From: Labyrinthula sp. Ha
Lineage: Eukaryota; Sar; Bigyra; Labyrinthulida; Labyrinthulaceae
Direction of reading: 5' to 3'
Assembly (NCBI GenBank): GCA_015227615.1
Contig: JAALGZ010000005.1
Location: 930,001 to 994,000 of the forward strand
Length of the DNA stretch: 64,000 nt
Below, in pieces: positions 1 to 64,000 of this stretch; within the stretch, counting starts at the first letter, position 1, and each line of letters starts with the position of its first letter. Made by a program: the position numbers and the translations under genes. Below the pieces are notes generated by a model, which was not told where the DNA came from, searched no databases, and saw nothing but the letters and a program-made list of their open reading frames with translations.

Positions 1-2
1 GG

Positions 3-1472
3 GAAGAAGGTTTCATTGCTGTTGGAACGAAACAAGGAATTCTCGTATCGAAAGTCAAAGAGGATAAAGATAGAGAGGAAATTAACTGCAGAATAGCGGG
101 AAAGTTCCTTGACTCAAAAGTTAAGAAAGTGACCGCTATTTCTTGGCTAAATGAGAGATTCCTAGTTGCAGGGGACGCAGACGGAGTGTTGTCTTTACTA
201 AGTGTTGAAAAGGATACGGAACAGACGGTCAGCATCAGCAATCTTTTCCAAATTGATCTAGGTGTTGATCTTGATGTTGAGAGAATTTTATTAGAGAAAA
301 ATAAGCTCTATGTTTGTTGTGGAGACTCAATAACCATGGTTGGTTTTAGTCTGGATGACAAAGCAGATTCCCCTTTGTTGCTAGAAAGAAGGATCCTGCT
401 TGAGTATCAACCTGCAGGAGTTGTATTTAATTCTTCCCTTGGTATTGTAGTCGTCCTTGATGGATTCGGTAAATATTATTATTATGATTCAAGCCTACGT
501 GAACTAGAGGAGTGTCCAGTATTTGCTGTAACAAAAAATACGTATACAGAGAAACTTTACGATGAAGAAAAGGATGAAATGTTCGAAGATGATACTGCTT
601 ATTCGAAGACCCCGCAAGCTGGGTTGGCGATATCACCTAATGATCAGTTTGTACTCTCTGTATCCACGACGCTCGACCTAGATGAAATTAAGCTGCGTGC
701 AGTTGCAAATAAGTATGTGACCTTTTCAATTGTTCCATTCAAGAATGCTGGTGACCAAAAAACACCTTATTTGTTTGACATAGCTCTGCATAGAATATTC
801 GAGGACTGTGTGGGAAGCAAGATTTTAAAGGAGAGTACAGAAGAAGAATTTTATGCACCTGATGTTGTAAGAGAGAGAAAGCAAATTATAGCAAGTAATC
901 TCTCGCTGATGGGTGGAGACCATGTCGAGAAAATGGCAAATAAAATTTTGAGAACTATAGATGACTTCTATGCTTCTCCAAGAAAGTTAAAAACAAAGTA
1001 CACAAGAAATCCAGAAACGAAGGCATCCCTCGCAAATCATGCAGACCTTGCATATCTTTTTGTTTTTGAGCATAAGAGCATACTTTCAGAGGAAATTTCA
1101 AGAAGGCTTTACGAGCTTTGCAGAAAGGTGTGTACTTCAGTTTCTCAACCGCAATTACCGCTAAGTGTGCGAAAGGAGGTTACCTCCAAAGAAAAGATGT
1201 TTGATGAAGATGCCTACGTTCAGGTTTCCAGAACTAACCCTCTTGGACTAAGAGCTCAGGTCCATGGAGTCACGTTTTCTCGCTGTGCGTGTACTCTACT
1301 TCTCATTGGATCTGCTCCGGTCATAGCTCTTAATCCTTTGTTTTGTCCTTGGTGCGGCACACAGTACTTAGACTATAGCAAAATGAAATTTTTTGGTCTC
1401 TTATACGGACGTTCCGAATGTATTTTCTGCGATATACCTCTTTTCAATGCCTCAATGGAGAAACGACACTAA
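3..1472 (+). CDS. Probable TFIIIC subunit (TFIIIC90/GTF3C4-like), C-terminal part
   Basis: The frame is open from the window edge, so the 5' end is missing; 489 residues are visible. The start is WD-like: blades around FIAVGTKQGILV and WLNERFLVAGDADG have the strand spacing of a beta-propeller. The C-terminus holds paired cysteines, RCAC, then CPWCG, then CIFCD before the last hydrophobic stretch. An N-terminal propeller plus a C-terminal zinc ribbon ending in a C-x2-C-D turn is the layout of TFIIIC90 (human GTF3C4) and its zf-TFIIIC domain, part of the complex that recruits TFIIIB to tRNA and 5S promoters in the nucleus. The assignment rests on this layout and the cysteine pattern; overall similarity is low and another WD/zinc-ribbon protein is possible. 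No intron is needed in the visible part. The next feature downstream is the LTR element 1.2 kb away. Confidence 0.55.
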   Translation, partial: EEGFIAVGTKQGILVSKVKEDKDREEINCRIAGKFLDSKVKKVTAISWLNERFLVAGDADGVLSLLSVEKDTEQTVSISNLFQIDLGVDLDVERILLEKNKLYVCCGDSITMVGFSLDDKADSPLLLERRILLEYQPAGVVFNSSLGIVVVLDGFGKYYYYDSSLRELEECPVFAVTKNTYTEKLYDEEKDEMFEDDTAYSKTPQAGLAISPNDQFVLSVSTTLDLDEIKLRAVANKYVTFSIVPFKNAGDQKTPYLFDIALHRIFEDCVGSKILKESTEEEFYAPDVVRERKQIIASNLSLMGGDHVEKMANKILRTIDDFYASPRKLKTKYTRNPETKASLANHADLAYLFVFEHKSILSEEISRRLYELCRKVCTSVSQPQLPLSVRKEVTSKEKMFDEDAYVQVSRTNPLGLRAQVHGVTFSRCACTLLLIGSAPVIALNPLFCPWCGTQYLDYSKMKFFGLLYGRSECIFCDIPLFNASMEKRH

Positions 1473-2680
1473 GTACTAATATAAAGAATACTTCACAGTT
1501 AGATTTAGAACTCATACATTTCTAAAGAGCGAGAACTTTGTTTTAATCAAAGAAATAGTAGAAAAAAATAACCTCGTAACGACATTCTGATTTCGTCCAA
1601 GAGTTCTTTTTAAAGAATGTGTATGAGAATTTTAATGAGTAAAACCACTGTTTCCCTAATTGTAACTTCCATTCTTAGCATCGATTGTATGGTAACATTC
1701 GATTATCGCCGTACCGAGTACTGGGCTTGGCTTTAAAACTTTGTTGATTACCGAGGAATCAAGGAAACTTACTGTTTATAGAAACCGTAGGCTTAAGATA
1801 TACAGCTGAATGGGTACCCTCCACTCTATATAATGGTAGTGTAGCACCTTAAACCTTAAGATGGATCTAATATCATTTTCCACGACAATTGTGCCCTTCA
1901 AACGTGAGTTCTTCATGCACACACTATGACTTTGAAATAGCTTGGAAAAACGCTAAGGTTAAACATTTGTATAATTCCCATTTAAATAAGAACCGAAAGG
2001 GTAATGTCTTAACTCTTCTTATTTTTCGATTAAAAAATAATTCATTGTACGCCCATCAAGCGTTAGAAGCAATTAATACAAAGTGAAATGTTCTCTGTTG
2101 TCTTGTACGTTATTTCTGAATGCTGCCAATTGGTTAACATGCTATTATTAGAACTGAAGTACCTAAGAGCAACTAGGGTACTCAACCCACTCATGAATGT
2201 TACCTACCCAACTACACAGTTACTCACCTGTTCATATGAAAGCAAAATCCAGTGGTAACAGTCTGAAATGTAGCGTAGGTACCTTTGCAATTTCATTGTC
2301 ATAACTCCTCCAATTAAGACTATTGATATTAGGAAATACTGAGAAGTGTTGCTTAGTATAGAATTTGGAAAAGGATGATATTCTCATCAATGTGTTGTGT
2401 TGAAGTTGTTCTTGAGCTCTATATTTCTACAGGATATATCGGAATAGAAACTTGCTAGCAAGCTACAGATCGGATACTCTAAAAATCTTTGAGCAAATAA
2501 TTTGAGAAACCTTTCCTTTTTAAACCATGATAAAGTTTCTAGAGTTTACCCCATTGAGTTCTGTGCTTGAAAGTTTCTTTAATAATATTCTTTGAAGGTT
2601 ATGTTTTGAGTAAATCAACGGACAGTTCGAGAAATTATACTATTGAAACCATGTGTTTCCTTATTTTGACTACATGTAGA
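1473..2680. other. AT-rich intergenic stretch
   Basis: This holds the 3' flank of the TFIIIC-like gene and the sequence up to the left LTR. Only one short open frame (1889-2086) occurs, with no recognisable content. I see no RNA gene or repeat. Confidence 0.6.
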
Positions 2681-2963
2681 TCGATCTGGTATTTGTGCGT
2701 CAGATCGCTCGGCGATTTTCCCTAGGTTTTATCTTAACGCCTGAACTCAGTGGTATATAATCTTCTTAGGTTGCCTCAGCTTCTTGAATGCGTTAACTAT
2801 GATTTCGGATTTCTCTTATATTCTTTCTTATTCTTATGTCTATTGGATTCTCACTATGACTCTTATGGTCATAGTATTCATCCAATCACTTCAGTCTACT
2901 CAACCAATCATATATACCTAACAATTTCATAATAATCAATAATACAAATCTCACATCGATACA
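2681..2963 (-). repeat. 3' LTR of the Ty3/gypsy element
   Basis: It matches 12007-12289 over 283 bp except at two positions near the tcacatcgataca end. On the minus strand it begins TGTATCGATG right after a purine tract, which fixes this edge. The other edge is simply where the two copies stop matching. It contains a 7-bp dyad (2854-2874, arms ctatgac/gtcatag) and a second dyad at its far end (2682-2707, arms cgatctg/cagatcg). Confidence 0.95.
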
Positions 2964-3769
2964 TCCCCCTCTTCCCATAAATGCGAAACTCCGCTCTGTC
3001 TAAGCACCGCCTGCACCTCATAACTTCCTGCTCTTCCGTATGGGTCAACCTGGGTTTCAATCTGCAGCCATCCCTTCTGCAATCCACCTGCCTTGGCGAA
3101 AACTTCCATTAATACTGCTTTTTCTCGTAGCGCCCACTTAATCCACTTCTTTACCGTTAACGGTTTCATCCCGTGTTTCGGTCGATCGGCAAAGAATACT
3201 TCCTGCGTTCTTAACGCCTCTAATTCTGCCGATCCTTTGACATCACGTCGCTTAAAGAAATACAGTACTTCATGCGATCGTTGAAATAGCTTCCCTAAAG
3301 CGCCCCTTATCTTTCCTCCTGGCGTCATTTTTGCCCATGTCCAACTATGAACCGGCTCATAACCGGCTTCCTTCATATAGTGGAAACCTTGTTCCAAACT
3401 CCGTTGCAAAATCCATACCGCTCCGTACTGGGGTTTTACCTTCTTAATTCCGACGTCCTTAACCTCCGTTTTGCCGTTTCCCCTTAGGTTCGCTTCCGCG
3501 TCTCTCCAAGGCGGGTCGGCTAAAATCAATTTTACCTCGGGTAAATTCGACGCTTCTCGGCTCCAAATTCCCTCATACGGATTAAGCGTATACCATACCT
3601 TCTCAGGTGGCGCTATGCAACAGTTGATTGTTACATCGCTCTCCTCGAAAAAGATCTCAAACACCCGTCCCGTGCACTGTACCACCGTGAGTTGCACTTC
3701 TCCGTTGAATGATATCAAGTAACGCCACTCCGCGCCCTGTTCAATTGGCTGGGGAATGTTCGTCAACAC
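2951..3769 (-). CDS. MT-A70-type adenine methyltransferase carried by the LTR element
   Basis: The 272-residue frame carries the MT-A70 signature ADPPWR (DPPW at about residues 85-88), the catalytic motif of METTL3/IME4 and of protist DNA 6mA methyltransferases. Later family landmarks are in the right order: WTWAK (143-147), the QRSHEVLYFF strand (163-172), a KHGMKP segment (198-203) matching the usual hS-KP motif, and MEVFAKAGGLQKGW (221-234) matching the ELFAR...GW motif. The family transfers methyl from S-adenosylmethionine to N6 of adenine in RNA or DNA; which substrate applies here cannot be told. It lies between the integrase and the 3' LTR in element orientation. Its last residues reach into the LTR. 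No conventional start lies near its beginning, so it may be made as the tail of Pol or from a spliced RNA. I know of no Ty3/gypsy element with this domain. Confidence 0.8.
   Translation of the reverse strand: MLTNIPQPIEQGAEWRYLISFNGEVQLTVVQCTGRVFEIFFEESDVTINCCIAPPEKVWYTLNPYEGIWSREASNLPEVKLILADPPWRDAEANLRGNGKTEVKDVGIKKVKPQYGAVWILQRSLEQGFHYMKEAGYEPVHSWTWAKMTPGGKIRGALGKLFQRSHEVLYFFKRRDVKGSAELEALRTQEVFFADRPKHGMKPLTVKKWIKWALREKAVLMEVFAKAGGLQKGWLQIETQVDPYGRAGSYEVQAVLRQSGVSHLWEEGDVSM
2964..2976 (-). promoter_or_regulatory. Polypurine tract of the LTR element
   Basis: Read on the minus strand this is GGGAAGAGGGGGA, directly abutting the TG of the 3' LTR. This is the position and composition of the plus-strand priming tract of LTR retrotransposons. 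Confidence 0.8.
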
Positions 3770-3829
3770 TCGCGGTGTTCTGGTCGGCTTCTCATGGGGC
3801 TCGTATCATATCCGAAAGCCATCCGCCTC

Positions 3830-5884
3830 TCATTCCGCTTCCTTATTCGCCTCAAAAGCGGCGACCATGGTTTCTATCATCCATCTGTATGTCGCTAATT
3901 TTCTGCATAATTCCGCCGCTTCCTTGACATAATTAGCGGCTCGCTTTCTATGCTTTCGTAAATCTGCCGCATACTTTGGTGCAAATGCTTTTACTATCTC
4001 TTCATTCGCAAGTGCCAGTGCTTGTTCGCAATCGGAAAACTGTCTCACACAACAAAGATCCGCGCGGCTAATCCTTTCCTTCGATTTCCGCGCTTTCTCA
4101 ATTTCCCAGTGTTCTCCCCTTATCTCTTCAAGGTTCAGCCGACTTAGTTGCCGCTGGATATAACCCTGAATCATCAATCTGCTCTTATGCGGCAGATACA
4201 ATTGATACTTCTCATAGTGGCCCATGCCAAATTTTAGAACCAACTTTCTTATCTCCTGCTTCTCCGCTTTTGACCATCCTTTTACCGCCGCCACATTACG
4301 CTGCTCCTGCGGTAGTTCTGTTCTTATCCCCGACAAGTATTTATGCCAGTCGCTGAATTCCGGGACTCTCCTTATTATCCCATCGACAGCATGTTCCGCC
4401 GTGATAAGCGCTTGTTTTGCTCTCTTACGCAATTTATCCTGATTCGGCCTGCGCGTTTTTTCCGATAAATGCTCCGTCAAGACATTTCGCACGTCTTCAT
4501 ACATCGTCTGAATAGGTTCCCATGTGTCATCTTCTTCACGGAAACCCCTCCATTTAACCTCTGCCACATATTTGGTTAAGTGAGGGTCATATCTGACGTC
4601 TCCGAAACCTGCTACTTCCAAGTGCGTAAAATTTCCGACGTAAACCTTCCTAAGCGCTTCCGACGGTACGAATCCGCTGGGCTCATAGAAATATAGCCAA
4701 CTTCCATGCACTTCTGTTGTCTTACCCTTTAGCGCTTTGATTTTGTAAACATTTTTAGAAACTACTTCACTTATTTGCACCGGCCCAGACCATTCCAGCC
4801 CCAACTTATCACGTTTTCTGGGAGTGCCTTTTGATGACATCAAGCACCAATCTCTCACGTTGTATTGAAGTAATGCTGGGTCTACAGCCGTCCTTTTTCT
4901 TCTATTATTTAGTACCTTCTGAAATTCCACATATTTAGCGACTTTTTCTTCGTATTCATTCAAGCGCTTCCTAAAAGCGGTGCTTAATTTATATAGTACA
5001 TCATCGTCGATGCCGACTAGTATTCTAGAACCACCTCCAATTCTTTCCACCAAAGGCGGAAGTCCTGAAGGTTCAATATATTGACGCTCTGGATTCACAT
5101 ATAAAAATAACTCATATGCCGTTGGTCCATTTTTGCGACCAGGTAGTTTCCGCGAAGGCACAGGTAATTCATTCATGGCGCCTTGTATTTTATTCAGTAT
5201 TTTAGGCCATTCATCCTCGTTTAGCCGATATTCGCTAACCAAACTTTTTAGAAAATTCAACACCTTTTTATTCAAAACTTCAACTTCTCCGTTTGTCCAG
5301 CTCGCGTAAGATACCGCGAAACTCTGCGAAAAACGAAGTTCCTTCCTAAGTGCCATCATCAAAGAGTTCGCAAAATGACTTCCGCGGTCCGTCACCAACG
5401 TAAAGTCCTTTTCTAATTTATAATTTGCCGCGAATCTATCAACCGCTTATATAACCGCCTGTGTACCCGGCGTCTTTGCATGCGTGAGTTGCGTAAATCT
5501 GCTAAAGGCATCCGTCAATACTAAAATATGTCCTATCCTATTTACATACAAAAAGTCTGCGACCAGGGTCTCGCGTGGTCACCTAGCCCTCGTCACCAAG
5601 CTATAAGTCGTTTTAATCGCCTTGGGGAGTCTGCGGCAATGTATGCAGTTATCTCTAAATAAGCGCATTAATTCAACCATTTTCTTCCACGGTGTATCAC
5701 CTCTTAGCGTGCGCTCCATAGCGGCGGGTATTCTCCATTCGAATTTAGCCGCTTCCGCTAAGTCCGCTTCGAGGGAACCATGTTTGTTCGCTAAATGTAT
5801 ATGAACCAATTGGCGTTCCAAAAGTGAAGTCGGAAAAATGATCTTTCCCGACAACTTTTTAATTCTAGAAGTTCTAGTAATCAT
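3830..5884 (-). CDS. Integrase region of the LTR element, with chromodomain and possible SANT-like domain
   Basis: The upstream end shows the integrase zinc-binding pattern (HLANKH...CIHC). The catalytic core is seen in VTDRGSHF and the later glutamate segment NGEVEVLNKK. After an SH3-like part (EWSGPVQI...VYKIKALKG) comes a chromodomain at about 4469-4621, with the typical YVAEVKWRGF and DTWEP blocks. Further on, about 4133-4282, the segment starting KGWSKAEKQEIRKLV and running through KFGMGHYEKY to QRQLSRL has the spacing of a Myb/SANT helix triplet; that call is weaker. Chromodomains on Ty3/gypsy integrases guide insertion to modified chromatin. The region is part of a broken element. Confidence 0.85.
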
Positions 5885-6189
5885 TTTTTTTTCTACGCCT
5901 CAATAACTTCCGCTTCCGTCAGCGGCGCCCAATCACCTTCAAAATATGGGTTGAATACTGACACCCTATATTTATCGAGTGTCTTTAGCGACGCGTATAT
6001 TTTCTTTTCCATCTGTTGTTTCAGCCTAAGGTGGTTGACTCTCACCGTCACGTTCCTTATCTTTGTCTTCGTGTTATCTTCATCTTCCGACGTCGAATAA
6101 GTATCCGTTTCAATGTAGCGCTCCTTATTCGTGTCGCTGACATCCGACGGAACTTCACTCGGCCATGTCGCATAATCCTCAGTCAGTTT

Positions 6190-8184
6190 TCACCATTCCT
6201 CTTCCGAGTATTCTTTCCTGATCTGCCGTTCCACCTCCTTCATAAGGTCTGGTGTATTGTTTTCCGGCAACGGCCTTCGCATAATTCTTCTAACAATTTG
6301 CCGACAATTCGTTGCCGACGGCTGCATAAAATACTTAGGGGTAAAGTTCATATCTACTTCTTCTACCCACTTCCTTCTTTTCGGTTGCAATAAACCAGGT
6401 GTCCATTCCTCAAAATCTCTCTTGATTCTAAAGAATAGGTCTTCATCACCAAGCAACGAGTCGTTTCTTTCCGTATATATGGACAAAGCATCCACTACCG
6501 CTTCCTGAAGCCATTCTTTAATTTTAGCGTCAGTGTCCTGTCGGCATTTTCCCGACACTCTTCTCAGACGTTTATTCGCGCGCGGTAGAACGGGTATTTT
6601 TCTTTCCACGTTTTGTGTTCGCATTATTATCATTCGAACAGCTGCCGCACCATCCTCTTCCGTCGGCGCTGCCCATCTTGTAAGCATATCGGCAAAAATA
6701 TTACTGTCGCCGTCTACATGATGGATGTCAACTAATACATGTTGCAAAATCACCATCCACCGCTGCAGGCGGTTAAGATGTCCATGATTAATCTTTGATC
6801 CACCTTGAAATATTCCCTTTAAGTTTAGGTGATCGGTGTACACCTGTACCGCCGTTGGATAAAAAGGCAGCAAGTATGAAAGTTTATTAAACGTTCGGAT
6901 TATAGGGTATAATTCTTTGTAACATATACCCCATACAAGTTGACTCGCATCAAATTTTCCGCTAAAAAACATCATCAGATAGACTGTCTTTTTCAACAAG
7001 TCTTTTCCGCGTTCTTCCTGTCGCGCTTGAAATAAGATCGCGCTATGATATTTATCCGACGCGTCGGTTACTAGACTTAAATCCATATTCCGATCGTAAT
7101 GCTGCAACCTTGCTTTTGCGGCATCCGCTAGCCTCTGTTTAAAGCGCCCGAATGCCGCCTCCAAATCTTCATTCCATAAAACGCGTTTTTTCTCTTTTAG
7201 CAACTTCTTTTTCTTACCTTTCATCTCTGGGTAAAACAGCATAATTTTGTCTCTAAGTTCCGCCATTTCAGGAACCGCCGACGTCAACCATTGCGCCAAA
7301 TGTAAGAGTTTTGCTAACTCGCATACGTATTCAGGCTTTGGGACAAGTAAAATCTTTTCATAATACTTCTTTGAATAATTCCATCCGCCGTTCCTTAAAG
7401 TCCATCCACAATACTCTATACCTGTGGTAAATAGTATAGACTTGGTCGGGCTGATTCTGACTTTCCACTTACGCAAGTTCCGCAAAACATCCTCTAAGAT
7501 TTTGATGTAGCGCTTAAAATCCTTTGCGTGAATTAGGGTGTCATCAATCCATTGAACGATTCCGTCGCCTTCTTTATTATAATTTTCCGACGCAATATGA
7601 TCCACCATACGCTGGTGAAAAAATACCGGAGTCGAATGATATCCCATCGGCGCAAATTGTAATTGGAATACACCGTAGGTTGTCATAAGATTGAAGTATT
7701 TCTTAGCGCGGTTCGTAATTGCTAATTGATCAAATCCGCTTACGACATCTAAACATCCGTAGAAGCGTGCCGGCGCCGTGTTGACCAGTTGAGTTTCGAG
7801 TATGGGGAGTATATTAACATCCCTATGCAATACTTTGTTCACCGCAACCAGGTCCAACACCATGCGCCAAGCATTATTTTTCTTAGGGACGGCAAAAACA
7901 ACCGACCCATAGATCGCTTGTTGTACTTTTTTCGCCATACCCTTCTCAACCATTCCGTCTAATTTTTCCTTCACAAACTCCGCCTTCCCAGGCCCTAATG
8001 GCCATGGCGTCGGCATTTTAAATTCCGCGCCCTGGAATGGTACGACACCCAGTGGTGGCAAAAGACTAATTCCTATTTCCGACGCGCTTGTCGCAAAAAC
8101 GTCTTCATACTTAAAGCATAAATCCATCAATTGGTTGTGCTGGTTTTCATTAGCGTCGCCAGCGGCTTCCACCATCTTCACCAT
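6190..8184 (-). CDS. Reverse transcriptase and RNase H region of the LTR element
   Basis: The 664-residue frame has the RT fingers and palm: VFAVPKKNNAWRMVLDL, then CLDVVSGFDQL with the first catalytic aspartate (about residue 146), FAPMGYHSTPVFFHQRM, and VQWIDDTLIH (about 211-219) in place of the usual YVDD box. RNase H follows with LVTDASDKYH (aspartate about 374), a YKELYPI glutamate and TDHLNL. The order RT, RNase H, integrase places it in the Ty3/gypsy group. WIDD instead of YVDD/YIDD and several long lysine-rich linkers suggest a lineage distant from the well-known fungal and plant chromoviruses. Confidence 0.9.
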   Translation of the reverse strand: MVKMVEAAGDANENQHNQLMDLCFKYEDVFATSASEIGISLLPPLGVVPFQGAEFKMPTPWPLGPGKAEFVKEKLDGMVEKGMAKKVQQAIYGSVVFAVPKKNNAWRMVLDLVAVNKVLHRDVNILPILETQLVNTAPARFYGCLDVVSGFDQLAITNRAKKYFNLMTTYGVFQLQFAPMGYHSTPVFFHQRMVDHIASENYNKEGDGIVQWIDDTLIHAKDFKRYIKILEDVLRNLRKWKVRISPTKSILFTTGIEYCGWTLRNGGWNYSKKYYEKILLVPKPEYVCELAKLLHLAQWLTSAVPEMAELRDKIMLFYPEMKGKKKKLLKEKKRVLWNEDLEAAFGRFKQRLADAAKARLQHYDRNMDLSLVTDASDKYHSAILFQARQEERGKDLLKKTVYLMMFFSGKFDASQLVWGICYKELYPIIRTFNKLSYLLPFYPTAVQVYTDHLNLKGIFQGGSKINHGHLNRLQRWMVILQHVLVDIHHVDGDSNIFADMLTRWAAPTEEDGAAAVRMIIMRTQNVERKIPVLPRANKRLRRVSGKCRQDTDAKIKEWLQEAVVDALSIYTERNDSLLGDEDLFFRIKRDFEEWTPGLLQPKRRKWVEEVDMNFTPKYFMQPSATNCRQIVRRIMRRPLPENNTPDLMKEVERQIRKEYSEEEW

Positions 8185-8187
8185 TAC

Positions 8188-8709
8188 TTAGCGTATTTCC
8201 GCCTTTTCCGTCTCCGGTTTGTAAAGCGCGTTCCCTTCGGGAAGCATTAATTTCTCTAAATTATCTTCATCAACAACATCCTTATTTTGCTTTAAGTGTA
8301 TTGTTTCTCCGAACGGTATACCTTCTGCGTTACCGTCGCGTAAGCGTCGGCTAAAGTCAATATACGCTGCCCTGATTGCCGGAGCGTCGCTTAGAACCTC
8401 CATTTTACCACCTGTTAGTTTCCTAATTATTGCCGCCAGGCGTAACTTAGGCAGTCTTAACCCTGTCAGAAATTTTACGTCTTTCGATTTCTGACGGTTA
8501 AGTTTCTGCGTATTATCATTCTTTGTAAAGACAAAGTATGATTTTGCCGCCAAATTTCCTTCGACATCTTCATCTAATATTTTTACCGTCTCAGCTAAAG
8601 TATATCCATATTTCGCGAAGTTAAGAATTGAACCAAGTATTAAATTTAAGTTCACCTCAACTACGACCATATCATATACTCCAGAAAGTTGTCCAAGTTC
8701 CTCCGACAT
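8188..8709 (-). other. Pol linker region of the LTR element, unassigned
   Basis: A 173-residue frame sits between the protease and RT parts of the element. I recognise no motif. It may be a spacer of the polyprotein. Confidence 0.5.
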
Positions 8710-8799
8710 CAGCGCTCTTACAACCGCGGCGCTATCAGCAAAGCAACTTTTACAAACTTTCAGGCACGCGGGACCGCTTTCCGCCCCGCTGCCGACTTC

Positions 8800-9243
8800 C
8801 TATGCGTTCTGGTGTGGCATCAACCCTGCTTTTTCCAGCGTGGGAGCTCCGACCAGCAACTCCTTCCACTTCTTGTCGTCGACTAGAAAGAACTTTATTC
8901 TGCGGAAGTCACGCTTCCAAATTCCGTCTACACGCATCTCTAGATCTGTGTAACCTACCTTGGTTACACGGAGATCCGTCGTCCCATCTGCCATCGTGAT
9001 CTTTTCTTTTACGTCTTCAATGGAGTCCATCATCCATGCATGTTTGTGAAGCGAAGCGACGCTCTCATCCGCGCCGCTATCCAGAATCGCGTCGGAAATG
9101 CGATCCCCCGACTTGATGTGGTGGATGGTTACATTTCTTCTTCCCGCTCTTCTAACCAACACATTTAAGCGCCTCGTTGCGTTGCGTTTCTTTCTTTTAT
9201 GGTCGTCACCTGGCGCGGGGAGCGCTAAAAACGAGTTGCGCAT
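8800..9243 (-). CDS. Retropepsin-like protease region of the LTR element
   Basis: A 147-residue frame carries the aspartic protease signature AILDSGADESVASL (DSGA at about residues 56-59), followed by the flap-like ITMADGTTDLRV and a strand ending in FFLVDDKKWKELLVG, as in retropepsins. It lies between the basic gag-like part and the RT region, the normal place for the protease that matures Gag-Pol. Confidence 0.8.
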   Translation of the reverse strand: MRNSFLALPAPGDDHKRKKRNATRRLNVLVRRAGRRNVTIHHIKSGDRISDAILDSGADESVASLHKHAWMMDSIEDVKEKITMADGTTDLRVTKVGYTDLEMRVDGIWKRDFRRIKFFLVDDKKWKELLVGAPTLEKAGLMPHQNA

Positions 9244-11850
9244 TTTCGGCTGCTTATTTTCGCTTCTTTCGTAGCGCTTGTTTCTGTAGCGGTAACCGCT
9301 CTGGTTGTTCCGCGGCTGATATCTTCCACGATTTGTACTTCCTCTATATCCGCGGGGCTCGGAGAGCGCGATCCGTGGTGGTAATATTTGTTTCTTCTTC
9401 CTCTTCTTGACTCGTCGGAAGATATAGAGTGCCTGCGTTTCTTCCTACTGCCGCGACGTATCCTTTGACGCGCCCTTCTAACCTCGAATTCCCTCGGCGC
9501 TACATTCGTTGGTTCCGGCGGCGTCAGATCCACATCTTCTGTGGTATCCATTTTCTGCTCATATACCGAGTTAATAAGTTCCTTAAACTTATTTAGCGAT
9601 TCTCCGAATTTTGACTTCGGTGCATCCAATTTAACCTTTAGGCGGCCCTCTCTGATCTGCAATTGTAGCGGAAGTCGCTTATTTAGCGCTTTTAATATTT
9701 CAATTTTTACGCGTTTTCTCTCAATTGCTTCCATTTTATGCATCCCCTCGCGCTGCTCATATACGCGTTCAAGCGCTCTAAAAATGGACCCTCGCTTGGC
9801 CAGGTCACCTTTTCCGCAATAGTGCGTAGCGTATCCTCTCCTTCGTACGCTTCATGTTCCGACATATACCTTCTCAGATAATCGACGAGCCCTTCCTTCG
9901 TCACACCTGAACTTGACAGGCTCTGCTTCAGCTCTGGATCGACGTAAATCCAGAGATTCGGCTCTTTCTCGCCGTTGTATACGTCTAAATATGCATCGCG
10001 CATATCCAACATGGCGCGGATGTCTTTTACTTTTAGCGACTTTAATGTCTTAAATTTGCAGCCATACGACCTCCATGCCCGATCGCGACGCGCATCCTCC
10101 GCCTTTTGTCTTTGAATTTCGGTTACTTCATCCGTGTCCTTCGATTTCTTTAGCGCCTGAGCGGTTACTTCCGTCAGTTTCGCTAAAATGGACTCCACTC
10201 CGCTCATTTTTGCCGACAAAGTACAAACACTTTCTTGTGTTGCTTCGGCCATCGACCTTGTTTCCGCAAAGTCGGAAAGAATTCTTCCGTGAGCCGGGGT
10301 TGACTTAGGCGTTTGCGGATGATGAGAGTTTGACTCAAAGGCGCTACTTTACTCGATAGCCGACCTTTGGAGCTCTCTCACTTTTTCCACTTCCGCTCGA
10401 TAAAGCTTCTTCATGTCTTTTAACTCCTTCGATATTCTTTTTATTTCCGCTTTATTTTTCTTCCGCTCCTCATCTACAACCTTCTTCATGATCGTCGTAT
10501 TACGATCTCTAAGTACCGACTCCGTCACCAACGACTGTGCTTTAATCCTCTCATTTGCCGTCGTTAGCGTATTTATGCGCTCCTGCAATCTATTTCCCGC
10601 ATCCGTTCTGGTATGTTCCGAAGGTCTTACTTTACGTTTCGGCATCCTCATCGATACTCCTGCGGCGGGTTCCGCCTTTGTTACCCACCTAAAGGGCGTA
10701 ATCCGCCTCGGACGGTCTGGGTCATCATTAGCCGATAAGTTGGGCTTCGGCAACTTTCCTTTTATAACCGCCATACCTTTATCGGCCATAAACTGCACCG
10801 TCGTTGTAATTAGACCTTCCGTCGAGCGGAAAAACCAAGTCGGCGTATTTGTCTTCAACACCTGCAACCGAGTCTTTTTGCGATGCACCACCAACTGCCC
10901 GAAAGACATCTCCTGATTTTCTCTAAAATTCGGAGTTGCCGCCAGCATGTATGCTACTCTTCCGCTTATAGGTACTCCGTCGAGTTCTCTTTTCGACAGA
11001 GCGAACATCAACAAAAGCGGGTAACTCGAGGTTTGGTGTATGTTCTTTTTCTCGAGCATTTCTACCGCCGTCTTACCTTCCATCTTCTTTTGTGCCTCGC
11101 GAAGATCCTCCTCGCAAATTATATACCTTTTTGGAGTAAATCAGCGAGGCGTCTTTAAGTAAAACTCGCACTGTTTCCGAGTCAACCTCTTTTTCCGCGG
11201 AGTCTTTGGTGTCGCCTTCTTTTTTGCCGCTTTCTTCTTTGGCGTCGGCGGAGAACTTAAATTTACCGTTTCCGCCTCGGCATTCTTATTCCGACCTTTG
11301 AAATAACCCGTTCGAGGGTTGTCGGCTTCTCAATATTAAGCGCCTCGTCGCTCGAGGCTGCTTCATCATCCGGCACCAGAGTCGGCAATATCGGCTCGAC
11401 CTCCTTAGCCGCTGTCGTCGGTTGCGTTAAATCCATAATATCCACCTCATCTCCGACAACGACGGCTATTCTTTCCGCCTCATCTTCTACGACGGCGGCT
11501 TCGCTTTCCGCTTCATCTTCCGCGACGGCGGCTTCGTTTTCCACCTCTTCCGTTTCGGATATAACCGCTCTGTCGGCTACCGTGTTTGGCTTAGTGTCAT
11601 CCCGACCCGTCGCTCCCGTTGTGACACGGTTCGCCTGTGTTGCCGCTTCCTCGTCGGCTATTTGGCTGTCGTTTTCCGACGCGCTATCTTCAGCGGCGCC
11701 CTCAGCCTCGTCATCTGTCGGCAAATTAAGCGATTTTCTCAGCGCCGCGCGCTCATCGTCGCTTATTTCTTCATTCCGACCCTCGGCTTCAGTTTGACCT
11801 CCCATTTCTTCGTTATCCTCGTCCGATGACGAGTCAGCACCAAAGAGCTC
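9225..11850 (-). other. Gag-like region of the LTR element
   Basis: From the 5' LTR inwards: an acidic, low-complexity part with repeats like EAAVxEDEAE (around 11450-11550 of the window); a long charged coiled-coil-like part ending in KRISKELKDMKKLYRAEVEKV; a helical part that could be capsid; and a very basic stretch near 9350-9480 rich in RR, RRGSRKKRRH and SRSPSP, which could take the role of nucleocapsid. No CCHC knuckle was seen. Assignment as gag is by position and charge, not by a matched family. It is part of the broken element. Confidence 0.55.
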
Positions 11851-11989
11851 TTCCTGCTCGTTATCCTCCGATTACTGATCTCTTCTCCTTCGTTCTTCCT
11901 CCTCTTCTTCCAACTTTTTCCTTTCTCTCTCCATAACCCTCTCTTCTCTTGATCGTGGCAGCTTGATCGTGTTCTTTCTTGCCTTCAAA

Positions 11990-12003
11990 ATTGTTTAAAC
12001 AAT
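11990..12003. repeat. 14-bp perfect palindrome at the primer-site position
   Basis: ATTGTTTAAACAAT lies 3 bp inside the 5' LTR, where the primer-binding site is expected. No TGG start complementary to a tRNA 3' end is seen there. Confidence 0.6.
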
Positions 12004-12006
12004 AGT

Positions 12007-12289
12007 TCGATCTGGTATTTGTGCGTCAGATCGCTCGGCGATTTTCCCTAGGTTTTATCTTAACGCCTGAACTCAGTGGTATATAATCTTCTTAGGTTGC
12101 CTCAGCTTCTTGAATGCGTTAACTATGATTTCGGATTTCTCTTATATTCTTTCTTATTCTTATGTCTATTGGATTCTCACTATGACTCTTATGGTCATAG
12201 TATTCATCCAATCACTTCAGTCTACTCAACCAATCATATATACCTAACTATTTCATAGTAATCAATAATACAAATCTCACATCGATACA
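12007..12289 (-). repeat. 5' LTR of the Ty3/gypsy element
   Basis: It pairs with 2681-2963, with two differences in 283 bp. Read on the minus strand it starts TGTATCGATG and contains AT-rich TATATA segments that could serve as a promoter. It carries the same two dyads as its partner. Confidence 0.95.
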
Positions 12290-14332
12290 CCTGTTAAATT
12301 GTTTTATATTTCCTCAAGTTAATAAGTTAAAAGTGTTCCTTTCAAATAATATACTACCAAATTCAATAAACCAACTACATAATATTATTATTACTTAACA
12401 CTATACCTTCAAATTTTCGCTCGCTTCCATTTTTCATGATCAAAATCAACTGTACCTCCTTTTAGCCCTTGATCAATACTTGCTATAGTTAGAAACAACG
12501 GAAGAACATACAAAATAACGAATGGATCGACATATACAAAACTAAGTGATTCTTCAGGGATTTCTCATTTAAGTTTAATTTTCTATTAGAAGTTTTAAGG
12601 TTTGACTTCTACTTTATCATCAAAGGAGCAATACAACATTAATTTCATCCTCAATAGTTTTCAAAGTTGGAGGTGCATCAATAAGATTTTCAAGAAAAAG
12701 GAAGATGAAAATTTACCTATAAAGCAAACTCTACACCTATCAAGGAGCCATGATGGCCATGGCTTTTGCGGCTAAGACACAAATGCAGCGTTTTCGATCT
12801 TCTAATTAAGAGATAAAAATACGTTTTTTCCTGAACTGAAACTAATAATTTTACAGAGCGTTTCCTGCGACATTTCTTTTGATGACTAGTCCTGTAACTT
12901 GGAACCATTTGCTAAAGACTTTCAGTTCCTACAAGGTAAACTCTCTTGCTTTTGGTTTGTAATGTTCGAAGTAGGCATCACATATTCCTTGCCTCAATGT
13001 AGAAGTGTGGGGTCATGTTGCTTGTATAATACATAGTAAGATTTCCCCTAATTGCTAGCTATTCTCATTTTTCACAATAGTTTTAACTAGGAGATTCTTG
13101 AAGAAGTTAACCTTGAAATCTATAAACAATATATTACAATAGTTCGAGAATTCGTTTATTTTCTTAGTGAGATATAAGATGCAAAGAATTCTAAAACAGA
13201 ATCGAGTGGTCAAAACTTATGAGGTCGTGTACAGCCCTTATCTTGCTTCTCTTAGAAAGAAAGTGCAAAAAATCTAAGCATGAGAGTGAAAATATCTCTC
13301 CAAGAAACCTTTAATCAACACGTTTGTAGGTGCATATTCCTTCTTTACTGCTAGGTTCTTCAATTAGAACGGTACCGCGGAATTCGCAAGAAATTGTAGT
13401 TCCCAAGAAAACAAGCCATTTAGCTCAATATCTTATGATAAAAAGAGTTGGTGGCATTCTGCGACCTGAACCATACCAAGTCTTGTGGTGACTTCTGAAG
13501 AGTATCCTCATTATGGGCTAACTTCCCTCGCCATGCATGAAGGGTAGAAAGCACTTGTGGTCCGGGGAGTTTCATATTTCACCCGCTATATTAGTTGAAT
13601 GGCGTCCTCAGCCATAGGAACCTAAACCATCTTAAGTAGGGGGGCAGTCTGATAAACTATCTCATCGGGTAATTGACACGCCTCATACTCACTCAAAATA
13701 AATTTTGGAAGTTTCGAGAAATCTCAAAATCTTTTTGGGTTTCTAAAACTCGCAGTTAGAAATTCTTAAAGATTTCTCCAAGATTTTCCAAAATTACTCA
13801 AGAATTTTTCAAAAAAAATCTAAACTATCGGTAAGAGTGCCATATGGCACATTTTGTATTTTACCCTATGTACCAATAACGTCTTTCTTCAAAAATATAA
13901 GACTTTCAAGAACAATTTAGCTTCCAAAACTAATGATTGATCCAGAACCAAATTAAAATTTGGTAGTCCTACAGAAATTTTAGGGCAGTAAGTTCTAGCA
14001 ACTAATGAACTCCATAACCAGGCCATGTGGCTAAATTCTAAGTGAGACTCTCAGAACTCCTCAGCTTTCACTGAAACTGCTTGTGAAACTTTCCTGTCAT
14101 TCTTAGCACCAGGGAAAACCTTCCAGAACTTATTTGATATTTAAGTAAGAAATTAAACTTGAACCCCTTCTTCAAACACATATTTTCACATTTTGGTCCC
14201 CTTTGCTGAGTTTACAAGAAAAGTTATTTCTGAAGAGTCTTGAATCTACGGTTGCATATAGTGTTTATTTTTGAAACATCCCGGGAGAGCAGTCTGTGCC
14301 GATAAGAACAATTTTGGGTTATACGGCCATAT
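12290..14332. other. Intergenic stretch between LTR element and FY-repeat gene
   Basis: AT-rich with only short open frames. The part around 13500-13700 is somewhat richer in G and C but shows no tRNA, snRNA or protein match that I can recognise. The last 100 bp form the promoter of the next gene. Confidence 0.5.
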
Positions 14333-14349
14333 TTGCCCAAAATATTATA
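14333..14349 (+). promoter_or_regulatory. 17-bp upstream element shared with the cyclophilin gene
   Basis: TTGCCCAAAATATTATA starts 54 bp before the ATG at 14387 and recurs exactly at 54633-54649. A ggccatat block lies next to it in both promoters. A ttttggg at 14313-14319 makes an inverted pair with gcccaaaa. Confidence 0.5.
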
Positions 14350-14386
14350 TTAGTCTGGAACAACAAGGAAAAGAAATTCCTCCAAA

Positions 14387-15448
14387 ATGACTTCTAAGAC
14401 ATATTCCCTTTATAATCCAAATGTCGCGGCTTTTGCCGACCAGGTAGTCTCAGAGGATGAACTGAAAAGAAACCTTTCATCGTTTTATCAGGTCTATAAT
14501 CCAAAAAAATTAAAAGATCCTGCCGAGATGGAAGGGTATTTATCGTTCGCTGAACGAAACGGTGTACTAGCTCTGAACTCACGACTAAAGAATAAATACG
14601 GGTGTAAGTTAGACGAGGCTGATAGTTCAAAAGTTGGTTGGGCAAGGTTACGTCGTCAGTTGGAAAAGTTTTATGCGTATTATAAGCCTACACACACTCA
14701 AAGGCAGATCGATGGAATCCTCAAATTTATGCGCAAGAAAGGTTTGCTTGAAGTAGATGCTGAATTGCAGAAAACCTATGGGGAATCATTAACACAATTT
14801 ATTTCAAGAGGTCTGCGGGGCTGGCAAGAACAGTGGAATGAAATTTTGGAATATAATCACAAGAACGCTATGAATTATCAACTTGAAAGATTTTACTCTT
14901 ATCTTGAATTTACCGAAGCCAACAATCCTGAAATTATGAACGAACTTAAAGAAAGAGGGGAAGTTGAAAAACTTGCAGTTTGGGCAGCTTCTCATCCTAG
15001 AGAGAGCACCAATGAGAAATTGTTGGAAAAGTATAAGTACTGTTTGGACGATATACCTTTGGTCAAAGGGATTACTCGTGAAGAAAGAGAAGCTAATCTT
15101 AAGCTCCAACTAATCGATTTTTATGAGCACTATGATCCAGCAAGACTGGATTTTATTAATAACACACAAGCTGAAACCGAGCTGAATGAAGAGGCTCGTG
15201 AAGGAATTGTAAAGTACGAGGAGCTGAATGAAGATTTAATGAGTCGGTATGGTCAAAAGTTGACAGATAAAGTAGTTGAAAAATTGAGACAAAGGTTAAT
15301 TTCCTTTTATAAGGAGAGGAATGTTCATAAAGATGCGAAAAATATCGATAAGATTGTTCAGTATGCGCTTGAATCTGGATACGGAGAAATGAACAAAGCC
15401 TTGATTGTTCGATGGGGTGGTAGCGGAATAAGAATTGACGACTTGTGA
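14387..15448 (+). CDS. Five-fold FY...KYG repeat protein, function unknown
   Basis: The 353-residue protein is built from five copies of a 60-75 residue unit. Each starts with a helix ending in a FY pair (residues 33, 95, 169, 245, 307), then a YNP/YKP/YDP-like turn, and ends with a KYG-like corner (70 KYG, 130 TYG, 215 KYK, 287 RYG, 342 RWG). Similar L-x2-FY...L-x3-YG repeats are, from memory, common in proteins of kinetoplastids and alveolates, without a known function. There is no signal peptide or membrane segment; the protein is probably soluble and helical. The ATG at 14387 sits in an A-rich context and is the first start after the promoter element. The gene is intron-free and converges with the minus-strand gene ending at 15704, leaving only 255 bp between their stops. 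Confidence 0.85.
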   Translation: MTSKTYSLYNPNVAAFADQVVSEDELKRNLSSFYQVYNPKKLKDPAEMEGYLSFAERNGVLALNSRLKNKYGCKLDEADSSKVGWARLRRQLEKFYAYYKPTHTQRQIDGILKFMRKKGLLEVDAELQKTYGESLTQFISRGLRGWQEQWNEILEYNHKNAMNYQLERFYSYLEFTEANNPEIMNELKERGEVEKLAVWAASHPRESTNEKLLEKYKYCLDDIPLVKGITREEREANLKLQLIDFYEHYDPARLDFINNTQAETELNEEAREGIVKYEELNEDLMSRYGQKLTDKVVEKLRQRLISFYKERNVHKDAKNIDKIVQYALESGYGEMNKALIVRWGGSGIRIDDL

Positions 15449-15703
15449 GTTGCTATTATTGTAAGATTAATCCTGGGTTTTTTCAACTTAAGTTGTGGTC
15501 TCTTTTTTTATTGCTTCTCTTGAACACTGAAAGATTTTATTAAAACAAAACGCACTTTAAAATAATTCTCACCCATAAAACTTACGTAATACTTTGTTTC
15601 CACAATACACTTTCTTTTCGCGAGTAGTTAATACAAATAGAAATCAAGGCATGATTTAAATCCGTTCACAAAAATTCGCGTCAACGCAACAATACCATCA
15701 AAT

Positions 15704-17302
15704 TTACAAAAAAAATGGTTTCTCTAATAAGCCTTTGAACTTATGACTATCTTCTTGAAAAGTACAAAGAAGGTCGCCTGCTCCTACAGGTTCTATCTTG
15801 AAGATAAACGAACCTGGTTTTCCATTCCGCTTAAGCATCCTTACTCTCAACCAGGCCTCAGGACCTTGTCGAAGAGAAAAAAACAAGTGTGAAGTGTTCA
15901 TTAAGAACTGCACTTTGCTCTCTACAATTTCCTCAATTGGCAAACCAAGTAAATTCTTCCCGAAGAAATGGTATAAATTTTGACTCCAATCAGCCATTGT
16001 CCAATCATCTCCCGTACAAACAATAGTATAGCTTTCATGATGTGGATCGAGAACACATTCCTGAGGGGAAGGCTTTAAGTAAGACAAACTTAACCGCGGA
16101 TCGTTTCGCAAACTACCACTGCCGGAGTCAAAAAAGAATTTCATAGATGGGCACCACATATTCTGGTTTTGTAGTAAGAATCTCTGCATCAGAGTAGTAG
16201 CTGTACTGGGTGGAAAATATTCAACAAATGTACGGCAAATTCTAGACAACTCACTTTGGCCACTTTGATCTTCTGCCAAATGCTTCTGCACCACAGGAGG
16301 CAAGGTTGACAATGAGGTGCTGGTTGAGTACCCGGCAGAAATACCAAGTAGTGTAGGGCAGGTAGTGGGTACAATTCTTCCATATGGGTCCGTCTTGAAA
16401 CGCACGTTACTTACTAAATTATGCGCACCATTTTGACCTTTACCAGGGAAACAGTAAACTTCTTCGCGAGGAAGAGTTCCCTTCGGCTTTTGTAGCCAGA
16501 CATCGTTCTTGTTCAACATACACGGAGTATTCGCATTCACCCTTTCTCTTTTCCCTAAGATTTGTGTGGCTGGCATAACTGTATTAGGAGTGAAGCACTT
16601 TTTCCAAATTTGTTGTCTCCAATTTCGGCGAGGCTTTGACAACTTACGTCCATTTTCACCCTCCCCACTTTCATGAAGTAATTGGACAAGAGACTTCTCT
16701 ACGTCAGGTGGAAATTTTCTTCGACCATCCCGTCCACGTAAGTGAGCAGTCACTGTTCGTCTGAAACTATCCCTTGGATGTTTGATTTCCTTTTTCCTGG
16801 TAGCTAGCCAGGCCTGGAAGCAGGGGTAGGATAGAATATTTTCTCCAGTCAAGGTCTAAACAGTTAATAAGACAGAAACCAGTACCCCATCTTCTTGATA
16901 AGAGAAAAAGCTGGCAAATACTTCATACGAACTTACCGACCGATTTGTCTTTATCATTTATCCCTTCGTTAATTGACAAAGACGTACCAAGGTGCTGTAT
17001 TCTTCGTTTTGTATAATAGCAATAATTACAAATTGAAATGGTCTGTTCCGAACGGCAGCAATTTCTAGATTTTGTGCATTTGGTGTACTTTCAGCAGACT
17101 TCTCAATGAAGCGCACTATCGGTTGAAATGGTAATAAACGGTAAAAATTTGGACAAAAATTCATTCCGTTTATTACCGGTAATATTGTTGTTAATATCTC
17201 ATCTTCCGTTATACTTGAAACGTAAGAAACTTTTCTTAATTTCTCCTCGAACAATTGTTTTCCCGTGATATCTTTGAAACGAAACAAGTATATAGAAAGC
17301 AC
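15704..17302 (-). CDS. Spliced gene of unknown function with PAS-like C-terminus (5' end unresolved)
   Basis: The long 3' exon (16855 to 15704) gives about 383 residues: a basic N-terminal part (RKKEIKHPRDSFRR, RGRDGRRKFPP) followed by serine/proline-rich sequence. The last 110 residues, from YTIVCTGDDWTMADWSQNLYH via GKNLLGLPIEEIV to KPGSFIFKIEPV, resemble a PAS sensor fold. An exon upstream (about 17302 to 16988) joins in phase zero across a GT...AG intron (16856-16987). It adds roughly 100 residues ending VIIAIIQNEEYSTL. A further intron probably ends at about 17275 (tttcaaag), so the first exon lies higher up, perhaps near 17400-17500, but I could not place the start codon. Stramenopiles have many PAS-containing regulators, but no bZIP or kinase part is visible here. 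Alternative: the two exons belong to separate genes. Confidence 0.55.
16856..16987 (-). other. Probable spliceosomal intron in the PAS-like gene
   Basis: On the minus strand: donor TTG|GTACGT and acceptor ctgtttag|ACCTTG; 132 nt, phase zero, and it removes a stop between the two open frames. A second donor GTAAGT at 16936 would give an 81-nt intron but not a continuous frame. Confidence 0.5.
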
Positions 17303-20300
17303 AACTTAGTATAAGGTTAACTGTTCAAGAAATAGAGCATTCCAAACCTATTTCTTTTACCTACTAGTTTGGGTTTCTCCAGTTTATAGCTACAGAAAAC
17401 TATTTTCTCACAATTTCTACCGTTTTCTAACTTAGCACACACATACTCAATACTTACCTTGTTAAGGTTATACGAACAAAAATGTCATAGTTGCACACAG
17501 CAGTTGAGAACAGCTATAGCCATCAGCAAAGAACCACGTTCGAAATTGCTTCAGTCAATGCTGCTTCTCTTCCACTTAAAGTCACTTCATAATTTCTGTT
17601 AACTTTTTATTTTCTTGCTTACACAAGCAAAATTTATTAATTCTTGTTAACCTATTGTTTTTACTTCAAATAGGGGGAAAAGTAGAGTTTGATGAATTAC
17701 CCAAAAAACCTCAATATAGCGTTATACCAAAACTATTATCGAAATATTGAAAAGTACTATTTATAAAAGCAACTTACCGATTTTCTTCTCTAGCATTTTA
17801 TCATGACAAACCGGTACTTACCGTCAATGCTTTCCGATAAAGAACTTATCTCTTAGCCTTGATTTCCCCAAAAATGACTGCAAGATTTTGCGAAATAATC
17901 TATTTTAGTTGATATGTGTATCTAATATAAAGAGAACAAAGAAGTTTCAGCTCTTCAGTCACTACATTTTACATCTTTATGATTGATATTCTGTAGTTCT
18001 TATTAATCAGTATAATTCTCTTTTTTGCTCAATCAAGAGTTTCGATTTCAACTAAGAATCTCTCCTGTCTTCAAATGACACAATACCCTTTGGGCTTTGG
18101 TAGACATGTTTTAGATGGTTCACCATCTACATAGAACATATCTCTATGAAAAGCGAGTTTAAAAAAATAGTATAACTCTCAAAAGATATAGAATCAGAGA
18201 AGGATAAATCATATACCAAAGGACTTTGGGGCTCCTCATCAGAATCACTTCAGTTAGCTCAAGTAAGTTAAGATACATTTACAATTCTACGAAAACAGTT
18301 AAATATCTGACCAGTTCCATAACAGATCAGGGAAGGCTAGCACAGCAGGATGAAGTTGTTAAAGTTTTCTTCTGCGGGCACAACGAAAGCCCACAATCAA
18401 GCATGCCTACAATTCAGACAAAAAACCTACCCATCTAATTCCATAGCCTCGGGCTACTAGTATTGAAGTAGCTACGAGGAAGGAAAGTTTCGACTTAAAT
18501 CCGTAAGAGGCATAATTTAGTTTATCAGGAGTTAGCCCAATAAAAGATTCAATCAAAGAAACTTAAAACCAACGTTCAAATGCTCGTCGAGGAAGTTGGA
18601 TAAAATAAAAGTCATTATTAAAATTAAATGAAGTTTACGATAAACTCCACAAGTTGAGCGTAACCTCTGGGCTTGACACAATTGACGAGACATGATTGGC
18701 GCCTTAAATAGAAAATATGTCACTGGCTTGCTTGCTCGTAAATGCGAGCTTCGTGTACTTATTGAAACATACTAGTAATATAGTCGCCGAGTTCTTCAAC
18801 TTCGTTATTAATAATGGCATATCCCTCCCTTTGCTCATTTTATCTCTTGATTAAGAATTTGAACCTATAGTTTTTATGAACACAAAACGGCTTGACAGTG
18901 TTTATTGAAACTAATCTTTAACATTGAAAAATAACAAAATAAATAAATTTGACTACTTGGTAACCCACAAACATTAAATATGATCGGCCAAGTACAATTG
19001 TGTCTACAGAAGAATATGGTAAATCGGTACTTGTTAAGCTATTCTTAACAGGTTTCTAGGCACCATTCCGAGATGAAGCTAATATGTGACCCTATCTTAA
19101 GAGCAATGCAAATATACCCGAAGAATTGAGCTAAATTACTTAAAGTTCCACCAATTTTTCTTAGTTGATTGTATTTTGTACATATTTCCTTACTCATAGA
19201 ACGTTCTTATCTCAATGGCAGAACTTAAAAATCCCAGACACATATGAAAGAGAAAAATAGTAACTGCGCGTACCTTTGAATTCCGCATTCTTTGTTTAAC
19301 TGTGAAAGAATAAGACTTGGGAAACACACTGCGGCAGCATCGAGTTCAAAAAACAAAACTTGAGCAAAGATTAGTTACAGTGGAGTTAGTTCAACTCTCT
19401 TTTTTTCAGCAGAAAAATGAATATCTCTGCTATTCTAATTTTAGTATAACGTTCAATTATATTAAGTAATGCATCCTAAATTTCTTAATTCCAGACTTAG
19501 AAAGGATATTTTGTAGAAATTTTTTACTCAGATGTCAGGACCGAATAGTACCATAGAAAGCTCTTCATGAAATTATTATTGTGTGTGGCTGGATAATAAC
19601 AATATTCACTTCAAGCATTTAAGAATTTACTTGAATAATGAACTCTTGCATTTTAGTTCACTATACGTAACTGAGCTCCTAAAGTGTTCATGGATCGCCA
19701 TAATAGTACAATGTACTTAGAATGCAAGAAACTTGTTTGTTGATGCGTGAACTTGACATTACCTTAATTAATGATTGCGTACAAATGTTTAGAAATAACT
19801 GCCAGTAGTGTGTTTACTTATACAATGAGTTGTTCATGTGTAGAGAATACATCCCGGCAATGACCATAGAGCACTTTTTTTTCAATGCATCGCCGATGAA
19901 GTATAATTTTAAACAGTTAGATCCAAGTATAAATATAGTTTTGAAATTCCTAATGGGTTCGCTTGGAGATCAATTAAATCTGCAATAATTTGAGTTTTGG
20001 GAACTAAACTAGAGGAAGTATGCTCATATCATCATGTTTGTTGTAGAAGAAACCAAAGGGCTCCATATGCACTAAATCAACATGCATAGGTGAGCCCTTT
20101 TCTAACTGGGCACCAATATGATGAAAAATGTATTCATATGCTCATTGAAACAAAGGAAGCGGACTAATAGGGTAACAACTGTAAACTTTTTCCTATAGTG
20201 CATCGGGTTTGTTAATTAAGCAATGCATTTCACCAAGCAGAGAAACCTTAAAAGTATAGACAATACCTTCAACACTAACAACCTGTACAATTTTTTACAA

Positions 20301-23300
20301 TATTGGCTCGATAGTTATGCTGCAGTACTATCTGGCCCCTATAAACTGTTTCTTAGCTAACACATTAAGGTACATAGTTCCCAAATATGATTGAAAATAA
20401 TGTGAGAAACAATTCCCGCTATTGTCCTCATGTGGATGTTAGTAGTATTGTGCATAAGGGATATGGCACTAGTTAGAAGTTGAAGTTTATTTTCTCTTGA
20501 AAAACTAAAAAAATCTTATAACTTTGTAGTTGGTAATAATTCATATTTTCGGGCTTAATTTGATCGAATATTGATAATCACAATAATAAATACAGAATTA
20601 CACCACATGGTCCTTAGAAGAATACCACGAGAAACTACCGCTTGATTTTGCATTGTAACAAGACCTACATATATAATGACGCTTTGGCCTGGGAACATTA
20701 CTATAGCAGGGCATAAATCAGCTATTTGACCATTTTTTCAAGGTTTTGATATGGTTCAAAAATAAATGATTATTGCTACCTTTTAATACAAGGCCAGATG
20801 TTCAAAATTCTTAATGATAAATAGTAGATTATCAATATAGAATCATGCTCTTATGATAACAATCAAAATTCTAATTTACTTATCGATTACCAAAAAAAAT
20901 AAAACTATCAAATTATTATTAATAAGTAATATCAGTTCTACTGCATGCAAATAGCTAAGTTACTCTCCTGTGTTTTAGGTGTAGTATTTTAATAGTAATT
21001 AAAATATCTAACAACTCAAGATTTTGGTACAAGAGTTTCACTCACTTTGATATCTGTACAGGTAGCAACTATTAACACTGAGCATTCAGGAAAATCAACG
21101 GTAAAACAAAGTTAGTTATTAGGACATTAATCCCAAATTGAGTTAATAAAATAAGATAAACTAATCTAAATATAAGATTAAAATTGGGATACTATGAGGC
21201 ATAAGTTTAAGAATTTTGGAGTAGACACTTACTCACAAGAGTTTTAGGTATCCAAACCTAGCAGATTATTCTTTTTTTTTCAGAATGGAGATTATAATGG
21301 AATTTGTTATAGTTTTTACCAACTAAACTATATCGCGCAAACATCGGCGAGCTAGAGAGCCAAAAGATATAAGAGTCTCTACTCTAAATTTGGCAGCTAT
21401 ATGAATATTTGTTTGAAGCTAAGGGATGGATGAAGCTTCCTATCATTAAATATTAGTAATCAATTTAAATGAAAGATTCTGAAAAGTGCCTTCAGAACTG
21501 TGTTTAGAAGATAGTAATCAGATGAAATGTAACAGAGCAATATTCAAGTGTACATGTAAATATTTCCCAAAGGAAGCAACATCAAGTAAAGTAGAAAAAT
21601 ATTTCCCAAGCAAAACCGTGACGCTGTTAGAGAAACCTGCACTGATGAATCAACTCAACTTAAGAGATTTGGTAAGACCTTGTGCTTATTGTCATTGGAT
21701 ATGCTCAATAATGATTTCCAAATCAACTGTATTAACTTACAATAAATGTATAAATGACCAATATGATTATCTCAAGCCAACAAGGAATTGCTTCTTAGTA
21801 CATCATTTAAAAATCCAAAAAAAGTAAAATCAGCTTCTGCAATATATTTGTGTACATCGCAAAGAATACAAGACTTGATCTAAGGTGTAGAAAGTATTAG
21901 GATTTGGTTAAATGTTAGAGTTAACTCTGAAGAATAAGTTTAATCCTTGTGCTATAACAGGAAACCGGGAACCAATCGAGTTGGACTAAACAAGAGATAT
22001 TGACTATGGTCGAAACACATCACTCAAATAGCTTTGAACAGCACTGAATGTGGTTGAAATGAACAGATATACTCGAACTTTACTCAAATTTCATGACTCT
22101 ATTTAATGGAAGCAGGAAGACGCAAAGTAAGAAAAACACCAAACTCTTGAATGCAACTAAGCTGTATAAACACCTTCATTAGTAGGTGATGGCTAAAATA
22201 AATATATAAAAAATGCACTGAAACAGTTAATGTGTAGCTAAAACTACTAGGGAAAGTCTCCATATGTAATAATCTGGGCACCAAAGTTTTAAGCAATAGC
22301 ATCAATACAAAATACTTGCAACACAGGCAAGAAACTTATTGAAAAGCCAGCACATCAAGAATTAACTGCTTAAAACCTAAACGACAGCTAACAAAAGATG
22401 AATAATACAGTTGGTGTCTTTTGCAATACTCAAATCATATTCACAGCTTGGAATTAACATATCTTTGAGATCAAGCAAAAGACACTGACTACAACCTATG
22501 AACTGAAGTTTGTCTGTATGAGTATAATCCAATACTAGTAACTGAACCAGCTAACCAAGGTGAATAATACTAAAATTTTGATTCCAAAAGGCCAAGTAGC
22601 TCTATAATTATATATTCAATAGGAAAACGGGATTAATCATTAATCTAATTTGTTTACTATGCTTAAGACGAATTAATGGATGAAAAAAAATGCCACCTTC
22701 ATTTATATCTATGTGTCACTCAGACTTCGTCAGGTTCAAACCACCTGGTAAAAAGCATAGAAAATTAATTACTACCGATATAGGAAGAAAATAATAATTA
22801 CCCGGGTACCATGGGATGGGGGATTGAATTTCCATGACTTTACTTAGTGCTTAAGGCATCCTGAATATAGTAAAAATTGAATAGAAGCAGACATAAGGAC
22901 TCCAATGAATGAAATGTACAGCATTGAGTAAATACAAAATGAAATGGAAGAGCAGGGAAACAGAATAATGGAAGTTTGGTGATATAAAACTTTATTCTAC
23001 GTTTTGAAACAATATCGATAGTATAAAGTAGCAAGATGCGTCCTTCCGACTCAAAGTTTATAAAATGGGAAACACGTAAAAAATTAAATTACATAATTTA
23101 ATTTGTTTAAAAAGGATCAAGGAGATTTCAGGAAATATTAAAATCCTGAAGGACAATATTTTTTTGGTACAATTAAAGGAGTCATAGTATTATAGATGCT
23201 ACGTGTAGCAAGAAAGTTGTCAGCAACTCCGGATTTTCAGTCTTCAGTATACATGGGTAATACAAAGGTATTGTAAGGTTTAGTGAACGAGAAAGTATCT

Positions 23301-25134
23301 CATGTTTACCCCACATCGAGCTTTGACCCAGTCTTGACTATATTGCTTAGTTCCGAAGCAAAGTACTGTACCTATAGAGGATTTAATCCTTGGTAACCAG
23401 ATTTTGTAAGCAAAGTTGAGTTTGTATGTTGTCAAAAAACTTCGTGATAAAGAAAGACATGTAAGACCCATAATAAGTTAAGTAATGAAAAATTTCAAAG
23501 CTAATTTGTTCCAGTCCTATCATTAAAAATGAGTTGAATGAATTTTCAATTGACTGAATCCATTATCTTTGTTAGTTCGTTGAACCTGAAGCCAGTCATT
23601 TTTAGTTACTATAAATACTTGTCTGCATCTCAAATAGAAACCTGGAAAATCACAGATGAAGTAGATTAACCACCCGGCTAATAAGCAATTGGCTCTGATA
23701 TAATGGTACCGATGCCTGGGAGAGGAGTGAAAGTAGAACCTACGAGAATGCAAAAAAAATGACAAATTGCTTATCTATACACTTTCAAATTGAGGTGGGT
23801 TGCTAAACAAGTTGAAACCAGGGGAAAGAAGTTCCTATTATCTCTAGTATAAGTTCTGTGAGAAATTACTCTAGTGAGATATCTCAATTAGCCATAACAA
23901 TTATTACCAGAGAAACCCGCGTTATCAAGTACAACTGAATTGAATGCCACGAAGATGTTCTTGCTCGTAGTTGCACCCACTCAAACCTCCTCATCTATTC
24001 AAGGGAGATCCTCATTTTCTTTAGTGTTAGAAATTTTAATGGTTACTACCTCTAGCTACAATCAATACTGGAGAATATTTTAATTGCAGTTTAACTACTG
24101 ATTTCAGATGGAGTTTTATTTGAGTTGCCATGACATAGGCCAACCTTAGCACAGTTTAAGCATCTGTTACAGTTCTAAACAGAGTTTATATTATTTAGGT
24201 CAAATTAGTCAACTGTTTGAGCTTAGCTTCTTTCTCCGTGCTGCAATGTCGGAGTGAAGTATTTATTTTAATAATGTTAAGGGCATATAATCATTGCGTT
24301 TGGTACGTTAAGTGAAACCATTTTAATGTTTTATGTTTCTAAATAATGTGGCTAATTTTTTTACTGGGTTTAGAATTCTGTTCCAAATGAAACAATAGGC
24401 AAAACAGAGGTCTTTTTAGGGGCAAATTTCTGCTTTAAAGCTTTATGGATGGAGAACTGACTACATGCATGCTAAAATCAAATGAACACAAAATATCTGA
24501 AACTTAGGTTCCAGCATACAATATGATTGAACAAGAGTTATCTGTTGCAAGGCCATTAAAATGCCTGATATAGATGACGCCAATGATCCGTATAATTTGT
24601 GTAATGGTTTAATTTTGAGTTGTCCTCTTTAGAGAGCGGGTTCATGCTAAGTTCATTGGATGAATAATAAAAATTTAATGAGTTTGATACCACTTAACAA
24701 GGGACCTAGCTGGAAAAAAACAGATGAGAAGAAGAGTTGAAGTGACCATGACAAAGATCAGTAATCTTTAAGCCTTTGATGGGTTAGGCCTTCAGCAATG
24801 CACAAACGCGCACTCCTATCAGCAACACTACAATGGTAGCTCTTCTTTCAAATGTAAGTAGTTCGTTCTGAAAGTTTGCTACAAGTCAAAAAATGTTCAA
24901 GGACGTTATATCAGGGTGTCCACTTTGTTACTATTTTTACCTTTCGTATATATATATTTTATAATATATAAAAGATACTAGCCTATTCCACTTATTTTTT
25001 GAAGCAAGCCTATACCTGCAACAAACTGCTCTCAAATCACACGTCTTCCATATTTGTCGAGCAGCAAGGTTTAAGAAATTAGTGCAGATAAAGAAAAAAA
25101 GACTTTAACCAGTTTACTCTAGTTTATCAAGAGT
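17303..25134. other. 7.8 kb AT-rich stretch without recognisable genes
   Basis: It contains the unresolved 5' end of the PAS-like gene (to about 17500) and then only short open frames, such as 18226-18438 and 21486-21827, whose translations show no recognisable features. No tRNA, rRNA, transposon or tandem array was seen. Confidence 0.5.
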
Positions 25135-28100
25135 CTATACGACTATTTTATCAGAAGGTTTGTAATGCAACAACTCATACCCAAAGTTGTCAAAGAGTTC
25201 GCTAAATCTACTGTCGAATTTAAGTCTATTCAACCTGGTAAGGTACATTGCTCCACTAAGAACTTGAAGGTTTGCCTGAACAACGTCTGGAAACTCCCCA
25301 GAAACTTCAGGATCAAGATATGTTCCTTGAATAAAGTCATTGAACGCACCAATTGCTGGCCCACACCAAATTTGATAGTCCTGCTTTCGAGATACATCTC
25401 CAGAGTTTGCCCAGAAACTACTCAATCCAAGGTACCATCTAAAGCACAGTGACATCTTGAGCTTAGGATCAGAGTTCTCAGCTTTATCTATCTTCTCTTT
25501 ATTATGAAGTCTATTAATATAAAAGTCCTTGGTCTCTTCCCAAACTTCAGCTATGGTTTTCTTTAAGATTCGTTTCTCTAATGCTTTGATTTCACTTTCA
25601 GGCATCTCATCAAAAGAGTTGTACTTATAGAACAAATCATACAACTTCTTTGCTCTAGATGGAAACATAGTTCCTTTCTTCAGAACTTGTAACTTAACTC
25701 CTTGTTCAAACATATCCGCTGCTGGCGCCATGGTAACGTCTGAGTACGAAGCCTTGGACAGATAACCTCTCACAGTATCACAGGTTCCAGATTGTCTTGC
25801 CATTTGATTAATAGTACCAGTCACTACAAAAGCGGCTCCAAGCGCAGTCGCAGCTTGTACAGCAGCAGGGCAACCTATACCTCCACCACATCCAACTCTC
25901 ACCTCATAAGGGTAACTTAAGTTTAAGACTTTCCCACGGGAAGTAGTTGTGAGTTTAACACTTTTGGTGAAAGTTTTCTTTTGCTCCTCAAAGATCTTTT
26001 TACGCAGATTGATAACAAGAGGGAGAATAACATGGAGTTGTCTGTTGTCAGTGTGTCCTCCCGAATCTGCTTCTACTGCAATATCGTCGGCAAGGGGCAA
26101 AAGACGAGCAGCCTCCGCTTGAAGTTCCGTGATTTTGTTTGCAGCTAGCAACTTCTTCAAAAAGCTTTCAGGAGGAGGTCTAAGAAAGCATTCAGCTACC
26201 TCAGTTCTTGAACACTTCGCGATTAACTTGTTCTTGATGTTAACCTCTAGCTTTGAACCAACTTTTTTAACTTCGTAACCTCGTACTCTGTAGTATACAA
26301 CAGAAGGAGTAAGGTTCATGAAGGCAGATGCTTCAACCACCTTGACACCAAACTTCTCAAATAGCTCTACGTTTCCTTCTTCAAGGTTAGGATCAAAAGG
26401 TGAGTGAATCAAGTTCACAGCAAACGGGTTGTCTCCAAGTTCTTCTTTGATTTTGACAAGTGCTCTCTCAACTGCATGCATAGGAAGACCTCCAGCTCCT
26501 AGAGAACCGAGAAGATTAGCTTTTCCCATAGCTATAACAAGATCAGCAGAGGCAATTCCTTTAGCCATTGCACCACTATATAGATTTGCATTGACGCCAT
26601 AGAAATCCATAAACCTTCTGTCACCAACGTTACCTAGGTTAATCTCTGGTAACACAATACCTCCAACACTGACAGGACCTTTAAAGTTCAATAATTGTTT
26701 CTTTAGAGCTAGAGGATCAGAAGGTATAGCGATAGGCTCAGCAGCAACATGTCCATTGCGTTGCCCAACTTTGGTGAAGTTCACACGAAGGTTCTTCGTG
26801 GAATAAACCCTCAAATCATCAACAAAGAGAAAACCATCACAAACAAGCTCTATCTTGTCAGAAGACTCGTCTAGCGATACGATATGCACTTCGGAGTCCA
26901 TCCTCTTAGCTTTATTATTCATCTGACCCCGGTATTTCCAGGATGTGCTTCCAGTTCCGAGCTCTACTTTCCACTGACTTGTATCACCTCTCTTTTCAAG
27001 CATGAAGGCCAAATAAGTTTCCATCAAGTGATACATAGACTCAATACCCAAACTTCCAGGCATAACAGGATCGTTCCAAAAGTGACAGGAGAAGAACCAA
27101 TCTGTTGGATCAACCATCTTACTACCATGAACATACCCCTTCTTTGATAGTCCAGAACCCTCTACGATGTTGATTGTATCTACATAACTGTGCTGCTGGG
27201 TTTGTCTCATGTTAATTACACTGACATTCATAGCTTTTGCCTCTGCTAGAACATTCGTGTATGTTTTCGCTGGCTTTACATTGTTCTCCTCAAAGAAAGG
27301 TCTTGATTTCTTACCATTGTCCAACCCAACTTGAGATTCAAAGACTTTTGGTTCGAACCATCCGAAACTGGTCTCCCCACTATAGAATGGTACTAACTTA
27401 GTTTTCTTTCCTGCGACTCCATTGATAGTTTCATAGTTTTCAAGATAGTTTTGTAAATCTCCATCTCCATAAGTTTCGTCTACCTTAATAAACAGTTCGA
27501 AATAAAATCTATGAATTCCCATGTTTCCAAGCATATTGTATCCAAGGCACTTGGTCTTGTTGATAATTGTCTTTCCTGCTAAAAGCTTGACCAAGTCACC
27601 TTTGTATTCAAGCTTAGAAGAGGCATCAAGATTTCTAAATAGAAGATCCTTCTTTTTGAAAGTTAGAGGTGCCTTCAAGAAACTTGTTAACATACCAGAA
27701 GTCTGTAGACCAATCTCCATTAAAATACTGTAAGGAATTGAACCATTTTCAAAAAACCAAGCATCCTTAGGAACATCAAACTCTGCGTACATCAAACCCT
27801 TGGATGGATTTAAGTCAACCCCATAAGTTTGTTTCCTTTCTAGGTCTACCATCTTTACAATTCTAGTCACAAATGCCAAGTCGAAAGCAGGACTTCTTGA
27901 AGTAGCACTGTCATCAAACATAGCAAACTCATCCCCGAAGCAATTGCTCACTTTTCCACACATAAATTCAGCCATGTTCCAGCTTCCAATAGGGAGCTCA
28001 CCAGGTGTAAAGTTCTTGTCAATGTCATGAAGAGAACCATCAGCTTTCAAGAAAGGAATCATCGTAATTTGGCGAGGGGGATATAGACTTGGTGTAAAAT

Positions 28101-29574
28101 ACAAAGGAGGTGCACCAGCAGCTTTGAATAGATCGTTCAGCGGGTGCCAAGTGTTAACAGTCTTGGTCAACGGATCTCCTTTCTTCCAGTGTTCAATTGG
28201 AGGATTCTTCTTTACAACACCAGTGGAAGCAGCTGGCTCTAAACGCAATCCAATACCTTTGAAGTCAACAACGATCTTCTTGTTTAGATCTCCTTTTCCG
28301 TAAGACTCAAGCTCTGAAAGATCAAAACTTTGACCCTTTCCGTAGTCTACATCAATAATATCAACATCAGCCACTGCATACGGTTCACCATCTTTAATTC
28401 CCATCTCTCTAACTTCCATAACATAAACAAGTTTTCCCTTGTGAGGTGAGATCTGCCCTCTGCATCTAACTTTGTTTCCCTGTCCGTTAACAGGTCTGAA
28501 TTCAAAACCTTCAGCAATTCCAGGTTTTAAACACAAACCCAACCACATCATATAAAGCTTCAACAGCTGCGAGCACCCGTCAGACACCAATGACCCTGCC
28601 ATGACTTGATCCTTTACAAAGTGACAGGGGAAGTACCAGTGATTCGGGTCGAGCTCTTTTTCTCCAATAATCAAACCCAAACCATAAATACCGCCGTCAG
28701 GAATGACGTGTGTAACCCTGTCAATCATAAGCATCTTCTTAGTCGCTATCTTATGTGTGAAAGTCCTGGATACATCCATAACTTCAGCCCACTTTCCGTC
28801 GATTAACTTTTGCATGTCACTTTCAGAAAATTTATTCTTTTTGATAGGTTTGTGCATGTATGGAACAATAGGTGCTTCGCTCAAACTCTTAGTCTTCGCC
28901 AAGATCTGATCTCGTTTCTTAATTTCAGCAACCGTTCTAAGCACTCCTTTCCCAGCTGCCAAAGTTGCGTCGTCAAAGAAACCAGCAGCTCCATTTCTCA
29001 TTTCAATCAATAGCTTTCCGTTACAGTAACAATTGTATTCAAAAAAGAACATGGAAACTTCCATCTCACCAGTTTCTTTATTAGGCGCTTTGGCAAATCC
29101 ATTGACCTTGATATCATATACTAAGGTTTCACCCTCTCTCGCAACTCCGTAGAAGGTTAGAGTTGTATCCAGAAGTCTGTAAACTCTTTCTCCTTTACAC
29201 TGAAAGTCTATTCCCATGTAACTAATCAACATGAGATCACATTGACCTGATTCTACAAGTACAGCCCAAGGAATATCTCCACCTTGAGAAAGCTCTCCAT
29301 TCACTGGTAGGTCATACTCAGTGGTCATAGTCGCTCCAACTCTAAACTCACCGGGTTCTGCATCCATTTTCGTAACTCTGCTTACTAGCAAGTATTCTCT
29401 TGCTGGAAGTCTGACTCTGCGTCTATAGGAGTCAATGATCTTAAACTGTGGCCCAAAGACAGGTGCTATGTCACCCTCTGCAAATTCCAATAACTCGTCA
29501 TAGTCAAACACAACCGTGGTATCATCCTTCTGTTTCTCTTTTGACATTTCCCATACTGGAGTTTTTCTTGTCAT
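25135..29574 (-). CDS. PUFA synthase subunit C (two FabA-like dehydratases and an enoyl reductase)
   Basis: The 1,479-residue protein is close to the 1,502 residues I recall for Schizochytrium subunit C. The N-terminal half holds two FabA-like dehydratase regions. The first has WYFPCHFVKDQVMAGSL with the active histidine at about 318. The second has WFFSCHFWNDPVMPGSL with histidine at about 831. From about residue 960 comes a PfaD-type, FMN-dependent enoyl reductase: GSLGAGGLPM, EADSGGHTDNR, VGCGGGIGCPAAV and FVVTGTINQMARQSG. In this pathway the subunit dehydrates 3-hydroxyacyl-ACP to enoyl-ACP and reduces it, working with subunits A and B to make DHA/EPA in the cytosol. No intron or break is seen. 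Subunits A and B are not within this window, as expected from other labyrinthulomycetes where C is a separate locus. The chosen ATG starts MTRKTPVWEMSKEK. Confidence 0.96.
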   Translation of the reverse strand: MTRKTPVWEMSKEKQKDDTTVVFDYDELLEFAEGDIAPVFGPQFKIIDSYRRRVRLPAREYLLVSRVTKMDAEPGEFRVGATMTTEYDLPVNGELSQGGDIPWAVLVESGQCDLMLISYMGIDFQCKGERVYRLLDTTLTFYGVAREGETLVYDIKVNGFAKAPNKETGEMEVSMFFFEYNCYCNGKLLIEMRNGAAGFFDDATLAAGKGVLRTVAEIKKRDQILAKTKSLSEAPIVPYMHKPIKKNKFSESDMQKLIDGKWAEVMDVSRTFTHKIATKKMLMIDRVTHVIPDGGIYGLGLIIGEKELDPNHWYFPCHFVKDQVMAGSLVSDGCSQLLKLYMMWLGLCLKPGIAEGFEFRPVNGQGNKVRCRGQISPHKGKLVYVMEVREMGIKDGEPYAVADVDIIDVDYGKGQSFDLSELESYGKGDLNKKIVVDFKGIGLRLEPAASTGVVKKNPPIEHWKKGDPLTKTVNTWHPLNDLFKAAGAPPLYFTPSLYPPRQITMIPFLKADGSLHDIDKNFTPGELPIGSWNMAEFMCGKVSNCFGDEFAMFDDSATSRSPAFDLAFVTRIVKMVDLERKQTYGVDLNPSKGLMYAEFDVPKDAWFFENGSIPYSILMEIGLQTSGMLTSFLKAPLTFKKKDLLFRNLDASSKLEYKGDLVKLLAGKTIINKTKCLGYNMLGNMGIHRFYFELFIKVDETYGDGDLQNYLENYETINGVAGKKTKLVPFYSGETSFGWFEPKVFESQVGLDNGKKSRPFFEENNVKPAKTYTNVLAEAKAMNVSVINMRQTQQHSYVDTINIVEGSGLSKKGYVHGSKMVDPTDWFFSCHFWNDPVMPGSLGIESMYHLMETYLAFMLEKRGDTSQWKVELGTGSTSWKYRGQMNNKAKRMDSEVHIVSLDESSDKIELVCDGFLFVDDLRVYSTKNLRVNFTKVGQRNGHVAAEPIAIPSDPLALKKQLLNFKGPVSVGGIVLPEINLGNVGDRRFMDFYGVNANLYSGAMAKGIASADLVIAMGKANLLGSLGAGGLPMHAVERALVKIKEELGDNPFAVNLIHSPFDPNLEEGNVELFEKFGVKVVEASAFMNLTPSVVYYRVRGYEVKKVGSKLEVNIKNKLIAKCSRTEVAECFLRPPPESFLKKLLAANKITELQAEAARLLPLADDIAVEADSGGHTDNRQLHVILPLVINLRKKIFEEQKKTFTKSVKLTTTSRGKVLNLSYPYEVRVGCGGGIGCPAAVQAATALGAAFVVTGTINQMARQSGTCDTVRGYLSKASYSDVTMAPAADMFEQGVKLQVLKKGTMFPSRAKKLYDLFYKYNSFDEMPESEIKALEKRILKKTIAEVWEETKDFYINRLHNKEKIDKAENSDPKLKMSLCFRWYLGLSSFWANSGDVSRKQDYQIWCGPAIGAFNDFIQGTYLDPEVSGEFPDVVQANLQVLSGAMYLTRLNRLKFDSRFSELFDNFGYELLHYKPSDKIVV

Positions 29575-29624
29575 TGTTTCTTTTTCTATGTTTGTTTTTG
29601 AATGAATCCTGATCTTTATTACAC

Positions 29625-29760
29625 AACGTCAAGACGTCGTGCATTCTGCCACGTCCATTGCGTCATAGTTTTTACATGGACACTAATGACGTCATCAAGT
29701 TTGTTTGCTCGTCACAATCAATCACATGTTTTTCCGGTATGACGGTTTTCCGTTACGTTT
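29625..29760 (-). promoter_or_regulatory. Cluster of ACGT-core (bZIP-type) sites upstream of the PUFA synthase gene
   Basis: Within 50-190 bp of the start codon lie aacgtc (29625-29630), gacgtcg (29633-29639), cacgtcc (29650-29656), gcgtca (29660-29665), the perfect CRE palindrome TGACGTCA (29687-29694), cgtcac (29711) and tgacgg (29741). CG dinucleotides are otherwise scarce in the non-coding DNA here, so the cluster stands out. CREB/ATF-type bZIP proteins bind such sites; actual binding is inferred. Confidence 0.55.
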
Positions 29761-32700
29761 CCACTTTCGTTTTAGTGCTTCAACATTAGTATAGAGACAT
29801 AAGTGTAGAAGAACAAGTTTGTTTCAAGCAATACTAATAGAGAATGTCATGATTATATTGTTCTTCATATTGATTAAGTATCTACAAGGTAGTTCAACCA
29901 TTCTGGTTGGGTTTCATGAGAGCGAAAACAATATGAGGATAGGGGGATCCGAAGTGGCGCAAACCGAAAAAGCTTTCTTCAGTCGATTATGCAAGCAGAT
30001 ATGAAATGATTATTGATTGGTTATATTTATAGCCGTGTTTTGTTTCTCAATACGGAACAAAATAGAAGACATTGGTTCTCTTCACACGAATAAACAATGA
30101 AATCAGACGCAACAAGAGAGCACTGGTTAAGGAAATCATTGCAATAGCCCACTTAAGTTCTCTATTAAAATGCAAAACTTAACTCTGAATTTTTTCTAGT
30201 ATTGCTCAATATATTCGCCGCCTATATTCTGGCAGTCGGTCAGGACTAACTTCATAACAATCGAATTTCTTGGGGCGGCATTCAATAACTACAGAGAACC
30301 CTAGAGGAGCTCCAAACCAAAAAATATTGAATTAAAGCACAAATATGTTGTTGAGAGCTTGATTAAATAAATGTTGCTGTTAAATAATTACCTGGTATTT
30401 TTATTGGAAGTACTTCGAAGTAGACAACTAGCTAAAGGTAATAAACATAGAAGAGAACCATTTTTTGGAAGTAAAAGTGTACCCTATATAACCAGTGCTG
30501 TAGCTATCAGTTTACTTTGCATCTCATATGATAGTAATCTATTAAGTGTATACTAAATTTCTTTCTTTTTGCTAACTAGTAGTCCGATAGTCATAAAATT
30601 GGGAGCGTGTTTCCTACACTGATAATTAGTAACAATGGCCCTAGATACTGCAGCATGGAAACAATTAGCAACAAGTCATCTAAAAACAACACTCGAAATA
30701 TGAGCATTTCAAGAGATATTCTAGAGATATCAGAGCTAACTTAAAGAGCAAAAATCCAGGAAACATATTATGACACGAAAAAATAACTGAAATGATGCTA
30801 TTTCCATTTATTTTCACAGAATTAAATTATTAGTCTAGCGATTAAAAGGAAAATATGGATTTGAGCTAGAATATTATTAGAGAATATATATTCTTTTAAC
30901 TTTTCTCAAGGTAGGAAATTTAAGAAATTTAGTTTATTTAAACAAGAAGCGTGTTTCCTAAGGAAGGACAATGATGCAGAATCTGACATTTGAGTTTTTT
31001 TAATAATATCTCATTGAAGTCTGCAATTACGGAACTATATTTTAAAACTTCTCCAGTATATATAGAAGTTAATAACATCACAAAAATTATGTGTGGGAAG
31101 AGTGTCCCACCTAGCTTTGGTCATGCTTGAAGCAACAATATCTATAGCACTTGACGTATTGTTGGCCTAGGTGCTCTCTTCAACATGAATGTTATTTATG
31201 GAAATCAAACAAATGCTACTTAGCCAAGCTAATCTGTTAAAAATAAAACTTATTTGCAGTGGCCCAAGTCAAGACAAAGCAAAAGAGAAACCTGGTGATG
31301 GAATAAAATTTTAGTTGCTTTTTGCGATGAACAGTACCTTAATCTACTTGTTCCTTTAAATTTTTATTTGATTTTTTACTTTAGAAAACTGTCAATCAGG
31401 TAAAGTAGAAACGTCTAATATGTCAATTCAATTTTATAATAATTGAGGGCTATAAAAATAGATAAACTCGCCATTCATAACGGTTGCGGCTTCATTTTAA
31501 ATGAATAAATCGGGTGTGAATCCTGGGAAGGGTTGTACCCACCTCGGACTAAAGACATAAACAAAGCATATTGTTTTCTTCCTTGCTAAAAACTGTAGAT
31601 CTGGGTGAATGATATGACCGTATTTTACCAAGCTCGAGACTTTGTTGAATGCATCTGAGAAAAAATGGGGTCGATTTCTTAAGAAATTAACCATTATCAT
31701 GACTGAATGTAAAGGTTATGCATGAACAATTTTGTAACATTTCTAAATTTATGTTGCATCTAAAACCAACCACTGTTAACCATATTTTTAAACAAATATA
31801 CTTAAATTTTAAAATCCCATATGGAATCAGGTGGAACTCTTTGCCATAACAATCATTATCAGGTTATATTCATATCTTTCTGTATGAATTTTAGAGGTTT
31901 CGGTTCACGAAGATGAATATAGAGAAGGGTTGCATCTTATAGATTTTATATTGTTTTTATGTGTATATAGGGTAATTCAATCAGATGAGTTCGCATAATT
32001 TACCTTGCTTATGATGTCGCAGTTTTGAATTGATCATTTAACCATTGGCGCATTTTGTCCTGTATTAAGTCTTGTTTTCATCCGTTATGTAATTGAGACC
32101 GTTTTCATAGTTGCGTGTGTTTGTTTGCAATGATGTTCAACTGAAACTGGGTCGTTAACTTTTGGTTTGAGATGATTTAATCGGACATCGGTACAGGAAA
32201 ATAATTTTCTTAGAGTCTAGATTGCCTCTACAGGGATACTTGTTTCTGGGAAATTTTCTGGGCTCTTATGACTTGTGGTATCAATAATTTAAATCCACAT
32301 TCTCCATTTTGAACAAAATTTTCACTTCCATAAAAATCTAGAAGGTTAGGAGGCTGTTTCCGTAGTGAAACTGCAAAGGACAATTGATCCCGTTATTTTG
32401 TAATAAAACCCTCATGAATGTTGTTTTCACAGATTATATGCTGTTGAGTATTCTGGCTTAATTGTATAGCTTAGATTCTTTTCATCTTGATACTCAGATT
32501 AACCATGTGTCCAGACAGATTATATTAGTTGAAAAACATCCCTAATGTAGAATGAACAGACTTTTTTGAACTAGGTTGGAAGTCTTTTTTAATTTCTAAA
32601 CTATTAGGAGTTTCCTTTGATGAGACAAAACGAGTATGTTGTTTATATATATATTTGCATTTCTGTCCCTTAAAGAAAAGCGAGAAAACCTCTAAGACAG

Positions 32701-35700
32701 ATTCTATCGTTAGCTATTTTAACTACAAAACAGAACATGAAACCAATGTCATATTAATGGTTATCCATGTTTCTTCTAATCTATCCCCTTTATTTTGCTA
32801 GAAAATTATTTGAATTAAAAATTAAAATGTATAGCTCGCAGGTGGTGATAAATTATTTAAGACACCAGACCACTTTCTCTGGCTCGAAGTACATAAACTA
32901 TTTCCATCCATTCTTATTGCCGATATGTTAGCCTGTTGAAAAATATATTATAAAAGCCAAGTTAGCATAAAATTGCGGTACTTTTGCAAATTTCATCAAA
33001 GATCAGGCATATAGCTGAGCTTTGCTAAGAACCTTTATCATCATAAATTTCTGGAAACTCAGCACCTTAGAGTATGTAATATTTCTTAATTCATATGTTA
33101 TTTATATGCGTACTGATGATAATAGTTTCTATATCTTAATAAAGGTTGTTATATTTCGTGTAGCAACGATCTTATAGCCCTTTTCTATGTTGTCATACTT
33201 TTGTCACCTTCATTATAAAGCTAAAGAGGTAAAGACGTATCTATGAGATGTTACAAGTAACGATTTAAATAAATTTCTTTGACTTTGTATTCTCAAACGA
33301 TTGTCGAGTGGTAGAATAATTTATATCCTCAAAATCAATGGCCTTCCCTTCATATTTTTAACAAGAGATAATCTTATCCTAAACAAAGAATTTACAAACT
33401 GTACCCTTCAATACAACCTATACCGGGGTATACATCCACATCAAGAAATAAATAGAGTATGTCCCAAAACCTACCGGATGTATGATATATTATTTTTAAT
33501 CCATTTTTTAGCTATGAATAAGCTAATAAACAATGAAGAGGGGTTCACAAATGTTAAGGCAACGAATCGTATTTTCTTATCATAATTTTGTAACAAAAAA
33601 ATATTCAGAGGAGAACGACAAAACTGTAAGGTCTTGTCATATATATATATATATATATTTCACTTGTTCCATAACTTCTCTGTTTTTCATTAAGATTAAG
33701 GCTATTCCTAAATATTTCTTAGGTCTGTTTCTGTAATTTGTACAAATAGATTTGATACCATGAAAGAACATATTTTAGCGAAGATGAAACTAAGGAAATT
33801 TTAGGGGAAAGAGACACATTAGAGAACATGTTATCCAATGCACAAAATAATAGATAGACATAGCTATGAGGCTAATGAGACTCTTTCAAAAGTTACTGCA
33901 AAATCTATGTTTGTTCAATCAAACTAACAATTGGAGGTGTCGCGCTTTGGTCAACATGTACTTAAGAAAACTCTTAAGGTTAATTATTGACAAGTATGTA
34001 CAGAATGTAGAGAAGATGTAAGAAATCAATCAATTTAAACAAATACCTATAAAGAATGTTTTAGATTTATAATAAAAGATAACGAACCAATCAAAAGAAA
34101 ATATTGATACAACTTTTTATGCTCTTAAATGGGCCACCATATACCTTCAACACAAATATGTTTATGATTTGAGTTTAGTTATCATGATCGTACAATAAAT
34201 GTCACGAGGAAACAGGTGCTTGCAACATGTTTTGTATTCAACACTCTGGATATTACCCCCATGAATATCAACGATAAGTACCTATTGACACTCACCCTCT
34301 GCAAAAATGACCATCGAAATATAGTTTCTGCATAGAAATTCTTTTCATTTTAACAAACAGGGTAACTAAAACATTCTAAATAAATTAGATTCAATTTTCT
34401 TCTGCTGAAAACATCTTGCAGAAAAATCAACACTTAAAATTGTAGGACGAAGAGCCATTAAAAAACATTAACAGATTGTGTTTTAACAATATATATATGT
34501 GATACCAACGTTTCTACTTCTAAACAGCTCTTACCACAACAAACTTTCAAGTTTAAGGAGTTGAATTTTTTAGTTCAAACCTGAAACTTGCATGTATTTT
34601 TTTGCAAAGCTGCCAGTCCATTCAATGATAAGAAAGAAAAAAATGTGATATGACTTCTTGGTCGTGTACATGTTCCAAAATAAAAATGAACAAAAAATGC
34701 CGAACCTTATGATATTTCCATATTAAAAATATTAACTTAAAGCTAATACATGTCTAGTCATCACCTACCTATCAAATTTGTGGTCACATAACGGAATTAA
34801 GTCGAATTTAGAAAAAATCTAGTATCTATATAACTATCCTCTTCCAATACATATGTGGTATATTTTTGAGATGAAAGAATGTTTTTCTAATATTCAGTGC
34901 AAAAGTTAAAGTTTGTAATAAAATTATTTTTTACAAAATATTTAGCATGAAAAGGAGTGCTTGTAAACTCGTGATCGAAGGCTCAATGCATAAAACGCCA
35001 TAATCAATAGAACACAGCACGCTGATCAAAATAGTAAGTGTAGGAAAACCTTTATATAGAAATAATAAGAAACTTAACCAATGGAATTGTTAAGGTTTAA
35101 TAGTGTAACCTTATCTCGAAGAGTCCTAAAATCCTATAACAAGAAATTTTATGTTGAGTAAATCTTCTATATAGCGCAACTCCTTGTAGAAAATAATCTT
35201 AGTTCTTATGTTATTTTGGTTCCAGAAATAATTGGAGCTATACTAAGATAAGACCCAACTATCATATGCTCTTACAAAGTTACTCTAATTAGCTCGTATA
35301 TTGGAATTACCCAAGTGTTAGGTATAGATATCGTTGTGTATTGCTTAGCCCATGAATAATATCCGGTACAGATATGGCCATAAGTTCCTACCGCAGTTAA
35401 CGGTAACTATCGGCACTTAATTTCCCTAATTCAGGTTTGCAGCTATCTCCAATAACAAAGCTGTTAAATGTTATGAAGTTCACGGTAATATTGTTAAGAA
35501 CAATAATTCCATTAGCTCTCTGCGAACCAAAAATTTACTCCTGAATGTTAATTTCAATCGATAATTCTGTTTTTATTGAACCAGGTTTTGCTTGTAGCTT
35601 GATTATTAGATTTGAGATTAGTACAAAAACATATCTAACAACTTATAAACTTTTGAGTTTTAAGCACTTTAAATTATTTTTTATTTCGTTCTTTACATAT

Positions 35701-38700
35701 CAACCTATATTTTAGGGAAACTATCTCAAATTCACAAAATGTTTGCTTCAAATATTTCATGGGTTATGAAGTAAAAAAATGTATTCCTAGTATTTTTAAC
35801 TACCTTTTGGCTCCTCTAAGACAAAGTTAGATGCTAAAAATTTGATTCATGTAGGGCTTCAAATAACATCGTTTTGATATATCCATTTCAAATTGACTGG
35901 AGATACGGGGCAACGTGTTAAAAAACTTCTGCAGATTACAATATGTAGCTCTTTTGTTGAAGATATGGCTTATATTAAGCAACTGTAGCTTCTTTTTTTA
36001 CTTGCTACCGGGTAGTCGAAACTATTACCTTTTTTCAATACAACATAAGAAACCTATAACCAAAAACTTATGATTAACTCTCCTAGAAAGATTTAAATAT
36101 ACTGAAAACCTTTAATAATTATCTCCAGTCTAAAATCTTTAAATGAAAAACCGATGCATATATAGAGAGTATAAAACACGATTACCGAAGTTATTATATG
36201 AAATACTTGTTAAGTTCTGTCGCGAAAGCTTCCTCAATTATAGCATTGTAACCTGCCAGTTATGTTACATTGACGAAATCTTTTCTACCCTATATTCCTT
36301 CAGAGATTTTGATAGGGGTGGAGACTCTAAGGCCTAAAAGGGAATATTTTAAGGGTTCTTTTCATTAAGTTTACACATCTTTAGGAAAATATGCATTCAA
36401 ATTAGTCCACAAGGAGAACAGGCCATTAAGCAAACTTATTCCTTCCCCACAATGGTGATTTTTACCGTGTTTAACAAGTAATTTTTATATTTTCTTCTTC
36501 TATTTAGATGCAGCGAAGACAACCTTTGCGGTATAAATCAAATATTGCAATCATGGATATCTAAGAATGCAAAATCTCTCAGTTTTGATATTATCTTATT
36601 TTTTTGCTCTAGATAACTCAAACAAAATAAAGTAAAATAGTATGATCTTTCAAATAGATTTTAACAAAGTTTTAAATTGTTTCAAAGAAAATTTATTATT
36701 GGGTTATAAAACAGGCTTTGTGGGATCCAACTCGTGTAATACCCCAACAAATATCCAACTAGAGCTTGAACAGACAAAATTAATGAAAATACTGAATGAA
36801 GTTAGGCAATTAAGCGCATTAATTTGAGAGTTGAAATCTTATTTATAGACTCGATAACAAAATGCTCTATGTTCAGGATCTCAGAAACTCTGAGAAAGGA
36901 TAATATTAAATGTAAAGTTTTCCTGAATGAGTGATATCCTGTGACAAGACAATTTGAACAACCTTTTAAGTTGGTATTATGGGTACTATGGTTTGTTTCT
37001 AGTGTTTTCGTAGTGGAATCCGGGGCTCCCTCATTAAACACAGCGATAGATACTTCACTTAAACGCAGTTGATCTAACAGTGAGTAATACAATAGCCAAC
37101 AATGATTTTTGCTTCTTAAAATATCAGGAATTTTCATTCTATGGCTCTTTATGGCTACCGATTAGAAATTTATTAATAAAAAATAATATTTTTAAACCTT
37201 TTACTAAATATAGCTATAAACTTCTCTGCCATATCATTGCAATTTGGTATATAGAAATATATTTGGCTCCTAAAGTCTTACACCAAATAAAGATACAAAA
37301 TTAAAATTAATCTGGTACATAAATGGGTAACCCTATTTACATAATGTATATGCATTTGGTTCAATAGTAACAGCGTATTTTATGAACGTTTCCTATATAT
37401 TTAACCCAAGAAAGTGTCGATCTCAACTTCTTCCGCATAGCGTTACTTCATGTGCTTCAGAAATTACCTTTGCAAAATTTCTAAGTACTATTTTCGCTTT
37501 CACAAAACTTTTGTGTGGTTTCTTGACTGTATTATTTTGTTTGACATCCAGTAGAAAGATGGGATATGTAAATTAACAAATCTCTCAAACTATCGAAACG
37601 TGACGTTGATTATCTTAACTATCGTTATTTTGTCATTAATCCAATTAAAGAATAAACCATGTATTCTACCTATCCACAACAATGGCAACGGTTTAAAGAA
37701 ATAAATGGATATACCTTTAATTACACCCTAAAAACGAACATTACCTTGGACATCTTGGAAATATATTTTTTATTGAATTTCCCGGTCAGAGTAATCTGTA
37801 ATTCTCTATATTTTACATGCTGACGTCATGGCCTACTGAATTCCATATTTTAGTTCTATAATAAAAGGTAGTTGAAAGTATTGATTTTGGAAACGTGAGA
37901 TCCCATGGTTTTGTTTAATAGAAAGAACCATGATGAACCTCATTAATCAGATTCAGCACAAGTGGCTTCCATGGGTGCATTTGCTACTCTAATGTTGTCA
38001 CGAACCATCTCTTGAACCAACATAAACATTGCTTTAAGTTTGATTATATACTATTAGTCAAGCAAATTTCCACCACATTGATATTTTTTTTGATGACGTA
38101 GCTAATGTCAGAGCCAAAAAAAAGTACTTTCTTATAAAATCAAGAGATTCAAACTTGTGGTTAAGGAAGGTAATATTGCCTTTACAGAAATTGTTGAAAT
38201 ATATCCCATGCTTCTGTAGACTGTACCTTTGGCACCTTAATCGCGGGAAATTTCACTGAAAGTAACTTTCATTTTACGAATTTTGATTATATACCTCAAA
38301 CTAGTAGCACTTCCTTGCTATGTTACCTAAGAACGCAGTCGCTTGTAAAAACTTAATCATAGGATCACCTAGCGCTTGTAGTTTCTTGCATGCGTCCCAT
38401 TATACTAAAGCCTGAATAGTTTCTACAATAAAAAATAAAATTTTTATTTGATTTAAGAAAAATCGATTTAGTTACAAAAATATTCCCAAATTAAAATTGG
38501 TTCTTGATTTTAATACAGCCTATATATTTGTTTATTATAATTCGGCTTTTTTGTTTCTTGAAGGATGAGCTTGTACTTCTCACTGTGCAACGAGTATCAT
38601 CATTCAATCAACATAGTCATATAACCAATTTTATCCTAATAGAATAGGGATTGGCTCTGCCTAAGTAGCATATAACTCAGGTTAGTATGGTGGATATGAG

Positions 38701-41700
38701 AAACCATGGTGGGCACTATATTTTATGACGTCCTTCAACTTTTATTCCATATCTACCGTACTCAATACCCCTACCATCATACAAGAACGATAATTTTGTC
38801 TAGCTTTCGCTTTCCGCTAGACTACAATCACAAAAGGCTACTTTCAAATTTATGACGTACCAGGTGGTTCTCCTGAGTTAAGTTTAGTTGTTATATATAC
38901 TCTTATGTAACAGGAAAGAACGGTCAGTTCCACCAGTAAGAATATTATTTGTATAAGAACGAACGAAACCAAAATCTTGACTCCTCAGATTCCAAATATA
39001 TGCGTGCAAGAGTAAGTATTAAGTAACAGGTTCTTATAATCTCCACAAGAGAATAAAAAAATTAAATTGCTACGGTAATTACATTCAAGTAAAAAAATGA
39101 ATGAAAATATTGATTATTAAAGATATATTTCATAGGAAATTATTAACTATTAGTTTAATTTTTGAATATTTCTTATCACCACTGTCCGTTAAATAAAGGT
39201 TTCTAAAGTTTGGAGCATATTTAAGCTTTAACAACTCCTGCACAGCTGAATCATTTTTATCTGAAACTCTTTTATCGATACATTATTAATTCATTAAGTG
39301 CAATTTAGATTATGAAGATTAAAACTTATATTAAAATGTTTTCATCTTCGCAACATCAATTAAAATTTGGTATATATTTATATATTATTGAACATCAATA
39401 GGCTAGAAATAATATTATGTTCCCAATTCTCTAGAAAAGTGTAAGATATCACTGTACTCAATAATTTCTAGAAAATTGAAATTTATTTGATTTTTAAAAG
39501 GCGGCTTGAAATCTCATCAACTAGTAAGCTTTCATATGATCAAATTTTAATCTATATATATTTTGTAACCAAGTAGCAATTCAAAAAATACATTGGAGGT
39601 GCTACTCCAGCCCCACAAAGGTTTGCTATATAATAGATATAATGCAAAGAATTAGTTAAGTAGTTAGGTTATCCATAGTTAGCGTAAGAAAAAACACGGT
39701 TGTTAATTACACTATCTAACAAAAAAAAATAATCAATTGAAGTCAAATCCAAGCCTAGAGTTTAATATTGGTAAATAGAAAACATGAAAATTTCTTGCAT
39801 TGATGGGAGTCACAATAACACAAACCACCTAATGCCATACCTACAACATACGATTTAGGTTCAATAAGCCCATTTTCTCATTTCTTTGAATAATATTCTA
39901 TTAGACCATATTATTCAGGGAAATAGTTTTTACTTTAATTTTTGTTAGTTTAACTATATGTCTCTATTTATGTTTTTGTAAATAGTTCAATATATTTTTT
40001 TGCAGGAAGAAGTACCTACCAAATGTTTTGGTTTTTTTGGCTCTATGTTTACTTTGCTCATGGAAATAAAAGTTTCGTTCAATTAACAGGTTCTATAGTA
40101 TCCTTGTTTAAAACAGCTTATTATGGAATCCTTTAATTAATTTTTTATATTCTTTCTTTTAAATTTCACTAGGTGTATGTATTTTATAAAATGAAACGTG
40201 TTTTGATATGTAGTTTTTGCAATATAGTTGAAATAACTTCAATAATAATGCAGTTTGGAGCTATGCTATATTAAATCCGCTTATGAAAAGCGGCTGAAGA
40301 CTTAAAGGTATATAGTTTAATCATTTCAGATTATTCTTTCTATCATAGGACCTGAATTCGAGAATACTTTGCATGCAAGGGTTGATCTTAGTTTCGGATG
40401 TATCTAAAATAGTACAAACATATTGGTGCCAAATGAGACTAGCTTTCAAATCATATATATTTCTTGACACAAAATTGCCGAATCAACCCACAAAGTTATC
40501 CTTAAGTTAGGGCACTTGCGGTTCTCATATTCTTACCTTTTGGTAACTTCCCACTGTTCCTGATTTTTTTACCAAAAAACTAACTACCGAATGTATCCTC
40601 AAGATATGAATATATGATGCTACTAAAAAAAGGAAGTAAGAGGGCTCCTGTATGAAGCTTATTGGCCAAAGTATTCTACTGTTGCATTAGTGTTTTACTG
40701 TAGCTTCAAGAAAGTATCATACTTTTACCGTAGAGGCTTTCTCCTAAGTTTTTTTTGACCTTAGCATGATTTATAAAAGAGAGAATTAGAATGAAAAGTG
40801 AGTAATTTTATAGACCTAGGGGTAAGAGCTCAGGCCAACCCTTGTATGCTCGAGTCAATTTTCTTTGAAAAATTGCTGAGACTATCGAGACGTATTAAGA
40901 TTAGTAATCACTTGTTTTTCTCAACAGACTTGTCTATTTGTTTTTTTCTTGGAGAATATACCTGTAAGTACCTCTAACTACTTGGGTGACCTTTTCTATG
41001 AAGCTGAATTTCTTCTAACCTAAATTGTTTCTATCGAATTTAATGAAATTTCACATGTACAATACAAAGCATATAGTGGTATATAAAGAAAGACTATTAT
41101 ACAACTTAAACACCAATAATATACCCCTATATTTCTTAATTTATTGTGCTTTGTAGTTCTTATTTTCCCCTCTATAGCTTTTGTGCAATGGGTATTCTTT
41201 TAGCTTTCTCTGGGTTATTTCGAGAATACGGTACTAACTTACTAATATAATGACATCTAAGAAGTGATAATCTCTCAAGCTTTAAACCGCCTTAATGACC
41301 AGGACATATAATGAAACCTAGAGCTTTGGGACTATGTTCCTAAGATCTACCCTATCTCTTGTTCGATGAAACCATTGTGGTAATTATGTATGAATGTATT
41401 GTGAAAGAGAAGAACAAAAAAATGGAAAAAACTATATATATATTAAGTTATGTATCATGAATTTAACTACATGACATGGAAGTTATGATTGTAACCTTTC
41501 TCTTTCTTGTATGAGTGTGCAGTTATCGCCCAGTACAGTAGTTAGAACCCCTCAGAAGCAAATACACAGCAGAAAAAAAATATTTAATGGAGTAATACTT
41601 ATTTTGATAGCTATTGAATAATATCATGTACTGAAGTTTACTAAGTTATTTTCTAAGCTCGACCTTTTTAATTTTTGCTGTGTTGCCTGCTTCTCTATCC

Positions 41701-41916
41701 ATAAAAAATCCAAAGTTTCCTTGTCTAGATGTGAACTAACCAAATTTAATACTGTTTTTTTAGAATTTAAAGTATTAATATATCATTTTGTCTCACATCC
41801 ACTACACTTATGATTTATTTGGTTTGGAACGCTGCTGTTTTTTAAGCGAAGTTGCTGTGCTGGGAGTCAACTTTACAGTGGTGCGTTACCATAAACAGGA
41901 CTTCATGATTAGTATC
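29761..41916. other. 12 kb AT-rich stretch without recognisable genes
   Basis: Only short open frames with no recognisable product occur, including a short hydrophobic-start frame divergent from the PUFA synthase gene near 29850-30003. A (AT)10 microsatellite lies at 33639-33658. No RNA gene or mobile element was recognised. Confidence 0.5.
33639..33658. repeat. (AT)10 microsatellite
   Basis: Ten uninterrupted AT units are seen directly. Confidence 0.9.
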
Positions 41917-41925
41917 TTTTGGGCC
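41917..41925 (-). promoter_or_regulatory. TTTTGGGCC block upstream of Hsp70
   Basis: It is the reverse-orientation form of the GCCCAAAA core found upstream of the FY-repeat and cyclophilin genes, 119-127 bp before the Hsp70 ATG. Confidence 0.35.
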
Positions 41926-41951
41926 AGATAACCCAGATAGAATATCCCCGA

Positions 41952-41969
41952 TTCTAGAATCTTCTAGAA
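41952..41969 (+). promoter_or_regulatory. Heat shock element of Hsp70
   Basis: TTCTAGAATCTTCTAGAA is four perfect alternating nTTCn/nGAAn units, 75 bp before the ATG. This is the canonical binding site of trimeric heat shock factor, so the gene is likely heat-inducible. Confidence 0.9.
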
Positions 41970-42043
41970 AAAGTTTCCTGCAAAACCATAACAAAAATAC
42001 CACAAAATAAAATCCAAAACAAGGAAAAAAGAGAATCCAAAAA

Positions 42044-44056
42044 ATGTCTGTTGAAGGAATCGGAATCGGTATCGACTTAGGTACGACTTACTCCTGCGTG
42101 GGATGCTGGCAAAACGACCAAGTAGAAATCATTGCAAACGACCAAGGAAATAGAACTACTCCTTCTTATGTTGCTTTTACGGAAACTGAGAGATTAATTG
42201 GGGATGCTGCCAAATCTCAGGTGTCTATGAACCCATTTAACACTGTGTTTGATGCTAAGAGACTTATTGGAAGAAAATTTAGTGATCCTGCTGTTCAATC
42301 TGATATCAAACACTTTCCGTTCAAAGTGGTTGCTGGAGCTAATGACAAACCTATGATTCAGGTTGATTACAAGGGAGAGAGCAAAACATTTGCTGCTGAG
42401 GAAGTTTCATCTATGGTTCTAACAAAAATGAAAGGAACTGCGGAGGCTTTCCTTGGACAAGAAGTTAAGAACGCAGTGGTTACAGTACCTGCTTATTTTA
42501 ATGATAGCCAGAGACAAGCAACTAAAGACGCTGGAGTAATTGCTGGACTTAATGTTCTGAGAATTATCAACGAACCTACAGCTGCTGCTATCGCTTACGG
42601 TCTTGATAAGAAGGAAGGAGAGAGAAACGTGTTGATCTTTGACTTGGGTGGAGGAACCTTTGATGTGTCTTTATTGACAATTGAAGAAGGTATTTTCGAA
42701 GTTAAAGCTACAGCTGGAGATACTCACTTAGGTGGGGAAGATTTTGACAACACTCTGGTTGATTACTTTATGAAGGAGTTCAAGAGGAAGTTCAAGAAGG
42801 ATATGAGCTCAAACGAGAGATCGAAAAGAAGACTAAGAACTGCATGTGAAAGAGCAAAAAGAACTTTGTCCTCCTCACACCAAGCCTACATTGAGATTGA
42901 TGGTCTTTTCGAAGGTGTTGATTTTACCTCTCAGATTACGAGAGCAAGATTTGAAGACCTTAATATGCATTTCTTCAGAGCTTGTATGGAGCCAGTAGAA
43001 AAGGTATTGAGAGATGCTAAGATGTCCAAGGGAGAAGTTCACGAAGTGGTATTAGTCGGTGGATCCACTCGTATCCCTAAAGTACAGGAAATGCTTAAGG
43101 ACTTTTTCAATGGCAAAGACCCGTGCAAGAACATTAATCCAGATGAAGCTGTAGCATATGGAGCCACAGTACAAGCTGCAATTTTAACCACTGGAGGCGA
43201 TTCTGCTAAGTTGAATGATCTGTTGCTGCTTGATGTAACTCCTTTGAGTCTTGGACTTGAAACTGCTGGTGGTGTTATGACTACACTTATTGCGAGAAAC
43301 ACAACTATTCCTGCGAAAAAGACACAAACATTCTCAACCTACGCTGACAACCAACCTGGGGTATTGATTCAAGTGTTTGAAGGAGAGCGTTCAATGACAA
43401 AAGACAACAACTTGCTAGGTAAGTTTCAACTTGATGGTATTCCTCCTATGCCTAGAGGAGTTCCACAAATTGAAGTGTGTTACGATATTGATGCTAACGG
43501 TATTTTGAATGTTTCAGCAGTTGAAAAGAGTACTGGAAAGGAGAACAAGATTACTATTACCAATGATAAAGGAAGGCTCTCTAAGGAAGATGTTGAAAGA
43601 ATGGTTGCAGAAGCTGAGAAATTTAAAGCTGATGATGAAAAAATTAAAGAAAAGATTGAAGCTAAGAATGGCTTGGAGAACTATTGCTTCAGTATGAAGA
43701 ACAGTCTTAATGAAGAGAAGTTAAAGCCACATATTCCTGAAGATGATAAGAAGAAGCTTGAAGAGAAAATTGATGACACATTAAAATGGCTAGACGAGCA
43801 TCAAGAAGAGAATAAAGAAATCTACGAAGAAAAACAAAAAGAAGTCGAAGGTGTTGCAAATCCAATTATGATGGCAGCATATCAGAAAGCTGGTGGTGGA
43901 GCAGGCGGAATGCCTGGAGGTATGCCAGGTGGAATGCCTGGAGGAATGCCGGGTGGTATGCCTGGAGGAATGCCAGGTGGCTTCCCAGGAGGAGCACCAG
44001 GCGGAGCTCCACCACAAGGTGGGGCTGGTGGACCAAGTGTTGAGGAAGTTGATTAA
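42044..44056 (+). CDS. HSP70: Cytosolic Hsp70 chaperone
   Basis: The 670-residue protein is intron-free. The N-terminal ATPase domain shows [11 protein letters not shown], the [10 protein letters not shown] phosphate loop and [17 protein letters not shown]; the substrate-binding domain follows ([13 protein letters not shown]). The C-terminal tail has a run of GGMP repeats and ends in EEVD, the signal of cytosolic/nuclear Hsp70s that binds TPR co-chaperones such as Hop and CHIP. No signal or transit peptide precedes the [13 protein letters not shown] start. It folds nascent and stressed proteins in cycles of ATP hydrolysis with J-proteins. A perfect heat shock element lies 75 bp upstream, so this copy is probably the inducible one. 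The start codon context is A-rich. An attaaa at about 44131 could serve as a polyadenylation signal. Confidence 0.98.
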
Positions 44057-47000
44057 GCTGAGTCTAATTGAAATAAGTGCTTAAGTTTCTCTCTGATCCT
44101 TTCTACTATGTTTAGTTCTGGTTCAATGCTATTAAAGGCTAAAATGATGGCTAGTGTTTCTTAAAAAAAATCAAACATGAAAAATGGATATGCCATGATG
44201 CAAATTTTAGTTACGTATTGTCTATATGAAGTACCTTTGGCTAAGGTAAAATTAAGATCAAGTTAACTAGGGTTGATCTTGAAGATAGTATAGAGGTTTT
44301 AGGCTTCGGAGTTAATTCTGGTGAATGCTTGAACGTAGAGCTAGAACTACAGAAACCAATGTGGTTTAGATTTGATTTTTCGCAATGTTGGTCAAACTAG
44401 ATAGGCTCACACGGCGGCGGACTACAAATAAGACTTTAGTTCATGAAAACAGAAAAACAAAAAATGCAGGCAATTACCAGAACACCTTTTAAAAATATTT
44501 CGTTGGAAACAATTTAACCTCACAGAAAAAGAACGATTGGTGTACAATCCAAAACCCCACAAAATTGAAGCGCCATACTCTCATAGCTTCTGTCTAAAAC
44601 ATGTTTTTCTGCAATTAAGTACATTGGGTGAATTTATTGAAATAATTTTGCATCTCTTACCTTCAAGAACAGTTTTCTAATAGGTGGCTCAGCTCTGTAT
44701 AGAGTTTCATTTAGATTTTCAGTGAGTCAAGTTTTGCCACACCATCATTTTGCTCAAGAGTGATGAAGAGATAGCTTATTTCTTATTTTCACTTGAAACA
44801 CCTCATTAAAAATTTCTGACTCTATAGCTCCATGTTAAGAAACAAAACGCTTTTTCTAGTGCTGCAATGTTAATTTAAGAAGTATTGCAAAGCACCTGTA
44901 TCCTATTTCGTTGAAAAGGAGAACTATGGGTCACATTTCAAAGACACTGCATCCAGCACAACAACTGTTTCACAGGTCATAGTATTGTTAAACAACAGTT
45001 TAAATACCTTTAAAATGAATAGTAAAGTCCTTTTCTAATAAAATTAAAACACATTAATCTCAGCCGAAGTTCAAAGAAAGAGTTTGACTCGATTAGACTC
45101 AGTATTTAGACACCATGGAGATTAAACAAAACGTCTAATTGCTTATTAAAAGTTTAAATTCTTCACCATGACAGTTCTTTCAATGCTAAATTTGATGAAG
45201 GGCTTGCGTTTAGTGGGTTTGTATACATATTTTACTATCAACTATACCACTCTTTCTATTAGTTCTACAATAGCGCTTGATTTCGGTACATGTTTCTTGG
45301 AACGGGACAAGTTCCTTCAAGATTTGTGTAAACAAAACTTATATTCCTTCGTTAGTAAGGCACTTCAATCCTAGATACTTAAAATGTTAAACTAGGAACT
45401 CTCTCTGGAATATTCCATACAGTGTGCACATTATGTTTCTTTATCTCGAACCTAGTGTGAATCTTGATTACCTGAGAAGGTAGCTACTATGATAAACGCA
45501 TTTACACAACCGATTTAATAGTACTTAGAAGGTATTGCTTCTTTATTAATATTCTCTAATTTTAAATAATGCTCCTATTCTTCTTAGCAAAAGAAATGTT
45601 ATAGCCAAACTACTAACTTTTAAGAAAAAAATGAGTATTTTTTCTTTGGAAGAATACTGAAGTTCAGGAATGTATTTAAAGCAAGAATGAAAGAAAAAAT
45701 TATCAAAACAGAAATATACTAGAGTTAAGAATTTATGGGAGGTGAAGGTTGGAAACGTGAAACTTATAGCACTTTGGGTACCAAAATCGTTTTAGAAAAA
45801 TACATTGTCAGATGAAAATTGAATAGAGGTAGCTAAGCGATACTAATAATGACAATGAAGCTCTAAACTGAACTAAATATCTCAAAACCCAAGCATAACT
45901 TAATTTCAAAAACGCTATTTTAAAAGAGGAAGTGTCTTGGCCGTTTCTAGTTTTTAACTTCAGATTCAGTACTTTCAGTAACAGTTAACCTATTCCAGTA
46001 ATGCTTATTTAACAGTCAAAACTAATGACGTGGCTTTGTGTATACGGTTATTCCAATGCAGAAGATAATTCTAGATCAAATCTAAAGAAGAAAGAAAATT
46101 TAGTATTGGAAACCCATATGAAAAGACTTTGTTAAGACTATGAGTCAAAATACTCAACTTCACAGTTGATATAAAGTACCAGGAATCATTTTATGGTTTA
46201 GGAAGAGTGCAAAATGTAGCATATTAACTCGAACGCGGTCAATTAGCACCTCATACCTTACAAGTTGTAATAGGAAGAAACAGTAAATCTTATTTTATAC
46301 TTCTGAACTCCAATAATACAAGAGTAAGCCCTACTAAATGAAACTGAAATTATTACTTTCCTTCATGAATAAATTCCGGTTGGGATTCTTTTAGCACAGT
46401 TAGTTTTCCTCCGAGTTTTGCCAGGCCATACAATGAGTTGAGAATGTTTTAGTCGAGAAAATGAATAGAGTTATTTTAATAAAGTTTTAAGCGTCTTACA
46501 ATATGGATTTGAATGATGAGACAATTACCACAGTTACAAAAGTCATAAACATATGAAAAATGCAAGTAGATGTATCTTTTTCTACAGAAAATCTCCAGCT
46601 AGTCTAGAATGTATGATGCTACTTGCAATAGCTTAGTTGCAGTGGCTTAGAGACCTAAAATGACCCCTAAATACTTTAGAATATAATAGCTACAATAGAA
46701 CATACTTAGAAATATCAGTAAGAACATGGTATAGCTATTTCTATTTTGGCCAATATTTACTTTTACTGGTGTTGACATAAAGCTCAATTCTGTAAAAAAG
46801 AAAATAATATTGTAGTTGGAAAATTTAATTTCAGCAAAGGTTCAGTTTAAAGTGCATTTAAGCCAAGTAATTACTACAAGAAACTCTTAGTAGCCATGTT
46901 AAATACTCGTCGTACAGTAAGTAACTAACTGAATTTCATATGTTTCCGCTAAATTTGTATGCAAAGTTTATTTTTCTGGAGCTTAAGTACCAAAACTAAT

Positions 47001-50000
47001 CTATGCATGAAATATTGGAATTATTAACTCAGGCAAAAACAAACATGGAATAAAGATGACAGTAGTTGCATACTGTGGTAATAGCTGTATAGAGGTAATG
47101 TGGCGAATGGCACCCGGATTTGTCCGCATCCAACAAAACGGTGTTTAGAGGGTTCACATGTCAGTAATCAACTAAGAAGCAGACGATACCCTTATTCTTA
47201 ATTTAATATAAATCGTACCACAAATCATCTAACCTCATAGTTAAAAAGCTGGAAATACTGGAGATAGAACTTGATATTGTTTTTCGATTTATTATTTCTG
47301 GCCGCAGCTAAGCATAAATAGAGAACAAGCTCGAAAATTTCAGGTTATTGGATGATGATGGTATTGCACTTTAGCAGGGAAGAATGCTCTTAGAATTTGC
47401 TGTTCTGATCAAAGCTACAAAGCCCCTCAAAAACTGCATGTTAGATATACTAACCAGTTGCTATCCTAATTGAGATTGAATACATTTTCTTCCGGAGAAG
47501 AGTGGAAGTTGTTCCAAAATCTGATGAATCATGCATGCAGGGACATGTTTATACCTGTTTGGAGTCTGGTAATTGATTTTAGCTACTTTAAATACAGCTA
47601 TTAAGGTCGTGTCAGAGAACAACCCTAATTATATTATTAGAATTAATTCCTTTACAAAATTATGTAGTTAGGTTGAATATTTCAAAGCTCTGTAGGAAGA
47701 TAGGTAGAACCTGTGTACTCCCCAGTTAAACACCCATGAGTTGTAGAATAATTACAGGATCCATAAGTTGGGTTCTCTTACAAAATGTCACAAAATGCTT
47801 GAGGGAAAGTTGAAACTAAAAACAACTCATAGGACACTGTTTTCCTAGATAATTTGCTTAGATTTTCATTGAATTTAAATATCTTCTGGCGATTGAAGAG
47901 TAGGACCTATAAGTAACATAACCAATCTAAAAGACCCAATTTCAACCTTGGAATTTTGATAATAAACACATTTCTATAGTTAGTATTCTAGTGTTTAGTG
48001 ATATTGAATTTACTTTATATGCCTGGCTCATCTAGGCAACACAAACATTGTCTGCCAGAAGGTCTTAAGAGTCTTCGTAAAAAATATAAGTATCAGGGGG
48101 CTAGTAATATAAATTTCCTCGCATAATCTAAAGTAAATATGTCTTTTGCAAAATGTTATTGTATCATCTTGAGCTCTCCTTTTTCTTTTTGGAAAAATCC
48201 GATGTAATTTGTACGTATTCTTATCTCCGAATTTGTTTCTTTTGTCCTGTTTATCTTTCATGGATAAATGTAGCATCAATAGATAACAATTAGAGTAATA
48301 ATGTTTCTTTTGACAAGAATATTCTAGCAGGTATATCTAATTTAACTAGGTCCAATATAACTCTATTAGTACGTTCCTGTGTACATATATCCCCTTTCTA
48401 TTGGAGTAAGCAGTGATCTTATTCACAGTATAACTGCGGGGTCAAAACTTGAACTTAATGCTTTTGGTATTAATTTCATTCTATTTTCCTCGCTAGCTCT
48501 AATGAAAAATTAAAATTCTTACCTGCACCTCTTGTTCCCAGTCGTAAGTTGTTCCATGTTGCCTCTCATTATCATGTGCTTCTATATAAAACACTATGGT
48601 AAATCAAGACTTCCACAAAAAATACTAATTTTGATTAAAAGTATACGAAATCAAAACTGGGACGAAAATGAATCTTTCTGAATCAGAAGAAAATAGATTT
48701 TTAAATATGAGAAACGGGTCAATTTGTCCGCATAAATAATTTTTACTTTTTCCGGCTGGGTAATAGTTTGCACCTTCTTCCCCAAATAATACTATTGATA
48801 TTGGGAGTATTAAGAGAATCTAAAGAGGGCAACAGATGTAAAAAGTAATCACTCCGACAAGGAATTAATGATTGTCCCTTCATAGGGACCTAACATTTTA
48901 ATGGAAACTTGTGATAGACACCGGTACTATCGCTAAAAAAAGCTTGTACTTGCCGATGTCAGGTAGATAAACCCAGAGACATGAATATTATCAGTAATGT
49001 GAGGTAAATGAGTTATAGATGGATCATAACGGTCGAATATTACATTCTAATACTATAAAGGTTAAAAATTAACTCTTTAAATTACCTACATGATCAGTAA
49101 TATTGTTGGGCCTTGACATTAATATGATATATTCTGTTGCTAACTAAATCAGCAAAGTACATAAAATAGCATGTTCAATTGAGGAGCATAAATTGTATGA
49201 ATTGCAATTTTTATATAAGGATAGATAAAAAAAAAGTTTCTTAATAACTGTTCTTATTCGAATATCGATCCTAGATATTATTGCCTATATGAGGAGACTA
49301 AATGGTGTTAAATAGAGAAATCACTTGTCAAGAGCCAAAATCTGTAATAATTAGTTTTTTAAAAGCTATTATATCAAATAAAAGGTTAATTATAACCAGG
49401 TCATGAACGCTGAGTACTACATATGATCCTGGATAGAATAGTACTTCTAGCCTCGACACGTATAATTGTTGTTGTTCTTAAATATCATGTTTGTGAAGAC
49501 TCTTGCTTGTAGGGAATACGTGGTAATAGTTACCAGTATAGTCTATATTTTGTTAATGCAAGTAAACTTTGTAAAACAAAGCTTAGCTGCTAGCGCCCGT
49601 GTATAAGAACGGTTCCGCTGAGTTGGCTACAGGAACCAAATCGGTCGTTCTAACGATATATGCGACCACCTTGTCCCCTGTTTTATCTCTTATATATTTT
49701 GCTACCAAAACTTCTTGCAATATATATATATAATGATTGCAATAGTTCTTAAGTTATCCAATAAGTTCGCAAGAAAGAAGAGTTGTGAAACTTAGTTTGG
49801 GCTGGCGTTATTTTTTCTAGTTTCGTCAGTGTGAGATTGATTGGCCCCTTGGTTTGTTTATTCATAAGAGATTAACAAATTTAAACACCTTTGGTAATAC
49901 AGTACTCGATTAGTGTTGAATGAAAAGCTGCCACAAGGGTAAAGTCAACTTGCGAAGCCTGGAATGAGTGTAATTTTAAATGCTAATCTAGGTAAGATGA

Positions 50001-50026
50001 TATGACATTACTACAAACTGTCCAGG
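44057..50026. other. 6 kb AT-rich stretch without recognisable genes
   Basis: It holds the 3' flank of Hsp70, short open frames (for example 45168-45374 and, on minus, 48028-48279) without recognisable product, and the promoter region of the next gene. A TTTGGGC block occurs at 49796-49802. Confidence 0.5.
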
Positions 50027-50485
50027 ATGAAGCAAATAGAATTCAATGAAATATTTCAAGACGCCACACGTTTGAGCGTAGCATCAACAACTTATGCAAC
50101 CTTTTCGAATTTAATCGCGCCAGATTTATCCCCGAAACACATTGTTATGAATACGGCAAAAATGTCTTTCCAATATTTTCTACTCTCAACATTTTTCTTT
50201 GCGACAAAATCTGCAGTGAAGCGAAACCACGATCGCTTGGTTTCTAAAGATATAATAGTTGGTTATGACTTTTCGAACCGTAAAACAATTTTTTTTCACA
50301 ACTCTTTCTCGGGTTTTTTCACCGGCTCTGTTGCAGGAGCTTTATTCTCAGGGATAAGAAGCGTTCCTCGAACTGGATTGGTTTTCTCTGGATTAAGTAT
50401 CATTGGATTAGGTGCTGTTGATGCTTTTGAAAATTGGAAGAAAAACACGAAACAAAAGTTGTTGAAGAAAAGAAATAAGTTGTAA
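50027..50485 (+). CDS. Small membrane protein, possibly Tim17/Tim22/Tim23 family
   Basis: The 152-residue protein has a hydrophobic segment at about residues 48-62 (FQYFLLSTFFFATKSA). A glycine/serine/alanine-rich stretch follows, FFTGSVAGALFSGIRS, then TGLVFSGLSIIGLGAVDAF, and a strongly basic C-terminal tail (KKNTKQKLLKKRNKL). Small size, glycine-patterned helices (G-x3-G) and the hydrophilic loop before them are what Tim17/22/23-type inner-membrane proteins look like, including the complex I subunit NDUFA11 and assembly factor TIMMDC1. The match is by pattern only; another mitochondrial or peroxisomal membrane protein is possible. There is no intron. The ATG is the first in frame after the 5' flank. 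Confidence 0.6.
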   Translation: MKQIEFNEIFQDATRLSVASTTYATFSNLIAPDLSPKHIVMNTAKMSFQYFLLSTFFFATKSAVKRNHDRLVSKDIIVGYDFSNRKTIFFHNSFSGFFTGSVAGALFSGIRSVPRTGLVFSGLSIIGLGAVDAFENWKKNTKQKLLKKRNKL

Positions 50486-53400
50486 TGTTTTTGCAATTTC
50501 AAAGATTCTACGATATCTTGTTTGTTTGTTTGTTTGAACTCACTACACAAACTAAGGGCAGAAAATTGGAGTAAGACTAGATATATATTGTGCTGAGGAC
50601 TCATAGTTATCTATTTGAGAAGCTCTATGCATAAGTTTGGTAAGAGTTTTTCGGTTTTAATGTTGGTTAGCTTATTGTAGAACAAGCATTTGGTAAAACA
50701 CTGAGCAGTTCAACAAGTCTTAAACAAAATCCGAGAATACTCTAAGAATAGTGATGAATCTTAAGGAAAGAAGGTATGACACGAGTTTCCAAGTTTATAC
50801 TTTTCCTTATAACTATATATAAAATTTTCACCTTTTTATACTGCAGTAATGTAAAATCGTGTTACTCTGTCTCGACTCACGTGGATTTTAGAATGAATTA
50901 TTCAAGTATTTAACTAAGAACTCAGCAGCGCTAAGAATATATGCACTATTAAAAGCTCTACGCATTCTTAGATATAGCGTCCGAATACTTTGCTAGGTAG
51001 TTTCCCGTATTTTAGTTCTAAGTTTTGAGGTAATTACCTGTGGATTTGTTGGTTTGGATCTTAAGTTTGCGTTAAATATCGGTGGAACCTATTGCCCACT
51101 ACAATAATGAATCAGACTGGAGCTCTGCTTGTTAAGAAAGATAATACTATTAGTTTAGCAAAGAGGTATCTGATATCTATTTTATGGATACAATGTAGCC
51201 TGTAACAGCTTCCAATATTAGTGTGATCTATAGCTCAATTACAGAAAACAATTCAGCAGGAAAAGCTCAAAACCTTGAATTTGAAACAATCCCAGGCTCA
51301 CAAATAAAATTAAAACTATGCAGCTTAAGAGTTGCCTTTCTCTGCTTCAAAGTAATCCATCAATTACTGCCGTAGTAGTGTTTATACTAGACATTCCTCG
51401 ATAAAAATCTGTAAACCCAAGAGCTGGATATTATGTTGAAATTTAGTCTTGTTTCAGTAAACTTTTACTTAACCGGTTGACTCAACATATATGTATATGA
51501 GCTGACTATTTCTATTCTAACCATAATACTACCAATATATTCCTCTCATATATAATATTGGAAGAACAATTAGTTCTTTATTATCTGATCGGTTCCTTGC
51601 GAATAAACATTGTCCCTAAAAGCTATGTATAGTTCCTTCTCCATAGATGGGAATTCCCGAAGAAGGATTATCAGATGAAATGATACCATCAAATTTTGTG
51701 TGGTTAAACCACTGCTAGAAGAAATCCACTTTGTAAAACCTAACCTGAAAATCCTTTTCACTCAATTTTAAAGTTATGATCAACAGTTTTAGCCATTAAC
51801 AGTGTTGTATTGCTCAGCATTTCTTTCCACAAACCCTTTTTTGGGAATAAAGAACTTTTAGGTTATGAAACAGTTTTTTGTGCATTGTGCAATAGAAAAA
51901 CATTACCCTGCGTCCCATAACAAATTTTAAGCATAGTAATAATTATTTCTAAACACGAACTTAATGATAAGTGTCCAGGGGTTTACTTAAAGCATATAAT
52001 ATTAGATAGAGCTCAAGTTTCATAGCCAAAACAGGTTAATTTTTCTCTCTTCGTACAAATGATGAAAAATTTTGAGGACGATGGAATTGCCCAATCAGTC
52101 GCTGTAAAGTAAATCTAAATCTGGAGCTTACACGCCGATTCTGGCTATTCTTCTCAATCATTAATTTAACCTCAGGATAGAAATATTAATTTTCTTAGAC
52201 AGATACGTAGTAATTTGGTGTGCGGTTAACTCGTTACGGAATTGGGATCGTCTCATTGAGCTTAATTGCTAGAAGCACTAGCTCCATGTTATCTACAATG
52301 CACTGAAGTACTAAAACTATCTCGGATCAAACCATGACAAAATCCGCACGGTTTCTAACACCTCTTCAAGTAGGAATTCACAACCCTAAAATATCATTAT
52401 TAAATGCTTCTCGACGTGACTAAGTGGCAAAAACTAAATTACTTCCGAAGGGTATTTCCAACTCTCGAGGAAGCTTAGGTCTAGGTTTACTAATCATTTC
52501 TCAAATAATATAAATCAGAGTTGAGACTGGGATTAGGTGATACTTTTACATGGGCAACAGAGAAAAAAAGACACAACAGAGAGAGTTTTTATATATCTTG
52601 AAGAGCAAACCTATTGAGTTGAACAGTTAATATAGTTTGTATTCAACGGACATTGTGATGACCGGGTTCCTTGTCCAGTACCTGGAACTACAAAACCAAA
52701 GCTTGTAACTAATTTGCGGTGATAAGTACAGTGACATTGAGGTATTTACCAGATGTTATTCTTGTAGACAGGAATCTCTTCATGAATTCTGCTCGTATTT
52801 CTGAAATTGAAGTATGAGGTTTTGTTCGAAGGGATAAACTAGTAAACTTAATTGTTGCTGAAAATGTACATAGAATGATATTTCAAGAAGCAATATTTTA
52901 GAGTAGTATGATCGTAGCACTCCACAATACTTAGAGAAATTGATGTGGAAAACTTACACGGTAAAATTATGTTGTTGAAAATATCCGCACTCAAAAATAG
53001 ACAGCATAGGTCTAGGTAGCTCACTTTCATTTTTTGAGAAACATTTACACACCTTTTATATTATTGTTAATGCACATTGCTCAACTAAGCAAAGATTAGA
53101 GGTTAGTAGCATAGATAATGCCGGATCTATTGGCTTTAACTTTAGGAAAGTGAACAAAATGAAGAGAAATACTTGTGAAAGTTTCTTTATGAAAAAGAAG
53201 CTTTTACTCTGTATGCCTTTGAACATGAGTTCAAGTGCCAAGGTTGGCTAAGTAGCCATCATTCAAATATCAAATAACCTCCAAACAAGCAATAATTTTC
53301 TAAAAATTCATCAACATCCAATCTGAAAATGCTGGGCGTCATGATGAACCAACAACACCTCACCCATTTCACTTGAGAAGCTGGGCTATACCCCTTAAAC

Positions 53401-54632
53401 ATGTTGTATATAAGTTGATTTGAAGGGTTTGCTCAATAAAAGAAAGGTGCAGTATATATGTTTAGATAGTTTGCAGATTCGTTGTATTTTGCTCATTTAC
53501 ATCGTATGAGTAATAGAATAGTAGCAGTTTGTGAAGATGGACTGTAGGAGGGTTAAGAAGTTTTCTGGTAAATCAGAAGCGTGTTGTACCTATTTTATAC
53601 ATAACTTATTTGGCACTTGGTCCCCATTCTCAAAAGTATAATTAAATCAGATTTAAAAAAAATTAAAATTGACAGTTACGACGCAATAGTGAGGGTAACT
53701 ATTAAACTAACTGCAAAATGGGTATCCGCACTCTAACCTTTGTTGACCAGTACTTTTTTCATATTTGTTGGTCAGAAAAAGAAGAAAATACGAAAAAAAT
53801 GTTGTCTAGTAAAAGAAAGGTAATGGAAGCTTTCTTTTAATCTTGAAAGATTCGTTTGTACAACCAACAACAAACAGAATCAGTTCTTGAAATTTTTTCT
53901 CTGCTTAGAGCCTTGAAAGGTACTAAGAGGCTAGATATCTGACAAGTTACTCAAAAAGAGAAAACAATTACTAAAACCTTTAGTAATATTCATCTACGAT
54001 CTTTGACACATCTCTTAGTTGTGGGTTGTTGAGACTTAATTTCCCAAAATGTCCTTTTGGTCAGAAGAATGTAATAGGCAAGCCCCAGCTAAAGTAATAG
54101 TTGATGAACTTGAATTACTATATTCAAATTAACACGAATAACCGTGGAGAGATTAAGGAAATTAAGTCAAATATAGTAACAAGGACAGTTTAGCATCACT
54201 TCTTGCAGGTTTACTTTCCTTTCTGAAATTCAACCCCTCAAGAAAATGTTAACGGAAGTTAGAAGTCATCCTTCGCCTGTTCATTCACAAGTTAATTCAT
54301 CTTTGCTGATGTCCAAACGTTTTCACTCCAATAAAGGGTTCATGGTCTGAGCTATGTTAGTTTTCATGACCCAGTAATTAGGAATGTCCATCTAGAACTA
54401 GCGCCGTTAAAGTTTTCTCGTGACGAGAAATCTTCTCGTTTGATGGCAGGATGATTTTAGATTATATGTGTACCTTATGAAAATAAGAGTATTCTTTCCT
54501 TATCAGCTTTAGACCAGGTTGAAAAAACAGCAAAAAACAGTAAATCTACAATCTCAAGAATTCTGAAGATTTTCATTGAGGTCTCTACCAGTTACCAAAC
54601 TAATCTTTTCTCTTTGGTTGTCTAATTCGCAA
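50486..54632. other. 4.1 kb AT-rich stretch without recognisable genes
   Basis: Short open frames only (for example 51570-51761, 52848-53030 and 53056-53241 on minus), none with recognisable content. The last 100 bp are the cyclophilin promoter. Confidence 0.5.
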
Positions 54633-54649
54633 TTGCCCAAAATATTATA
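54633..54649 (+). promoter_or_regulatory. 17-bp upstream element shared with the FY-repeat gene
   Basis: TTGCCCAAAATATTATA lies 110 bp before the cyclophilin ATG, identical to 14333-14349. A perfect palindrome GGCCATATGGCC follows at 54653-54664. Confidence 0.5.
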
Positions 54650-54692
54650 CAAGGCCATATGGCCATTTAGCAAAGAACTCTAAATCGGTTCG

Positions 54693-54700
54693 TTCTAGAA
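54693..54700 (+). promoter_or_regulatory. Possible minimal heat shock element of cyclophilin
   Basis: TTCTAGAA is one inverted TTC/GAA pair about 45 bp before the ATG. It repeats half of the Hsp70 element. Two units alone are weak evidence. Confidence 0.3.
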
Positions 54701-54742
54701 AATAGATATCAAATCTAAACCAAAGAAACAAGAAAAGTAAAC

Positions 54743-55296
54743 ATGCCTAACCCAACAGTATTTTTTGATGTAACCGTAAATGGAAACCCTCTTGGGAGAA
54801 TCACCATGGAACTATTTGCTGATGTTGTTCCTAAAACTGCTGAAAACTTTAGAGCACTATGCACTGGGGAGAAAGTAGATATTTTTCCTATAATTTAACT
54901 CTTTAGGGAACTGGAAGCAGTGGAAAACCTCTTCACTTCAAGGGAAGCACCTTTCACAGAATCATTCCAGGGTTTATGGCGCAAGGTGGTGACTTTACCA
55001 GAGGAAATGGAACTGGTGGGGAAAGTATCTACGGATCCAAGTTTGAAGATGAAAACTTCACAAAGAAGCACACTGGAGCAGGAGTGTTGTCCATGGCCAA
55101 CGCTGGACCAGGAACAAATGGATCCCAATTCTTTATGTGCTTTGAGAAGACTGCATGGTTAGATGGTAAGCACGTTGTATTTGGGCAAGTTCAAGCTGGC
55201 TCAGTTGACGTTATGCAAAGCTTAGCGAAGTATGGAAGCCAAAGTGGAAGTACCTCTGTTCCTGTGGTAATTGCTGACTGCGGGCAACTTAGCTAA
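54743..55296 (+). CDS. Cyclophilin A-type peptidyl-prolyl isomerase (two exons)
   Basis: Exon 1 (54743-54874, 44 codons) and exon 2 (54907-55296) give 173 residues, starting [14 protein letters not shown] and ending VIADCGQLS. The active site is intact: [20 protein letters not shown] carries the catalytic arginine, phenylalanine and glutamine, and [11 protein letters not shown] the tryptophan that contacts cyclosporin and the following histidine. The seven-residue divergent-loop insertion (SSGKPLH) typical of plant and many protist cyclophilins is present, which explains the length over the 165 residues of human CypA. It isomerises Xaa-Pro bonds in the cytosol; no targeting peptide is visible. 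Without splicing, the frame would run into a stop just before exon 2, so the intron call decides the protein. Confidence 0.95.
54875..54906 (+). other. 32-nt intron in the cyclophilin gene
   Basis: GAGAAA|GTAGAT donor and actctttag|GGAACT acceptor; removal joins TGEK to [13 protein letters not shown], exactly as expected for the family. A tttaact near the acceptor could be the branch site. Confidence 0.9.
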
Positions 55297-55506
55297 ACCT
55301 GCTTCCTTAAGGATTAAATACATTTAACTTATTCTTACGATGAGCAATCTATATTCCCTAGCTAAACTTCTCTTGAGATAGCAACCTTATTCTGATCTTT
55401 GAAGATCAAGTGAGAAATATAAGTAAAATACTACTTATATATTGAGCAAAAACAAGTATATAGAATATTATAGCTTATAGTATAGGGAAACTAGTGTTAA
55501 AATACT

Positions 55507-56430
55507 TTATTTAAGTTTCAATAGGATATAAGATGCAGTATCTGTAGAGCCTTTGACAATAGTTGGATCAACTACATGTTCAGCCAAAGCTTTAATATCT
55601 AAGAATGATAATTTTATTATTCTTCCTATTTCACATTTCTTCAGTATTTTAAATAGACTATCAGGCGTTAGAATACTATATATTTCTCCTTCTAGTTTCC
55701 TGAGTTCTCCTTGATTGAAATCGGCTCCACTCACTCTTAAGTCCTATCTTCATTAAAACACATCTATGTTTTTTCTTAAGAAGGCACGATACCTCTAGGA
55801 AAAGTTAACACTATGAGCTTTGTTTATAATATCACCGAAAACAGTGAATATTTCTGTATCTCTGGTTACACTATCTATTCCTACTTCGTTAGGTAAATTA
55901 TCTTTGAGAATTTCTTTGCTAGCCTTTATCCAACCTCACACAATTTCAAACCTTTGTCTTTCACTTAATAAGAGTGGAGAGTAATCAACAGAAAGCTGTT
56001 CAACTTTATCTTTTCTTATCAATAAATGTTTTGAGTTCTCTAAATATATTATATATTTGATACAACTATTTACTGTTTTGGTTGGCTAGCATCAACATAA
56101 CAGAATAACCAGAATTCTAACCTGTTTTCTTTAATATCTTCAAAAAGTATTAGCAAAGATTATTGGACACTAATCAAATAGCACAAAAAATATATCTAGT
56201 TATATAAATTTCACTTATGATATATTGAACAAGAGTTTCTTGTGCATATTTAGCAGCTTATTTTCCTGCATGACCATCAAAAATATCAAAACAAACAAAT
56301 AAACTTCCAAATATGTTATGGTCTACTGTTGAATAGTTGAGATCCTTCTTCCTTTTACAAATACTTTGGTTAGATAAAACACCAGTAGTAATTTTTAATT
56401 TGCCTTCTTTAAGACAATAAGATCATGGAA
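55507..56430 (-). pseudogene. Decayed PP2C-type protein phosphatase
   Basis: Three family landmarks occur in order on the minus strand. Near 56240-56300 is CFDIFDGHAGK followed, after a stop codon, by AAKYAQETL; this is the metal-binding DGHxG motif of PP2C. Near 55920-56010 is DKVEQLSVDYSPLLLSERQR, ending EIV-stop-GWI, which matches the conserved LSxDHxP...ERxRI...GG block. At the end (55507-55734) DIKALAEHVVDP and IVKGSTDTASYILLKL match the C-terminal GSxDN segment. The first landmark is in a different frame from the other two, and several stop codons fall between them with no convincing splice sites, so the gene looks dead. PP2C enzymes are Mg/Mn-dependent Ser/Thr phosphatases. A very intron-rich live gene is the less likely alternative. 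Confidence 0.6.
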
Positions 56431-56967
56431 TAGTTCTCGCTGCTGAATTGCCAAAGGAGCAATATATATTTTCAGTGGCCGTTTTTTTTATTAACATGGT
56501 ATATCTTGGCTACTTTGAACCTATGAAACGCCTCATCCAGCATAATTCCAATTATTTCATTAGAGCTTATAGTATACTTAAGAAGAAGCATCTCCAGATC
56601 CAGAAATAGATTTCGCAACCCCTTCTCTGCGACTATTACAATAACACAAGCATTTAGTGTAAATTTTGTTCTACCCATTGCGCTGCTAGTTCACCTTGAT
56701 ATTCTAGAGAAAGCTCTCTCTCCCAGAGGACTTTCCTCATCGTTTTTTTATGTTTGCGTTGGGATAACTGTTACTATGTGGGGGCTACTCCAAACAATAG
56801 CCCATTTTCTTGACTTTTCCAAGGTAGGAAGCTTCCTATATCCGAAAAACATCTATTGGTTTCAACTTTTGGCTTCCGACTACTCAAATGATTCTAGCTT
56901 CAAACAGAAACTAAAAGAATCCTTGAATTTTTTATATTGTTTTTTTTTGTGAGAAATTAATTTTCTG
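56431..56967. other. Short AT-rich gap
   Basis: Only a small minus-strand open frame (56472-56678) without recognisable product. It might be a remnant of the PP2C N-terminal extension, but no motif supports that. Confidence 0.35.
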
Positions 56968-58070
56968 TTGTATTTTTGCGTTTTGTTAGACATAGATAAA
57001 TACATTATTATAATCAATAACACCAAAAGATTGGCCCAGGTAGAAGCTAAAAAAGAAGATTTTTGTCGTGCACAGAATAGAGTTTGCATTTTTTTCAAGG
57101 AAGGGAAACGAATCCATTTTAGTTTAGGGAATTACTGGGCTGTGGAGAAAAGCTTAGATCAGGTCGTGCTGGCATGGCAGACTATTTCCAGGCTCTTGAT
57201 TAGAGACAACAAGTTAGATTTTCGAATTCTTCTTAAGTATTTTCTTATTGGCGCTATCAAGTCTTATCCGATTGGGTATCCCATTCTAGATTTTCCTTAG
57301 AGATTTTTGATAATTATAGGAATGTGTCAAGTTCGGAACCTGGTTTTGTCTGATTCTTGTTGATTCATTTTCCAGGCATTAGACTAACTCTTGTTCGGAG
57401 ATGAAAAAGTATTTGGAGATATGGCATTTTACCCACAGAAAGGGACTGCGAAACATTTAGATTACTTCTTTCATAACTCTATTTTCCCTCATGCCAGTTT
57501 ATTACCTGATCTTACCTCAGAAGCCAGTGTGTTCTAGTGAAGGGAGGTCTTTTGTCAAAACACTCAAAAGTCAGAACACTTAAATTAAGACTGAGAGATG
57601 AAGTGGGGCTACTTCCTTTACCTTACTACTAGAACCGTGTTCTTAGTGCCTAGTTACATACTTCCGCTATTCTCCTATTCTCTATGTTCCTGTTCTGAAG
57701 ATCCGGGGATTTCACTGGTTATTTAGAGCAAAGCGAGTGAAGGTTTCTGGTTGCCCAAACAGCATTTCTAGATAAAATGAAAACAATAGTGCAAAAATCA
57801 TGTAATGGAAACAACGCTACTTTCACGTGTTTGTGCAAGACACCGTATTATCTTCGAAAACTATTTGAAATGGTCTATGTGGCGTATTGAGATGTCCGAC
57901 ATAAACTATTATCGATTATGGTTGTTTCTTGGTTATAATTCACTTCTAGCTGCGCTTTTTCTTGAGTAGCTTCAGAAAGGTAGACTATATCGCTCATATG
58001 GTAGTTTTAGATGTAGAAAGTGTGAATCTGTGTGGGTGTTGGCTATTTCAGGATTAAAAAAAATTTAGAT
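56968..58070 (+). pseudogene. Possible decayed coding sequence, family unknown
   Basis: One single frame over 1.1 kb has long open runs separated by about a dozen stops, fewer than expected for DNA of this composition, and its base composition is less AT-rich than its surroundings. Protein-like runs include VEKSLDQVVLAWQTIS, GDMAFYPQKGTAKHLDYF and a late RCRKCESVWV with a C-x2-C pair. I do not recognise a family. It could also be chance. Confidence 0.3.
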
Positions 58071-61000
58071 CCAGGACTTTCCAGTGCATCACTTGCTCTC
58101 TTGGGTTCTTTCTATTTCTACTTTCTTACTTAATGAAGAGCTCTACTCATCAATCTTCCACAGCTTGACTTCATTTGTTTCTTATATGGATTATTTTCTT
58201 CCCTTCTTGTAAAAAGTAGCTTATCATAGGTAGCTAATGTATTGTTATTCATAACTAGCTAAAATTTGAGAACCATTTATCTCCAAAGCCGAATATTTTC
58301 AACTCTTGTTTTATGAGCTCTTCTACTAGGGATCTAGTTTTATCTCTAGCTTTAGTATGCAGTTGTGAGAAAACCCACTCTACCTTCATCTGGATGAACA
58401 GTCACCCGTGCCTTCAGTATATAAAACAAGTTTTGTGTAGTTTTTGGGACGGTAAATATTATTCTTTGAAGTAGATGTGTGCTAGCAGGCATTTCTTGTA
58501 TTACTAAGACTACTTGCAATGGCAAAAGTAAGGTTGGACGCTGTCTAAATTGGCTCTTTTCCCCTGATAGTTTCTTCCAAAACGTGGGAACATTTCCACA
58601 GCAACAAATAGACAGATTCTTATGCCTTTGTACCATTTTAAAAATTAAAATTTTTAAGTACATACGGAAAAGTACAAAGATACCATCTCGGGCCAAAAAA
58701 TATCGTTGCCAGCGATTTCATGTATCGCAAAATTTTAAAGAATGAGAAAACTTAAAAAAATATAAGATTTTGATTTACCCTGAAATAATTTCAGTCTTAA
58801 CACATGGGTTTCTCCGCTTGTTCATTTGCAATGAAATATTTTCTAGAATGATAAGTAAGATACTTTATATAGCCAACAAGTTTTATGTTTCTATACAAAA
58901 CATTTCTATTAAAGAAATAAGAAATAATGTAGAGTGTTTTAATAGGAGATAGAGCTATAGAAATGATGATTACCAACACTGTGGATTATGGGTCCATATG
59001 CTACCCAAGATCTACAATTAATTTGCTTTTCAATTAAAGAAAGCATCAGAAAGCCTTAACTAAGCTTTCAAAGAAGTTTATACTGTTTGGATGTTCCTAG
59101 TTTTTAATCATTCCTGGTTTAGTAAAGGTTTCAGAAGAACTAAGTTTTCTAATATCTCTTTTTCGTTCATTCCAATTGAATGATTTAAGATTAAGAAAAT
59201 AAGTTTTACTAGGTAGTTCCATGTATTTTGAGCTCTGATATACTATAATTAGTTATTTATGTCTATGAAGATAATTTTATCTTAACATAAGAACTATACT
59301 TAACCTTCAATTCACATGGATCACTTAGTCTTCTAATGTTTATATATATTTAACTTTAGGGAGTAAACTAATGCGAAACAAATATGTGAAGTTGTCGTCT
59401 TAAGTTATGTCTTAGCTCTGCACTCACTCTGAATGTTGCTTTTCTAATTTGGTTTATAGTGCAAAATGTCCAAGTTGTGCTTAAGAAACATTTAAATGAT
59501 GAAGGATCCTAGTAGTAGTATTAAGACTTCTGGACAATAAAAAATTCTTCAAATGGTATACTAACTTACTAGTAGTAGTTTCTTGATGTTAATGAGGCTA
59601 TCATGTACTAGTAATGGGGACCGTCACTTTTCCTGGTCTCTCTCTTTGATGACACTCCATGTATATACAAACTTCTGCATTTTTACTTGCGCAATTTTGA
59701 ATGAGCTACAATTTTAAGCATGTACTTTTGAATTTGACTTTGGCTACAGTACAAGTTCTGAAACGTCTCTTCGAAATGGTCTTCTGTAGTATCACTGCGG
59801 AACAAAATTACAAGTTTCTAACTTCTTTTTCACTTTACATATGTCGACTGGAAACAAATATATAAAGTAGTATTTGTTACTTCAAGAAATCTTAGCAAGG
59901 ATTTTTAAGCATTTTGGGTTAAATACTACCTAGATGATTTAGATGATTCTGTATATTAAGTCTATATTTTTTTGCTAAAATACTTATTGGAACGTTATCC
60001 GGGACACGATTTGCTGGTCTCATTACTGTAATTTTATGTTTTAAAACCTTTGTATATACACTGGGTAGAAAATCTTGTTACTTTAAACTATTTGTATTTG
60101 ATTTTTACCTTTATAATTTTACTAAGAATGTGAATCTGCTGCAGTTTAATACAATAATTCACCCCAGATTATTTTCATGCTTAATTGCCATCCAGGTAAT
60201 TGCAATTTAGTTAGGTACTTTCAAAGCTTTGCGCCCATAATATTCTATGCTTCTTCGGTCAAAATATAAAAAGCAACACTCCTTTAGGTAATTACTTTCA
60301 TAATAATAAAGTTTGGGTTTACTCACACCTATAAGCTTTATGTCTTATTGATTTGCTTTGAAAAATAATTTTCGTGTACAAATTACACGAGGTCTTTTTT
60401 CGGTAGTATATATATATTTCTGATTTCTACATCAACTCGATCTTAATCACTAGGTATCATCTGTGATTCACTTGTATATATGGAAGCAATACTTTTTACT
60501 CGTAAGACAAAACATAGCTTCGCCCTGTTTTCTTTCACTAGACCTAAGGTATGTTTTTCAGATTGTACACATGCTACAACATACTGCACTATAAATACAA
60601 CAACTTCCACATTTGGTTGCTTTTCATGGTATAAAATGGTTACTGCGCGAGACATATACATTTTTCGCAAAAATCAAGAGTATTATTTAATATAACATCA
60701 AATTAATGCTAAGCTCAGCATCCTTCAATGCTCGAGTCTACATTGACAAATATAGGTTGTTCGCAGCATCTTACTGTGGCTTGGTTTATTTTTTCGTGGT
60801 AGTTTGTTTTTTCTCAACGATATGCTTGCTGTCCTATACTTTACTTGCCTGTTACAAGTATAACATATATCAATTGTATTTCTTTATTGGTATAATGATA
60901 ACCTATGTTAAATATTCTGTTAAAACATGGGATTTCTGTAGCTTATTCAAGTAGCTTCTGGGATATACAATTTCTCTGATCGTTATTCTACATATCAGTT

Positions 61001-63387
61001 AATTAGTTAGCTCGATGTTTGAAACATTAAAAAAACATTTAAAACCATATAGCATATGAATAAAGGAAAAATAACACTAATAACGTATGTATCTGATCTT
61101 TTTTCTATAAAATCAGCTCAAAATTTATTCTGTTAAGTTGTTATATTTCTTTATTTTTAATCAACTATACGCACTGAGTACCCTGGTAATGTAATTTTTA
61201 TCCAAAAATACCGACATCCCACAGTATTACAGTACACATCCAATAAAAACTATTCACGGTAGTAAACCACAATAGTTGTAATTCAAGATAATCCTTTCTA
61301 GTACCATATTTGAGATTTTAGGCATCCTAATACTAAAAACAACACCCGAGAGATATCCACGATATCAAAGTTTTGTACTTTACAATGTAGGCAATAAACA
61401 TTCTATGACCGGGTTCGGTGAATGGATATGTTTTGGTAGATGCGCTAAGATAGTTCATAGACATTAAAACCTTTAATTCTAGTTCTCATACAGGATGTAA
61501 GGGTGCCGGCTTATAAGTAATAATTTTCCTTTAACCAAGGATCTATCGGTGTTAATCTATTTTCATGGCTATTTTGGGTAAGACAAAAAGCAATATTCAT
61601 AACAGATCTTAAAGGTATTTTGGCGGACTTTCCAGCATGAGAAATATCAGTCATAGCTTAAAATAAAAGTTATCGCTATTTTTTGTATATAACAATGTCA
61701 TTATATTTCATCTTGACATAAGTCTTTATATTAATGAATCTAGAACAAATCTTAGATACAATAAAATTACTAGAATTTGTTTTGTCCTGTGTATTTTGTA
61801 TTTATAGTTTTCTAAGACCTGGGCACAATTTATATCAAAACATGTGCATGTAAAATGTGATCTGCAACTTTATCAAGTAAATACAACTGGGTTTCAGTTT
61901 TAGCCATTTATTCAAATAACGAAAAGGACACATATAAATAAAATATATGTTTTGATAGGTATAAGACATATAATGAAGAATAAGTTCGAGTATTGTTACT
62001 ACTACTACTACTACTATTGTTTGCGGTTATAAAATAATAAAATCAACTAATCTTCAAAATAATTTTTATTCTATTGAAAACTCCATTACTTACAGCTCAA
62101 AAAATAGTAAAAGGTGTCTTGTAGAAATAAATTTCAAACCCAATGCTTTGCAAGGGTATTAGAATTAGAAAAGCTGCCTTTTTCTGTTAAGAAAATGATT
62201 GATTTATTCAAAGATTTTTAGCATTAATAGAGTATTGAGATTAGCATTTCACTTTCAGTAGCTGTTACAAAGTAAGCACATATATAACTTTAAAGTTTTA
62301 GGTTTTGTTAATATTTTTGTTCATATTTGTTGTGTTTCTCGATAAAGATACCACATAAAAGATAGCTAAGGAAACTATGCTCAATCTAACAACAGGTAAA
62401 CTCTGTATAGTGTGAGTTTCAACTTTATCTAAGTGCTGAAAAGAATGAGTAGCGTGAAACCTGGATACCCTGTTTTCATGATTAAGAAGATATTTGAACA
62501 CCCTGAAATTTTCACCGCACTTAACCTAGCTTTTCTAGTGTAAAAATTAACTTTTAAAGACCATGTTTTATTGCTATATACTGATGATGTATTCTAGATT
62601 CGAGAGAAAGTGAGGTAAGCGCCGAATAAATGATGATGTCATGAATTGAAAACTAGCAAAATACTCTGAACATGGCGTATTTTGCATAAATAATCCACAC
62701 TCGTGTGTGAGTCATAAAAATACAATCATTAAGGGAACAACTAGCGGTAAATAACTGCCTTTTCTTGAAGTAATTTATGATTCATTAAAGAGTTGTTCGC
62801 AGATCTGGCCATCGCCATAGATCTCTCATTTGATATTTCTTTGGTATTCATTTATTTCAAATTTCTATTCATAGTTTTAAAGTGTAGTGTGAAAATACTC
62901 CGTGATAAAGAACTGCTTTGTCCTTATGAACCTCAAGATAATTGCTTTATGTATTAACTTAATTGTTATAACAAGGTATATAGAAGACAGGCAGATATAT
63001 TAAATTTTTTTCATCATTTCAAACATGAAAATCTATATATTAAAACTAGATACTATTTTGTAAATAGATACACGTGAATGGGTGCTCCATTTTTCCATAG
63101 TTCCGATGATGTAACCCAAGACAAGAAATGATCAATACTGATTCTTAGGATTTGCCCAAGAACAGGTATTCAGCCATCTTGTCCAAAACGAAAATTAACT
63201 AGGTAATCCCTATGTGGTTATTCTCTTGATTTTGGTGTCACAAACCTCACACGTCATTACTTATCAACAGGAAATTGGCCATACGACCTAATTGTGACAA
63301 AAAATATTTGCGAAGAATGGAGCAAGAAACAAAAGAAATGAAGGGTACGCCCTTCCTAGCAGAAAATACATATGTCATATAAAATTA
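58071..63387. other. 5.3 kb AT-rich stretch without recognisable genes
   Basis: Short open frames on both strands (for example 58352-58745) with no recognisable product. An (ACT)6 microsatellite lies at 61998-62015. Confidence 0.5.
61998..62015. repeat. (ACT)6 microsatellite
   Basis: Six uninterrupted ACT units are seen directly. Confidence 0.85.
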
Positions 63388-64000
63388 TTGCATATTTCCA
63401 TATCAGTATTGCAGAAAATGTTTTCTACTTTCTTACTAAGTTCTTGGCCTGAGTCTTTAAGTATAGAAAAGGAAAACATACTGTTATTCAGACACGATAA
63501 GCAAAAAGTTTTTAAAATAAATGTAGAAAAGAAGAGGCAAAGAGTTGAGTGTTCTTCATCGAGATTCTGTTACTTTAACATAGGACCTACGTTTAATCCT
63601 GAAATTTGCAGTTACTAGTTGAAGTTTATTTGTCAAGATCTCTTTGATTGCAAATTAACTAAGCCTTTAGCTGTGAATGAGGATCTAAAGGAAATAATGA
63701 AAGAAAAAAACTCCATCAAAAACTTGATATTACCCACAGGCGTGGTATCAGCCTTGTTATTGCAAAAGGACCTTTCTGAACTGCTTTTATCAGAAGAACT
63801 TCTTCTCATTATGTGAAGAAAGTGAAGAAGATAGTAACATAGACAGAGCCAGAGAACATTAATATTAGAACTTTGATACGCTTTGCAAAAGGTTAGATGC
63901 AAAGGGATATAAAATGGAAACTGTAATGAAATTACCCATAAGCGGGAAGGTAACATTTTATCCCGGGATATATCAGGACTATGCACAAGATAAAACTAAG
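63388..64000 (+). pseudogene. Possible decayed coding sequence at the window edge, family unknown
   Basis: A frame of 143 codons is open apart from one stop, and is followed in another frame by an open run to the window edge (DTLCKRLDAKGYK, then LPISGKVTFYPGIYQDYAQD). The run has the feel of real protein with mixed charged and hydrophobic residues, but I recognise no family. It may continue beyond the window. It could be an exon-intron gene rather than a dead one. Confidence 0.3.

Follow-up and report, generated by a model that had tools for sequence, protein, structure and literature searches.

The window analysed here, a stretch of 64,000 nucleotides from Labyrinthula sp. Ha (contig JAALGZ010000005.1, positions 930,001 to 994,000), holds, judged by its sequence, one damaged copy from a large group of chromodomain-bearing retrotransposons of Ty3/gypsy type whose Pol ends in two domains, one resembling p1 of the ciliate N6-adenine (6mA) methylation complex and the other an MT-A70 methyltransferase. 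A preliminary description had recognised an MT-A70 domain in the frame 2951..3769 of the minus strand, and PF05063 bears this out, with a score of 43.8 bits against a curated cut-off of 23.9 (E 3.4e-11). The order of the domains, their fusion in a single frame, the high copy number, the likeness to AMT1 and p1, and the selection on the methyltransferase are all direct observations, detailed below. Taken together, a methyltransferase that is nearest to MTA1, a p1-like domain upstream of MT-A70 and the low dN/dS of the methyltransferase make it seem that this Pol carries a p1-AMT1 module for 6mA, from which we infer methylation itself.

All features of the element lie on the minus strand. The 5′ LTR (12003..12289), whose minus strand begins TGTATCGATG, agrees with the 3′ LTR (2677..2963) at 284 of 287 positions and differs at three. 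The region 9225..11805 is presumed, on position only, to be what remains of gag; its ORFs (11263-11805, 10349-11083, 9707-10252 and 9225-9743) matched no Pfam family above cut-off. A protease-like ORF follows (8800..9243), with the motif LDSGA at 9070-9084, a sub-threshold match to RVP (E 0.19) and a terminal TAG at 8800-8802. The ORF 6190..8184 contains a reverse transcriptase domain at about 7396-7890 (RVT_1 3.5e-16) as well as an RNase H domain at about 6739-7089 (RT_RNaseH 6.4e-15). Compared with PDB sequences, the reverse transcriptase scored 66.8 bits with foamy virus Pol, the best match, and 54.7 bits with Ty3. The upstream part of the integrase is assigned to 5579..5884 by position and likeness to P0004, a protein annotated with rve; this stretch itself had no Pfam family above cut-off. 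The downstream part shares the ORF 3830..5398 with the chromodomain (about 4496-4564), where Chromo scored 23.8 bits against a curated cut-off of 25.1 and SH3_Tf2-1 17.6 against 30; the integrase core family rve was reached in none of the window ORFs scanned. A p1-like (Myb-like) DNA-binding segment at 4085..4282 was placed by alignment with segments of the family that do match p1. The methyltransferase (2951..3769; domain about 3059-3532, DPPW at 3506-3517) comes last, and the polypurine tract GGGAAGAGGGGGA (2964..2976) doubles as code for its C-terminus. The element is filed under Ty3/gypsy because of its LTRs, domain order and chromodomain; near-identical LTRs and the polypurine tract are established for the window copy only, LTR pairs at other loci falling beyond the 10 kb retrieved or not being detected. 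No target-site duplication was seen by eye at this one copy, where it may have been lost. The ratio of observed to expected ApT is 1.33 in the LTR (window 2677-2973; 39 against 29 expected), 1.00 inside the element and 0.87 across the remaining sequence of the window, an excess that is not used as evidence as it comes from one LTR. Elsewhere, the window contains a polyunsaturated fatty acid synthase subunit of PfaD/FabA type (25135-29574; PfaD E 6.2e-172) and an Hsp70 (42044-44056); the former by itself points to a labyrinthulomycete-like host.

The methyltransferase had initially been described as a gene lying between the integrase and the 3′ LTR. Its strand and the near-identical LTRs around it are as described; its status and its end are different. 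Its frame is open back to 3805 and is the very frame of the integrase/chromodomain ORF, from which two in-frame TGA codons (3806-3808 and 3830-3832) cut it off. It is therefore a domain of Pol rather than a separate gene. Furthermore, the final codons are the polypurine tract and the stop codon (TGA, 2951-2953) lies inside the 3′ LTR, which together with the shared frame shows that the methyltransferase belongs to the element. The window copy is broken at further places upstream of the methyltransferase, and by its sequence it is probably not working. An in-frame stop codon between protease and reverse transcriptase recurs at the same place in all eight copies looked at of the window's class, which we call class 1 (the window, at 8800-8802, and L014, L016, L017, L018, L022, L023 and L027). 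L022 has TAA here and the other seven have TAG, the surrounding sequence being GCN-stop-GAAGTCG. Such conservation suggests that class-1 elements make Pol by stop-codon readthrough.

Copies with long open frames show the fusion directly. In 13 of 13 frames reaching MT-A70 (L014, L017, L029-L035, P0006, P0008, P0009 and P0010), which had been selected as long open frames, Pfam places integrase and MT-A70 in one stop-free frame, with MT-A70 as the C-terminal domain of Pol after the integrase. The order in these frames is reverse transcriptase, RNase H, integrase and chromodomain, and the longest reach 1988 (L029), 2106 (P0010) and 2648 (P0008) amino acids. The domain scores are uneven: rve stays below its curated cut-off in six of the 13 (L032, L033, L034, P0006, P0008 and P0010), and Chromo exceeds its own in four (L033, L034, L035 and P0010). 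Proteins P0006-P0010 come from EukProt and ENA, and the arrangement therefore exists outside this assembly; a shorter public protein, P0003 (474 amino acids), consists of Myb and MT-A70 only. Among viral contigs, three matched P0009, alike only in the methyltransferase (28%), and none matched P0010 or L032; phage records resembled P0008 only in the methyltransferase part, in the best 5 of 72 matches.

The classes (1 to 5) and the two groups used below are labels coined in this analysis; group A comprises classes 1, 2, 4 and 5 with P0010, and group B comprises L032, L033, P0006, P0012, P0008 and P0009. The position of the protease differs between copies. It was seen that in L032, L033, P0006, P0008 and P0009 a protease-like domain follows the integrase, chromodomain and p1-like domain and precedes MT-A70. 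Group B has the motif [LI]LDSGA between the p1-like domain and MT-A70, and in the full-length P0008 RVP reaches 21.7 bits there (cut-off 20.7), with no LDSGA-type motif before the reverse transcriptase. In P0010 and the window, the LDSGA-type motif stands before the reverse transcriptase. Near a class-3 element lies a 725-residue frame, L032:819-2993(-), which resembles an AAA-ATPase (PF09820) and has a weak PDDEXK_9 match.

The family is abundant. The one-off insertion of a host gene that the preliminary description had considered is contradicted by 142 matches of the window protein in its own genome (50.8 Mb). All of the best 150 of 354 candidates scored with PF05063 were above the cut-off, and 144 of the best 150 scored with Tetrahymena MTA1 reached E 1e-25 or better. 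Merging the searches gave at least 250 distinct MT-A70 places on 83 of 153 contigs. The merged set drew on 150 PF05063 rows, 87 of the 142 window-protein rows (the rest were judged to be second fragments or duplicates of known places) and an additional 16 MTA1 rows; it includes the host's own AMT1 gene, fragments of broken copies and possibly further genes of the host. Counted by hand, 51 of the best 150 PF05063 places lie in frames of at least 1,000 codons with the match free of stops. Matches of equal score occur at C132:835172 and 842412 (7.2 kb apart), C2:883288, C37:14320 and C148:52942, suggesting recent or duplicated copies.

Most of these places can be tied to elements. At 120 of the 150 RNase H places scored, a same-strand MT-A70 match follows within 6 kb, where about two would be expected by chance; in a first tally of 234 MT-A70 places, the misplaced RNase H pairings were one on the opposite strand and two downstream. 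RNase H lies upstream of 121 of the at least 250 MT-A70 places, a p1-like segment upstream of 111 and one or the other upstream of 171, leaving 79 of 250 with neither, all among the matches listed. Two loci once considered as host MT-A70 genes, L036 and L037, were dropped, both being pieces with a p1-like segment.

What kind of methyltransferase, then, has been joined to Pol? Within the PDB, the window frame is matched best by MTA1/AMT1 of Tetrahymena (E 7.6e-7). Nine element methyltransferases combined in a profile scored 213.9 bits with MTA1, 138.1 with METTL3, 80.0 with METTL4, 66.1 with METTL14 and 43.8 with MTA9, and L032 alone gave the same leader (134.8, 105.1, 34.3, 41.9 and 20.0 bits, respectively). 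Thus, among MT-A70 families with solved structures, compared with AMT6/7 represented only by MTA9/AMT7 and with AMT2/5 left out, MTA1/AMT1 is the nearest, and METTL3 falls 76 bits short of it in the family profile. The sequence P-x-R-G after DPPW is found in both AMT1 rows and in most element rows outside class 1; none of the 12 METTL3 rows has it over the stretch aligned, and something similar occurs in a single bacterial row. The host has an AMT1 gene of its own (C91:220764-221264, L038), which shares 56% identity with MTA1 of Tetrahymena (E 1.8e-64). A search for a host METTL3, of a kind that intron-broken genes can escape, led back to this AMT1 gene as the top hit among the matches listed.

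In the phylogenetic placement that the preliminary description had called for, one group is placed better than the other. In a tree of 42 methyltransferase rows, group A shares a branch with AMT1, represented by two rows only, at a support of 91/91; group B is weakly joined, beside METTL3 at 76/75; and the 12 METTL3 rows form a clade of their own (100/99). A tree of 16 Pol rows has the same split between A and B, at 100/100, as the methyltransferase tree, where it is weak for group B. A single clade of all element methyltransferases is mildly rejected (AU p 0.027) in the presence of long branches, which means either more than one capture or a long-branch error.

The second domain strengthens the resemblance to the ciliate system. 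The Myb-like domain between chromodomain and methyltransferase gave, for the P0008 segment, 43.9 bits with p1 and 25.9 with the next protein. A profile of nine element segments matched residues 21-122 of p1 at E 2.6e-16, with the next protein other than p1 at 2.4e-4 and p2 only weakly similar (E 0.0073). The window segment alone had weak Myb matches and none to p1. Among the best 150 of 293 genomic candidates scored with the Tetrahymena p1 segment, 111 lie upstream of MT-A70 on the same strand, at 460-1054 bp (median 709), with RNase H also upstream in 61 of the 111; about one would be expected by chance, and in the control one pair was placed otherwise. The other 39 of the 150 have no MT-A70 among the matches listed, and nine of them have RNase H upstream. 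Elements with p1 and without the methyltransferase may exist, or the matches listed may miss their methyltransferase. The two best p1 matches stand alone, with MT-A70 absent nearby: C1:1284470-1284658(+) and C100:136117-136305(-), whose identities to p1 of Tetrahymena are 49% and 46%, respectively. From their similarity and isolation, they are probably the host's own p1 genes, belonging to its AMT1 pathway.

The methyltransferase evolves under constraint. Its dN/dS is 0.12-0.33 in all 17 pairs with usable dS, the remaining 4 of the 21 being saturated, and the bootstrap range stays below 1 in four of the five pairs tried, reaching 1.08 in L022-L023. For L029-L030 the value is 0.31 (0.40 in the bootstrap analysis), with 0.24 for Pol. 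In class 1 the methyltransferase is faster than Pol, at 0.16-0.20 against 0.07-0.09 (L013-L014, L013-L017 and L014-L017; three L011 rows were left out of the Pol calculation).

The catalytic aspartate is present in 21 of 21 element rows. Motif IV reads DPPW in 15, DPAW in three, DFPW in one and DPPY in one, so that DPPW or a near version is found in 20 of 21; L022 has none. Residues equivalent to the SAM contacts are kept to different degrees: K334 in 21, R357 in 15 and N360 in 11 of the 21. DPPW, K334, R357 and N360 occur together in, for example, L029, L031, L033, L035 and P0008; in the window row only DPPW and K334 are left. The N360 equivalent is absent in seven of seven class-1 rows, as is that of R357 in six of them, and N360 is also absent in three of three class-4 rows. 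Across the window and 20 further class-1 loci, nine have DPPW (the window, L009, L011, L013, L014, L016, L017, L018 and L024), nine an altered motif (L010, L012, L015, L020, L021, L022, L026, L027 and L028) and three (L019, L023 and L025) do not cover the motif in the matched frame. The PPW of DPPW is lost in L020, L021, L022 and L027, with long open frames in L021 and L022; between these two, dN is 0.25 and dS 0.95 (dN/dS 0.26). By analogy, and as a guess, L021 and L022 might resemble MTA9, the inactive partner.

As to function, we give an even chance to the proposal, based on these likenesses, that the p1-methyltransferase part of Pol methylates adenines in the element's own DNA. It would act alone or with host AMT1 partners, modifying adenines, probably at ApT, in new or integrated copies; the element would thereby gain the 6mA mark that AMT1 hosts put near active gene starts, which would help its expression and hinder silencing. 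The preliminary description had left DNA and RNA open, and the combination of an AMT1-type domain with a p1-type partner favours DNA. Several facts count against such a writer. Ciliate MTA1 needs p2 to bind SAM (PMC9174199), and the likeness to p2 is only weak; the copy in the window is broken; class 1 shows changes in its SAM contacts and often in its motif, and its methyltransferase is faster than Pol; N360 is missing in class 4 as well; and the 79 of 250 places with neither p1 nor RNase H upstream among the matches listed also speak against it. The wider version of the proposal is more tentative, and we would lean against it: that an LTR superfamily turned the AMT1-p1 complex into a one-chain 6mA writer within Pol, marking new copies as open and active at or soon after integration, with a protease beside the module in half of the superfamily and perhaps a dead, MTA9-like form in some lineages.

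Other roles have to be weighed against the DNA-methylating one. The module might instead be a tether: its p1-like and AMT1-like domains would attach to DNA, or to the AMT1 complex of the host, and so guide integration to active, 6mA-marked gene starts, with catalysis dispensable. Its location directly after integrase and chromodomain would suit this role, as would the presence of an AMT1 in the host, the altered motif IV of several class-1 copies and the constraint that persists between the PPW-less L021 and L022. A pure tether, however, would not need the DPPW, K334, R357 and N360 that other classes keep together, and we think this role unlikely. Alternatively, the enzyme could act like METTL3, placing m6A on the element's RNA and aiding its translation, packaging or escape from RNA sensing. 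The two share a Pfam family, and group B stands, weakly, nearer to METTL3 in the tree; but the 76-bit preference of the family profile for MTA1, the fused p1-like partner, the separate clade of the METTL3 rows and the lack of a host METTL3 among the matches listed, in a search blind to introns, make an RNA substrate improbable. Slightly less probable again is a captured passenger, now decaying and doing nothing for the element. It would account for the broken window copy, the diverged SAM contacts of class 1, the altered motif at nine of 21 class-1 places and the faster evolution relative to Pol. It fits poorly with dN/dS well below 1 in every computable pair and a bootstrap range below 1 in four of five, with retention of the methyltransferase across families whose Pol is deeply different, and with a polypurine tract that lies inside the methyltransferase coding sequence.

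The architecture extends a familiar plan. Chromoviruses have LTRs, a polypurine tract, and reverse transcriptase, RNase H, integrase and chromodomain in that order. The present family shares all of these and goes beyond them in its C-terminal p1-like and MT-A70 domains, and, in group B, in a protease that follows the p1-like domain rather than preceding the reverse transcriptase. DIRS elements, for their part, have a tyrosine recombinase. They likewise carry an adenine methyltransferase, but a Dam-like one, as opposed to the MT-A70 domain and rve integrase found here (PMC5890265). The same paper describes KnitGypsy-Dnmt3 of Klebsormidium nitens, a gypsy-type LTR element with Dnmt3 inside its Pol ORF. 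The likeness is close, with a DNA methyltransferase in the Pol ORF, many copies and purifying selection on the methyltransferase; however, the enzyme there is the cytosine methyltransferase Dnmt3, as against an AMT1-type MT-A70 with a p1-like domain, and the present family falls into many more divergent classes (PMC5890265).

With the ciliate AMT1/MTA1 complex (MTA1, MTA9, p1 and p2), the family has the AMT1-like catalytic and p1-like domains in common; unlike that complex, it has them fused in one retrotransposon polyprotein, with no clear p2 and, in class 1, without some of the SAM contacts (PMC9174199, PMC12695648). Ciliate work showed that p1 helps to bind DNA. According to PMC12695648, p1 and p2 are found together with AMT1, 6mA in AMT1 species sits on linkers where active genes start, Aurantiochytrium limacinum shows 6mA peaks at active gene starts, and the MT-A70 families are described as relatively static over the evolution of eukaryotes. 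The preliminary description knew of no Ty3/gypsy element with MT-A70, and we found no retrotransposon of any kind with this domain announced in the titles and abstract openings listed, a search outside which preprints and most subscription papers lie. Compared with the known retrotransposon-borne DNA methyltransferases, what appears new from the sequences is a different enzyme family, accompanied by its partner domain.

A single genome contains several hundred domains of AMT1 type, most of which can be traced to transposons and are joined to a p1 relative. In such genomes, counts of MT-A70 genes and 6mA found at repeats may reflect transposons, and should be read with this warning in mind. The family also makes a debated mark directly testable: if a parasite writes 6mA, this should be because it benefits from the mark. 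If the wider version of the proposal is true, the elements would confer on themselves a DNA mark that activates, the reverse of silencing by the host, and their Pol-borne writer could account for part of the host's 6mA.
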